A stretch of 64,000 nucleotides of DNA from Antedon mediterranea. Taxonomy: Eukaryota > Echinodermata > Crinoidea > Comatulida > Antedonidae. The stretch spans positions 30,342,912 to 30,406,911 of the forward strand of contig NC_092675.1 of the NCBI RefSeq assembly GCF_964355755.1, read 5' to 3'. Below, one piece after another: positions 1 to 64,000 of the stretch (its first letter is position 1; each line of letters starts with the position of its first letter). The notes under the pieces are model-generated. The model did not search any database. It saw nothing but the letters and a program-made list of their open reading frames with translations, and was not told the DNA's origin. A program made the position numbers and the translations under genes.

Positions 1-514
1 TTAGGTATGTTAGTATGGATACAGTAGATTAGTTCAATTGCTTTCAAAATGCAACAAAGTTTGGCGTCAAAACTCTTTCAACCTTGATCATCAAAACCTA
101 ATCAAAAGAAATTAATCAAATTCCTAATGAATAAATCTCGCTGATCAGGTAAACTTAAAGATAGACATTGTTCTGATAATTTAGCAAAGACTTATCAACA
201 ATAAATCTGTGATATCTACAAATCTGTAATTGAATCACCTTTGAAATATTGACCTACATATTCTAATTGCTTCCTTTCTAGGTCACCATACACATTTATT
301 GAGAATATGGAATTTCCTGTAAAAGGTCTCATAAAATTCTGAAATATCATGTATAAACCATAATTTAAACTGATTTCCAAACTTGTCATTTTTTATATCA
401 AGAAAACAAATTCCAAACAAATATCTGTCAACACTGAAAAAAACAAGGGTTTAAAAAAATAAAAATATTGAAACCACATATTCCAGTCTCATTGCAGTAC
501 TGTAGTTTGAAAAA

Positions 515-697
515 TGAGTATTTGCGTATCCAGGTCTGTCTGCAGTAAAAGATGAGTATTTGCATATCCAGGCCAATCTGCAAACATGAGTATTTGTATA
601 TTCAGGTCTGTCTGCAGTGAAAGATGAGTATTTGCATATCCAGGTCTGTCTGCATTAAAAATGAGTATTTACATATCCAGGTCTCATTCTGCAATAG
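515..697 (+). repeat. Minisatellite, 35-38-bp unit, five copies
   Basis: GAGTATTTGCATATCCAGGT starts units at 515, 553, 588, 625 and 662, each followed by CTGTCTGCA. Units are diverged. Confidence 0.85.
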
Positions 698-1760
698 TTT
701 TTTTTAATGTTGACTCAAACTTTCCTGCTGTCTCAATATCAGGAATATATCAAGGGACTCAATCATTTAAAATAAAAAAAACTACATTTCGTCTGAGAAA
801 ATTTAAGAAAATATTTCAGATACAACTGACTATTCTAATTAAATAGAGTTTTACTTAGATTGATTGCTTTAGATAAGTACTACTACAGGGGCCAACATTT
901 GAGTGCCAAACTCTTGCAACTTAGTACGTTTTAAGTTAATATTGAGAATGCTTATGTACAATAATAAAACAAATCATCTGCTACACTGCCATCATATTTG
1001 TACACATTAAACATCCCAGAATAGAAACTCCTTTAGGATTACTAAATATCACAGAAAGTAGTCTTCTATCCTACAATATCATCTTTTAAAAACAGGCGGG
1101 AATTGTACTAACATCTACCCACAGGTTGTGAAGCAACTCGCAGCTGTTACAATGGGATACACAGTTGTGAACTTGTGTGTGAAACATTAGCACGGTATTT
1201 TTTTCTATCACACTCTAAGAAAGTAACTATATATGGATAAAATGAAAGTATAATGTTAAAAAAATGCCATGGAAATCATCAAAAAACAAGTTAGCACAAA
1301 ATAATGACATTTCAAAAAATATTAAATTAACTTGGAAGAATTTGGGAAATAAATACATGATTTCTTGATGTTTTATTACAGGGGAGTAGCTGAGTGGAAA
1401 GCCTAGGGGATACATGAATCATAGAAATGAATTATTATTCATCGTCTGCATTACACATTTCTATACTGTTGTTGTATTAATGCACCTGTATTTTAACAAC
1501 AGTTTCTGTATTTGCAGATGTTTTTAGTGAATGTATGTCTCAAGTCTGGAAAAGTATCTCATAAATGGCAGGCAATAAAGTTTGATGGCATTTTCAAAGG
1601 ATTGCTGATATAAAGTTTGCGGTCACCACGTCTATTAGTTCTAACTGTTCAGTTTCTCAATGTTTGGATCAATATGCTTTGATCGTCCTCAGGAATGAGA
1701 ATTTTCAAAAGACACTGCAATGCCATATTTATGGATTTGTGTATTATGAAAAAATGTTAG

Positions 1761-1761
<1 letters not shown>

Positions 1762-1795
<34 letters not shown>

Positions 1796-1801
1796 TAATA
1801 A
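1762..1801 (+). repeat. (TAA)n microsatellite
   Basis: Uninterrupted ATA/ATT triplets with one late interruption. Confidence 0.9.
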
Positions 1802-2069
1802 AATGAGTGAAAATGCAATGTTAATAGTGTTGCTGATTTTTGTTATAAATAATAATATGACCTTTTGATGAAATGAGTTAATCTAATTATTTGATGATAA
1901 TGATATATCTCAGAAAATAAAGACCATTGCTTTTTTTATTTTTGAATTACATATGCATGCAACAATGATTAACTCACCAATTACAGGATGGATAAACTAT
2001 TTTATAATTTATCATGCAAATAAACCACATTTGAAGCTTAGGGAGTGGAGTTAAAAGATTCGTGAGTTG

Positions 2070-2146
2070 CAAACCTGGCACTAGGTCAGGATTGAACTTT
2101 GGACCTTGGGATTGGAAGGCAACGGGTTAACCACCAAGATAGCTCC
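2070..2146 (-). mobile_element. Possible tRNA-derived SINE head
   Basis: The minus strand reads GGAGCTATCTTGGTGGTTAA and then a B-box-like AGTTCAATCC about 50 nt on, with a CCTT...AAGG anticodon-like stem between. It looks tRNA-derived, but no tail or second copy was identified. Confidence 0.35.
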
Positions 2147-3242
2147 ACTACAAAACTTGAACTAAGTTGCGTTAACATAAAATGATTTTCACTGCTAGAA
2201 ATAGAAAATGGTGGTGTTACAGAAGAAGAAAGATGGTTGAACAGACGAAGGAATATGGGAATTTATACCGACGTTTTCACTATAAATGTAATAGAAAACA
2301 TATTCTAGGTAAAGAAACTAGATAACTGAACAGGTGTGTTGAAACTGACAATGACTGACAGATTGAATGACATCAACAGGTTTGATGAAAAGACACATAC
2401 ATTTATACAAAAAGCGTGTTTAATACAACCATTTAGACAAAAATCTATCAAGAGCAGGCAAAGATAGGTTGACTAAAACAATTCTTAGTGTCTGAAAACA
2501 AATATTTTCAGTGTTATTATAATAATCTTTAGCATCCCAAATTCCCAGAGTACTTTGCAATCTAAATCGAATATCTTAAGTTTGTTCTCTGGTGTAAAAC
2601 ATGCTGTCACAAACATTTTGTTGATAAAGAATTAATATTGAGTGTGAATTGGGCTAGTAGAAACAAGTAAAGTGATTTAACCTTACATAAAAACAGACAA
2701 CTTTCAACAGGGCGTTGCCGCTGGATCTGTCAGGCATACGTCTGTTGGATCACACTATAGAGACTTATTAGAGTACTGTTCAAAGGGATGACATTCAAAT
2801 TTGATAACAAAACTTGACATTTCAACATGTAGTAGCATGTTTATTATATCCCTTGAGGTGTTGAAGATGCGTTTACCAACCCATCCCATTAATTTATCTA
2901 TTAAGATAGTAAGTTGATACATAAGGGGGTTGATGACTAGTGAAGGAAGAACTCCTCTTGGACAAATCTACAAACTATCTTATCCTTTTGTATTCCCCTC
3001 AACTTTCATTTTTTATATGAACGTCAGAAGTGAAACTCTACAGCTTCGTTCAATTCGGAACAAAGCTGTGAGAATATAAACAAAATAAATCATTAAAATA
3101 ATTGTGAGTAAAGGTAGTTTAAATATTTATTTCTGATTTCAAATTTAATAAACACATACTATTCTAAACTTATGCATTTCTACATGTTGCTACTAAAGTA
3201 AAACTAACTGCTTTAGGAAAAGTAAGAAATCTGCTAAGTGTA

Positions 3243-3391
3243 AAGCTCTGTCTACACTATCATCAAACTAGTTTGATAAAAAAAGTGTGATGTGCCCAAA
3301 TATGGTAGTGATATGCCCAAATATGGTTGACATCTTCATGTCACTTTTTTGTAACATAAAGTTTGATAGCGCAGAGTCTGACAGAGCTTAA
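3243..3391. mobile_element. MITE family A copy 1
   Basis: About 150-bp palindromic element. The terminus AAGCTCTGTCTACACTATC and an inner block with AAACTAGTTTGA are mirrored at the far end (GTTTGATAGC...GACAGAGCTTA), around a core with CCCAAATATGGTAGTGATATG. It lies in the large CPLANE1 intron region. Confidence 0.8.
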
Positions 3392-6300
3392 GTATGAGTA
3401 GTACTCCCACCAAGTATACAAATGATCTAACCTTAATTGTGTCATCATCAGGAATTATGTACGGCTACTGTATATAAACATCATTACATGATCAATCAAA
3501 TAATAATATATCATAAATATATTTCGAATAGTACTTTCTCATTTTTCTAATGTATTTTTTTATGGATACAGTGTTTTCTGAAGTAAATAATGAATGAATA
3601 GATAATAAAGTTCTGACCAATCATTATGACTAATCATACTAATCCTAAAGTATTGACCAATCATAATTAATCTTTATTGACCAATCATGAAGTACTATAA
3701 TCTTAATTTCAGTGGTTGTACCTAAAAAGATTTCTTTAATGTTTTAAGCTCTTTTAAAACTATATTTAAGAACTCTTTCAAAATGATATTTATCTTGTTA
3801 ATGTAACTATCAAATATTCAGTATTTTAGGGGAAAAACAAAATTGGTTAAGGTAATTTGGGCTTGGAAATATACCGAATTTAATATTAATTTAAAAAAAG
3901 AGCAAAATTTAAAATGTGAAATCAAAACAAATGACAAAGCTGACTGTGACACATTTGCAAACAGATAATTACTAAAACAACTATTATTTCTCTAAAAAAT
4001 AATAGATTATTCCAAGTAAAAAAACATGCATTTTTTGTTAACATTTTATCAGGGGTGCTAATTAACGTCATTTGCTTGTTAAAGAGAGTTTAAACGTTAC
4101 TTTCACTGCGGCAGATTTGAAACAACTGATTTAACATCGTAAATGTCACTATGATAGTGAATTACAGTAGTCGTCAAATCAATGTTGTTAACTTTCACAA
4201 TTACTCGGCTTCTTCTGCTTTACCAAATTTGAATCATCTCTTTTGTTGACAATTCTACATTATTTCTTTTATATAATCGCAACCAACATAAAATGTTGGA
4301 GTGTTCTTTCAAGTACAGCCAGCAACAAACGTCTATCATAGTACGCTATGAACTTTGTGTCAAAACTGACAAAACAACAATTATTAGTTTAAAATAAAAT
4401 GTTATTAACTATGTTTAATGTACAAAATACAAACCAGCATTAACCCCTACCCTACAACATACGTAGTATACTTAAGTTGTTATAAAACGTTTCTAAGCTT
4501 ATGATGTTTTATTGCCGGTATAAACATAGATATTATTGGGAATTTTTGGTATCATAAATTTGTTTCTCACTAATTCAAATGCATTAGATAGAAATGTTAT
4601 TAGTATTATTAAGAATAAAAACTGTTGAAATCACAACAGTGTTGTTGGTGGGTAAATATTCTCAACAAATGGTTTCCAAAAAAGCAAGTAACAACACATT
4701 ACAAATTAGTGTGACAAGGAAAGCTGTACTTAAACCTAGACAATGATCTAAAATTCATTGATATAAAACATTGATAAATTACATTCTCTCACTCCTTTCT
4801 TGCTATACAGATTTAAAATTTATCGATAGGGTTGGCATCTACAGCTCTTTCATTAATTTTTAAATCCCTACTCTCTAATGGTTCCTTCCTGAGAGATCAC
4901 CAAGAAATTTATTGACGGAAACCCTTTCCTTGTATTTTCCACGTTTCACTGTGCATCACTGAATACCGTGCATCTATCTGTACCTCTTTTATATCTCATA
5001 GATTATATTGGTAATTGTGTAATTCCAAAAAATGAATTAAATTCACTCAGAGGCACTAATATGGGGGCTGAAAGGGGCAGATAATCTGATCAAGAGATTA
5101 ACAGACAAACTGAAATCATCAAATAAATGTGAAAATATCAACTTTCTATTTAAACAGAAGCGTGAACATATTATCATTCATTCTCAAACATGATTTGAGT
5201 ACGTCTGAATGAGCTTTAATTGTTGCAAAGATATGTTAATTAGAAATTTTTGTAAAACTTGTAAATGGAAGTTACAATGTAAAAACACTAAGCACATGAT
5301 AAACCAGTACAGAATTACTAGTAGAGGATGAAAAAAAAAACTTCTCTAGTAAGAAATGACCACTCTTGAAATATAATCTACATTTTGAAACCCACCCCTG
5401 ATGTGTACCCCTCTTGGTAATTGATAATAGAGCCCTGGATTGAGCAGAATCAAGGACAAACGGAAAGAGACAATTGAACTGTATCATGCAATGTTACACC
5501 ATATTGTAAATGCTTTTTTTTTGTTAAACTGTACTATTAAATGTATGTACATCATTGTCTTACTTGGTAGCTTGGCAAAACCCGCTTGGAGGATAAGTTA
5601 ACACCCATGAGATAAACTTAAATTCAATTATTATAAGTATAGCAGCAGCAATACTCCCCCAGGAAAGACTGTATTAAGTGTATACATTAGTTTCAACAAC
5701 TGGGGTGATAATGTTATGTTCCTGGAGGCTGCTGCAATATCTACTATCTACTATGTTTCGAGTCAGACTGAAACAACAATTTCATTCAGAATTCCCTTAT
5801 CACGAAAGCAAGACAGACTCTGTGGAGGTCTTGTATATATATACAAGACCTCCAATACAAAGATCACTATACAAATGTTGAGATATATTTTATCATAATT
5901 TAAATGACTGAATTCTGTAGCAATGAATATCCATCTCCAGGGATGTATGACTCACTTCAAATAAAATTATACTAAAGGTATGATCAACAAATGCAGACAA
6001 CCTAGATGTATGGTATACATAATTATATTAAATATAAAAACCTATATTTATATATAGTGCATTGGCTTCTTACTTTATAACTATGAAATTATTTCATCAA
6101 AATATTCCAAACCAAGTTAATTCAAGCATGTTTCCCGATGATTAAAGCAAAATTCAATAAAAGAAAATATGAAAGAAAGAAATGAATTTAAAGTGATGAT
6201 GATATTGAATTCATTGCTACTTATGCGTTATGTTCTTATTGTGTCTTGTATTGTTATATTTTTTATATTGACATATTGAAGAAAACATTAATTGTTTGTG

Positions 6301-7400
6301 AATGTGTTTACTTCTAAAACATTTATTATTATTTTTTAATGGTGAAAAAACAAGTTTACAGATTAAATTAGATAATAAATTTCAAATAAAAACAATTTAT
6401 CCTGGGATTTAATGATTTGCATTGAATTTAAATTAACCTTTTATTTCGGAGAGGTCATCACATATCTGTTTTACTTTTAATCTGCAAGTTGATAGACCCA
6501 TATTCACCCTCAGTTGGAAAGCTATATCATGTAGTGCACAACCAACAAATCTGTTGTATAGTGGCAGATTTAGGAATAACGGCGCAGTCCTACCTTCCTC
6601 TGGTGTCACCTTACGTGTCAATTTCAAGTACCGTAATCACATATCAATGTAAGCACTCAAAAAACTATTCCCCTTTGTACCTTATCTTACGATCTTTCTT
6701 GAAAGACCTTAATGTAACCTGTCTCTGCAGTTTCAACCTGATGCATGATTTGACTAGTCTCATTGCTTCTTACAATGTTAAACTTTTATAATATCTACAA
6801 GATATAAAAACTGTCAACCAACGACTCATTGCTCATACAAATGGTATCCGAACTTACAGTACATCTTGTCCGACGCTGAGTTGGGCTTTAGAAGCTCAGT
6901 TGACCTTTGACACTAGGTCCTGTTTTTTAAATGCCTCAACCTGACTTCCCATTAAAGCACTACTTTTCCCAAATACTGATTTGACCTTTGAAATCACCAA
7001 CAAAATCTTAGCTAATTTGACACCGGTGGTGGTCCCAATGTTAAAGCTTCTTGCTTACACTTTTAAATGTTACTGTACATGTCACAATAAATTTGCACTT
7101 ACATATCCTTTAAATAGTGTTGAAATGAAACTAAAAATTAGCTGGCTAGCAATTAAAAAGCAATTTAACGTGTAAAACAAAATGTATCATAGATAAAATT
7201 AATACAAATTGTACAAACTTTATAAAAAGAACACAGTACAGGGAGTTTTATTTATGGACAAAACTATATCAAAATTTGGTGATACACACCAAGACATCGG
7301 TTGATTTGAAAGGAAAATTTGATTCTGTTTTAAATTAACTTACATGTGTGTGTGTTAGTTGTGAACACTGTTATATTATAGGCAGTTGAGTTATACATAC

Positions 7401-10400
7401 CTTGCTAACATAGAAGGAGACTTCTTGCTTTTGCACCCACAACTCTTCATATCTGAGATAACAGCTGTAGATGTCATTGTGGACATAAACATCATCTTTG
7501 AATTCTGCGGTATTTGTTGGTTTATAGCGACAGCAAGCGTTGAACCATCGTTGGTGTGTCTTGCTACGAAGGCTCCTCGTTGTGGCATGGTGCTACAAGA
7601 TGAGCTGAGGCTAGACAATGGTGTGTTTAGTGATGTCCATTCAGCTGAATATGATAGAGCACTATAGATAAAACAAGATATTTTTTTAGTTAACACGTTT
7701 ATCAATTTTGTACGGTAATATTCAATTTAAATAATAACAGTAATGTTAGTGTAGCTAGTGGTTACCATTGTTCTGTCCTTTAATATTTAAATGCATAAAA
7801 TCTCTTAGCTTTGGAAATAGTGTGGAATATTAAGCCTCATAATGATAACATAGATTTTTAGTTCTTGTCAATTCACTGTATACTATATAATTGGTGATTT
7901 TACCAGGCAAAGTGTGTTAAAATTGAACTAATATGTAATATTACTAGGCCTAGGGTATCTTTTAAACTTCAATAAATAATGACTAAACTGCCAGTTTTAT
8001 TATAATATACAAATAATATCATAATAGTTGAACTGAAAGTTAACTGATTCCAAGTTGGTACTACAATGAAGGAAGTTAATGTTTGTCAACACTACACCTT
8101 TTCTTTGTAATCTCCATAAGTAATATAATATCGCGTTATGTAATAATTTAATTAAAACAATAATGTGTAGCGTGCAATAGAAAAGCTGTTTGTACTATGG
8201 TAGACAAAGCGTCGCCACAATACACAAACCAAACATGTGGTAGTGAATATACCATAGTTTACATGATCAGCCTAAACTTTGCCTAAAAGCCTTGTTCAAC
8301 AGACTTCCTAATGAAAGTGCGTAATCAACATACTGGTGATATATCAGTGTATGGTTCCTGCAATATGACAACAGTGATTACATTGCCTTCCTTGTGAGGT
8401 AACAGAGAGGGCTATATCATTCCCATGAAATTATGCCAATTGACAACTGTGCTCTACTTTGTCTCTGATTAAATTTATACTGAAACAACAGTTTATAAAT
8501 CTTACTAAAACACTGTGCATTATCTTTTTAGATAAAAACTAGAAATTTGACATCTGTTTTATATCCATATTTAATCAATTTTGCATTAAATTCTTTATTG
8601 TTAAACAATTTATTGTTCAAAATAAAGAGTCAAAAGGAAATGTTGGAATGTTCTATATTAATTAAGAATCATTTTTAACTATAAAAAAGGAAATTAAGCT
8701 TTGTGCAGAATTACACATGAAACTAGTTTGACAAAAAAAATGTGAAGTGCCCAAAAGTGGTAGTGATATGACATCATCATGCCCACATGGGCCTAATTTT
8801 GTTGTCAAAGAAAAGTCTAATAAAAGATTTTTATGAAATTAAAATAATATGTTTAAAACGAAGAAAAATATTGTTGTTAACTCAAACAAAATGTGGAAGG
8901 TGATGATCAATGGAGCATGACAGCACTGACCTAATAATGACCTTAAACAAATGTGCAGACATTTTATAGGGAAATTAATTAAAATATTAATTTAATAATG
9001 TAATACTTATCAGAATAGTCATGTCTCCGGTATATTCTATAGTCACCACCAGATATACTTTTACTAATCATCAGTGCTTCTATGAATGGATGACTAGCTG
9101 GGATCAGGAATGCTTGTAGACTAAAACCCAGTACCGTTTTGATTTTATGATCTTTCGGGAAATTATCGCGTAATGACTTATGATTTTCATTAATTGTTGG
9201 TAAATGATTTGGAATAATGTGATTTGAATGGTAATACCTGTACCTGGAATTGAACACGTTTGATTGGTTTAGCCATCTGAGAAGAAGGACAGACACTTGG
9301 ATACAACTTGCAGAATTAAAGACAAAACTACACAAGCAGCATTTACCAAGAACCTGAAATACAGAAAATAAACAGAGATTAAATTAACTAAATTAAAATA
9401 ACTGTGATTATGTTTTGTAACTAAAAAATACACAAAGTAAAATGACTTTTGTATATCGAAGATTAACCAAATTATGGAACAAACTTTCAAATGACACAAC
9501 AACAAAATCTATGACAAAACTTTTAAAAATTCAATCCAAAATATTAGTGATTAAGTATTAAGTATCTTTTGCCTTGAATTCCTTCCATTTTGTATATATA
9601 CTGTATGTTTTGTAGATGTGTGTATATACATAATATAAATTATTTTAAGTTGTTTTAGAATTATTTTTATTATATATATATTATAATGTTCTCTACTGTT
9701 ATTCAGTATAAAGACAAAATGAATAAATAAATAAAGTGACAAAACAGTTAAAAAATATATCAACCAACTGATAGAGTTGAGTAGTGGAAATATTATAATT
9801 GTCAGATTTTCACTTTCTTTATTTACTGGACAGCAGAGACCATTCGTCTTAATTAAAAGGTGAAAAGAAGAGAAATTTAGTTCCGTTTATACTTCTACTT
9901 AAGAGAGCCACTGTTGACCATTTTTATTACTTCTAAAGAAAGTGTTCATTTTAAATTGGGAATGACATAATGCGGCTTATAGGTGTGTATGCACAAGATT
10001 ACATTTGCTACAGTTAGACAAATATCTCAACTCAGTCAGTTTCAAATGAATGAAATCCCAAGCAAAGGACATTTATGTACTTTCAAATTTATTTTACTGA
10101 GTTGAAATGCTAAAACTCAAGGTTATAGGATAAAATCAATTTTGAATTATAAAGTAAATTGTCAATGTCACTCAAAAATAGATAGTTTTAAAGTTTCAAG
10201 GCAGACTTCTTACCCAGACCGGCTAACTATGTTGAGGGAACATTTTGACATACTTCCTCTTGTGTATTATAGTTGAGTATTTTAATGTGTATACTTGTAA
10301 TTATTATAATAATTATTGTTATTTTGCCATTATTGAAATTAATAATATTCTTGAAATATGAAAGATATGAAACATGTACAGTATTCATTAAGAGTAGGAA

Positions 10401-13400
10401 AAGGAACTTGGCCTTGCCAATCCCAATGTTTCTATTGGTTTTGATGAAATAAAATAAATTAAATGTATAGTAAAATCACACTATTCTGAATTTGAATAAC
10501 TCAAATATTAAAAAGTGATACATTATTTATATAAAAAGAGCCTAATCTAATGATTTGTTAAATTTATTATTTTCTAAAAGTGTAAAAGTAAAAGCAGTCT
10601 AATAATATAATTTTTTTTTAAATGAATGAAGTGAATAATATGTATAAGACATTTCAAGACCGTCCTACAAACATATAGGAAGGATATTCAATTATGTTTT
10701 AATCTGCTTCACGGGTAGGATAAAATTAACTTACGTAATATTAGGTTGATAAGTTGTTTAATTTTTGTCTCTGGAAATTACTAATAAATGACAAACCAGC
10801 AAATGAAGAATCTTGAGTATTTTGATTTGTCTTTTTTTAGATTTGTGTTAAGCTCTGTCTATACTTACTATCAATCAAACTAGTTTGACAAAAAAGGTGT
10901 GATGTGTCCAAATATGGTAATGATATGACATCACCATGTCCATATATGGGCACATCACATTTTGTTGTCACATACATTTTGGTAGCGTAGACAGAGCTGA
11001 AAGAATTGTTAAAAATACTGTTTGCTTTTTATTGTTACAGATTATTATTGTATAATAAACAAAATAATACCTAAAGGAATAGATTTAGGGATTTTTTTTT
11101 TATTTTACAAAATTCTAATTGTAATTTAGGATTTTCAGTTTTATTTTAAACTCTTCTTGTTAAGTTGTTAATTTAATTTGTGTATGATGCCATTGAGGTG
11201 AACAAGTGTTGCTGTAATTAAATAAAGTTGTTGTTATTATACTATAGTGAGCCTAGTATGAACATGGAGGAGAAAAAGACCATCAAGGTGTAAACAAGGA
11301 AAGACTATGTATGTATTCAAGATGCCACAGTACTATATAAAGCACAAACATTGATAGACATAATAGAACATTGATTGACATTCAATGAATCTTGTTCAAT
11401 AACTCCAGTCATTGTTATTCATATTTAAAATGTATACCTAAATATAATTAAGTATGGTAGATCTTTTGATCTACTGGAAAGGGCAAATGAGAGAAGCGTG
11501 ACTTTAGGACTAAATAAGGTAATAAAATATCATCAATGATGACAATAAAATCACACAGACTTTAGCAAAAATGATTAAATCAGAGAGAATGTTCAAAATT
11601 GATAAGAGGATGACCTAATAGAGCAGGTGGTTTGAACATGCTAACATTAACATCAAAGACGTTCTCAATTACACGTCATGTTCTGTAATGTTCTCGACAA
11701 CTGACAGTTATGATATAATTTCATAATGTTAGAAAGTGAGGTCAAGTCTGTCATAACTGACCCTTTCATTTCAACATTTGGTAAATTATCATGTGAGAAA
11801 CTTTAACTACATTGAAAACATTCCCATAAAATTTAAATATAAAAAGAATGTTTAAATCTGCAGTGTAGACAAGAATATTATATATATATACCCTCTCCTT
11901 CTACCATTCTTTCTTTGTTGTACCGTACAACAACTATAATACTAATATCCAATCAAAGTAATCGTTGAAATCATAATATTAAGAGTGCCCTCTAGGCTTG
12001 GTTGTCTAGTGAACTTGTAAGTATCTCTAAATGAGCGTTCATGAGAAATTATGTCCAGCAAAATATATTGCCACTTAATTCCTTACATATAAAAACAGTT
12101 CTTATTCCCATTACTTAAGCTCTGTCTACACTATCAAACTTTATGTGACAAAAAAAATTGATGTGCCCATAATGACATCTCATTACCATATAGGGGCACA
12201 TCACATTTTTTTTGTCACATAAAGTTTGATAGACAGAGCTAAACAATAAAAAGCATGTAACCCAAACAGTAATGTTACATATTCCCTATAAAAGAATATT
12301 ATTTAAAAAAAAAACTGATTTAACATTAACAACACTGCAAAGAACAAGATATATTTTTAATTCAAAGTCATTCCACTTTTCCATTTAAAAATTGAAAAAA
12401 AAAAATTTGAAAAAAAAAAAAGAAAATTTACAAATTGTAGATTTAATCACAAAAAATAAATCAAATCATAACTTGTGTACTTTATGTATTTGGTTGTTAT
12501 TTTATGTTGATAAGAAAACACTTTTATACTTTCAGCTTTTAAATAAACACATAAACTTTAAAATGAAGAGATAAATGAAACGAAACATTTAAAAAACTAA
12601 TCTTTTTAGTATTTAATTTTATATTGGACCTTATCCTTAATATATTTAATACAAAATGACAGAGAATTTGTTTCAGGAGTTGTAAATGTTCTCTGAAAAT
12701 GTTTGATTAAGATATAAATAAATATTGGAAAGAAATAAATAACAAGGGTTTATACAAATGACAACATGGGATTTCTACTTTACAACCTTTAAGCATACAC
12801 ATCATTTTCTTATTAAAAGTTGATAAAATCCAACCTTTTTTAGAATATAAATTAAATATTTTTGCTGTTGTAGATACAGCGGAATACAAGCTTAAAGCTG
12901 AATTTAATTAACTGACAGGAACACGGCTTATAACATCTTAGTAGGATGGTGAATTTCTAATATTATATTTCTCCAGGGTAGAGATATGAGTTTCATAAGA
13001 GCAATTTAGAGTGTATTATTTAATTCAATAACAAAAATATTTTCTGATATTAGTTTTACTAGTTAAGATTCTATGATCTGGTAAAGGGTAATAATACTTT
13101 TTTTTTTTTTTAGGAAAAATTTATTTAACTTACTGATTTTCAAGTATCTACTGTACATATAGAAATTAAATTAATTAAGTCAATGTACTCTGTTTTATTT
13201 ATTTAAAATAAATAAATGATTATAAATGTAGATTAATGTATTGTTTTTTTATTATTAAGCACACTTAAAGTACATAAGCACACTTAAAGTACATGTTAAG
13301 CACACAATTAAGTACATGTTAAGCCAAGTATTAAACATGATATGATATGATTATCAAAACATGTTCATTATATTGGATTACTTTATGTGTGTAACAACAA

Positions 13401-16400
13401 GAAAACAAATTAAAAGCTTAATCTTCTTCAAAGAGGATCATGTTGAATAATCAAAGTAAAAGTGATTAAAAGATGTACTAAAGATAGCTAAAGGTACAGA
13501 ATATGCAATAAACAAATAGTAAATACATTTTAGATGCCAAAATTGTATTTATTATGTTTGGCAAACAGTGATTTTTTTCCGCAAGTTCCACAAATTGGAT
13601 GTAATTTTTTTTCCAAACATGAACCTCTCAATATCTCAAAAACTATCAACAAATTTATAATAATTTATAATCTTCTAACAAACCATTACATGTCATACTG
13701 TGTTCTACGACATCATTCAAATGAGCTAATGGAAATAAAATATTACTAATTAACTCAATAGATATGCTCTATCATAAACAGAACCATTTTTACCAAAATT
13801 AACCAAATTGTGCAACTCCAGTATGGAAAAATAACAAAGTGGTAGCTTCTACTACCACCAACCAACATGACCTAAATGTTATCTTAAAATGGTTGACATT
13901 TTAATATGGAGATCAGACATTTTGTCTGTATTTTTAGCATGATTTTCCCCAATTGTTAGTCCTGTGGGGTGTCTCATAGGAAACAAGACAAAATGAAACC
14001 AAACACGTATCAATGATAATTAATGACATAGTTTACATTTACACTCATTAAGGGACAAAAAAATGATATAAAAACAAAGGATTTACACATATCTGTATCA
14101 ATACTAATTGATAATTCAATAAAATAGCATATATTTCATATCATTGACAAGTTTAATGGTGTTCAAATGCATCTATATTTCAATATTGATGTGGAATAAA
14201 TTCTAAAGAGTTTTTATTAATAAATGTAGACTATATAAGTTATCAACATTTATAAGTAAGAGATAAATTGCAACATTATTTCAATAAATGTTTATCCTTT
14301 GTCTAAATTTCATTATCAAATAAAAAGGCCCACGCAAACGTGTGTGCAACATTCTGCCGTCAATTTGTACTTTCACAACACGACTTGATTCAGACAAGGT
14401 CACATTAAAGCTCAAATTACTTTCCTGACATTCGGGAAAAAAAATTGAAAATTAGCAAACTTTTAACCCTTACTCTTTTAGGAGGGTGTCTGCAAAAAAA
14501 AGGAAATATTTAACCTGAAGTCACTAGGGGGTACAACATTCTGGCATTTACTGTTTATAGGATACAAATCAGGTACAAAAAGTGCAGTTTCACACAATTA
14601 GTCAATAATGATTACACAGTATAAAGAAATGACGTTAATTCGACTTATTAAATGACCAGTTCAATTTTGACATATTGAATTTTATCGGTCAATGATCAAA
14701 AGGCTAAATTATTAGAATTTTTTCAAAGTCATGTGCTATTTTGAAGCTCAAAATAAATAAAAAAAAGTTTATATTAATTTGGAGAAAATAAATGAACTTA
14801 AAAGTAAAGGAACAAAAGTGAATGAATAAGAGTGCAGAAAGAATGGAGAATGAAGAAAAAAGCAGAATGAAGGGAAAATGACATGACAGAAGAAGAAGAA
14901 AACAAAATGATAAAGAATGAATGAAATGATGAATTGATATGTATGTAAATGAATGTCAGACTGGATTCAGTAAATGAATGAATAAAATGACTGGCACATA
15001 GTACATACCAGATCATTGAAGAAGACAGCATCAAGTACCACATCTTTACTTGATGGCAATGGCAACTTGGCATCTCCAGTTGATATACACGTCCATTTGC
15101 CTTGCAGGAAGGCATCTTTGGAGTGGAAGAGTGATGATGGGTGTTTCATTTCCCATAGGTAAATAGTTGAATACCCAACCACAAGTAAGACTTGACAAGC
15201 ATCGTTGGATATGAATAGGATTGGTTTAATGGCACCACCTATAAAGAAAAAATGAAGAAATATTAATGATTAAAATGTTATAATCACTGTGTTTTATATA
15301 CATTCAAAGGTTTGCATGGAGAATAAACACTACTAAAGTAGGTTGCAGTATGTTTCCTTTTGGAATCATTCATGGTGAAAGCCAACTAGTATTTATATGA
15401 CTACTGTGTTGGTGAATCCATAGAAACTATTCATAAACCAATTTATAATACAAATTGTTATTTTCTTACCACCCAGTATTCAAGTCAATTCAATTTTGAC
15501 AAAATCAAATTCACAAAATAGAAAAACAAAAAAAATGTATCAGACATAAAAACTCACAAATCGGTCATGGTCACCTCTCCTCATAGACTTATAATTTAAT
15601 AATTTGACCAAAATCAGCAAACATCAACATACAGTAGTATGTACATTTACATAACAAATAGAAAAACAACAACAAAGGTATCATTTGGTCAAAGGAAGAC
15701 ATAAAAACTCCCAAGTCTGTCACGGTCACCTCTCCTCATAGACTTATAATTTATTAATTTGCAATGTGTGTTATTTTTTGCCTTATACTTGTATATTTAT
15801 ACTAGCAATGATGAATAGTTTTTTCATTAATGAACCTTTACAATATTAACCTTCAAAATGAAAACAACCATTAATATGTTACTGTATTACAATTACTGTT
15901 AAAGTACAGTAACTATCAGCAAGCATGACAAAAGAAAGAATTACAACGCCTGCTTACGAAAACACTACGCACACACCAGTGGGATATTCAAATCGACATT
16001 AATTATCGATGATTATCGGTAAACTAATTTCCTTCCTGTTGGCAGACATTTAAATGAACAAATGTGTCAAAAGAATATATTTCATGTAGTAAAGTACGTA
16101 TATTTGAACTGCGTAACAGTATAGATTTATAGTACCACAATTTTTGTAAAAGAAAATACTTGACACCATGGATATAGTTAATTTCATATTTGTGTATTAT
16201 TTGATATTTATGATTCTTTCAGAATAATAAATGTTAGATGCATAGATGCATAGATCACAGAAAAGACTACCACCTAAAGTATGATTGAGAAATAAAATCA
16301 AATTGCTAAGACTCTGGGAGGTCAAATTTGAAAACAGACCTCCAATAGAACTATAGTACCATATTTTATTGTAGGAATTGGAGGAGTATACCACAGGTCT

Positions 16401-19400
16401 AAGATTTACTAAATTCCAAAAATTGAAATAGACTAGTAGTACAGTAATAGAGGACTTAGGGGTGTCTGCTCAATTTAAATGAGTAGGTGTAAAATAGAAG
16501 AATCATGCAATCACAAACTGAAAGCATTCTACCGAGCATCTAACAAAGGCACTGAGGAGGGCCAAATAATCGCTACCTGATTAATACACTTCCTTAATAA
16601 CTGTTGCTTATAGTTTCAGAATGGTCTGTTATTTGTCAAAGCAAATCAAGCATAGTGCTATGCTAGCAAGATGTATGCTGAAAGGTATGACAAATATTAA
16701 ATAATGAGCTATCCAACTAATGATGACTGAAATTGAGGTATACTGAAGAAAAAAACAATAATTGAGTTAAGGAAATAAGTAACCGGTTTAATAGGCAGTT
16801 GTTGGCATTGTACTGATTCGCAATTGCCATTGGCAGCATGTACAGACTTTAAATTAGAAAGAATGGGGGTAGGGAATTGCAAATAAAAAAAAAAGCACAT
16901 TTGTTATATAAAGGCCAATAATCTGGAAACGGTGAAGGTAACATAGTATGGAAGAAACATAAATAAAGTAACTTTGTATAATAGTAGTGAATAGAAGAAT
17001 AATGAAGATTATTTCAAATGAATTGAAACATGACAGAAAAGGATGATCTCTTTAGAGGAAAATGCCTGGCGACAAAATGGCAATATGTTTGAAACATTGA
17101 TTGATGGACTGAAAGGAGGCGGCCAGAAACAGGAGTTTTAATCAGAAAGATGAATTAAAAGTACTTTAAAAGAGCACAAGAAACAATTCAATGCTCAATT
17201 GTCAGTTATCTTAAAATAAACAGTATAGCAGTGACCAAAGAGAGATATTTTTTATTTCATTTAGTTTGTATTGTTTCTGGAGTTGGAGAGACACGCCCTT
17301 TGGCGATAGTTGTCTTTGACAGCTCTTCTTCTTCTTCTTCTTCTTCTCTCCTCCTCAGTGCTCTCTTTTTATGTTTCACTGAAAGGAATAAATAAATAAG
17401 ATACTTTACAGGCAGCACCACTTCACCTCAGGAAATTCAGAAAGAGGAAAAGATAATTTATGATTTCTACATAATAGAGCCAAGTCTTTTCAATACAGTA
17501 AATGTTTGGTTTAAGAAACCTTTTCATTATATATTTCACTCAAAGTAAATAAAAATAGTGATAGTAGATACTAGAAGAATGATTGCAGTGCTTTTAAAGA
17601 AGATGCTCTTGGAAAGTGGGCTAAAATAATCAAATTACAGTTAGTAGGGCAAACTGGAAAGTAATGGATTAAAATAGAAAACACATTTAGATTCACAGTT
17701 TGATACAAAGTACCAATTAATATCAAATTAAATTTATGAGACATAATGAGCATGACACACGGCGCTAGTTTCTTTTTCAAGTAATTATTGATGGACAAAT
17801 TGCAGTCTGCTTGGACGAGAGTCACATGATCAACTACTGACTGACATCAATTTTCTGCTCTTCATCTGTCTTTAATTATTTTCTTACTATTATTTTTTGG
17901 TGGCTCTGCATTTTTTTTCAAAGTTAATATATTGCTATATTAATAATTAATAACACAGAAATAAATATCCACAAAACACAGCATTCACTTAGAATTAGAT
18001 TCAATTACTAATAAAATTCACATAAAACAAGATGCATTATTCTTTTCTTTACAAACTTCTAAGAATTCCAAAATTGTTTTCATTATTAAAATAATGTAAA
18101 CTAAAATATTAGCTTGATGAGTGGCTATACACCTAGACACCTTTACATCAACTAATCTTCATATGTAACCTGAAATATTCCCACGTGACCTCTAATCTTC
18201 CCAAATTATGGTGAACATGTAAAATTGAAGTGGTCCGTAAATAACATGTGCTTCCGCAACTTTATAAAATGCCGACCACATTGGACATACATTTCCTTTG
18301 ACGTCTTCTCTGATGTAAGTAATGCAATTACTGCAGAATATCTTGGGGAAAAAAACCTCTTACAATAGACTTGAATCTCCACATTAGTAACTTGCATTGT
18401 TTAAGAATTAGCGTTATGTGTAAAGTTCATTGAATCAATCAATCAATCAATCAATCGTTTTAATCAGTCAATATATTAATAAGTATTTGTCAATGAACTG
18501 TAGTTTATAAAGATTGATATTGTCGCTTTTACTATACGTCTTTCATGGTAGTCTTATCGTTAGTGCCAAACACACTAAAGAAATCGTCTTTAAGTTATAA
18601 TGGTACAATTATAAACTTCATATTCAGTGGAAGAAAAACTGAACTAACACAGAAAATAAATTTAACAACTATATGAAAATTCAAAGCATGCAGAAGTTCT
18701 TAACCGAAAGGCACTGTACAAGGGAAAAATAAACCGTTTAAAAATAAAGTAATATTTGAAGTGGTATTTTATAACATTCCAAAAAACTTAGCAACAATTA
18801 TCAGAACGGAATCCTGAACAAAAAGCACAAGAAAGCAGCCATTGAATTACAGATCCATACCAACTATTAAGGTACAGATATTCTCTATACATTTTCTAAA
18901 TCCGAAAATGATACAGACCTCCGGTTTCTTTTTCTGTTTCGAGGATGTAAAATTTCCCTTTTGAAGGTAGAGGAGTGAGTTTGCAAAATTTAGGACACAT
19001 GAATATCATTACTATCTGACATTTAAATGTGCTTGTGTGTGTAATATATGGCAAGGTAATCAATTGTATTAATTTCTTATCTATGGAATCTACAGGCAAC
19101 ATTTCCTTTATTATTTTTGTGATTTAGTAAAGCGGACACAAGTGAATATTTTATTTAATTTATTGTCTCTATCACTACTGAGTTCTCCCTGATGAGCTTG
19201 CAAAATTAATTTTAGATTACATTTTTATTTTTACATTTTCATTTCATTTTATTATTTATTCGGTCTATTTCAGTATATACATAACAAAAAAAAATGAAAT
19301 TGGGGCGACGAGGGTCAACCTAAGGGAACTTAATCACTGTAGCTGAGCCGGTTGATTTTGGATACATTATACTATAGCAATTTTACTAACAAGCAACTTC

Positions 19401-22400
19401 AAAAGAAGATTGTTTTGACTCTCTAGTGACTCAGTCAAGTGTTCAATCTGTTGCCTTTATTTCTACTGTACAGCTTGAGGCATTTGCTATTCCATACTGT
19501 GTCTACATTCTACATTTGTGTTTAGCTCTCCATGTTTTTTTTAATAAACTATCTCAATTATAATAAGATAAAAATGGAAAAATGCTCCATTATACACGAC
19601 ATAAATCCTCAGGGCACGATAGATGAGTCAATTTGAACTTAGCAGTAGCATTTGTTTTTATTGGGAGCGATACCTCACTTGCCTCTTACTTCATAGGCTT
19701 GAGTTGAGTCATACAACCCTGGTTTGAATATAAAATCCCTTGTGAAACTAAATCGCTGAGACTTAATGTGTGAGTGGATGTCTAACAGGCAGAGACTTTC
19801 AGCACGTAACAAAGCATACCCATTTCTTTACTTTATATTACTACAATAAGAAATATTACAATATTTGATGATGATCATGATACATGAGTAATACCTAAAA
19901 AGTGTACTGTTATTAGCTGTGTTTACACTTTTTTTTATCCAACTTGATAGTGTAGACAGAGCTTAATAAGAGCATTAATTAGAATTGAATTGGTAAAAGC
20001 AAGGAGATTGTAGTGAATTATTCATGGTGGTATTATACATCTTGAACATTTAGGTTTTATCACATGGTCATTTATATATTTAAATAAATTATTTGTGAAT
20101 AAGTAATGTTGCAATAAGCACTCCTTCAGGCATCACAACTTCCAATTACCTTGAGGTTTAAAAAATGTCAGGAAACTGGTGAAAAAAACAGTGGTAAAGA
20201 ATGAAAGTATTTAATAAAAATAGGTACAAGAATGAAGTTGATAATTTATCGTTTAAAAAAATGACCGAAAGTAAGTGTCTAGACTTAGGCAGGTCAGAAA
20301 GATTATGCAACATAATGGTCAAATCATTTCAAATCAGAAAGAATTGATCCCAATTTATAATATACCGGATAAGAATTGAATTATAAAACGGTAAAATGAT
20401 AAGAAAACTACAAGGATTGGATTTCAGGCTGGGAAGTATGACCTAATACTATGCTTATCTTAACACCTTTAAAACAGAATGGCATTTCAGAAACTTGGCA
20501 AGTAATTGAATGAAAACTATACATAGACAATAACTTCTGGATTTGTATACATATACTGCACTGTCTTTTGTAAACTGTGGTACCTATCTTGGCAGGAAAA
20601 CAACATGCATGAAACGGCTTAACAGATTTCCAAAATGATTGACACTATCCAAACTGTACCAGCATAAAATGATTGGTCATGACTGTTGGTTTTAGCACCT
20701 TTGAAATAATCGTTTCTTAAGCTCTGTCTACACTTATCAAACTTTACATGATGTGCCCATATATGGACATGATGATGTCATATCAATACAATATTTGAGC
20801 ATATCACTACCATATTTGGGCACTTTTTGTTAAAACTAGTTTGATACTGTATACAGAGCATTATGATTGTCAGGTTTCAGTACTTTTGAAATAAGCATTT
20901 GTTATGCCAGGTTTTGCCACTTTTGAAATCACCGTGTCGACTGCATGTCAGCGTTTATTAATTCAAAATCAGATTGACAAAGACAATTGATAAGGTAACA
21001 CTATTTTCAAGGCCTTAAATTATATAATTTTAAAAAGCTGTCAAATTATAATTACCTGTTAATATCTTCTGTCATATATTTCAGATTGATCTTATAGGGC
21101 CAAGGGTATTTATTTGATAAATATACTTTAAGTTTCGCATTTTGTTTAGTTTTCATAATATAACTTCAATTTCAATTTGTTAATAGATTCAAAAATTGAA
21201 ATACAAGTACAAGTTGTGTACTGTGTGATACATGTAAGATTATAATTGAAATACGAAAAACATTTCAATAGTAAACTTTAAAATAAGAATAAATCATTGA
21301 AATAGAATAGAAACTGGCCCTTAATTTTGGAATTGAAAGAACAAAAGATTATTAGAACATGCTTGAAGCAGAAATTGTCTTTAAATCTAAACTTCTTAGA
21401 CATCTGTGTAATAATTTGTAAGGTTTTGATATATTTAATTTGCCTATTAGTAATAAATTTTGTACAAATACTACAATTCAACGTTTTAAGATTGAATGAA
21501 TAGAATTACCGAATATAAATAAAATGTTGCAAAACAAATGTTGAAAATAATTAAGTCAAGTTTTAACTATTTAACTATAATATCATAATCATTTTAGCTT
21601 ACATATATTTTTAAAATAAGCACATGTCCACAATTAATGTAATTAATTAATTTAATTAAAACAGTGTAAAGCTAATTGTCGATATTATACAATTTGGCAG
21701 GATCCCAAGAAAAAGGCTGGCAAGAATTATGTCAAATATTGTATTGAGATTAAACTGTAAGGCACAGGTACTATTGTACTGTGTTTTCTCAATCAAGTTA
21801 TCAATAGCGGAGGATCATACATTTTGGGATGGAGGGCGTTAAACAGGTTGTATAGATAATATAGATTAATATTCTACATATTATGCTGAGCCTTATCAAT
21901 TATTCTGACATACATTGATTCTTAAGACTTTACCTTTGTCTGCCACAGAAACCAAAGCACTGGAGAACACATCAGGAACACCAGATATGTACCGTAACAA
22001 CTCTGTGTCTTTATGCCAAAGAAAGAGGCTACCTTTTTTCTGCAGACCCACCAGAAATGCTCCTGTAAAGCAATAATATATTCAACAATTTTAGCCAAAA
22101 AAATATCTAGGCCCATAGAACTATTCTTTAATATGTAGTTAAAAAATGTTTCTTTTCTGTGTAAATTTTATTTGAGTCAAGTAAGGGCGGATTTACGACC
22201 TCTTGGAGTGTTGTTTTATCACTGTAGTGCGAGGTTGACATGTTTTCCATATTTATTTTAAACCTTCTAATTAAATGATAATTAAATAGCTAATTTTACA
22301 GTAACCATAAAAACAAAACATGAAACCGAAAGTTCCATAAAGGTATTGCAACAGAAGTTATAGAAATTCTATTAATCTTATTAATAAATGCATTTCCCAA

Positions 22401-25400
22401 AACAACAAATATTACACGGGTATTCCCAATAGATGATTAAGTGTTGTGAGATAACAACACATAAATCTGCAATAGGATTGACCGCAGTAGGATTGACTGC
22501 AGTAGGGTTGACCGCAGTAGGATTGACTGCAGTAGGATTGACAGCAGCAGGATTGACCACAGCAGGGTTGACCGCAGTAGGATTGACAGCAGTAGGATTG
22601 ACTGCAGTAGGATTGACCGCAGTAGAATCGACCGCAGAATTCTCACTTGAGTTATGTGATGTCAAGTACTGTAGCGTTCACAATAAATGAATAAAAATGA
22701 CAGAATTCTGTAGCGATTAATGTTATTTTATGTAGAGTACAACGAATGAATAAAAAAGACAGAATTCTGTAGCGATTAATGTTATTTTATGTAGAGTACA
22801 ACGAATGAATAAAAAGGACAGAATTCTGTAGCGATTAATGTTATTTTATGTAGAGTACAACAAATGAATAAAAAAGACAGAATTCTGTAGCGATTAATGT
22901 TATTTTATGTAGAGTACAACAAATGAATAAAAAAGACAGAATTCTGTAGCAATTAATGTTATTTTATGTAGAGTACAACGAATGAATAAAAAAGACAGAA
23001 TTCTGTAGCGATTAATGTTATTTTATGTAGAGTACAACGAATGAATAAAAAGGACAGAATTCTGTAGCGATTAATGTTATTTTATGTAGAGTACAACGAA
23101 TGAATAAAAAAGACAGAATTCTGTAGCGATTAATGTTATTTTATGTAGAGTACAACGAATGAATAAAAAGGACAGAATTCTGTAAGCGATTAATGTTATT
23201 TTATGTAGAGTACAACGAATGAATAAAAAATACAAAATTCTATAGCGATTAATTGATAGATTCAGATCAATAGTTTCTTGCCAAGTTTCACTCTGCAACT
23301 GGTCATATAACAAGCTTCCGGCAGAAAGGCGACAATTCTAACTAAAGAGCTCATCACAAGAAGAAAGTTAATTGAAGGGGTCAGTGGCAAAGGGAAGGGT
23401 AAAGATAAATAGGATTATATCATCTTTTTGATCATTACTGTCTGTCACAAATATTTCCCTTCAAAGTAGTGATAATAGAAAATGTTAGTGTGTAGTTCAC
23501 ATTTCAACTGAACATTTTTAATAAAAGGATTCAATATTACCATTTCTGGATGTTGCGATGGCAGTTGTATTATCTAGCTGTGGTTGTAGCTTTGGTATCT
23601 TCTTCCTTGTCTCACCGTTCTTGAGGAATAACGTACTGGCTCGCTGCCCATCAAGTACAAACACATCTTCACACTAGAAAGAAAACACAACTTTTAATAA
23701 ACTTACTAGTATTTCAAAAGATATTGTATGTGCATTTTTAAGTCTGATTTTATTATTGTAGTTTATCACATTATTATTATGTGAAGGCATCAAACTTTGC
23801 TGATTTGTAAACTTTTTCAATTGCATCAGCGACCTCTTCACATTGTTGCGAAAATGTAGCACTGAAACTAAGCGGTAGGTAATGATCATGAAAAACAATG
23901 ATCAAACACTGAATTTGAAGAATGTATTTTTAGAATCATCATTCTAATCAAGTTAAGGATGGGAACCAAATTTCCAATCTTTCACTTTTTTCTATTGATA
24001 TCTTCAAACAGTTGCTGAAAACCCATCTCTTTCGCATAGCATATGAAATGACGTAATTTCCACCTAGTTTGAGCCTTGTGGACGTAGCACTTTAGAGAAA
24101 ATTTATTTTGGTAAGCGCTATACAAAAGACAATTATTAATTATTATTGTTATTATATGAAAATACAGATTTTAATAAAATAACATTTATATAATTACTTA
24201 AGTAATTTCAGATTAACTAAGCTTAGCACAAATTAAAGAACATAAAATTTACTAATTATGAGAGCAGTGGTCACAAATGAAAGTTGAACTTCAAGACCAA
24301 ACAATGGCAATAGAGCACAAACACACAGGATATTAAAAGCGAAATATGTAATTTATTATAATAGAAGAACAGAATTAGACATTGAACAACTGAGAACAAG
24401 AATTCAATTCTTATCTACGCACTTCACAAATATTTTAAACTTTTTTATGATTTACAATATGAAAAATGTTAATCAGCATTACGAAGCATTATATTGATTA
24501 TTAAGTCATAATTATGTCTAATATTAAGTATTAACTTGGGACATAATGTTCCTCCTTCTCAATCACAAAACAAACTTACGATCAACTCATGCAATGACTA
24601 AATTACCTTCTGTGTAAATTCATATCCCAGAGGTTTAAGGTTATTGTATTTCCTGCAAGTACCATAGGGGTAGAAATGTACCCGTCGTCTACAAAGGGTT
24701 AAGAACCCTTGTGCTAAATAAGTTTGCTTAATATTTGTATTATATGCTTAAATTTAAAGACACAACACACAGACACGCACAACACATAAGTATGTATGGA
24801 AGTCAATAATAACATACTGTACTTGATAAATATTGAATCCTGACAAACCATCATACTTTAGTACCCCCGGTGTGTATTTCGACACTTAGCATATGTCCAC
24901 ATACATTCATTTAGGGGCCTTTTATTCTATACTCCCTTTCACATTGACTCGCAACATTTCAGAGGGTGCACACACCTGGATGTCAACACCAGTGTTTGTT
25001 TGGTGTGAATTGAACAACTTTGGAGTTGAATGAACCCAACTCTTCAAACTCCGGAAACGGACACACACCAGAGAGTATACACCATTGACACTTCATTAGG
25101 TCAATTTTTACTCTAAACATGTTCATTAGGAGCTCACCCTCGGCAAAAAATTTATTTTTTAAATGGATAAAAGATATCTATATAGAAATAACATGGCCAA
25201 ATTACAAGAACTGAGAATAAGACAAAGTTGGAGAAAGAGGCTAGCACCACTGACAGGCAAAAGCCTACATAGGAGGAGGAGCTGAAATGAAATGAATGAA
25301 TTTATCATCCATAGTGACACTTTGGAAGTACGGTAACTTTTTTTTTATTGATGTTAATGAATTGAACAGAATTGATGTGAATGATGGCATCTTTCCAGCT

Positions 25401-26590
25401 TTTCTAATATTTAATGTGAAAGGTATTATTATTAATGTGTCTCTCAATCTCTCTCTGTTGGATATCTACTTTATTTTAACGAACTCTTATACAAATTGAA
25501 AATTAAGATGAACTACAACAAAGATCTTTAAAGAAAATTTGAAACACAAAATCTGAGGATTTTGTTTATGATTTTACCCTGTCAGATAATCCTGCGGGAC
25601 GAAGCGTACCTACTTGAGAAATAGGACATTGCAGTCAACCTGAGGGGTAACACACTTACACACCACTATCTTACAATCTAAGTTTCAATTTGTTCAAGAA
25701 TTTTACCCTTAAACAAATAACTGAACCCTTATGTGAACCAAACAAAAACATTAAAATGAAACATAATTAACAAAAAACAGATTGATTTCACTAATAAGAG
25801 CTGTGTGTCTATCATCAGTCAATCTTGTATTAACATTGTAAACATAATTGATAGGAATGGTGTAAGCTTTGTAGATTTTGTAACGATTAGGTGAAATTTA
25901 AGCTACAACTCACTGCCAAGTAATCTAGAGTTCATCGTAAATTGTTATGATGCATCACAATCATAATTTCAATTTAATTATGAATTTAAGGTTGCTACTA
26001 CTAGGTTTTGCAATGGTACCACCATTTACCCATGATGCAATGATTAATTTATGAAAAGTATGAAACTTCAGTAATATTTTAATGCAAAATAATTTTATTC
26101 TTGTTTAAATTTGAATTATAAAAACATACAATAGTAATAGTACACATACAGTACTGTATTAAGTAACAGTACAAAATTTAAATATTGCGTACATTACTAT
26201 ATAAGTCTGTTTCCACGGCAACTTGTCAATATATGTTTGTAGTTTACCTTCTCACCTAGCCATATAATTTAAAGGCAATCTAACAACAGGACACTGAGCT
26301 CACCTTGCCAAGATAGGAACTCATAACAGTCCTTTGATCTTATGTCTGGCTGCGACAAATACCAACAGTACTGTATTATGTACGTATTCCTTGCGACGTT
26401 AAGGAGTGTGGAACTGATTGTGTCGCAGCCACAGATACACCTTTTGATCTCCGGAGCTCAGCATTCCTGTTATTAGATTGCTTAATCTGAGGCCATGGTA
26501 CCTTACCTTATCACCTAGCCACTTAATCTCAGGCCATGGTTTCTTCCTCTTAATATCAATGCAGTGTTCTACTTTAAGCTCAAGCTTCAT
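7401..26590 (-). CDS. CPLANE1: CPLANE1 (JBTS17/C5orf42) ciliogenesis protein, N-terminal part, six exons, continues off left edge
   Basis: Ciliogenesis and planar polarity effector 1, a large scaffold of the CPLANE complex needed for intraflagellar-transport assembly at the basal body; human mutations cause Joubert and oral-facial-digital syndromes. Coding exons on the minus strand: 26507-26590 (ATG at 26590), 23541-23673, 21934-22062, 15009-15238, 9244-9353 and 7401-7661. All have GT/AG borders and join in phase to give about 315 residues. Recognised by similarity to the human N-terminus: KKPWPEIKWLGDK in exon 1, KKIPKLQPQL in exon 2, SLFLWHKD in exon 3, a WD-like YLWEMK in exon 4, KCCLCSFVF in exon 5 and RGAFVARHTNDGSTLAVAIN in exon 6. 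This is the beta-propeller-like N-terminal region. The acceptor at 26649-26650 leaves 58 nt of 5'UTR with short upstream ATGs, so a noncoding first exon is expected further right. The next exon (family motif near YWVGDISW) was not found in 1-7400. Confidence 0.88.
8712..8815. mobile_element. MITE family A copy 2, lacking outer termini
   Basis: Has the AAACTAGTTTGACAAAAAAA block and the GTGGTAGTGATATGACATCATC core, then a degenerate right half. The CTCTGTCTACAC terminus is missing on both sides. In a CPLANE1 intron. Confidence 0.6.
10851..11000. mobile_element. MITE family A copy 3
   Basis: Complete ends TAAGCTCTGTCTA...TAGACAGAGCTGA, with the shared CATCACATTTTGTTGTCACAT inner arm. In the CPLANE1 intron between exons 4 and 5. 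Confidence 0.8.
12117..12242. mobile_element. MITE family A copy 4, short form
   Basis: Compact near-perfect hairpin: CTATCAAACTTTATGTGACA is mirrored by TGTCACATAAAGTTTGATAG. The core is shortened. It shows the minimal form of the family. Confidence 0.82.
13256..13325 (+). repeat. Short tandem repeat of AAGCACACTTAAAGTACAT
   Basis: Three to four units of ~19-23 bp, in the CPLANE1 intron between exons 4 and 5. Confidence 0.8.
15512..15767 (+). repeat. Direct duplication in CPLANE1 intron
   Basis: GACATAAAAACTC, GGTCACCTCTCCTCATAGAC and TTATAATTTA occur in the same order at 15545-15600 and 15699-15755, with flanking similarity (AAATAGAAAAACAA). Period ~155 bp. Confidence 0.75.
17257..17378 (-). 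CDS. Candidate alternative terminal exon of CPLANE1
   Basis: Inside the 6.7-kb intron between CPLANE1 exons 3 and 4. A pyrimidine-rich acceptor (CCTTTCAG) precedes an open segment that is phase-compatible with exon 3. It would add a basic stretch (KHKKRALRRR), a run of eight Glu encoded by GAA/GAG repeats and a Ser/Thr/Pro-rich tail, then stop at 17257-17259. An AATAAA lies just after the stop (17251-17256). Exons 3 and 4 already join perfectly without it, and no good donor follows, so it would act only as an alternative last exon giving a truncated isoform of about 155 residues. It may instead be a chance open segment around a (TTC)n microsatellite. Confidence 0.3.
19245..19365 (-). mobile_element. 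Repeat with conserved CAACCGGCTCAGCTACAGTG block, copy 1
   Basis: Shares TTATTCGGTCTATTTCA, TATATACATA, ATGAAATTGGGG and CACTGTAGCTGAGCCGGTTG with 38724-38822. Probably the 3' end of a dispersed SINE or LINE on the minus strand with an AT-rich tail. Confidence 0.55.
19918..19966. mobile_element. MITE family A terminal fragment
   Basis: Only one end remains: AACTTGATAGTGTAGACAGAGCTTAA. In CPLANE1 intron 3. Confidence 0.6.
20717..20861. mobile_element. MITE family A copy 6
   Basis: TTAAGCTCTGTCTACACTTATC at the left and ACTAGTTTGATACTG...ACAGAGCAT at the right, with the core ATATGGACATGATGATGTCA. In CPLANE1 intron 3. Confidence 0.78.
22478..22634 (+). repeat. 15-bp minisatellite (AGGATTGACCGCAGT)n
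   Basis: About ten units in CPLANE1 intron 2. Because 15 is a multiple of three, several frames on both strands stay open (pentapeptide repeats); these are not genes. Confidence 0.9.
22699..23259 (+). repeat. 59-bp tandem array, about ten copies
   Basis: Units begin GACAGAATTCTGTAGCGATT every 59 bp from 22699 to 23230. They are nearly identical except the last; a degenerate extra copy precedes at ~22635. Each unit carries the palindrome ACAGAATTCTGT. It directly abuts the 15-bp array in CPLANE1 intron 2. Confidence 0.93.
23940..24165 (+). mobile_element. 5'-truncated LINE 3' end
   Basis: The plus strand reads FKQLLKTHLFRIAYEMT before a stop, a typical C-terminal end of a LINE reverse-transcriptase ORF. 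The 3' tail with AAGCGCTATACAAAAGACAA and ATTATTATTGTTATT is also typical. It lies in CPLANE1 intron 1. Confidence 0.6.
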
Positions 26591-27817
26591 ACTGCTACAT
26601 TTTCTATGGTTTATAATTGGAAAACTTTCTCATTACATTCATTATATCCTGTAAAATATAAAATTGAAAATTTAATTAGGTACATTCCCATTGTCATATT
26701 GGTGTCAATTAATCAATCAATATTTTAGAGAGTGGGGTTTGGAAAGAGGGTTGAAGACAAGTGTCTGAACTTTTGAACTTTTGGACATCAAATCAACACT
26801 GGACATTCACTTTATCATACATACGGTACTTAGAATAGCTATTTTCAATATAACCTTTATGAATAGAAACTTTACTTATTATTAAAAATGTACTACCCAA
26901 TGTACTGTTTTCAAAAATACTTTGGCGACTAATTGAAGGAAATTCTGTTTCAATGAAGGATGTGCTAGATATAGTCACAAACATTTCTTCCTGATCGAGT
27001 TACTAATGTCCTCAAATAATTCAAAAAAGTTACATACTATCAATAAAAGTGCGATCTAGCTGATATTGTCTGTTAGCTGCCAATATTATTAACTTGTAAT
27101 TACCATTTTTTTTTTATTGTACCAGTTCAATTATAGTATCAAAAGGTAAATTTGAAAATAATAATTATTTAAATTCAAAATGTATTTTTTATTTATTACA
27201 CTGAAATATTTAAGACAGCCAAAAAAGTTTACAAAGACTAAGACGAAAAAAAACTTAAAATTACAGAAAAAATAACAAAACAGTAGGAAGTATTAAAATA
27301 TGAAGACATGACTATTTTTTGGTTATTTTTTTTACAAGAAAAATTAGTCAGAGTTCTGCTTCTTAAGGAAATTATTATTCTATAAACTAGAAACATTGTA
27401 GGGAAATACCCAAGTTAAACAGTATTACATGTTTAAAAACAACAACTACTATACCAAACATCTGTATCAGAAAGCATCACAAAACAGAATCAATGTGAAT
27501 AAATTACAGCAATAAATCCAATCTTAGGCTAAAATATGATGTCATTTCAATAATGTAATGTGGTATGTGCTGTTTCAATGAAGACTCAACATTTTGCAAT
27601 TTTTTTTGTTATATAATTTTTAATAATATACAGTAGTAGTTATTTTAATTTTACCTTTAAAAAACAATGAACTGTTTTTAAATGTAATACGGTAATTGCA
27701 AAATTTAAACAATGTGGGCTTTTTTTCAAATGAATGCTTTCTACGCTTTCAGATTTTGTACTAAGCATATTAGGTATACAGATTTCATTTCAAATAATCA
27801 ATAAATCCTGTGTTTAA

Positions 27818-27965
27818 AGCTCTATCTACACTATCAAACTTTATGTGACAAACAAATGTGATATATGGATATGATGGCGTCATATCACTACCATATTTAA
27901 GCATACACTCCAATATTTGGGCACATCAAACTTTTTTTGTCAAACTAGTTTTAGACAGAGCTTTA
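27818..27965. mobile_element. MITE family A copy 7
   Basis: AAAGCTCTATCTACACTATC at the left and TAGACAGAGCTTTAG at the right. The core contains CACTACCATATTTAAGCATA. In CPLANE1 5' flanking DNA. Confidence 0.78.
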
Positions 27966-28438
27966 GAAAACAGAGGGGATGGGGTAATTAGTTCTTACCT
28001 TATACTACTCTACCCTTTTGTAAAATGTTCGATATGTGTACTGTGATGTTGCACAAAAGGACTACTTGGGTACTAACAGCTTTCACCTATCATCTTATAT
28101 TGAATCATGCTTGACAGTGAAAAACGTAATCAGAGTGTTCCGATTAGTAGAGATACTTAGAGATAAATGCTTACATTGTATGGATACATACCTTAATTGA
28201 GTACACATTGTTACATGACAGGAGAAATGCCTATAAGTACACTGATTCAAACAAAACATCACGTTTTATAATGAGAGCGTAATTTTAATGAAAGAACTGA
28301 AAGTACCTGTAGGACCTACAATTGCTTACATTACAAGCTCAAAAATGAGAGGGTTACACATTTTACCCTTTACTACTAGTAATAAAATATGTATACGAAT
28401 AAAACCAATGGTATACAGTTAAAAACTACTTTCTACAC

Positions 28439-28564
28439 TAACTGGAAAATTATTACTTTTTTGTTGAAACAAAAAAATACATACACACATACACAATTGG
28501 TATAAACACCTTTTTGATGTATGTATTTTTTTGGTTCAACTAAGAAGTAATAATTTTCCAGTTA
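28439..28564. mobile_element. Short TA-flanked hairpin MITE
   Basis: TAACTGGAAAATTATTACTT at the left is the exact reverse complement of AAGTAATAATTTTCCAGTTA at the right, with longer imperfect arms containing ATACATAC. Length and TA borders resemble Tc1/mariner-derived MITEs. Confidence 0.75.
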
Positions 28565-29411
28565 ATTATATTCGGAACCAAATGATTTTATTCTTTAATA
28601 ATATTTTCTATGTTTGTTCGGCAACAACTAGCATTTAATTGTATACTAAACACTTTTTTTTTTTCTGTAATTAAGTATGGATGGATTTCTTGAAGGGTTT
28701 AAACCTCTTTAAAGATGATTGAAATTAAAAAAAAAAAACAATATCCTGCAGGCATGGTCGATTTTGACCCCAAAACAAAGTCTCAAGAGGTTATGAATTT
28801 TAAAACATAGCTGTTTAACGTTTTTTAATCTAATTTAATTAATATTTTGTTGTAATAACAAGAATCGAGGAAGTTCCGGAACCTTTGAAAATCTAATTAC
28901 CGTAGATTACAAATACATGGCTCCAGATTTGAATCTAAAATTACTGCTAATATTTAAAAAATTGAGTTTTCATTCCTACAGCAACTTGAAGTATCATCAC
29001 AATAATGACACTGAAATACTGAGGCCTACCTTAATATTGTATAATTATGGACAATTTTGTAATGTAAATATTGTTTTATTATTAAATGTCAGAACAACAC
29101 GGCGCAGTATTCAGCCAATTACACCAAAATAAATACTAAGTATGGTTGGCTAAACAACAGAGCCTCGGGTTATTGTTGTATCTATTCTTATCTAGATTTT
29201 CAATAGAAAATATGCTCAACATTAATAGATAAAATTACCTTGTTAGAGTTTGGTTGTGAATTTAGTATTTAATAGGATATGGATATAGTTTTCAACCTAA
29301 ACTGTTATTATTAAAATATGGATGTAATAATATCACATACAATATGAAAACTCAATAACTTTAGACCAATTTACACTATTCTACAGCCTACTGTACCCCC
29401 ATACATCCAAC

Positions 29412-29572
29412 TGGTAATTACTGTGTGGACAGACACTATGTCGATACAGTGCTCTGGCTAGTTAACAATTGATAATTACTGTGTGGACAGACACTATGTC
29501 GATACAGTGCTCTGGCTAGTTAACAATTGATAATTCATATATGTGTGGACAGACACTATGTCGATTCAGTGC
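29412..29572 (+). repeat. ~58-bp tandem repeat, three copies
   Basis: GTGTGGACAGACACTATGTC then GATACAGTGCTCTGGCTAG and TTAACAATTGATAATT, repeated; the third unit is diverged. Confidence 0.88.
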
Positions 29573-31207
29573 CCTACCCAGGAAGCAGTTAAACAGACAA
29601 GCCTTCCTGCCACTCAATTAACTTTAGCTTAATAATAAAGATATTTTTTTTTTTGTATTGTATATATTCAATTTTCAATGTATTTTTATACATTTTTAAA
29701 CGTATTTTACTATAATCTATATGAGATGACTGTATTTTTTTTAAATTTGAACTTACACTTTCTGCTTTTTATTGCAGTTTTATACCATTTATTTATTTTA
29801 ACTCCATTTTTATGTGTATTGTTCTTCAAATTGAACTGAGTCATAAAAAAATGAGAATAAATTGTGTATTTTGAAGTGTTCCAACTAGAAGCTTGTTGGT
29901 GCATCATGTAGAAATATTTACAAGAAAAAATTGTTCAAACACAAAATATAGTGATACACTGATAACTGATACATAACACTGTTTTCTTTAAATATTTGAT
30001 TTTTACGTATTACAAATTTGAATAACACTTTACTTCTAATTATGTGATTAGGTTTTAAAATATTGTCGCCTCCCCTTTAACATTTTTTTGTTGAAGAATA
30101 TGTTAATTTAATGTCACATTATTCACTTTGACAACAAGATGGATTTAGAAATTATTATTATTATTTATTTACCTGAGAAAACTACAGTATCTGGAACTGG
30201 ACATCACTGTTTTCTGGTTAAATTTAAGTTCTGTTTATTAAATCATTAGTTTTGTAATATTTGTTAGTAAAAATATTGAATGGCCTAAAGTTTGATTTTA
30301 ATTTTTATTCATTTTTATTTGTTTATGTTTTGGGGAACAATTTTATCATTTTATATTATTTGGTGTTAATATAAAAGTGTAAATTACCAATATTAAAATG
30401 GAAAAAATGTTAAATTTAAAAAAATATATAAACGATGTTGCTAATTGCTAATTTTTCTGGCTGTTTTACTTTTATCATTTTGATTTAGCTTTTTGCTTAT
30501 TTTATTTTGTATCCATTGAGATCCAGCCACTGATACCCACAGCATTGTCATTTTTTAAGTAATTTGGATTTATATTATATAACGATATTGCAAATATTAC
30601 ATAAAAGAATTTGTTAAATAAAAAAAAAATACTTACTTGAAGAAAAGAATCCAAATGTATGATTAAATATCCCAGAATGCTTAGTATCCTAATATATTAA
30701 AATGATATATTGAGCGTGACTGATTATCACAAAGACCGACTTCACCACTGTACCCAAAACTCAATCTAACCGTTTTAACCACATTTCCTCCTATGGATTC
30801 ACAAATACGTAAATACTGCCTAAATATTGCTGCTGCACATGTTAAACTCTTTCAACCAATGATAAGACACCTCAATTTCAAACAGTAAAGATGACTCACA
30901 TGAGCCTGACGACGATATTCACTTGCAACAATTTTACAGATTTAAACCAATCATTTTCAGCAACTATTAAACAATGAAACTTGTATGTAAATGTTCTATT
31001 TTAAAAGCTTATTATTTACTTGCGGTTTCTGATCATCAATCTCATAATTACATCTCCTTCCTGTTGACCTTCAGTCTCAACTGAAGTACTTATTATCATG
31101 TCAATTATATAATATTAATTAACAATTATCAATTTACTAAAATAATATTTAATTGCTACTAATATTCCAACTTTTATTAGCTAGTTTGATTTTATAGTGT
31201 TTTTGCT

Positions 31208-31555
31208 TCTAATATTTTTTTTCCAATATTATTTTACTGGGTCTTTTTATTTGTCTTAAAAATGTATTGTCCCTTGAAACACAAAAAATGAAAAATAAAA
31301 TATTCTAAATTTAAATTAGCCATATCAAAGTAATATTATAGTTATTCACTTTAAGTCGAAAATTCGAGGCAAAAACAACAAGTTTACGTAATTAACAGGT
31401 AAATTATTTTGATTACATTTAGTCTGGAAAATCTTCACGATCGAAAGTAAACAAAGATTTCAAACCACAAGTATGCATTATGCATGATGCTAATTAGGAT
31501 ATTTTCTTGTATTTGTTTTCCAATATTATTTTACTGGGTCTTTTTATTTGTATTA
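31208..31555 (+). repeat. Pair of ~40-bp direct repeats 300 bp apart
   Basis: TTTCCAATATTATTTTACTG followed by GGTCTTTTTATTTGT occurs at ~31219 and ~31518, nearly identical. The DNA between is AT-rich and noncoding. Confidence 0.7.
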
Positions 31556-32081
31556 ATTTAAGCAACAAACTGTTGCATCAGATCAAGAGATATTAGATAG
31601 AATATGATTGAATCTGAACACACCTATGAAATGTTTTTCACGATTAAAAAAAAAATGTATATTGAACTCAGCCCTGAGCCTGATATATTGTTGTTTACAA
31701 TTTGTAAAATTTATATAGGGATATTTTTAATCAGAGAACATAAAAAAAAATTAAATAATAATTTTACTAATTTTAAAATAACAATTTTACTAGATGTTTC
31801 TTCTAAATCATGATTTACTTAATCAAACTTTTTCATTAATTGGTAGACTTCCTGTAAACAAGTTTACTCTTGACCTTTTGAGTCTGGTTGTTATGGTAAC
31901 TATAAGTCAAGAATAGACGTAAGCTTTCGAGGCAAAAACTTACCTGCTATGCTGTCTACTTGGACTCCAGAGGGCTCTCTTTAATGATAACTAATGAATA
32001 ATGAAACTAATCACAATTTAAAAAGTCAAATTGTAAGATAATATATTTATATCATCCTCTATGAAATTGGTTAAATAGACA

Positions 32082-32572
32082 TGTGACATCGTATCATGTT
32101 CTAAGGCATGGTGTGACATCGAATCGTGTCCTAAAGGCATGTGACATCGTATTGTGTTCTAAGGCATGGTGTGACATCGTATCGTGTCCTAAGGCATGTG
32201 ACATCGTATTGTGTTCTAAGGCATGGTGTGACATCGTATCATGTCCTAAGGCATGTGACATCGTATTGTGTTCTAAGGCATGGTGTGACATCGTATCATG
32301 TCCTAAGGCATGTGACATCATATTGTGTTCTAAGGCATGGTGTGACATCGTATCATGTCCTAAGGCATGTGACATCGTATTGTGTTCTAAGGCATGGTGT
32401 GACATCGTATCATGTCCTAAGGCATGTGACATCGTATTGTGTTCTAAGGCATGGTGTGACATCGTATCACGTTCTAAGGCATGGTGTGACATCGTATCGT
32501 GTCCTAAGGCATGTGACATCGTATCACGTTCTAAGGCATGTGGCATCGTATTGTGTTCTAAGGCATGTGAAT
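32082..32572 (+). repeat. 57-bp VNTR of alternating 27/30-bp subunits
   Basis: GTGACATCGTATTGTGTTCT/AAGGCATG alternates with GTGACATCGTATCATGTCCT/AAGGCATG for about nine periods. The 57-bp period keeps frames open on both strands (up to 165 codons); coding is not supported. Confidence 0.92.
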
Positions 32573-33139
32573 CCCTGTAATACATTCTATTGTATAATTT
32601 GAGTAATACGTATCAGGTTTTTTTTTATATATGAGAAAAGATGCAGAATAGATTGTGAATACATGTGATCCAATTAAATAGGATGTTTAATTAAACTTTG
32701 AAAAGCTAAATTAATTGTACAAATAATTGTACAGTATCCTGTTCTGTATTTTTGTTTCTATAGATTATTGCCTCGTTTAAATTCTACCAATAAACATAAT
32801 ATATTTATCATTTTTTATGTAATCTGTTGAATTAAAAATAAAAAAACAACATCAAAACATTTATCAGAAAAAATAATTACCTTTCTCACTCTAATTCTCC
32901 AATTACAAAGGAAAATGGCATCATCAGTATGTTGACAAAATGACATAGGCCTATAGTATTGTAAAGAGAAGAGTAAAAATCTCACCTAGATATTTATTTG
33001 CATCTGAATAATGTTGTTATTGTGCAGCAGAAGCAGACGACTGTACAAGGAAGTCAATAATAACACCACAAACTGGGTATCTTATTAATATTAAAATAAA
33101 AAAGAATTTGAGATTTATCATTACATATATAAATACAGT

Positions 33140-33195
33140 ACTCTAGGCCTCTAGCTAGGCCTAGCTAGGCTAGAGTACTACTACTAGTACTAGGC
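33140..33195 (+). repeat. TAGGCCTA / CTAG simple repeat
   Basis: Overlapping AGGCCTAGCTAG and ACTACTAGTACTAGG motifs; same flavour as 52100-52290. Confidence 0.7.
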
Positions 33196-33329
33196 TTATA
33201 TAGCATATAATACATTATTGATGTTGATTTAATTTATTTGTTTACTTCATATCATCTTAATGGTTAAATTAAGAATGAGACTAGGATACATTACTTTTAC
33301 AGAAGTTTACCCTAGGCCTAGGCCGTGAT

Positions 33330-33680
33330 ACTTCGACATGCCTGTCTACTTGTTGTTAGCGCCCTTGTTGTTGGTGGTGTGAGAGAGTGGGATCTGGTGC
33401 CATATGCTAGCTTGTGATGCCTGCCTAGTGATTCTAAATATAAATTATTTAAAGATTAGGCTACTAAATATTATAAATGTTACCTAATAGTGCAATCGAT
33501 AACCAACACAATTTCTAAAACAATAGTAGTAGCACATTTATAGACAAAAACGATCACACTTTTTGTCTTCGCTCTCTGTGTTTACGTTTACATCAAAAGA
33601 ATTCAACTAGAGGAATTGTTTGCCGCCGAGTCGCTCGAGTTATTTCAACGTAGAACGCCCTCTCTACATTAATGATTCAG
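33330..33680. promoter_or_regulatory. CpG-richer segment, possible CPLANE1 promoter side of a divergent promoter zone
   Basis: Within otherwise AT-rich DNA this stretch has clustered CG dinucleotides (GCCGCCGAGTCGCTCGAG near 33622 and others). It lies between the minus-strand CPLANE1, whose first coding exon has an upstream acceptor, and the plus-strand sialyltransferase. A noncoding CPLANE1 first exon could be here. No TATA box or initiator was identified with certainty. Confidence 0.2.
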
Positions 33681-33760
33681 GAAACTTTTTTTTTCCAGAT
33701 ATGATGGAAACGTATTTTTTTTTTGCCCTCTCACATTATTTGAACTAAATGGCAAAACAT

Positions 33761-33830
33761 GACTAGGTGGATTTGAACCATTACCTTTCGGTTAATAGGA
33801 GAACGCTCTAACTAATTGTGCTACAGAGAC
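33761..33830 (-). tRNA. tRNA-Asn-like pseudogene or SINE head
   Basis: Minus strand starts GTCTCTGTAGCACAATTAGT, has the anticodon-arm segment TATTAACCGAAAGG and a perfect B box GGTTCAAATCC, closely tracking animal tRNA-Asn. The anticodon reads ATT rather than GTT, the acceptor 3' strand (CCTAGTC) no longer pairs fully, and the 3' side is degenerate. A functional tRNA is unlikely. Confidence 0.55.
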
Positions 33831-34289
33831 AATCTTTTTAATTATGATATTTGTTTGGAATTCAATAGTGATTACGAAGTTTTAAAAATGAAACACAAAA
33901 TCTGTATCGTAGTTTATCTGGTGGGCTTAAACCTCTTTAGGTTTTAACAGCCAAACGCGCTTAACCGAAAATACATTCTTATATCAATCATTTAAAACAA
34001 TATACAGCATAATAATTAAGTAAGTGAAATATCATTTTATTTGGTTGGTTACTTATAGTTTTCCCAACAAAAAACAAAAGGAAGCATTTATTAAATTGGA
34101 GGATGGTCAAATAGAATGTTCTTGTCGAGTTTACAAATGTCTCTGCTGGGTGCGTTTGTGAAATACCAATCTTGCGTTTGAACAATTTAGGAATGAATAT
34201 CATTATTTTAATACTTATATTAATTTATGAATACATTTGTTAACTGTAAATGGACTGAGTGCAGTGTTTTATTTAGGCTACGCTCTATG

Positions 34290-34521
34290 TCCGCCATTTT
34301 GTCTGAACATTAAACCATCAATCTGATTATTTCAAGTCATGTTAGCGCCCTCCCGTTTGTGTCAGTCTGTATGACTGTTTCCATGTATTATCATTAATAA
34401 ATGCTAGACCTTACAGTATTGCATGGCGACTGAGGAAATAAATGAGAGACAGTGAACCTATACGACGTTGTTTGGATATTAATAATAATAATACTGATGA
34501 TGTTCGCTTTGGTAATTGTAG
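34290..34521 (+). promoter_or_regulatory. Possible promoter and noncoding first exon of the sialyltransferase gene
   Basis: CCGCCATTTTG at 34291-34301 and GCATGGCGACTG near 34421 resemble YY1-type initiator sites common at animal promoters. A good splice donor (GTAG|GTAAGTAG) follows at 34522, and the next acceptor that fits is the one before the ATG exon at 36130. This is motif reading only; no transcript evidence is available. Confidence 0.25.
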
Positions 34522-36144
34522 GTAAGTAGATGATACTTATTTCGTAAATCTTACATACCATTTCATCAAGAAGGAATCGTGATCATTCGACGTGTTTATA
34601 ATGAATAATAGTATTATCATTCAAAGTATACTATTGTAAGAATACACGGGCAAGGACATAACAAAATTACATTAAGGAAAATGAAATGCGTTACCGTGAG
34701 GAGTGCTGGTGATACTATGTTGTCTGAAACTACTGGAAAGAAAGTGAGAACATTACGATACCTAAACATTTGAAAAGAAAGATATTCATGATTAAAGGGT
34801 TAGTTAGATCATATTTCTTTGATGTGCGATGCTATTAATCCTTTCATGATTAATATCTCGACGAAAGATAAGAAGGATACATGTAATGTCATCAGACAGT
34901 CCTGCTGTACCATTCACAGAGTTTGTTATTATGTCGATAGGCCTATTTGTGTTATAAATAATAGACAATAAACTAATATCTATTTTATTTGTTAAATAAG
35001 AAAAAGATTTCAATTTCATTTCAAAATTTGCATATGAAAACTTCCTCTGTAACCTCTCAAATTCCGAGAATCTGTTGATCTTTAAATGGTACAAAATAGT
35101 TGCTACCTGCAGTATGTAAGGTAGCTTATAAAATCACATGTATCATTATGTGTTAATGATAAAATAAATGGACACAATTAATTTTGTTTTCTATTTATTT
35201 AAGGGCCGATTTATTTTCAAAACGAGGACTGACCTAACATAATAGTTGTTTAAATACGTATTTTTAATTTATTTATGAATGGTATTTATGAAACGGATCA
35301 GATATTTGTCTTTTAACTTCTTGTCCTTTTTCTACATTTTCTATAAATAATTTAGGCCTAATAGATTATAAAGATGGAAGCCTTACCCTTAGACATGTGT
35401 TTTTGAGTGTGAGCAAGTAAGTAATAACTTTTATTTAAACGAAATATTAACGAGACATTGATAATGGATGACAAGATGTTCAAACATTATTCGTACGCAG
35501 TAGCTATAGTCTAAACATCTCTACCATCCAGCAGCACTTTTAACATGTTGAATTATGTGATAATTTTTCTCTGTGTTCACATCAATTATTTTACTTGCAC
35601 GCAAAATTACTTTCCGCCAAAGGGAACTACGTTTTGCCGTCAGACTTTGAGTGATGATACAGATATTAATTTCATCTCTTACAAAGTATCAATAACATCA
35701 TCTGTAATTGCGTTCATCAGAATAATCATTTTTTTCATAACTTGTCAATAAAGTGTCACTGAAAATCGTGTGATATAAAATATTGTTTCCTAAGATAATA
35801 TGCAACCAAACTGCAGGTATAAGGCTGAGGATTCTTTCAATAAACAAACACATTATTATTTAAAGCCTATACCGAATTACAGAAAAAAATATTCAATCCA
35901 AATTATTGCGGATTTTACAATAAAAACAATAACACATACATCACACATTTTAGACCCGGGGGACTCCTAAAGCGAAGTCAATCGTTTTGGATGGGACATC
36001 CCTATCACTAATAATGAGGAGGATGTAGACGTGTACTGTTCTGTACTGGACGTAAGGAAATGTCAGAGAAAGCAAGCTTACTGTACGTTGAATATATGTA
36101 AATTACTAAATATTTTTGTTTAATTTCAGGGATAATTGTCGAGA

Positions 36145-39100
36145 ATGAGACGATTCTATATCCTATTGACAGTAGGAGCACTATGTACGTGTTTCACGTT
36201 TTACTACATTAACAGATACGGAAAGCAATTAGGTTCACCAGTACCAGTTAAAGCAAATCTACGGCAAGAAAACAAACAAAAAATTCAAAAATTGGAAGGC
36301 ATTGATAAATATGTAACAATTGATCAGGAAGAGGTACGGTAAATTGTAAACAGACATTTTTGTTTTGTTTGTCCTTTTCATAAATTGCACCATCGCCAGA
36401 CTTCTTCCACGATCCTAGTGATAATAATAATAATTATCGTTTTAATATATTTCTTGTTTTAGATGTTTGCATTAAGATGTAACAAATGTGCTATCATTTC
36501 TAATTCTGGACGACTTTTGAAAACAGGAGCAGGACGTGAAATTGATGAAACCGAATGTGTGATACGAATGAACACGTCACCAACCAAAGGTTTTGAACAA
36601 GATGTCGGTTCAAAGACTACCATCCGGGTTATTGGACACGCCAACCTGAAGAAACTACAATCCATGCCCGCCATTTTAGAGGAATTTTTTAGAGTTCCAA
36701 AAACAAAAACGAAACACTTAATCGTGGCATGGTTATACATGACACATGTGAATAAAACTTCAAATCCTCATTATAAAGCAACACGAATATTATCAAAGAT
36801 GTATCCTAGTATATCTTTTTATGTTCCTACATTGGAGTCAATGCAAAAGGCTGAGCTTATATTTAAAAAAGAAACAGGTATAACAAGGTAAGTTTCAATA
36901 ATACACCTTTTATTTATTTTGTATGAACCAGAGATTCCGACATTGTGTAAACACAAAAGTAACAGGTCTAAAATATGAATGTAATATTTATGAATAAAAA
37001 GAAACACAATAAAAATAAAATTGTTTTAAATTAAATTTATTAAAATGATTTTATATTATGAATTGTTAGTGTTTTCTTTATAATCCAGTATGATTTATTT
37101 TTTAAATGAATTTCTTGAAAAACTGTCTGTCAGTTCCGTTTTCGGAGATTTTAGAATACGAATAGATTAATTATTATACAAAACCAAAGCCTGTTTCGTA
37201 CTTAGTCAACGGATACAGACACGTCAATACATTACGGTATAAATGCGTTTAAGACATAACATCGGCTTAATGGTCCGTCGTAAACAGGTCATACTCTGTG
37301 GAAAAAGCATTTGTCGCTCCATGAATTATTAGTGTAATGTAAATGCATGATTTTCTTTAACCTAAACTATCGGGTTCTCGTATCTACCGTTAGGCCTATA
37401 TATGGAATTCCATTTATAAATGATGTAATACCTACAAATAATACTAACGAAAAGACGTTGTTAATGCACGTTCAACACCGAATGCAAAGATTGTAAGTAA
37501 GTAAGATTGCGTCACATTCACATAAACATACAAATTATACTATTTGTGTAGTTCTTCCACATACTATCTATTTCCGAAGTCTCATAGGAATATTTTGTAC
37601 AGCATCTCATTTATATCACATGTGGTGCCTGTATCATGTAAGGTTAGGTTAAGGGTTAGCCTACTACTATAGATACATGAAACTAAGCTACGCTAAGCTT
37701 GCCCACAAAATTTAATTGCAACTAGCTAGGCCCATGGGAGAGCGTAACCTGTATGTGATAGCCTATATGATGGCGTTTGTACGGTAGCTACCAGATTCAG
37801 ATTCAGAAACACATGGGATGTTGTATTACCAAAAATTCCTACGATACCTCGGAAACGGATACAGCACCGAGAATCAGCTGCTATTTCAATTAATCTGATA
37901 GGGCCTATGTATGAACAGGTCTTATAATACACGTAATGACAATAAAACTCGTTTAGCTGTATGTCTACATCATGTTGCAATGGTCAAGAGATTGCAAACA
38001 AATAGCACGAAATATTACACACGTGCAGTAACTTCTCTTAATCGTGTTCATTTACGAGCATCATTATTGTCACACACTTTCGAACTTACAAGGAATCGAC
38101 AGAAAGAAATCACTGTATGGTATACTTTGATTTATACAATTGGACTTGTTCACTGCATACATTGGGAATTACCTATAGTTAAACAAAAAACAGCATCTAG
38201 GTAATAGTATTCTTTACTCCATGGTAATAGCATCAAATATAAAAAACATATATACTGTACGTTACTCTTAATCATGTCCATTTATTATTGTATGTATGCA
38301 CAAATGATTTTGCATCAAAACGCAAAAAAAACTTGACAGTGAAATAAAATCATGATTTATACAATCCGACTTGTCTATCTTAACTGATTGAGAATTCGCC
38401 TAAGGTAAAACGATTAAACATTTTTAGAAAAACAGTTTATGAAATCTAAACATATTTCAAATTGCATAAGCACGTACTTTGATTCATTTTATTAAAAATC
38501 TATAAATGTTGATTTATCCAGTTTAAAAATATGAATTTGCTCATAAAATGTATTCACATTTCTTCTTTTTCATGCATTTAGGAAGAATGCAAAGACGTGG
38601 TTTACGACAGGATGGTTAACGATGCTACTGGCTATTGCAACATGCAAGAACATCGCTGTCTATGGAATGTTAGAACACCATCATTGTCAGTGCGTATTGC
38701 TATTACAGTTTTTAATATCATTATTTATTCGGTCTATTTCAATATATACATAAAAAATGAAATTGGGGAGACCAAGGTCAACCTAAGTGACCTTAATCAC
38801 TGTAGCTGAGCCGGTTGGCCCAACCACAAAGTCAGTTTACACATAAAAGACACAGAATACAGTTAAAGCGAATCAAAATTAAATTTTATAAATCATAAGA
38901 ATAATTGAAGATTTATATAATAATAGTAATAATAGTTAATTCTTATATAGCGCATATAAGCAAGCTCTCAATGCGCTGTACATAAATTAAAAAAGACGAG
39001 AAGTGGCAATAATCTAAATTAATGAAAAACTTGTTTGAAAAGGAAAGTCTTCAATGTCTTGAAAGAGTTCAAGTATATGGTGATGAAAGGCGTAGCCTGT

Positions 39101-40347
39101 GAAGTTTGAACTTTGCTACTTTAATTGTTATTATAATAAATTAGGGCGATCTGTGAGGATGATGAATGAGAAAATCTAACATATTAATTTTAGACTTTAA
39201 ACCTTATATCAAAGTATAACCATTTAGCGGAACGTTTAGCTGCGTTTGTGTAATCTGTATAAGTAGGCCTATTGAGGAGACCTTCATATACCGTCATTAA
39301 GCTTTGTTCCCACAAGGAGGCAGCGCAAGGACGTAAGCGCAACACAAGTGATTTGACCAATGACAGTTCGAATAATCCATCGCTTGTGATTGGTCAGATT
39401 ACTCACGTTGCGCGTACGTCCTTGCGTTACGTCCTAGAAGCAAGCTTTATTATACAAAATCCAAACGTAATGCCTTAAAGTAGTTTGCAAAAGAGATCGT
39501 AAAAAGGCTAATTATCATAAACTAACATAATTTTCAAATAACGAGAGTAAGTAGAGTTTTGTTGCATTACGTCGTTATTTTCGTAATCTCATTAGTTGAA
39601 GAAGCCCAATTCTACAAGAAAAACGAACAACGTATAATGTTGGTTTTTTTTTTATCAACATCTAAGTATTCTAATTTGTTCAATTGCATGTGATTAGTTA
39701 ACTGCTTGATTTGTTCAGTTAACTGCTTGATTTGTTCATTTAACTGCTTGATTTGTTCAGTTAACTTCTTGATTTGTTTGACCACCACAATTATTGGTAT
39801 CAGGGTCAGGTAAATGCGGGAAAGAAGAATTATAAGTTACTACTGATTATCTATATGTTGTGTAATATGTCATTAAATGGAGGAACGATGTAGTGGAAGT
39901 AATGTAATGTGCCAGTACATTCTGACCTGTTTTATGTTTCCTTGCAGAAATCATATGAACGATCCAACTTTATATCATTATTACAATCCAAAAGACGGAA
40001 AAGAATGTCAATACTACAAACGAAGCGAGGAAAGTTTAGCATGGGGCCATTTATTCATCACTGAAAAGGCAATCTTCGAAAACTGGGCCAAGCAAGCACC
40101 TATTACTTTCCATCATCCATTTTGGAACATCAGCGGAACATCTTCGAGTTTATTAGACACTCCTTTTATAACTAAGTATCGTTATCGTTATAAACATTTT
40201 CAGAGATTTTCCAAACTAGGCACAATACCAAATTTGCATACGCATGCGCACATAACTTCACAATCAGGAGCTTTTCAAATGAAAGTAATACTTATCGTCT
40301 TCTGTTTACCATTCTTATTCCTTATGGCTTGCATATGCTGCTTTTAA
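36145..40347 (+). CDS. ST6GalNAc-type alpha-2,6-sialyltransferase, complete, four coding exons, 366 aa
   Basis: CAZy GT29 sialyltransferase, a type II Golgi membrane enzyme that transfers sialic acid from CMP-Neu5Ac to glycans. Coding exons 36145-36333, 36463-36887, 38582-38668 and 39948-40347 join in phase to 367 codons including the stop. Residues ~4-23 are a signal anchor after MRR. Motif L starts at CNKCAIISNSG (C69-) and includes IRMN and DVGSKTT. Motif S is TTGWLTMLLA...IAVYGI (~213-234). Motif III is HYYN (244-247). The VS motif is H268-LFIT-E273. Length and the KETG...TGW spacing match the ST6GALNAC3/5/6 group. The acceptor at 36128-36129 shows that the first coding exon is preceded by a noncoding exon. 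The donor of exon 3 (GTTAGA) is weak but gives the only in-phase join. Odd: residues 345-366 form a strongly hydrophobic C-terminus. Possible polyA signal AATAAA at 40810-40815. Exact linkage and acceptor specificity cannot be told from sequence. Confidence 0.87.
37551..37870. mobile_element. MITE family B copy 2, interrupted
   Basis: The left part (TCATTTATATCACATGTGGT, then GCCTGTATCATGTA) and the right part (GATGTTGTATTACC, GATACCTCGGAAACG) match the reverse complement of 47527-47720. About 150 bp of unrelated sequence (37641-37794) sits between them. In a sialyltransferase intron. Confidence 0.6.
38020..38440 (+). repeat. Diverged tandem duplication in sialyltransferase intron
   Basis: TCTCTTAATCGTGTTCATTTA...GATTTATACAATTGGACTTG and TACTCTTAATCATGTCCATTTA...GATTTATACAATCCGACTTG recur in order with a period of ~230 bp. 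An open frame in the first copy has no homology. Confidence 0.65.
38724..38822 (-). mobile_element. Repeat with conserved CAACCGGCTCAGCTACAGTG block, copy 2
   Basis: Second copy of the element at 19245-19365, just downstream of sialyltransferase exon 3 in its last intron. Confidence 0.55.
38935..39010 (+). mobile_element. Possible SINE/LINE fragment
   Basis: TCTTATATAGCGCATATAAG...CAATGCGCTGTACATAAATT resembles the TATAGCGC...GCGCTTTACA module found at ends of many marine-invertebrate retroelements. Only ~75 bp is recognisable. Confidence 0.35.
39298..39449. mobile_element. Palindromic MITE with GACGTAAGCGCAAC arms
   Basis: In the last sialyltransferase intron. The left arm GCGCAAGGACGTAAGCGCAA and TGACCAAT are mirrored at the right by GTTGCGCGTACGTCCTTGCG and ATTGGTCA. 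The outer AAGCTT is also mirrored. Probable TA target. Confidence 0.7.
39696..39779 (+). repeat. 21-bp tandem repeat, four copies
   Basis: GTTAACTGCTTGATTTGTTCA repeated four times with few changes, upstream of the last sialyltransferase exon. Confidence 0.9.
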
Positions 40348-40659
40348 TAACGTTGGATCAAGTATAAATTCAATGTTTGCATGACTGAATTATTAATATT
40401 TTCTTTATGAGATTTTTGTCTGGCTAATCAATTAATTTGTCAAACTTTGGAGATGCAATTATGTTTACATCTTCCTGGTTATACATCATCGACAGAAATG
40501 ACTTGTATCTATGGACATTGTGATGTATCAATTTAATCTAATCGATCCCAAAAATGAATTGAATTCCATTGAGAATAGTGAGGTAATCAATGGCTCATTA
40601 CAGGTTTCTGTCGCACATGCGTGGTCCATTATCATTTAAAAATTCGGATTTTTTAAAAA

Positions 40660-40693
<34 letters not shown>

Positions 40694-40695
40694 CA
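40660..40695 (+). repeat. (GAT)n microsatellite
   Basis: About eleven uninterrupted triplets in the sialyltransferase 3' region. Confidence 0.92.
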
Positions 40696-42395
40696 ATGTG
40701 CAGTTGGTCAGATTAATTGTACTATATATATCTCAAGATAAAATAAGCATAAATATTCAACAGATAGCGTGATCATCATCAGCAAAAAATATTGTATAAC
40801 TGTGATATCAATAAACCAACGAATTTTCGTTTTAGTGAATGACAGAGTTTTATAACTTAAATAAAATTAATGTCTCGCGAAATATGCAATCAATGTACAT
40901 ATAAGTATTTTAATGTTTTGCCTTTTCTTGTACAAAATACTGAAATACTACAGGAAAATAGATAATTATAAATGTCAATTTTATGTATTGTCTCAAACTC
41001 AATCTTATAAAATAAAAGAGCTACGAATCTGTTTGACGAAATTGTGTGTTATGGTAATGTTATGCGAATCAATCAGGGAAAAGAAGTATCACGACAGTAA
41101 TGTCACGTGATGACATTCCAGCTATCCTCCGATATTTTTCTATAAATCTGTATTGCCTGTGATAATATGTGTACTATTTATTCAACACAAGTATGTATGT
41201 CTACTTATGATACAAATCATTAGGCTAACAATGTTGGAGGATCTTTCTTATTAATCAATATTACGTCTAAGTAAGGCTTGAATAAGCACAGGAAACAAAA
41301 ATAAACGCGATGCGTTTTATCAGTTTCGGTGTTTTCTCAGATAAAAACCCCCATTAAGAAATTATGCTATCGGGGTACTAAGACATAGTTGCTAAAACAG
41401 ACAGCTGTATAAATACAAACATACTGTAAGCACCTTTTAAAAACCTTCTTATTATCACCAACAAATTCTTCTATGTTCTAATTAATATCAAACGGTACTG
41501 AAATCAATTCAACTTTCTAATCTTTTCATCGCAAACCAATTTACAGATGCCATAATCTTCTCCACCCATAGCCACTGTTCTGAGCTGCTATTTTTGTTTT
41601 CATTCAAGCCATTACGGTACTCGATCTGCAATACCATCTTCTATCAATGTTGGCATACATTACATTTTTAAAATCCATAATACATTAAAAGACCTTGTCA
41701 ATATTAATATCGATCTTTACTCATCAATAAAGTATTTTGATAGATCGCATTTCAACAATATATTGTTTTCAGCCTAGGGACAATTAGACTGATAATTGCT
41801 TTTTTATTTGATATTAAGTATCATTTCTTGCCGTATTACTATCGACGGGTTTTGCTTCTGATTAATGTGATGAAAGATGTAATAATATATACACCATCGG
41901 TATGGTGGGGCGTATAATGTTAGGCTGCATAATGCGGTAAAAACGTTCGTACACACAGAAATGACTTTTATCTCCAAGTCATCATCCAAAGAACAGAAAA
42001 TGTTATGTTATGTTAATATTTAAAATGTTAACCGTTTTTATTCGTCGTAACCTTTGTCTTTCTGTCTGTTGTTTTCGACTTGTTGTTCTTGTTGTTTCTG
42101 TGTTTTTTTAAAAATATATTTATATTGTGTTTAAGACATTGGCCTTGTTGGGTGTAAATGTGAAATAAAATAAAAATAAAATGTTAAACAGTACATAATT
42201 CTCCAACGTAGTTATAACATTGAGGAATTCCTCCATAGCGTACGACAGAAGTCGGTTGTGTTTATATATCGTGTAATTAATTCATTTAATTTATTACCAT
42301 TTTTTAGACATTTTTCTTTTCCAGTCTGTAAATTATTTGTCAATTTACAGAAATGTTTTTTATTGTTATTTAGATTTGAAAGAAATAAATGTTAA

Positions 42396-42442
42396 CTTGA
42401 TTGATTGATAATTGATTGATTGATAATTGATTGATTGATAAT
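42396..42442 (+). repeat. TTGATTGATTGATAA tandem repeat
   Basis: Three copies of a 15-bp unit. Confidence 0.85.
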
Positions 42443-42505
42443 TAGTTGCACAATTTACTGTAATAACCTACGTAGACCAACGTCTAAAGCAAAGATATGT
42501 CTCAC

Positions 42506-42628
42506 CCTCACGTTCTTAAAGTTGCATACAAGGTAAGTATGGCATAGGAAAGAATGAAATGACACGTAATGTCACTCGTCCCTGGTCTGGCCCTCACGTT
42601 CGTACAGTTGCATAAATGGTAAGTATGG
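42506..42628 (+). repeat. ~40-bp direct duplication
   Basis: CCCTCACGTTC(T/G)TA(A/C)AGTTGCATA followed by AGGTAAGTATGGC occurs at ~42506 and ~42589. Confidence 0.75.
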
Positions 42629-42937
42629 CTCTCAAGCTGAATGGTATACTAAGAGAGCTATTATATACTTCATTTGATGAAGTACCACATGGTGATAAAG
42701 AAAACATGTTTGCAGCGCGTGGTAGATTACGATACTCATTTAACAGGCTATAATAATAACATGCCTTATTACTATACTGTAGCCTACTTGGCTGTCTATC
42801 TTGTAGTAAACCAATCGTGAGGTTCGCAAACGACGGAAGATGCTGTTCCGCAATTTAGATGATTATCGATTCAAACGATAATATTACATCCGCGATCTTT
42901 TAATCGTTTTAATTGTTTGTTACACTTCCATATGCCT

Positions 42938-43137
42938 AAAGCTCACTATCAAACTTTATGTGACCACAAAATATGATGTGCCTATATATTGACATGATGA
43001 TGTCATATCACTACCATATTTGGACATATCACTACCATATTTGGGCATGTCACTACCATATTTGGGCATGTCACTACCATATTTGGGCACATCACATTTA
43101 TTTTGTCAAACTATATTGATATTGTAGACGGAACTTT
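42938..43137. mobile_element. MITE family A copy 8, expanded core
   Basis: Between the shared arms the core holds four tandem ~21-bp units of CACTACCATATTTGGGCATGT (about 43008-43090), so the element is ~200 bp rather than ~150. Confidence 0.78.
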
Positions 43138-44159
43138 AAAAAGAAGTGTTTTCAGTAGATCTGCCTTACTTTACTAAAGGAAAATTAAATGAATACTAAT
43201 TTACAATTATGCATACCCTGTTACTATATCATGACACAGTATAAGCTAGGTTATATCCATTCATTATTAGTAGCAGTTATACTGCACTGCTACAACCACT
43301 AGTTTCTGCTATTATTAATTTCGGATCAGTTACTATACGTATTAGTCTATGTTATTAAAAGTTAGTTTATGCTCTTTCCTGCTCTCTTTCTCTCTCCCTC
43401 CCATCCATGCCCTGTCCATCCTCCCTTTCTTTACTTTCACAGATCAATAATGCGAATACGGGTCACACACACGCACGTAAGAATAAGAATCTTCTATAGC
43501 TAGAATACAGAATACAAAATAACCATAAAGCATGATATGAATAGTGAGACGAACATTCATTATGACTCGTGCTATGTCATATCAACTTTCTAATTGAATT
43601 CAGTATAATTGACTTTTCCCCAGCAGTTGTCAGCTACAAAATATTTGGTACAGTCAATTCAAAAGATCAAATATATTTGATTAATAGACATAACTCACGA
43701 TATTAGCCATAGGCTGTATTATACCATAAGCTTACTAATTCAACAAAATTGTAAAATCAATAAGTTTTAAATGCTGAAGCATCAACATGCATTGATTTTA
43801 GACAAGATTTTAGACAAGAATTTAGCTTCATTCAGTAAACTTTGCCAGTGAAGGCCATGATATATTTCATACAATGTTAATCCATATATTTATCAATAAA
43901 TCACTATTTGTTATCCTAACGTTTATGTTTCTTAATGACATCAGTATAATTTCTAAATCATTAACTGTACTGTAGGGTACAAATGTTGCTTGCCAGTTAT
44001 ACAATATGTTTATATGGCGATAATTGCAATTATCATCCGTTTAGACAGCTTTTATACTGTTTAAAAACACGTCCATATTGTCAGATTCCATCTATATCAT
44101 TACCAATTACCATTTTTACGTCTTTTATATTTATTTTATTTTATCTTATTTATAGAGGG

Positions 44160-44625
44160 TGCCCCTAAACAGCGGGGCCCTCTCTTGATGAGTGTGACAG
44201 TGGTAGTATGAATACTAGTACACCGGGGTAACACTACAGTCGTCTCGAAAGATGTACTAGGTTCTTTAAAGTGATGTGTAAACTGGACCTACGGTTTATA
44301 GTCCAAAGGTAATAAATAGAAACAAGCTCTCCTCTACTAATGATAAAACCAAGTAGACTCCTCATCAATACTAAGGTTGCACATTTTGAAGTAGGTTCTT
44401 TTTCGTATCAACAGAGGCATTTAATTTTATTTTTTTAGTAATGTGTTTTGTTATGGGTCCCTACGAGACAAGTTTTTAACTTCTAGAAGGGATCCATGAT
44501 AATAATGACTACCAATTACTGCTTTATCTATGTTCACTTTAATATCTTTTTTCTATTTTGTATATATTCATTCATTATTATCTAAATAAATATTATCTGA
44601 ATCTGAATCTGAATCTGAATGAACC
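44160..44625 (+). mobile_element. Possible LINE 3' end with (TCTGAA)n tail
   Basis: Ends AAATAAATATTATC(TGAATC)n at 44585-44622, a hexamer tail typical of some LINE 3' termini. Upstream sequence is noncoding, so family assignment is not possible. Confidence 0.4.
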
Positions 44626-45010
44626 TGGTAATAAGAGTTAATCAACAGTGATCCTTCCCTGTTAATAATAAAACCTCTCCTTCATCAATACAGCAGCACA
44701 ATAAGCTACATTTAGGCATGCAGTATGCCACACAGACAAAAGCAATCACATATTCAAACAACCAATCCTGTGCCTCTAAAATGTTTAAGTACTTCATGTC
44801 ATTTATGAACCTGGTATTAATCGGTGCTAATAACAGAGACTCTACCAGGCTAATAATAATACCATCCTTTTTATCAATATATAAATTGCTTATTTTAAGT
44901 AAGTACTTTATATTAAACCAAACTGGTAGTAAATAGAGTAACCAGACACTCTTCCTCCGCCAGATGGACATTAAAAGTACTTTTTATCAATGTACTCATT
45001 ATGCTAGACT
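44300..45010 (+). repeat. Degenerate tandem units with TAATAATAAAACC and TCATCAATA blocks
   Basis: Four diverged units near 44308, 44627, 44809 and 44923 share CTGGTAATAA, a CTCTCC/CCATCC block, ATCAATA and a trailing TTATTTTA or CATTTA. They suggest an old tandem array. Confidence 0.45.
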
Positions 45011-45638
45011 ACAGCTAATAAGGATTCCTCTGGGATGTAATATGATAGGAAGTTTAAAATGTGAACGCTGTGAAGGATCCAGTTACACTTTATCCATGCA
45101 TATCTAATAACATGAATCGAAACATCTTACAAATGAACTATACTCTTAAATCCTCTTATATTCTAGTTAAAGTAAACTGTATTCTATACAATATAGCCGC
45201 TTTCCGACCCAACAAAGTAGTAGGGGTTGGCCAGAGTACTAAAACATACTTCTTGTGTTTATTTTGTATTTATGATGTACCGAATGTACCTGTGACCATA
45301 ACATAATGATACAAAGTTAGATTGTGGTTTTTGATCCTAGAGTTGAGGAGTGGCAGGCAAGAATTGATGTTAAGATTTAGTGGATACAGATTAGGGGAAC
45401 ATAACTCATTATGGTGTTAAATGCAACAGCTTATTTCAATGAAAACACAGCTCCACACCAAAATACAGTCGCCTGTTTTGCTACTTTATGAAATTTATTC
45501 ATATAAAATTGAAAATAAAAAATACAAAATATATAATATAGTATAGAAACATGAATGAAACTGTATTATTACAAATAATAAATCATTTACTCAGAATAAA
45601 ATGTAAATATTTTATAGTGACTATTCAGTAGAATCTTC

Positions 45639-45788
45639 TTGAGCTCTGTCTACACTATCAAACTAGTTTGACAATAACAGTGTGATGTGCCCAAATATGG
45701 TATTGCTCTGATATGACATCATCATGTCCATATATGGGTACATCACATTTTTTTGTCACATAAAGTTTGATAGTGTAGACAGGGCTAA
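45639..45788. mobile_element. MITE family A copy 9
   Basis: GAGCTCTGTCTACACTATCA...GATAGTGTAGACAGGGCTAA, close to a perfect palindrome, just downstream of the PIGW stop codon. It may fall in the PIGW 3' flank. Confidence 0.8.
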
Positions 45789-45984
45789 ATATCTTCTTGT
45801 TGTTCAGCAAAATGTGAGATACTTAACCTCAAAAATATAAAAATTTAAATTTCCTTTCTCCCACTTTTCTTGCACTGATTAAATAAATTAAATTTGTACA
45901 TCATAGTCCCCATCATTTTAAGATTGTTAGTGATTTTCCCCAAATTAGAATGTATAAATATACATATGAAAAACCGTGTATTTA

Positions 45985-48900
45985 TCATAAGAATTTAAAC
46001 TTGATACCTTTATATTGCATAACAGTTGTCACAGAGCACAACAATGCCATATAGAAAACAATAATTAAAAATGAAAACAAATTGCTGACCGTTAGCGTGT
46101 TGATGGTCAAATTGACCAGTCCAGTTAGAAGATTACCAAGCAAGAAGAAGAGGAGTTGATGAGCATTGACTCCATGTAAAAGATTACTTTGATTTGCCGG
46201 GTGTTTCAGATGCAAGAACATATCTAAAGCCATAAGAATATAGAAAACAATAATTTATATAAAATAAAGATAAATTGTTTATATAATTAATTAATTAAGT
46301 TCAAAGGCAGTTAACTAAGAAAATGGCAATGCTGTGGGTATCAGTGGCTGGATCTTAATGGAGAAAATAAGCAAAAAGCCAAAATTGCAGAGCTTTTTAG
46401 AGAGGGAGGTATCAATTTGCGACGACTGCAACCAAAATGTCATGTTTGTACATTGTGCACATGCAGGAATACTATTGTGTGTGTCCTCACTCCCCACCTC
46501 TCACTCTGACACAGGTTTGATGGATTCTAGGTCCAGGCAACGACCGATGACATCGATTGATCTGCCCTACGTTGGTCATTGGTCGAAACCTCCCAACATC
46601 TTGAGACATCAAAGTGTCTTCACTAATGCGTATAATTAACTCTTATTTTCGCTTTGATTTTGTAACTCAAATTTCAATCATTTTTACTCTAACAGTGACT
46701 GAGGTCGAGATTTTTTAGATAGAAACACAGTCATATCTTTCAGGTGGAGATCTGATTATTTTAAGTGGCAGTTGGTTACCTGTATCTGATTTGGTTGCAG
46801 TATCTTGTTGCCATGCAAGCACAATATCTACTAAAAGGAACGTTGCCAGTGAAAATACACCTTGAGCAAGCTGTAACAAAAAGAAAACAATATTTAGTCA
46901 ACTTAAGAATAATAAGAAATGTTTGATAGAAAGAGCTAAATCTGATTTTGGACTTTATGTATTCTGGGACAAGATGGAACTTTGGAAACTGTAGCATGAA
47001 ATATTACCAACTGCAAAAGTATAATATATAGTGTAATATACAGTGTAATATGCTTGTGTCTAGACAGGCTGTGGTATTTTTTAATGTTCATTTAATACAC
47101 AAATTTGTGTGCATATATTTACTTACAATCCAGACAATGTAGGATGCATTTCCTAAACGTCTAGAAACCTCTCCAGTATAAGATGGCAGTTGATTCAAGA
47201 TACACCAGAAGAGAATGGTAAAACCCCAGAGACATCCAAGTAAACGAACACTGCCAGAGAATGACCAGCTGTAAGGTACAATTCAGAAGATTGTCAAATG
47301 ATTAGTAGTTGATATTGTATTATAAAAGAGTACAACAATACAGCAAAGAAATGTATTTTATATCTTAGGTTATTACATTTGTTTGAATTTATTATGTAAG
47401 CCTACTCAATGATAGATAATATGCAGTAAACTGATAGAGGGATGGGGCAGACTATTTAGGCTATTATAAAGATTCTCCAATAACTGTATACAGTTGAACA
47501 CAAGTACATCACAATACAAATACAGTTTGGAGAATTGCCAAAGTATCTTGGGAATATTTGGTAATACAACATCACATATGTTTCACATGTATCTAGTAGT
47601 ATACATGATACAGGCGCCACATGTGATATAAATGATATGCTGTACTACCAAATATTTTCTATGATACTTTGGAAATAGATAGTGTGTGGAGATACAGCAC
47701 TGGGAATCTGGAGGCATAATAATTATTTAAAAGAAAGTGACCTGCTGATTTGAAGTTAAACATTAGGATTAGTACACATGGCCACCCTGCAAACAACTGT
47801 GTATATCATGTTAGACACATTATTACCATTATCATGTGTTTTTATAAATGTACCTTTTCCTAAAAAGTAAACGTCCAATAGATACACCTCCTAAGTAGAT
47901 TGAAGTAAATCCTATGCATGAGAATATTCCTTCCCGATTGGCTGATATCCAACCAATCCTGCTCCCTGTACCATCAGGTCCATTTAAAATATACTCTTGA
48001 AGTCCGCAATTGGTCAATAAATGTTGATATGTAAAAGTTACCAATAGCAACAGCATTCCACTAAAGCTGATGGGTATAATTACAAACAACAGACTTGATA
48101 TAATCTACAAAAACAAAGTTAAAAGTGTGACATTCAAATAATAGTTTTCAAATGGTTATCTAAACACTACATATTAAATTACTGTAAGAGAACAAAAATA
48201 ATGTAATACATGAATACTATACACAGCATCACAATAGAATTAGATATGTTGACACGTTAATATGTCAACATCAGGACAGTTCAGCTCAGTTTACACTATC
48301 AAGCTTTATGCGACAAAAAATGTGATGTGTTCATGTATGGACATGATGACATATCACTACCATATTTGTGTATATCACTACGATATTTGTGTACAGTATA
48401 TCTCTACTATATTTGGATATATTACTACCATATTTGGGCATATCACCCTTTTTTTTTCAAACTAGTTTGAGTGTAGACAGTGCTTTAGTGTGACAGTTAT
48501 GTGTTGGCATACTACTAACACTACATCACTGTTGTATATCTTCAGGTTTTAACTGAAATCTGTAAATAAGCAAAATTGTAAAAACTACAAATATAAAATT
48601 TGACTTACCCTAACAAAAAATAATGAAAGAAAGAAGTTCCAATGGACACCATACTCAGATACATGTTGATGATAATCAGCCAGTCTCACGGACAATAATC
48701 GCATCAACCCTAGTAACAGAAGAGGCAAGCTTGTCATCATGTTGCTTTGAACTTTAGATAATTTGCTAACCAACCTACAAGAAAAAAGTTATTCTTAAGT
48801 TTGATGAAAAAACATTTTAATTTTGACTCTTGAAGGAGAACAAAGAAAATCACATCACTCATAAAACAGATGGAAGTAAAAACATTTAACTCCTTGTTAT

Positions 48901-50573
48901 AACTATTTGAATAATATTATTATTCCACTATAGGATTTATATTCCACTCTCTACTTTCTTACATTACAACTATAGGATTTATATTTCTTGTATTTAAAAT
49001 ACAGTATAATCTTACCCAGAAGGCAATTGCTTAGTTCTAGCTTCTGAAGACACCAAGCCATTAATGAATATAAACATGCCGACACCACCATCCATAAGAC
49101 TAACGCCAAATGTTTCTGTTTTAGCGAAACGCCTTGGAAATATGTGAAAATCAACGGCCAGTATCGAGATAGTTGTTGAGAAAAGAACGCAGAGTCGTAA
49201 AGACGATACAAATGGCAGTTTGGCAGACGACACACTTGATTCTAAATATGAATGCACTGATGGTTTTAAATCTCCTGGGGAAATAAAATAATGAATGCAG
49301 TTATTCTAATTCACATAATGTGATGCAACAAAGAGGATGTACTGTTGACTGTTTTCCACAAAATTAAAGGAAATCAAAAAGTTGGTTAATTTGCATATTT
49401 TTATTATTCGAAAAAATGCTCGACCAATCAGAGATCAGGATTTTTTGTATTTGTGGGAATAGATTCACCTAGTTGAAAACAAGTTTAAAGGGTCTTTCAC
49501 ACCTGTTCCGGTATGATTCCGGTAAATCAAATGTTGATGTTTCGTTTTACAACACTTCACTCGGTTATGCACCATTTGATATGCGTGTAATGGCGTGAAA
49601 ACGAAACATTGACGTTCAATTTGATTTGCCAGCACCGGAAAGGGTGTGAAACACTCTTAACAGCTGTATTTTCCACAGTACCAAAGTTTGAAACAAAAAA
49701 GTTGCTGAATTAAAAATCTTCAACTGTAGTAGAGTAACTACAAAATAGAAATGCAAATTTGGATTACTATTATTTTTTAAGGCTGGATATGTTTGTGACA
49801 GCTTGACCCACTTACCAGGTTGAATTAGGTGCAAGGTGATTGCAGCCACTAACAACAAGACCAATACATGTTGTATATGATCACTGCCATAGGTACAACA
49901 CGTAACCATTGGTAAGATCATAGTAAGAAAATCTATAACAAATCTGTAAACAAGAAAAATATATTTTATTTTTTTTCATTTAGGCAGATTGAGGTGGCTC
50001 TCTCCCCTATAATAAAAAGAGGAAATATAGTGTCTAAGGCAGGTATAATATTTGGGATCTACTCCTGATAAAGCTCTGTCTACAGGGGAGGGTTGTGTGC
50101 CCAAATATATGGTGCTAGTGATATGCCCAAATATGTAGTAGTGATATGACATAATATTTTATTGTCACATAAAGTTGGATAGTGTAGACAAAGCTTTAGA
50201 TACACATCATCACAAATCCTGTACCATTATAATTTTGAAATTCAATTAATATTATATTACCTCCAATCCAACAGTAACAGTTGCACACAAAGCACACTAT
50301 TTTATTATTATGTATTCAAGTTAGTCACCAACTTACACTAAATATGGAGTACTGTAGCACTACAACACAAGTTACATGGATAATAAGACCAAATCATACA
50401 TACACAAAACATGAGTGTTTTTTGGTTGGAGGTTTTGTCACAATGAGCCATGGTTGCAACTGTGACCTCAGAAATACAACCAATGTACCAACAAGTGTCA
50501 GAGAAGCAACTTCTACTGCACTTGTACCAATTAGGTTACTGTAAAATAATTCCTTTTCTTCTTTATCTGCCAT
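45985..50573 (-). CDS. PIGW: PIGW, GPI-anchor inositol acyltransferase, complete, eight coding exons, 481 aa
   Basis: Phosphatidylinositol-glycan biosynthesis class W: a polytopic ER membrane enzyme that acylates the inositol of GlcN-PI during GPI-anchor assembly (yeast GWT1). Minus-strand coding exons 50404-50573, 49816-49943, 49016-49274, 48609-48774, 47854-48104, 47127-47268, 46780-46870 and 45985-46223 all have GT/AG borders and join in phase to 482 codons including the stop, near the ~500-residue family length. Matches to known [15 protein letters not shown] at the N-terminus, [15 protein letters not shown] (139-153), the following [16 protein letters not shown] in exon 4, [10 protein letters not shown]...ANREGI in exon 5, [15 protein letters not shown] in exon 6, and [19 protein letters not shown] near the C-terminus. 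Many hydrophobic segments fit a multi-pass protein. Introns carry MITE copies (48279-48487, 49489-49656, 50069-50198). Unlike mammals, where the coding region is in one exon, it is split by seven introns. Confidence 0.93.
47527..47720. mobile_element. MITE family B copy 1
   Basis: Inverted arms (CCAAAGTATCTTGGGAATAT left; ATTTTCTATGATACTTTGG right) around ATCACATATG and CACATGTGATAT. In a PIGW intron. A second copy in opposite orientation is at 37551-37870. Confidence 0.65.
48279..48487. mobile_element. MITE family A copy 10, expanded core
   Basis: In a PIGW intron. Arms are diverged, and the core has about four copies of a ~21-bp CACTACCATATTTGTGTATAT-like unit. Confidence 0.7.
49489..49656. 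mobile_element. TTAA-flanked MITE (piggyBac-like)
   Basis: 168-bp hairpin element in a PIGW intron. Left end AGGGTCTTTCACACCTGTTCC; right end GGAAAGGGTGTGAAACACTC; inner arms AATGTTGATGTTTCGTTTT and AAAACGAAACATTGACGTT. Flanked on both sides by TTAA (49485-49488, 49657-49660), the target preference of piggyBac-type elements. Confidence 0.75.
50069..50198. mobile_element. MITE family A copy 11
   Basis: AAAGCTCTGTCTAC...GATAGTGTAGACAAAGCTTTA with a shortened core; in PIGW intron 1. Confidence 0.7.
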
Positions 50574-50617
50574 TTTTCTGTAATTAGAGTAAACAAACAT
50601 AATATAGATGTCTTTAT

Positions 50618-50708
50618 CATCATTCCGATACATTAAACATAATATATATTTTTATCATCATTCGATACATTAAACATAATATATATTTATCATCATTCCG
50701 ATACATTA
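50618..50708 (+). repeat. ~39-bp tandem repeat at PIGW 5' end
   Basis: CATTCCGATACATTAAACAT then AATATATATTTTTATCAT, three copies, ending about 45 bp upstream of the PIGW start codon side of the fold-back element. Confidence 0.85.
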
Positions 50709-50737
50709 TAAACTGGATAAGCTGCCTGAAGTGTATG

Positions 50738-51590
50738 TGTTATGCGCGATTTGAACGATTTGCGCAATTTAAAATTGCGCAAAAGAATTCCTTGCGCAAT
50801 TTGAATTGAAACATCTGTTTCAAATTGCGCAAGCAACGTATTAAATTGCGCAAGTAATCAAATCTGCAAATTGCGCAAGGTTTTTTTCGACAGATTGTGA
50901 AATCATGCACACCCATATTTTTATAGTAATTTCTAAGAATGATTCAAAATTAAAGATAATATCGCATTTCCTTATTTTTTGTAGTAGTGAAAATATTGTT
51001 ATTGTTAGCATACCGTCGAAGACCCGACAAAGGACCACAAAGGTGGTGTTCCCGGCGGGCACATGCACGGCGGGCGGCTAATACTACTCTAGCCTACTAC
51101 TGGCTATGTTTTGATAGCAAGTCTAAACGTTGGTGGCGGTAGACTATGTTGTGTATTACTACATTAATTTTGTTTATTTTTACATTTATTTTGATTTATT
51201 TTAAGTTACAATGAGTGATAATATTATTTAATTGTGTATGCCATTTATGTTGTGTATTATACACATGTTATCTTCGCATTTATTATGTTTCATTTTGAGT
51301 TATTAGTTTCGAATAAATTATTATTATTGTTAACCGATCGTCGACGTTAGCACACATTCTGGTAGAATTCTGCTGCGCAATTTGACAATTTTTGCAGCGC
51401 AATTTGAAATTGCGCAAGGATTTTCTTGCGCAATTTTATATTGCGCAAGTTGATTGCGCAATTTAATATTGCGCAAGAAAATCCGTGCGCAATTTGAAAT
51501 TGCGCAAGAATTCTTTGCGCAATTTGAAATTGCGCAAGGAATTTTTTGCGCAATTTCAAATTGCGCAAATCGTTCAAATCGCGCATAACA
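50738..51590. mobile_element. Fold-back transposon with TTGCGCAA-repeat arms
   Basis: Both ends carry TGTTATGCGCGATTTGAACG and continue as runs of the palindrome TTGCGCAA separated by short AT spacers (left arm 50738-50880, right arm about 51370-51590). The 4-bp direct repeat TATG flanks it (50734-50737, 51591-51594). The ~490-bp centre is noncoding, with a CGGCGGGC direct repeat near 51054-51075. It sits about 165 bp upstream of the PIGW start codon. Confidence 0.75.
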
Positions 51591-51954
51591 TATGTATATA
51601 GTTTGAAGACTATCATGCATGATGTGGTTTTTTAAGGTAAAATTAACAATTAATAATCTGGATTATTGGCTAACTAATGTCTACTATTTTGAGGTCCTCT
51701 AAAAAAAAGGTTGAATGAGGCTATCGTCACAATTGATCGTGCATGTATTGTAAATATTTCCTAATAGTATACTATAGCCTATAGGCCTAGCGGTCTTCCT
51801 TTCTTAATACCATGGTTACCAAGTCCTAACTATTCTACTACTAGCCGGCCCTTCTTAGGCCTATCTCCTTCCTAGCTACACCTGGTCCTGGGTGGGCCTA
51901 GCTAGGCTAGGTCTTAGTCTAGGGTTAGCCTAGAGTAGTAGTAGTAGGGGGCTC

Positions 51955-52086
51955 CAGTCAAGTCGCCCCATCGCAAAGTCGCCCCATCGCAAAGTCGCCC
52001 CATACCAAAGTCGCCCAATACATAGTCGCCCCATCGCAAAGTCGCCCCGGCACAGTCGCCCCATCGCAAAGTCGCCCGATCACAAA
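51955..52086 (+). repeat. 16-bp GC-rich minisatellite (GTCGCCCCATCGCAAA)n
   Basis: About eight units with variants (CATACCAAA, CGGCACA). Confidence 0.88.
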
Positions 52087-52094
52087 GTAGTACT

Positions 52095-52290
52095 TATTAG
52101 TTATTAGAGGCCTACTAGGCCTATAGGCCCTGGGCCTAGCTAGGCTAGGCTAGGGTTTAGGCCCTACTAGCTAGCTAGGCCTAGGCCTAGGCCCTAGTAG
52201 GCCCTAGCCTAGCTAGCCCTAGTTAGTAGGCCTGCATACTACTAGCTACTAACTAGGCCTAGAGGCTAGCCTAGGCAGGGCCTAGCCTAT
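52095..52290 (+). repeat. AGGCCTAGCTAGG simple repeat
   Basis: Low-complexity mixture of TAGGCC and CTAG words, strongly self-complementary. Confidence 0.8.
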
Positions 52291-52435
52291 GCCCTTAGAG
52301 TAAAAAGTGCATAAGAAAGGTTATGAATATGACTATTAGTATTAGATAGGCCTACCTAGCCTAGGTGGCAGATGTACAGACGATCGGGTCCAGCCGGCCA
52401 GCAGCAGCGGCAGAAGTAGTCACCCAGAAAGAAGG

Positions 52436-52490
52436 TCTAGAAGCAAAGATTATATAGCGCCGCTACGTGGCGATACAATCTTTGCTGTAT
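52436..52490. repeat. Short hairpin with AGCAAAGATT stems
   Basis: AGCAAAGATT at ~52441 is mirrored by AATCTTTGCT at ~52477, around TATAGCGCCGCTACGTGGCG. Confidence 0.65.
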
Positions 52491-52615
52491 GCTGCTAGAA
52501 GCATGATGGAGGACACAATCACAAACACACACACAGAAGTTTGACGACCGTCGGTCGCGCGTCGTAAAAAACGAAAAGAGGGCGACAAACACAGACATAT
52601 TTGTCGTATTCGATT

Positions 52616-52800
52616 GGGAACTTTCGTTGTCAACGTAAAGATTTCGTTGAGTACTTTTTGCATTCGAATTGTAAATTTGTGCTCAACAGAAAAGTCATTC
52701 GAATAGAAAACGTTGACAACGAAAGCTCAACGCTCAAAATACTCCGTTAAAGAAGTACTCAACGGAAAAACTGTACTCAACGGTGGAAGTCTAAATTGAA
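52616..52800. repeat. Inverted repeat with TTTCGTTGTCAACG arms
   Basis: ACTTTCGTTGTCAACGT near 52621 is mirrored by ACGTTGACAACGAAAGCT near 52712. GTTGAGTACTTTTT and AAAGTACTCAACG also mirror each other. Immediately left of the 52824 inverted repeat. Confidence 0.7.
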
Positions 52801-52823
52801 TACGACAATTAATACAGGTAAAG

Positions 52824-52966
52824 TTTACGCCGTGGCTAAAGATACGGTACCGTATTCTAACTTTTGTTTACTAAAGGTACGGTAAAATGGCATTACGTCA
52901 TAATCAGCCAATGGAGTGCTGGTACGTGTGTGACGTCATCGTATAAGGACTTTTTTTCATATCGCG
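52824..52966 (+). repeat. Left inverted repeat of the 6.7-kb nest
   Basis: Starts TTTACGCCGTGGCTAAAGAT and ends in TTTTTTTCATATCGCG. It is the near-perfect reverse complement of 59356-59506. It contains a CCAAT box in CAGCCAATGG and a TGACGTCA (CRE) palindrome, so it reads like promoter DNA as much as a transposon end. Differences from the partner are a few substitutions and one 8-bp indel. Confidence 0.85.
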
Positions 52967-53229
52967 TCTGTTGTATAATAATAATAATAATAATAATAAG
53001 CTTTATTTAATCACGGATACTTAACTCAACTAAAAGTTGTTTTTCAGTAAGACCGTGCTCAAAGGAAAACACCAACAAAAATAAATGTAAAAAGCAAATA
53101 TCAAATCAAGTAATAAAACAATTACAGAAGCAAAAAAACAAAAGCAGATAATAAAACAATTACAATAAAATAAAACAAGGATACACTTACTAACTATAAA
53201 ATTAAATAATACACTACATTTAAATAAAG

Positions 53230-55749
53230 CTACATGAAATTAGCAGTTAACAGTTTCTTAAAAAGAGAGACAGAGTTCACATTTTTAATATCTTCATGTA
53301 GCTCATTCCAAACCTTGGCACCTCTATATGATAAGCTACGTTTTTTGTAGTTTGTGTTTGGTTTTGGTACAATTAAATTTGGCTTAGTTCTAATATCATA
53401 GTAATTGTTTTTGATATTGAACTTATTTAATAAATATGGAGGTGCAAGGTTATTCATAATCTTAAACATAACAATAGCTTCATTTATATATAATCTTTCA
53501 TCTAAGTTCATCCAATTTAGACTTTGTAGAGCTTGAGTACTAGAGTCGGTTTGAGATTTGTTTGTAATAACTTTTGCTGCGCGATTTTGAAGAACTTGTA
53601 GTGTTTTACTTTGAGTTATATTTGAACGTCCCCAAACAACATGGCAATACTCAAGATGAGGAGCCATAAGTGATTTGTATAGTTTGCATTGAATTTCTTT
53701 TGGAAATATATTATTAGTCTTTTTTAAGTAGTACAAGCTCTGCAAAACCTTAGATTTAACATTATCGATTTGTGAGCACCAAGAAAGATTATTATCTAAT
53801 ATCACACCAAGGTGTTTACATTTATTTACACGAGAGATTGGTTCTCCATCTATGTTAATGTTGACTTGTAAGTCAGATAGTTTACTTAACCTCTGACTCG
53901 TTCCAATTAACATAAATTCAGTTTTTTTAACATTTAGGCTAAGTTTGTTGCATATGAGCCATCTTTTAAGACACAATAAGTCAGAATTTATTGTTTCAGT
54001 AAGGTTATTAATATTATTGGAAGTGTAGTATATGGCAGTGTCATCAGCATACATAGAAACAGAGCATTTATTTACAGCATTAGGCAAGTCATTAACATAA
54101 AGGAGAAACATTAATGGTCCAAGGATGGACCCCTGAGGAATTCCACATATACTGTGACTTTCATCAGAAGAATCACCATTTACATTGGTTATATGTACAC
54201 GATTTTGCAGGTAGTTTTCAAACCACTGAATAACATTTGAATGAAAATTGAAAGATCTTAGTTTATTGATAAGAATACTGTGATTTACTGTATCAAAAGC
54301 CTTTTTCAAGTCTATCATTACTAACCCAATATAATTTCCTTTGTCAATGGCTTCTAGCCAGGTCTCTGTGATATTAAGCAATGCAGTCGTAGTTGAGTAG
54401 CCTGGTCTAAACCCAGACTGATTTTCATATAGCATTTTGTTTAGATTTAGGAAATCATAAACTTGTTCAAATACAACTTTTTCAAGAACTTTAGATAATA
54501 TTGGGAGAATTGAAATTGGCCTATAATTATTACATTCATTTTTATTTCCACCTTTATGAAGAGGGCAGATCTTGGCCCTTTTCCATTGTTTTGGAAAAGT
54601 TAAATTTTTTAAAGATAAATTAATTATATATGTTATTGGGTAAACAATTTCGTCAATAGCGATTTTTAGAAGATTAGCTGGTATTTCATCAGTTCCAGTT
54701 GCTTTTTTTGATGAAAGTGAGTTAAGAATTTTATGTATGTCTTGTTTATTAACATATTTAAAAGTTAATTTGTCGTTAGTATTATTTAAATCATTAGTAA
54801 AGTTAGAAAGTTGATTAGTAGATTGAATACTTTGAGCTAATGTTGGACCCACATTGGCAAAATATTTATTTAATACATTTGCAATATCTTTAGAATTAGT
54901 TACTTCATCATTTTCTTCATCATTTGTGGTTTTAATACTTGTTATATTCATGCTTTTAGTTTTGCCAGGAATAATTAATTTAATATTTTCCCATATCTTT
55001 TTCTGATCTTTAGTATTGAGTTGTTCAGAAAAATAGTTCTTCTTACTTTTTCGAAGTTCATAATTTACTTGATTTCTTAATTTTCTATATTCAGGCCAAA
55101 GCTGAAGCCTATTTTTCTTATTTATTCGTCTTTTTAATGCATCTCTTTTTCTGATGAGAAGTATTACATTTTTAGTTAGCCATGGACTGTTTTTTTGGCG
55201 AACTCTTTTACGTTTAATGGGTGCATTTTTATTTGCAATATTAAGAAAGGTTTTTTGAAAGAAATCAACAGCATCATCAACATCAGTATAATTCTTAATT
55301 TCAGCCCAATTTGTATTAAGTAAGTCAGTTTTAAATTTATTTTCATCAAAATGTTTATAGTTCCTATTTGTTTTAAATCTATGGTTACTTTTCTCTTTGT
55401 ATGCTTTTCCAAATTTGATGTAGATAGCGGAGTGGTCACTAAGACCAGTATGAAGTACACCACTGTTAGTTATTTTTTCTGGCGATGAAACATAAATATG
55501 ATCAATTAAAGTACTAGAGTGATCTGTAATTCGCGTAGCTTCAGAAATTAATTGTGTTAAGTGATAGTTATTTGTTAATTCTTTTAATTTTAAAGTATAG
55601 TAAGATGGAGTTGATGATAGAAGGTCACAGTTTATGTCCCCAATTAAAATAATTTCATTATCAGTATTATCTCTTTCAATTTGTTTAAGAATTTTTTTCA
55701 AATTCATCAAATGTATCAGTACATGAATTAGGTGGGCGATACCATGCAA
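53230..55749 (-). CDS. LINE ORF2: endonuclease C-terminal part and reverse transcriptase
   Basis: An 839-codon open frame. The first ~20 codons are out of frame with the endonuclease; real homology starts near KILKQIE. Endonuclease motifs: IGDIN (36-40) and LSDHSA (103-108). RT motifs: NNYRPISILPILSKVLE (407-423), NQSGFRPGYSTTTAL (443-457), motif A IDLKKAFDT (479-487), motif B GIPQGSILGP (536-545) and catalytic YADD (567-570). A CR1/Jockey-like tail follows (PHLEYCHVVWG). The RT core is uninterrupted, suggesting recent activity. A one-base frameshift separates it from the endonuclease N-terminus at the T7 run 55692-55698. Confidence 0.92.
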   Translation of the reverse strand: MHGIAHLIHVLIHLMNLKKILKQIERDNTDNEIILIGDINCDLLSSTPSYYTLKLKELTNNYHLTQLISEATRITDHSSTLIDHIYVSSPEKITNSGVLHTGLSDHSAIYIKFGKAYKEKSNHRFKTNRNYKHFDENKFKTDLLNTNWAEIKNYTDVDDAVDFFQKTFLNIANKNAPIKRKRVRQKNSPWLTKNVILLIRKRDALKRRINKKNRLQLWPEYRKLRNQVNYELRKSKKNYFSEQLNTKDQKKIWENIKLIIPGKTKSMNITSIKTTNDEENDEVTNSKDIANVLNKYFANVGPTLAQSIQSTNQLSNFTNDLNNTNDKLTFKYVNKQDIHKILNSLSSKKATGTDEIPANLLKIAIDEIVYPITYIINLSLKNLTFPKQWKRAKICPLHKGGNKNECNNYRPISILPILSKVLEKVVFEQVYDFLNLNKMLYENQSGFRPGYSTTTALLNITETWLEAIDKGNYIGLVMIDLKKAFDTVNHSILINKLRSFNFHSNVIQWFENYLQNRVHITNVNGDSSDESHSICGIPQGSILGPLMFLLYVNDLPNAVNKCSVSMYADDTAIYYTSNNINNLTETINSDLLCLKRWLICNKLSLNVKKTEFMLIGTSQRLSKLSDLQVNINIDGEPISRVNKCKHLGVILDNNLSWCSQIDNVKSKVLQSLYYLKKTNNIFPKEIQCKLYKSLMAPHLEYCHVVWGRSNITQSKTLQVLQNRAAKVITNKSQTDSSTQALQSLNWMNLDERLYINEAIVMFKIMNNLAPPYLLNKFNIKNNYYDIRTKPNLIVPKPNTNYKKRSLSYRGAKVWNELHEDIKNVNSVSLFKKLLTANFM

Positions 55750-56200
55750 TAATTAAAATAGGTTTTCTCTTCGGTTTAGTTAATTTGATAACAATTGCTT
55801 CAAGATTAGGACTCATTAAATTTTCTAAAATTTCATAATTAAAAGAACAGTTTTGACTTATATATACTGCTACACCCCCTCCTTCTCGGTTTCTATCCTT
55901 TCTAACAACATTAAAACCATTAATCTTAATTTCATTGTCGCTTATAGTATTATCAAGACGTGTTTCATTTAAAGCTACAATGTCAACATTGTTATTTTCC
56001 ATTAAGTATTTGATTTCATCAAATTTTCCAGGGAGGGTAACGATGTTTAAACCTAAAATATTAAGCCCTTTTCCATTAAATACATTACCAATATCTGTAA
56101 GCAAATTATCCTTAACAGAGTCAATTTCATTTTCTGAGTTGATTGTAGAAGAGTTCGTATCGTTTGTATTATCTGTGGCATTCTCTTCATCGCCTACTTT
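55685..56200 (-). pseudogene. LINE ORF2 N-terminal segment: APE-type endonuclease, frameshifted
   Basis: Encodes the apurinic-like endonuclease N-terminus: GLNILGLNIVTL, then VDIVALNETRLD (catalytic Glu in the NET block), REGGGVAVYI and IIAWYRPPNS. The frame ends in the homopolymer at 55692-55698, where a single-base length change separates it from the rest of ORF2. The frame is open upstream to 56200 with no ATG, and it directly follows the in-frame TGA that ends ORF1 (56201-56203). Confidence 0.85.
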
Positions 56201-56612
56201 TCAGTTTCTGTTGAATTTCATATCACAGTATTTTGATTTGTGTCCTGGTGTGTTACAGTCCCAGCAGACAATAGAATGGCCATGTCGACAAACTCTTCCA
56301 TTGTGTCCAGTTTCCCCACAGAAGTGGCATCGTCGGGATTTTGCTCCTTGATGAACATAAGAACTATCAGTGACTCTACGTGTTGGCAGTATTTCAATTT
56401 GCTTGTTGATGCTTTTTAGAAGAGCAGCAGTGCCTAGTTGGTTTAGATGGAGACCGTGTTGTGTAAATTTTCTTGTGTCATACTTACTTCCCATGATAAA
56501 AGCATTTGAGTTGTCAATATATTTTCCTTCAAACGTTGATTTCAGAACTTTGTTTACCTCATAGACTCTGTTGTCAAAGATATATCTATCGAAACGAGGA
56601 CAGAGAATTCCT
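56201..56612 (-). CDS. LINE ORF1 C-terminal fragment: esterase-like tail and two zinc knuckles
   Basis: Reading from the right, PRFDRYIFDNRVYEVNKVL leads into HGLHLNQLGTAALL, which resembles the final His block of the SGNH-esterase domain found in ORF1 of CR1-type LINEs. Two zinc knuckles follow: CHFCGETGHNGRVC and CWDCNTPGHKSKYC. It ends in TGA. The open frame extends right of 56612, but that part is translated from unrelated repeat DNA, including the GC-rich hAT terminus, so ORF1 is 5'-truncated. Confidence 0.7.
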
Positions 56613-56722
56613 ATCGGCGGCGCCAGGCTGCGTGGATGTGTGTGCGCTGCAGATGAGAGTTTTATTTTTATTCCAAATGGCCTATTTAGGCCTATATTTT
56701 TTAGTAAACTTTGTTTACAATG

Positions 56723-58604
56723 CAGTGGTGGCGCCAGCGGGGGGGCTACGGGGGCGCTAGCCCCCTCGTCGGGGAGCCTAGCCCCCCCGTCGGGGAACAC
56801 GGGTACTTTTTGTCGGGGAATATATATACAGTAAAAAACGTTCGCGTTCACTTCATATAGCTTCAGCGTCTAGAAAACCACGACGTTTCATTGACCGTAA
56901 GAGTACGTCAGAGGGCTATTATGCACTTTTATGCATTCATTATTGCCAGAGATCTAACTACTAAACAATAGCTAGTACGCACTTGTTTGGCGGTATCCCT
57001 TTGTACGAATCGTTCACCGTTGGGTCGAGACGCGTGATATCATGTTCCATCCAGGGACCAAAATGTGTAATGTAGTTATTTTCCAGGCGAAGTTTACCGA
57101 CGGTTACCGAAGGGAACACGGGTACTTTTTGTCGGGGAATATAATATACAGTAAAAAACGTTCGCGTTCACTTGGTAGCTTCAGCGCCTAGAAAACCGCG
57201 ACGTCTGATTGACCGTGAGAGTACGTCAGAGTGCTATTATGCAATTTATATGCATTCATTATTGCCAGCGATCTAACTTGCTACTAAACATTAGCTAGGT
57301 ACGCACTTGTCTGGCGGTATCCCTTTGTACGAATCGTTCAACGTTGGGTCGAGACGGGTGATATCAAGTTCCATCCAGGGTATGTGTAATGTAGTTATTT
57401 TCCAGGCGAAGTTTACCGACGGTTCGGGTACTTTTTGTCGGGGAATATAATTCGTTCGCGTTCACTTCGTAGCTTCAGCGCCTAGAAAACCTCGACGTTT
57501 CATTGACCGTGAGAGTACGTCAGAGTGATATTATGCACTTTATATGCATTCATTATTGCCAGCGATCTAACTTACTACTAAACAATAGCTATAGGTACGC
57601 ACTTGTCTGGCGGTATCCCTTTGTACGAATCGTTCAACGTTGGGTCGTGATATCATGTTCCATCCAGGGACCAAAATGTGTACTGTAGTTATTTTCCAGG
57701 CGAAGTTTACCGACGGTTACGTCGTGTACTGTGTCGACGTACGCTACACTACAGCAAAAACGAATTATGTTAATTGTTCGTATGTTCACCAATTTTTTAA
57801 TTTACAAGTAACCTTCTGTACCGTGGGGCACCTAAAATAAATATTTCATCCATTACTAAACAAAAAAACATGCCATTTTCGCTTAGCCAACATCTTATTA
57901 TAGCTAAGTTATTAAATTTTCAATGTCCTGTATTATGTCATGAATTTCTCACCACTCGGAAGTTCAGATGGTACGCAGGCATACTCTTGGAATAAACTTA
58001 TTTCCCCGACTGAAAAGGTCTACGCTTGCGTTTTTTAAGCCTCTGGGCCTGATGTTTCCAAAGTATAAAATGCAATTTTTTGAAGACCTGCAGCTCTAGT
58101 TTTAAACATTTTCTTAGCTCAGCCCCAACAATAAAGCTGGTCATATTTCGAAGTACAAGAAGTGCATTTTCCGGGACCTAACATCTCTATTTTTCAAACA
58201 GTTCTTAGCTCAGTCACAACCATGATAGGGACTTATATATTTTGTTTCATGTTTTGAAGTATAATAAGTCCAATTTCCAGGACCTCCAACTCTATTTTTC
58301 TAAATTTTCTTTGAACTTTTATTTTTGAAATTGAAAAATATGGATTGAAACAGTCATCGCGCACCGTTTTTTTGCACGCAGTATTTTATTTATGCATTAT
58401 AAAAAATGGAAAAAAATGGCTACCCTAAATCTGATTAAAATGACCTCAAATGACGCTAGAAAGCGTTGCTTGCGGGGGCTTCGCCCCCTGGACCCCCACC
58501 GGGGGCCCTTGGCGGCCCCCTGGCCTCCAGCCTTGTGATGCTCGCATAGCCCCCTCGTCGGGGAATGTAGCCCCCGCGTCGGGAAGATCCTGGCGCCACC
58601 CCTG
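56723..58604. mobile_element. hAT-like non-autonomous DNA transposon with 8-bp target duplication
   Basis: Flanked by perfect 8-bp direct repeats TTACAATG at 56715-56722 and 58605-58612. Terminal inverted repeats begin CAGTGGTGGCGCCAG on the left and end CTGGCGCCACCCCTG on the right, followed inward by GC-rich GGGGGCTA blocks on both sides. The 8-bp duplication and CAG...CTG ends are hAT-superfamily hallmarks. No transposase frame is present. The interior is three tandem ~300-bp units, then about 700 bp of AT-rich sequence with three degenerate ~105-bp units at 58050-58310. Confidence 0.85.
56797..57716 (+). repeat. Three tandem ~300-bp units inside the hAT-like element
   Basis: Units start at 56797, 57117 and 57425 with CGGGTACTTTTTGTCGGGG (320, 308 and ~292 bp). 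Each repeats the blocks CGTTCGCGTTCACTT, CATTGACCGT(A/G)AGAGTACG and GGCGGTATCCCTTTGTACGA in order. They are highly similar, with small indels. Confidence 0.9.
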
Positions 58605-58612
58605 TTACAATG

Positions 58613-58835
58613 GTGACCATAAACAACAAGCAAATGCGGACAATAAAAGGGCCCTCAAATACTATGATTTAGACAGTAGCCCCAGGGCTGACGAGTCACA
58701 GAAATCAGCGCACACATGCAGCTGGCCCCAGCCTGGCATCGCTTTCCCTACACAAACAAACTCATATAATGAGGTTATAGTACGTAGTAAATAGGCCTAG
58801 GCCTCTTTTGAAACGGTTTTCTGTATTCTAGAATT
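58613..58835. other. Unassigned segment right of the hAT-like insertion
   Basis: GCCAGGCTG and ATGTGTGTGCGCTG motifs left of the hAT element (about 56617-56650) recur inverted at about 58707-58740, so the hAT element may have landed inside an older short inverted-repeat element of ~200 bp. No coding content is seen. Confidence 0.35.
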
Positions 58836-59330
58836 TCATTTCATTTCATTTCATTTATTTATTTGACCAACAAAACATAATATACAATGTACAAAGATGA
58901 ATTGGTCAGGGACTGCTAAAGTAATACGATTACTGTAACTACAAGAGTCATCAGCAGTCCCATGATCTTAACTAAAATAAATATATAATTTTATAAACAA
59001 ATAAAGTATAAAGCTGTGAGTAAACAGAAAAAAAAAGAACAGATATGATAAACAAAAAAATTTGAATAAAATATGCAAAAAAAAAAAATTAAAGATAATT
59101 ATCAAGAAGTAAAGAGTCAATAGATGATAAAAGATGAGGAAAAGATTCAGTAACAGCTAATTGGCGTAATGAGGAAGGTAACTGAGACCAAAGTTTAGGG
59201 AAGCGGTTTATAGGAGAATTACGAAGGGCCAAAATCAACATGTTTTGGCTTTTCAATAATAATAACAGACGTAGGCTACATTTAGTTTTTGTCACACACG
59301 ACGGCGATAATATCGATAAATGAAGCATAA
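58836..59330 (-). mobile_element. 5'-truncated LINE 3' fragment with (ATGAA)n tail
   Basis: The minus frame ending at 59089 has the typical C-terminal end of a LINE reverse-transcriptase ORF (INRFPKLWSQLPSSLRQLA), followed by an AT-rich 3'UTR and an (AAATG)n tail at 58838-58860. Only the last ~65 residues are recognisable. It differs from the CR1-like copy to its left. Confidence 0.6.
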
Positions 59331-59355
59331 AGAAAATGCGGTTGATCACTGTTTT

Positions 59356-59506
59356 CGCGATATGAAAAAAATCCACAAAGTCCTTATACGTTGACGTCAC
59401 ACACGTACCAGCACCCCATTGGCTGGTTATGACGTAATGCAATTTTACCGTACCTTTAGTAAACAGAAGTTAGAATACGGTACCGTATCTTTAGCCACGG
59501 CGTAAA
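59356..59506 (-). repeat. Right inverted repeat of the 6.7-kb nest
   Basis: Reverse complement of 52824-52966, with the same KpnI-like GGTACCGTAT block, CCAAT box and TGACGTCA. Outer flanks on the two sides do not show a clear target duplication. The inner side adjoins LINE debris on both ends. Confidence 0.85.
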
Positions 59507-60739
59507 GCTTATTACTGTTTTAGAAGACCGATGTAATATAAGTAAACAACGATTATTATTGTTTTTATTATATTTATTATTTAATAGCACTACAAAGCAC
59601 AAACATTAGATATGAATATTATGCTTAATTATTCTCTATTATACATTATACAAATTCGATGTATTAAAATAATATGAACATACATTAATGATAGTATCCT
59701 ATCTATACCTTTAATGACTAAAATGATTAATTTATTTATTCTTTAGCCTTTTTATTTAAATTTCTGCATAAAAAAAAACCCAAACAAATTTGAAAGGCAA
59801 GGAAAAACCAAATACCTATGCTAGTATGTCAACCCAAACAGACAAATAACGATAAAAAGTGCCTTATTTTAGTGAATACTAGCATCAATATTATGATTAT
59901 TACTATAACGATAAATTATCAGTGTCTTGTCATGTTCTATTAATTAGTGCTAGACTTGTAACCACAACATTATAATTATATGAATACTAATCTTGTATTA
60001 TATAGAACCATATGGTACCGACTCTATGTATGAACATAATATGACAACAATATGACTGTTAAATTTATGAAAAAATATAATATACGTCTAAATAGCATCA
60101 ATTATTAATTAGGCCTATACTACATATAAAATCAATACACTCAATTATCCTTATTAACCCATACAACAGATTACTATTGAATTAATTAAAATCAGGGTAT
60201 TAAAAAAATTAATTAATACTCAAAATGCTTCTATTTACATGAATGTTAGGAGACGATAAAATGCATAACTAAACTAAATTATTGAATTATTATGTTTCAT
60301 GTATCATAGATTTTGTAAGTCTACTCTGGTTCCTTTTTAATATGGGATTTTTTTTGTTTTTGTGTTTTTGTTAGTGTCGAGATAGTGATGAGGAGGAATG
60401 TCTGGAAGAACAACACCGATTGTACACTTAACCGAGTGAAACACAAACGCAAACGCAGTTTTTCTTACAAATCTGACGTAATCTCTGGAAAGTCTTCAAT
60501 TAGTTGACATGTTTATAACTGTTTAATTATAAGTTTAGTTTGGTACCACTTAGGAAAAATAATAAATGAACTGCTAATACAACTATAAGGGGACATTGTA
60601 TAGCATGCCACCAATACGATGACTATTATCTTTACGAAATTGACAAGATACAAATTAAAAAAATATCGTTTAGGCCTAATAATAATATTACTTCATACTA
60701 GCTCAATCTACGGTTTATAAAATATCATTTAAAATTAAT
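59507..60739. other. AT-rich gap between the nest and the phosphatase gene
   Basis: Apart from the weak terminal-exon candidate at 60375, nothing recognisable; very AT-rich. Confidence 0.5.
60375..60431 (+). CDS. Candidate 3'-terminal exon of an unidentified plus-strand gene
   Basis: A long T-rich tract ending TTGTTAG (acceptor at 60373-60374) precedes an 18-codon open segment rich in acidic residues (CRDSDEEECLEEQHRLYT) and a TAA at 60429-60431. An AATAAA occurs about 140 bp downstream, near 60568. No upstream plus-strand exon was found in the mobile-element nest to its left, so this could be chance. The product is not recognised. Confidence 0.22.
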   Translation, partial: CRDSDEEECLEEQHRLYT

Positions 60740-63700
60740 TTATTGAACACTTTCATAAATATCACATGATTCAGCAGCGCAGACGTTTGCCATTTCATAA
60801 CACAGCTCGTAATGTTTCTGTGGAAAAACAACAAATTAGTATAATTTTCATATTGATAAAAAAAAATAGATAAAGCATGCACTCGGACTATCTACAGTAT
60901 ATGTTTTTATGACTGTAGCATCATACAATTAAACGTTACCCTTGTGTCAAACAACGATGAAGAAACGCGTTTGATACGTTTCACTGTGTGGTAGACATCA
61001 ACCAACGCGTCTCCATTCATCTTACGAACGATTATGTCCGCTGCACAGAAAAATCCACTTCGACTCTCGTCCCTAGAGTAACAAGATAAAACACCAATAG
61101 TATTTCATATTGATATTGTTTACAAATATTAACTATAAGAATCGCGATTGACTTATTGCCAACTTTGCAATCACATTATGTTGTTCTTTTTTGGAATTCT
61201 TCCTTCGTTCATTGTACCGTTCATTGTGTCTATACTGGATGAAAATGAATCTATTTTGAATCGAATACTTACAAAGAGCAAACTGTAACATAGTCATCTC
61301 GATTATTAGTTTGTTGAAATTCTCTGACATCGTCACAGAATTGTATAAAGTATCCAAGTGAAGGTTTCTGTGATTCTTTAGGCCAGTCCAGAAATGTCAG
61401 GTGACATATCTCACGTGATCTTTCCTTGTCCTAAGTATTAAATGTGCAGTAGTTTTATTTCACGATAGAAAAGCTTTGAAACTGTTATTTTATTTTAGAT
61501 AATTACTTCAAATAATTTTTATAATGTTCTTACCTTAGTCAATTTTAGTGTTCGTTTAAAAACATAATCGGTCTTCTCAAAGGTCAGAACTTCAACTGTG
61601 AATTGACCTTGTGTCATCTTACGTTCAGGAACAAGTGTAGAAGCAATTACCTTAAAAAACAACATGATTATCCTTTCTTTACTATATTAAATTAATGTGT
61701 AGTGATAACGTTGCCTCTTTCGTATATTTTCTTTGAAAAGAAACTGTTGACTGTACAATAATGTGTAATCATGATTCAAGTATAAATAATGTTTAGCAAT
61801 CTGTACAAAAAAAACTACGAAGATCGAATTCTGGAAATCACGGCGTGAATGACCAAAGCGTTAGGCTTTTTATTGCAAAAAGATCTTTTTATCTCTCTTC
61901 TCTTGTTATAAATATTTGTATAATAATGATCAACACATTTCCATGCCATTGTGCATAACATGATCAATATACATTAAATAGTCTACCTTACCTTGTCAAC
62001 CTGCTCTTCGTCATCTAACATCACCACTGTATATGACTTGTAGTCATAGATCATCTGCCAGAAATTGGAAAATTCACGTAGCATTGATTCCCTTGGCACA
62101 AGATATTCACGTTGCGGCTAAAATAAAGATTACAATACTATGATCACATAATAAATCCATAGGACATAAAGAAGCTTAATCTAAGAAATCATTGTACAGT
62201 TACCAAAAAAAGGTTGAGGTTGTATATAGTTTTACTCTAGATTTCACAAAATAGTTGGCGCTAGCAAATCTGACCTTGGTACTCTTCGTATTGGAATATA
62301 CAACATCTTCTGACTCCACATCAATCAATAGAGGTTCTGCAACATTCACTATTAGATAAAAAAATCAATTTAAGACAAAGTATTACAGCTTTCTTAAATA
62401 ACACCAATTAGAGAATTTAGTCTATAGTTCCATTTAACACTTACATTGCAATGTGTTATCGTTTTGTGTTTTGTTTGGTAGAAGAGCTTCAATGTTCTGT
62501 AAAACATTATAATACATGGATAATGAATTACACTATGCATTCAGTATTTAAAGTACAATAAAAGTAAACATAAAAAAAAAACGTTTTCCCCAATTAAAGT
62601 TGATGTGATCAATCATGGTTTTAATACATTCAAGATTAATAATAATAATAATAGAACAATAGGTTTATGTCACCATACATTTATCTGTTCTTGAATAACT
62701 GGTCTTCCAAGTAAACTTGTTGTGTTTTTAATTGCCTTGTATCGTTCAGAAATATCGGTTGATGGTATGCATGTTGCTCCACAAAACAAACACTCCAAAA
62801 TCATCTCATAGATAAATACATACTGGTTCTGAAAAACAGCAACAAAAAACATTGACGTGCAACTATTTACGCAAATAAACACTTTAAAACTGTTGTGAAA
62901 ATGGAACATACCTCTTTCAAACGAATATGAGAACAGCTACTAAGTGTATCTTTGACAAAGTTGAAAACATCAATCTCACTGCTTTCTTCAGCCATATCTA
63001 GCATTGCGTTTACTGCGATGACAGTTCCAATTTTGTGACAATCGGTACTTTGTAACAGATAATAAATAGTTGATACCGGTAAATGTCGACCACAATATTA
63101 CAAATTAATCGACTCATTACATTGCCTTATTCCAACGAATATAGTTTAATGTATTCATACAGAGAAATAATGCAAAGCAAATTATTTTGTAATACCTATA
63201 CACAAGTATTGGTCCAACTCCAGAGTCTTTCTTAGCTTTCCTTAAACTGTGTGTAAACTCAATAAGATGTGCAGATGTGTCCATAACATCTCCAGGCCAT
63301 GCAATGAAGTTATATTGATGGACAACACGAGGCCGCGATTCACGATTTTCCTGCGTAAAGAAGAAGGTATAGTCATTGCCCCATCACATTTGGATAGCAA
63401 CATTAAGGTATATCTAATTTAATAGCTAAACAACATTTTAACACACCTAAATGAATCCTTGCCACTTGATTGGTTAATTTTGTATCACATGCTTTTCACT
63501 ATTTATATTATGTTAATGGATAACGTTCATCCTTTTGTACACTTTTTTCTGGATAACTTTTTACATTTTTGTATTCGCTGAATATTATAGGGGAAATGGG
63601 TTCAGTAGTTGACATCCTGATAGTCCTATTCAACTCATAAAAACATTCTCTCCATTAAACACATTTATTACTTATATAATAGATTACTTCATTATAAACA

Positions 63701-63845
63701 AGATATTTGTTACCGTCATAATTTCGAACTTGCAGACTGTAAAACCATTGTCATTTAATTCCGCTTCCAGTTTGCGGACATGCATCTTGCCATGTTGTGT
63801 TATTATACATCCAGTATTTTCATGCAAAAGTAGATTACAGTTGAC
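60740..63845 (-). CDS. Receptor-type protein tyrosine phosphatase, 3' part with tandem degenerate phosphatase domains
   Basis: Eleven minus-strand exons: 63714-63845, 63196-63350, 62912-63047, 62679-62828, 62445-62496, 62275-62348, 61992-62117, 61534-61650, 61273-61430, 60940-61072 and 60740-60817. They join in phase to 436 residues plus stop. Domain 1 is recognisable from FIAWPGD (W62-D65), GPILVY, AVNAMLDMAEESSEIDVFNF and NQYVFIYEMILECLFCGAT. Domain 2 is recognisable from FWQMIYDYKSYTVVMLDDEE, LDWPKES, VCSLDESRSGFF and the KHYELCYEMA end. The layout matches RPTP tandem cytoplasmic domains (mu/kappa/T/alpha group). In domain 1 the expected HCX5R loop reads YSTDCHKIGT and the WPD Asp is Gly. 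In domain 2 the Cys and Arg of CX5R are present (C365, R371), but His is Val and WPD is WPK. The 5' part, including membrane and extracellular regions, lies beyond the right edge. An AATAAA overlaps the stop codon. Confidence 0.85.
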
Positions 63846-64000
63846 CTTTGAGGTGAGAAAAGTATTTAAAAAATTAAAAATGAGTAAATCCTTTGTCCTT
63901 TGTAATATTTTGTACAGCCAACAACTGGTCTTCCAAATCAAACGAATTCATACTTTGAAATGGCTTTAACATAGTGTACTCATGTGTAGTCCATATAGGT

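Follow-up and report, generated by a model that had tools for sequence, protein, structure and literature searches.

Can a receptor tyrosine phosphatase (RPTP) be maintained as a full-length receptor after its membrane-proximal phosphatase domain has lost the catalytic residues? This question is raised by the last 11 exons of such a gene (gene A), which lie on the minus strand at positions 60740-63845 of the window, i.e., the whole stretch of 64,000 nucleotides that was analyzed (C6:30342912-30406911, in a genome of 354 Mb in 18 contigs). The intact reading frame claimed by an earlier sequence-only reading of this DNA was recovered by splice-site modelling, in which all GT/AG sites of the 11 exons were present and the frame remained open to a TAA stop (Table 1). 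Gene A runs past the window; its roughly 28 exons, between C6:30403651 and about 30415913, encode 1422 residues with zero stops. The models of A and of the related genes B, C, and D described below are computational, and genes E and F were modelled in their PTP parts alone. The model of A includes filler segments of 2 and 6 bases; the first of them, just inside the membrane, could be replaced by a small exon that keeps the frame, and this stretch is provisional.

The predicted protein starts with a signal peptide, followed by an N-terminal domain (about 140 residues, no Pfam match), one Ig domain, four EGF-like domains, four FN3 domains, a transmembrane segment, and two phosphatase domains (D1 and D2). 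Pfam backs the FN3, Ig, EGF, and PTP assignments, several of them weakly, and the EGF and FN3 counts as well as the transmembrane segment were determined by eye. With two PF00102 domains after this single transmembrane segment, gene A has the tandem-domain RPTP layout. PF00102 matched the 449-aa C-terminal model of A with an E value of 2e-46 (best stretch in D2) and D1 alone (307 aa, including exons beyond the window) with 5.8e-23 (82 bits); for comparison, the solved D1-D2 chain of RPTP-alpha gave 3e-39.

Table 1. Positions of the modelled parts of gene A (window coordinates) and of its relatives in the same cluster (C6 coordinates)
Feature	Position	Strand	Basis
Intron; N-terminal D1, transmembrane segment, ectodomain, and signal peptide lie beyond the window in L001, to about C6:30415913	63846-64000	-	
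Mid-D1 exon (VNCNLLLHENTG...KFEIMT), first inside the window	63714-63845	-	splice model
D1 exon containing WPG (about 63291-63299), 3' end ...GPILVY-AG	63196-63350	-	splice model, junction comparison
D1 exon, starts T-ACC-GAT-TGT-CAC-AAA-ATT-GGA (second half of loop, STDCHKIGT; Arg replaced)	62912-63047	-	
C-terminal D1 exon (NQYVFIYEMILECLFCG...)	62679-62828	-	splice model
Linker exon between D1 and D2	62445-62496	-	splice model
First D2 exon, without KNRY	62236-62348	-	splice model
D2 exon (PQREYLVPRESML...FWQMIYDY)	61992-62117	-	splice model
D2 exon	61534-61650	-	splice model
D2 exon, WPK for WPD, ends VCSL	61273-61430	-	splice model
D2 exon DESRSGFFCA..., CX5R is CSLDESR	60940-61072	-	splice model
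Final exon and TAA, C-terminus CDIYESVQ	60740-60817	-	splice model
Gene B	about C6:30418586-30430217	-	A-protein match
Gene C	about C6:30464670-30476132 or further	-	A-protein match
Gene D, PTP part	C6:30457-30462 kb	+	A-protein match
Gene E (L005), PTP part	C6 30483-30487 kb (region C6:30482800-30489800)		
Gene F (L006), PTP part	C6 30507-30511 kb (region C6:30506500-30513500)		

Several other features were observed in the window, including a GT29 sialyltransferase exon at 36463-36888 (PF00777, E 1.2e-21), a LINE-like element at 53230-56869 with a reverse transcriptase (PF00078) and weak endonuclease matches, and tandem arrays at 22686-23253 (period 59), 32080-32567 (57), and 56793-57721 (294 bases).

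The D1 lesions reported by the sequence-only reading were all found again. The Asp of the WPD motif is gone (WPG), the loop is one residue short (VYSTDCHKIGT vs VHCSAGVGRTGT, spanning exons 63196-63350 and 62912-63047), and both the catalytic Cys and the loop Arg are absent, the Cys codon being missing and the Arg replaced. The loop is interrupted by an intron (HC-S|AG) whose position is common to relatives in this genome, and the exon before it ends with CAYTGYAR in 37 of 41 distinct genes or regions (exactly CAYTGCAG in 33), the 41 junctions coming from 45 regions; in the remaining four regions, the intron is lacking at this place or the model is odd. The exon end is different in A, in its two paralogs B and C, and in a locus on another chromosome (L027). 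In A, this exon ends with GTGTATAG (TATAG|gt vs CAYTGCAG|gt), and the 24 bases 3' of the intron have the same length as in the others and align gap-free; with the exon end changed and no length change after the intron, the residue lost must be the Cys codon. The D2 domain has WPK for WPD and retains the Cys and Arg of CX5R (CSLDESRSG). Between the membrane and the middle of D1, an IKNRYANIL reading was found in D (the splice sites of this reading are unchecked), and A, B, and C have one NRY/NRF reading each over the same stretch, none of which resembles that of D. Thus, A lacks the CX5R of D1 and the WPD Asp in either domain, and no KNRY pTyr loop was found in it; with the D1 motifs lost and WPK in D2, both PTP domains are predicted to be inactive. 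An assembly or sequencing error was considered as a source of the lesion and is unlikely, as the lesion is common to three separate genes.

Comparison of the A protein with the genome revealed B and C as close paralogs, both of which lie on the strand of A. The loop of B is identical to that of A (VYSTDCHKIGT), and in C (VYSTDCQRTGT) the Cys codon is gone and the Arg is kept. The CX5R of D2 (CSLDESR) is kept in A and C; in B, its Cys has changed to Phe and the start of D2 is irregular. Gene C has no recognisable FN2 exons and an uncertain signal exon. In addition, the intron of C that follows the last D1 exon and precedes the linker is about 1.5 kb long (182 bases in A and 244 in B) and contains an open frame that by eye resembles a LINE reverse-transcriptase fragment. 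A paralogous copy of the active type (a search for an active copy had been proposed) is represented by gene D, 30-60 kb off, in which WPD and HCSAGVGRTG are present along with the IKNRY reading. In two further neighbours, E and F, the motifs are WVD and HCSDGVGRTG, the latter an IA-2-type loop with Ala changed to Asp, and their D1 is likely to be inactive too.

The ectodomain of D has the same architecture as that of A. The N-terminal ectodomain unit occurs in seven copies in the cluster, i.e., in A, B, C, and D, in two more that were given to E and F by position alone, and at C6:30439017. The unit of A is 67% identical to that of D, 61% to B, and 55% to C, and its Ig domain is 79% identical to that of D. 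The copy at C6:30439017 belongs to an ectodomain (N-domain, Ig, EGF, and FN3) that adjoins the D ectodomain upstream; no transmembrane or PTP exons were found in its region (C6:30438400-30446000), and it could be either a gene of its own or a portion of D, as its 5' part or as a doubling of its ectodomain. Related N-domain/Ig/EGF ectodomains, with N-domains 35-39% identical, were also observed at C3:13143171-13232334, where no PF00102 domain was present among the matches listed, nor were kinase-linked ectodomains among the matches listed for PF07714 (133 of 772 candidates scored).

A phylogenetic tree was built with FastTree from 87 PTP columns of 36 of the 45 sequences (nine partial or odd models were dropped before alignment, and loop columns were cut), with local support values and midpoint rooting. 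A, B, and C were joined with support of 1.0, a clade holding them without D, E, and F had 0.84, and the node linking them to their nearest neighbours had only 0.30. The placement apart from D, obtained from so few columns and with a long A/B/C branch, is weak. Because the tree keeps the two apart, D is considered as an intact-type neighbour rather than a proven sister; its ectodomain is similar, yet the closest PTP relative of A/B/C may be another gene. Furthermore, B and C form a pair in the tree (0.83), but D1 identity is highest between A and B (79% vs 71 and 69%), and this disagreement makes the order of Arg loss uncertain. In the ancestor of A/B/C, the D1 Cys codon would already have been lost, probably together with the KNRY segment, and the loop Arg, which is still in C, was probably lost later. 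A single loss in this ancestor should be the parsimonious explanation, and gene conversion could also have spread the lesion.

Since the Cys loss is common to all three genes, their divergence should post-date it, and substitutions among them would record selection on a D1 without Cys. Purifying selection, for which an orthologue comparison had been suggested, was examined among paralogs in this one genome, and the 95% intervals of D1 dN/dS were below 1 in all three pairs: 0.39 for A-B (0.26-0.61), 0.54 for A-C (0.37-0.75), and 0.57 for B-C (0.38-0.85), as calculated by NG86 with codon bootstrap, a simple estimator whose values assume no gene conversion. These are similar to the values of D2 (A-B 0.40, A-C 0.51, and B-C 0.44) and of the ectodomain (0.44, 0.47, and 0.45, respectively, those with C including a badly modelled FN2 stretch). 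Lower values were obtained for intact-loop pairs (L021-L022, 0.13 over 87 codons; L021-L023, 0.26 over 95 codons) and for D1 of D-E (0.29, E itself having the Asp loop), implying that constraint on the D1 of A/B/C is partly relaxed; E and F are too close to judge (D1 0.38, 0-1.4; D2 0.91, 0.49-1.84). The dead D1 thus seems to be constrained, though less than intact D1s. Moreover, in the four exons compared (three of D1 and the linker), A is 87-96% identical to B and 83-91% to C; in the three introns, the corresponding figures are 69-91% and 51-66% (shuffled baseline 49%).

The loss of D1 and D2 motifs in A/B/C can be read directly from their sequences, and profile scores and constraint suggest that the PTP fold is retained. 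The explanation that we prefer, with a probability of about 0.5, is that A, B, and C are maintained full-length non-catalytic receptors that partner intact-type neighbours such as D. Receptor A would bind a related ligand via its D-like ectodomain, its D1 and D2 surfaces would serve as a scaffold for substrate docking or hetero-oligomers, and it would thereby dampen or redirect dephosphorylation. Because the phosphate cradle is destroyed, docking at the surface is more likely than a trapping of pTyr in the pocket.

The main rival is that these proteins are pure ectodomain decoys, in which selection acts on the ligand-binding part and the intracellular part serves just as a membrane anchor. An intact ectodomain common to D and, by position, also to E and F would fit this explanation, as would the eroded motifs of D1 and D2. 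It appears weakened by the dN/dS of D1 and D2, which is about as low as that of the ectodomain, and by the stop-free models, whereas a mere anchor could freely truncate; on this evidence it is somewhat unlikely.

Another explanation, which we regard as improbable, is that A/B/C are decaying pseudogenes that have not yet acquired stops. It would be consistent with their D1 dN/dS of 0.39-0.57 (vs 0.13-0.29 in the comparison pairs), with the absence of the D2 Cys in B and of recognisable FN2 exons in C, and with the LINE-like insert in the intron of C. Against it, all three D1 intervals exclude 1. When neutral drift was simulated with 0.15 changes per site, the 1422 codons of A acquired 23.5 stops on average (12-36) and its 566 intracellular codons 8.9 (3-20); at 0.05, the expectation was 8.6 (3-17) for the whole of A, and 3.3 (0-8) for the intracellular part, the last of which is compatible with a young loss of constraint. 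In contrast, no stops were found in the models of A, B, and C, which were produced by an aligner that penalises stops and thus favours open paths; the first model of C had two stops in a forced FN2 stretch, which vanished when FN2 was left out of the query. The earlier suggestion of a maintained pseudophosphatase rather than a decayed gene is supported by dN/dS and stop-free models, and this support rests on paralogs.

Residual catalysis, by the CSLDESR of D2 or by the new Cys in the D1 loop, is very unlikely. The Cys and Arg of D2 are retained in A and C, and D2 was nevertheless rejected as the active domain in view of WPK, the lack of KNRY, and the Phe at the Cys position in B; the shifted-register Cys of STDCHKIGT was rejected as a nucleophile as it has no Arg at +6. 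That an unseen exon or alternative splicing restores HCX5R is hardly credible, since neither CX5R nor HC can be read in any of the three frames of the loop introns of A, B, and C (148, 133, and 85 bases, respectively), in agreement with the earlier statement on the intron of A.

The loop was also read in 40 regions chosen among the PF00102 matches listed (gene E included), a sample biased towards well-preserved domains and drawn from D1, D2, and single-domain genes alike. An intact CX5R was present in 38 of the 40, and in 40 of 45 once A, B, C, D, and F were added. One of the two exceptions, L009 (C6:7174500-7175350), has HCSAGVGSTG, with Ser in place of the loop Arg, and its PTP domain is ordinary in other respects. 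The other is L027 (C5:25201500-25202400, within the wider locus L027/L049 at C5:25197000-25206000), whose loop is HSSGG-GRSG. Its exon before the loop intron ends with GTACACAG, the sisters L022 and L023 end with CAYTGCAG, and there is no length change after the intron. L027 joins L022 and L023 in the tree (0.89), i.e., in a different RPTP clade, implying that the same D1 Cys codon was lost a second time, independently. The dN/dS of L027 was 0.21 against L022 (0.09-0.46, 91 codons) and 0.32 against L023 (0.13-0.71, 99 codons), and part of this divergence may pre-date its Cys loss. In genome searches with paralog queries, 104 of 104 and 106 of 106 candidates were scored, and loops were read in some of them. 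Two RPTP-type loci, L052 (C5:7686000-7695500) and L053 (C5:7965500-7973500), have a tail exon followed by a D2-like domain, and no D1 could be recognised in between. Tyrosine motifs are frequent in their tails (SEYKNI, SEYTNI, and PVYIEP), some of which we take to be ITIM-like.

A broader proposal, which is tentative and less likely than not, is that, in an expanded RPTP family, enzymes are being converted gene by gene and convergently into paired receptors without catalytic activity, intact and dead members having ectodomains in common. The routes would include loss of the Cys codon (A/B/C and L027), Ala-to-Asp (E and F) and Arg-to-Ser (L009) changes, and the apparent disappearance of an entire D1 from genes that still have tyrosine-rich tails (L052 and L053). 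The independent repeat of codon loss raises the question of whether loss of catalysis was repeatedly selected. The cluster also provides a series for a non-enzymatic role of RPTPs, from D (intact) through E and F (substituted) and C (Cys-less) to A and B (without Cys and Arg), in which A/B/C would allow a non-enzymatic job to be tested free of a Cys-redox explanation.

Several inactive receptor phosphatases are available for comparison. The ectodomain of PTPRU-type R2B receptors is MAM-Ig-FN3, and that of A differs from it in consisting of N-domain, Ig, EGF, and FN3, with no Pfam match to MAM up to an E value of 0.1. In PMC7320164, human PTPRU, which has changes in the WPD (WPE) and the pTyr loop of D1, is presented as the one RPTP whose two PTP domains are both dead; it binds substrates of related phosphatases, and competition with active relatives was proposed. 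A resembles PTPRU in being a receptor with both PTP domains non-catalytic (predicted in A). The catalytic Cys of PTPRU is retained and can form a disulphide on oxidation. In contrast, A/B/C have no Cys codon in D1 and no KNRY was found in them, and A and B also lack the loop Arg; without a Cys, a PTPRU-style disulphide is inapplicable to these D1 domains.

IA-2 and IA-2beta have a single PTP domain in which Cys and Arg are kept. The Asp at Cys+2 is the point of likeness with the neighbours E and F, and not with A/B/C, which differ in having lost the Cys residue altogether. According to PMC2661844, IA-2 and IA-2beta (PTPRN and PTPRN2) are inactive receptor PTPs with a loop Ala-to-Asp change, and a back mutation was reported to restore activity. 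Changes of WPD in RPTPs of invertebrate deuterostomes are already in print, as the accessible portion of PMC5336234 lists WVD/WTD in sea urchin, WPQ/WSV in Ciona, and WPI in acorn worm among R3 RPTPs. E and F likewise have WVD; R3 RPTPs differ in having an FN3 ectodomain and one PTP domain, and no loss of the Cys codon is reported for them in the same portion (PMC5336234). Similarly, no report of a Cys-codon-deleted D1 was found in the open-licence literature searched, which is not proof of absence.

In classical RPTPs, the dead fold of D2 is kept as a docking or regulatory module (PMC7320164 and PMC9464862). A shares with them a dead PTP fold and differs in that its membrane-proximal D1 is predicted to be dead too. 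Finally, activating and inhibitory immune receptor pairs offer a likeness to the proposed arrangement, in which intact and dead members have common ectodomains.
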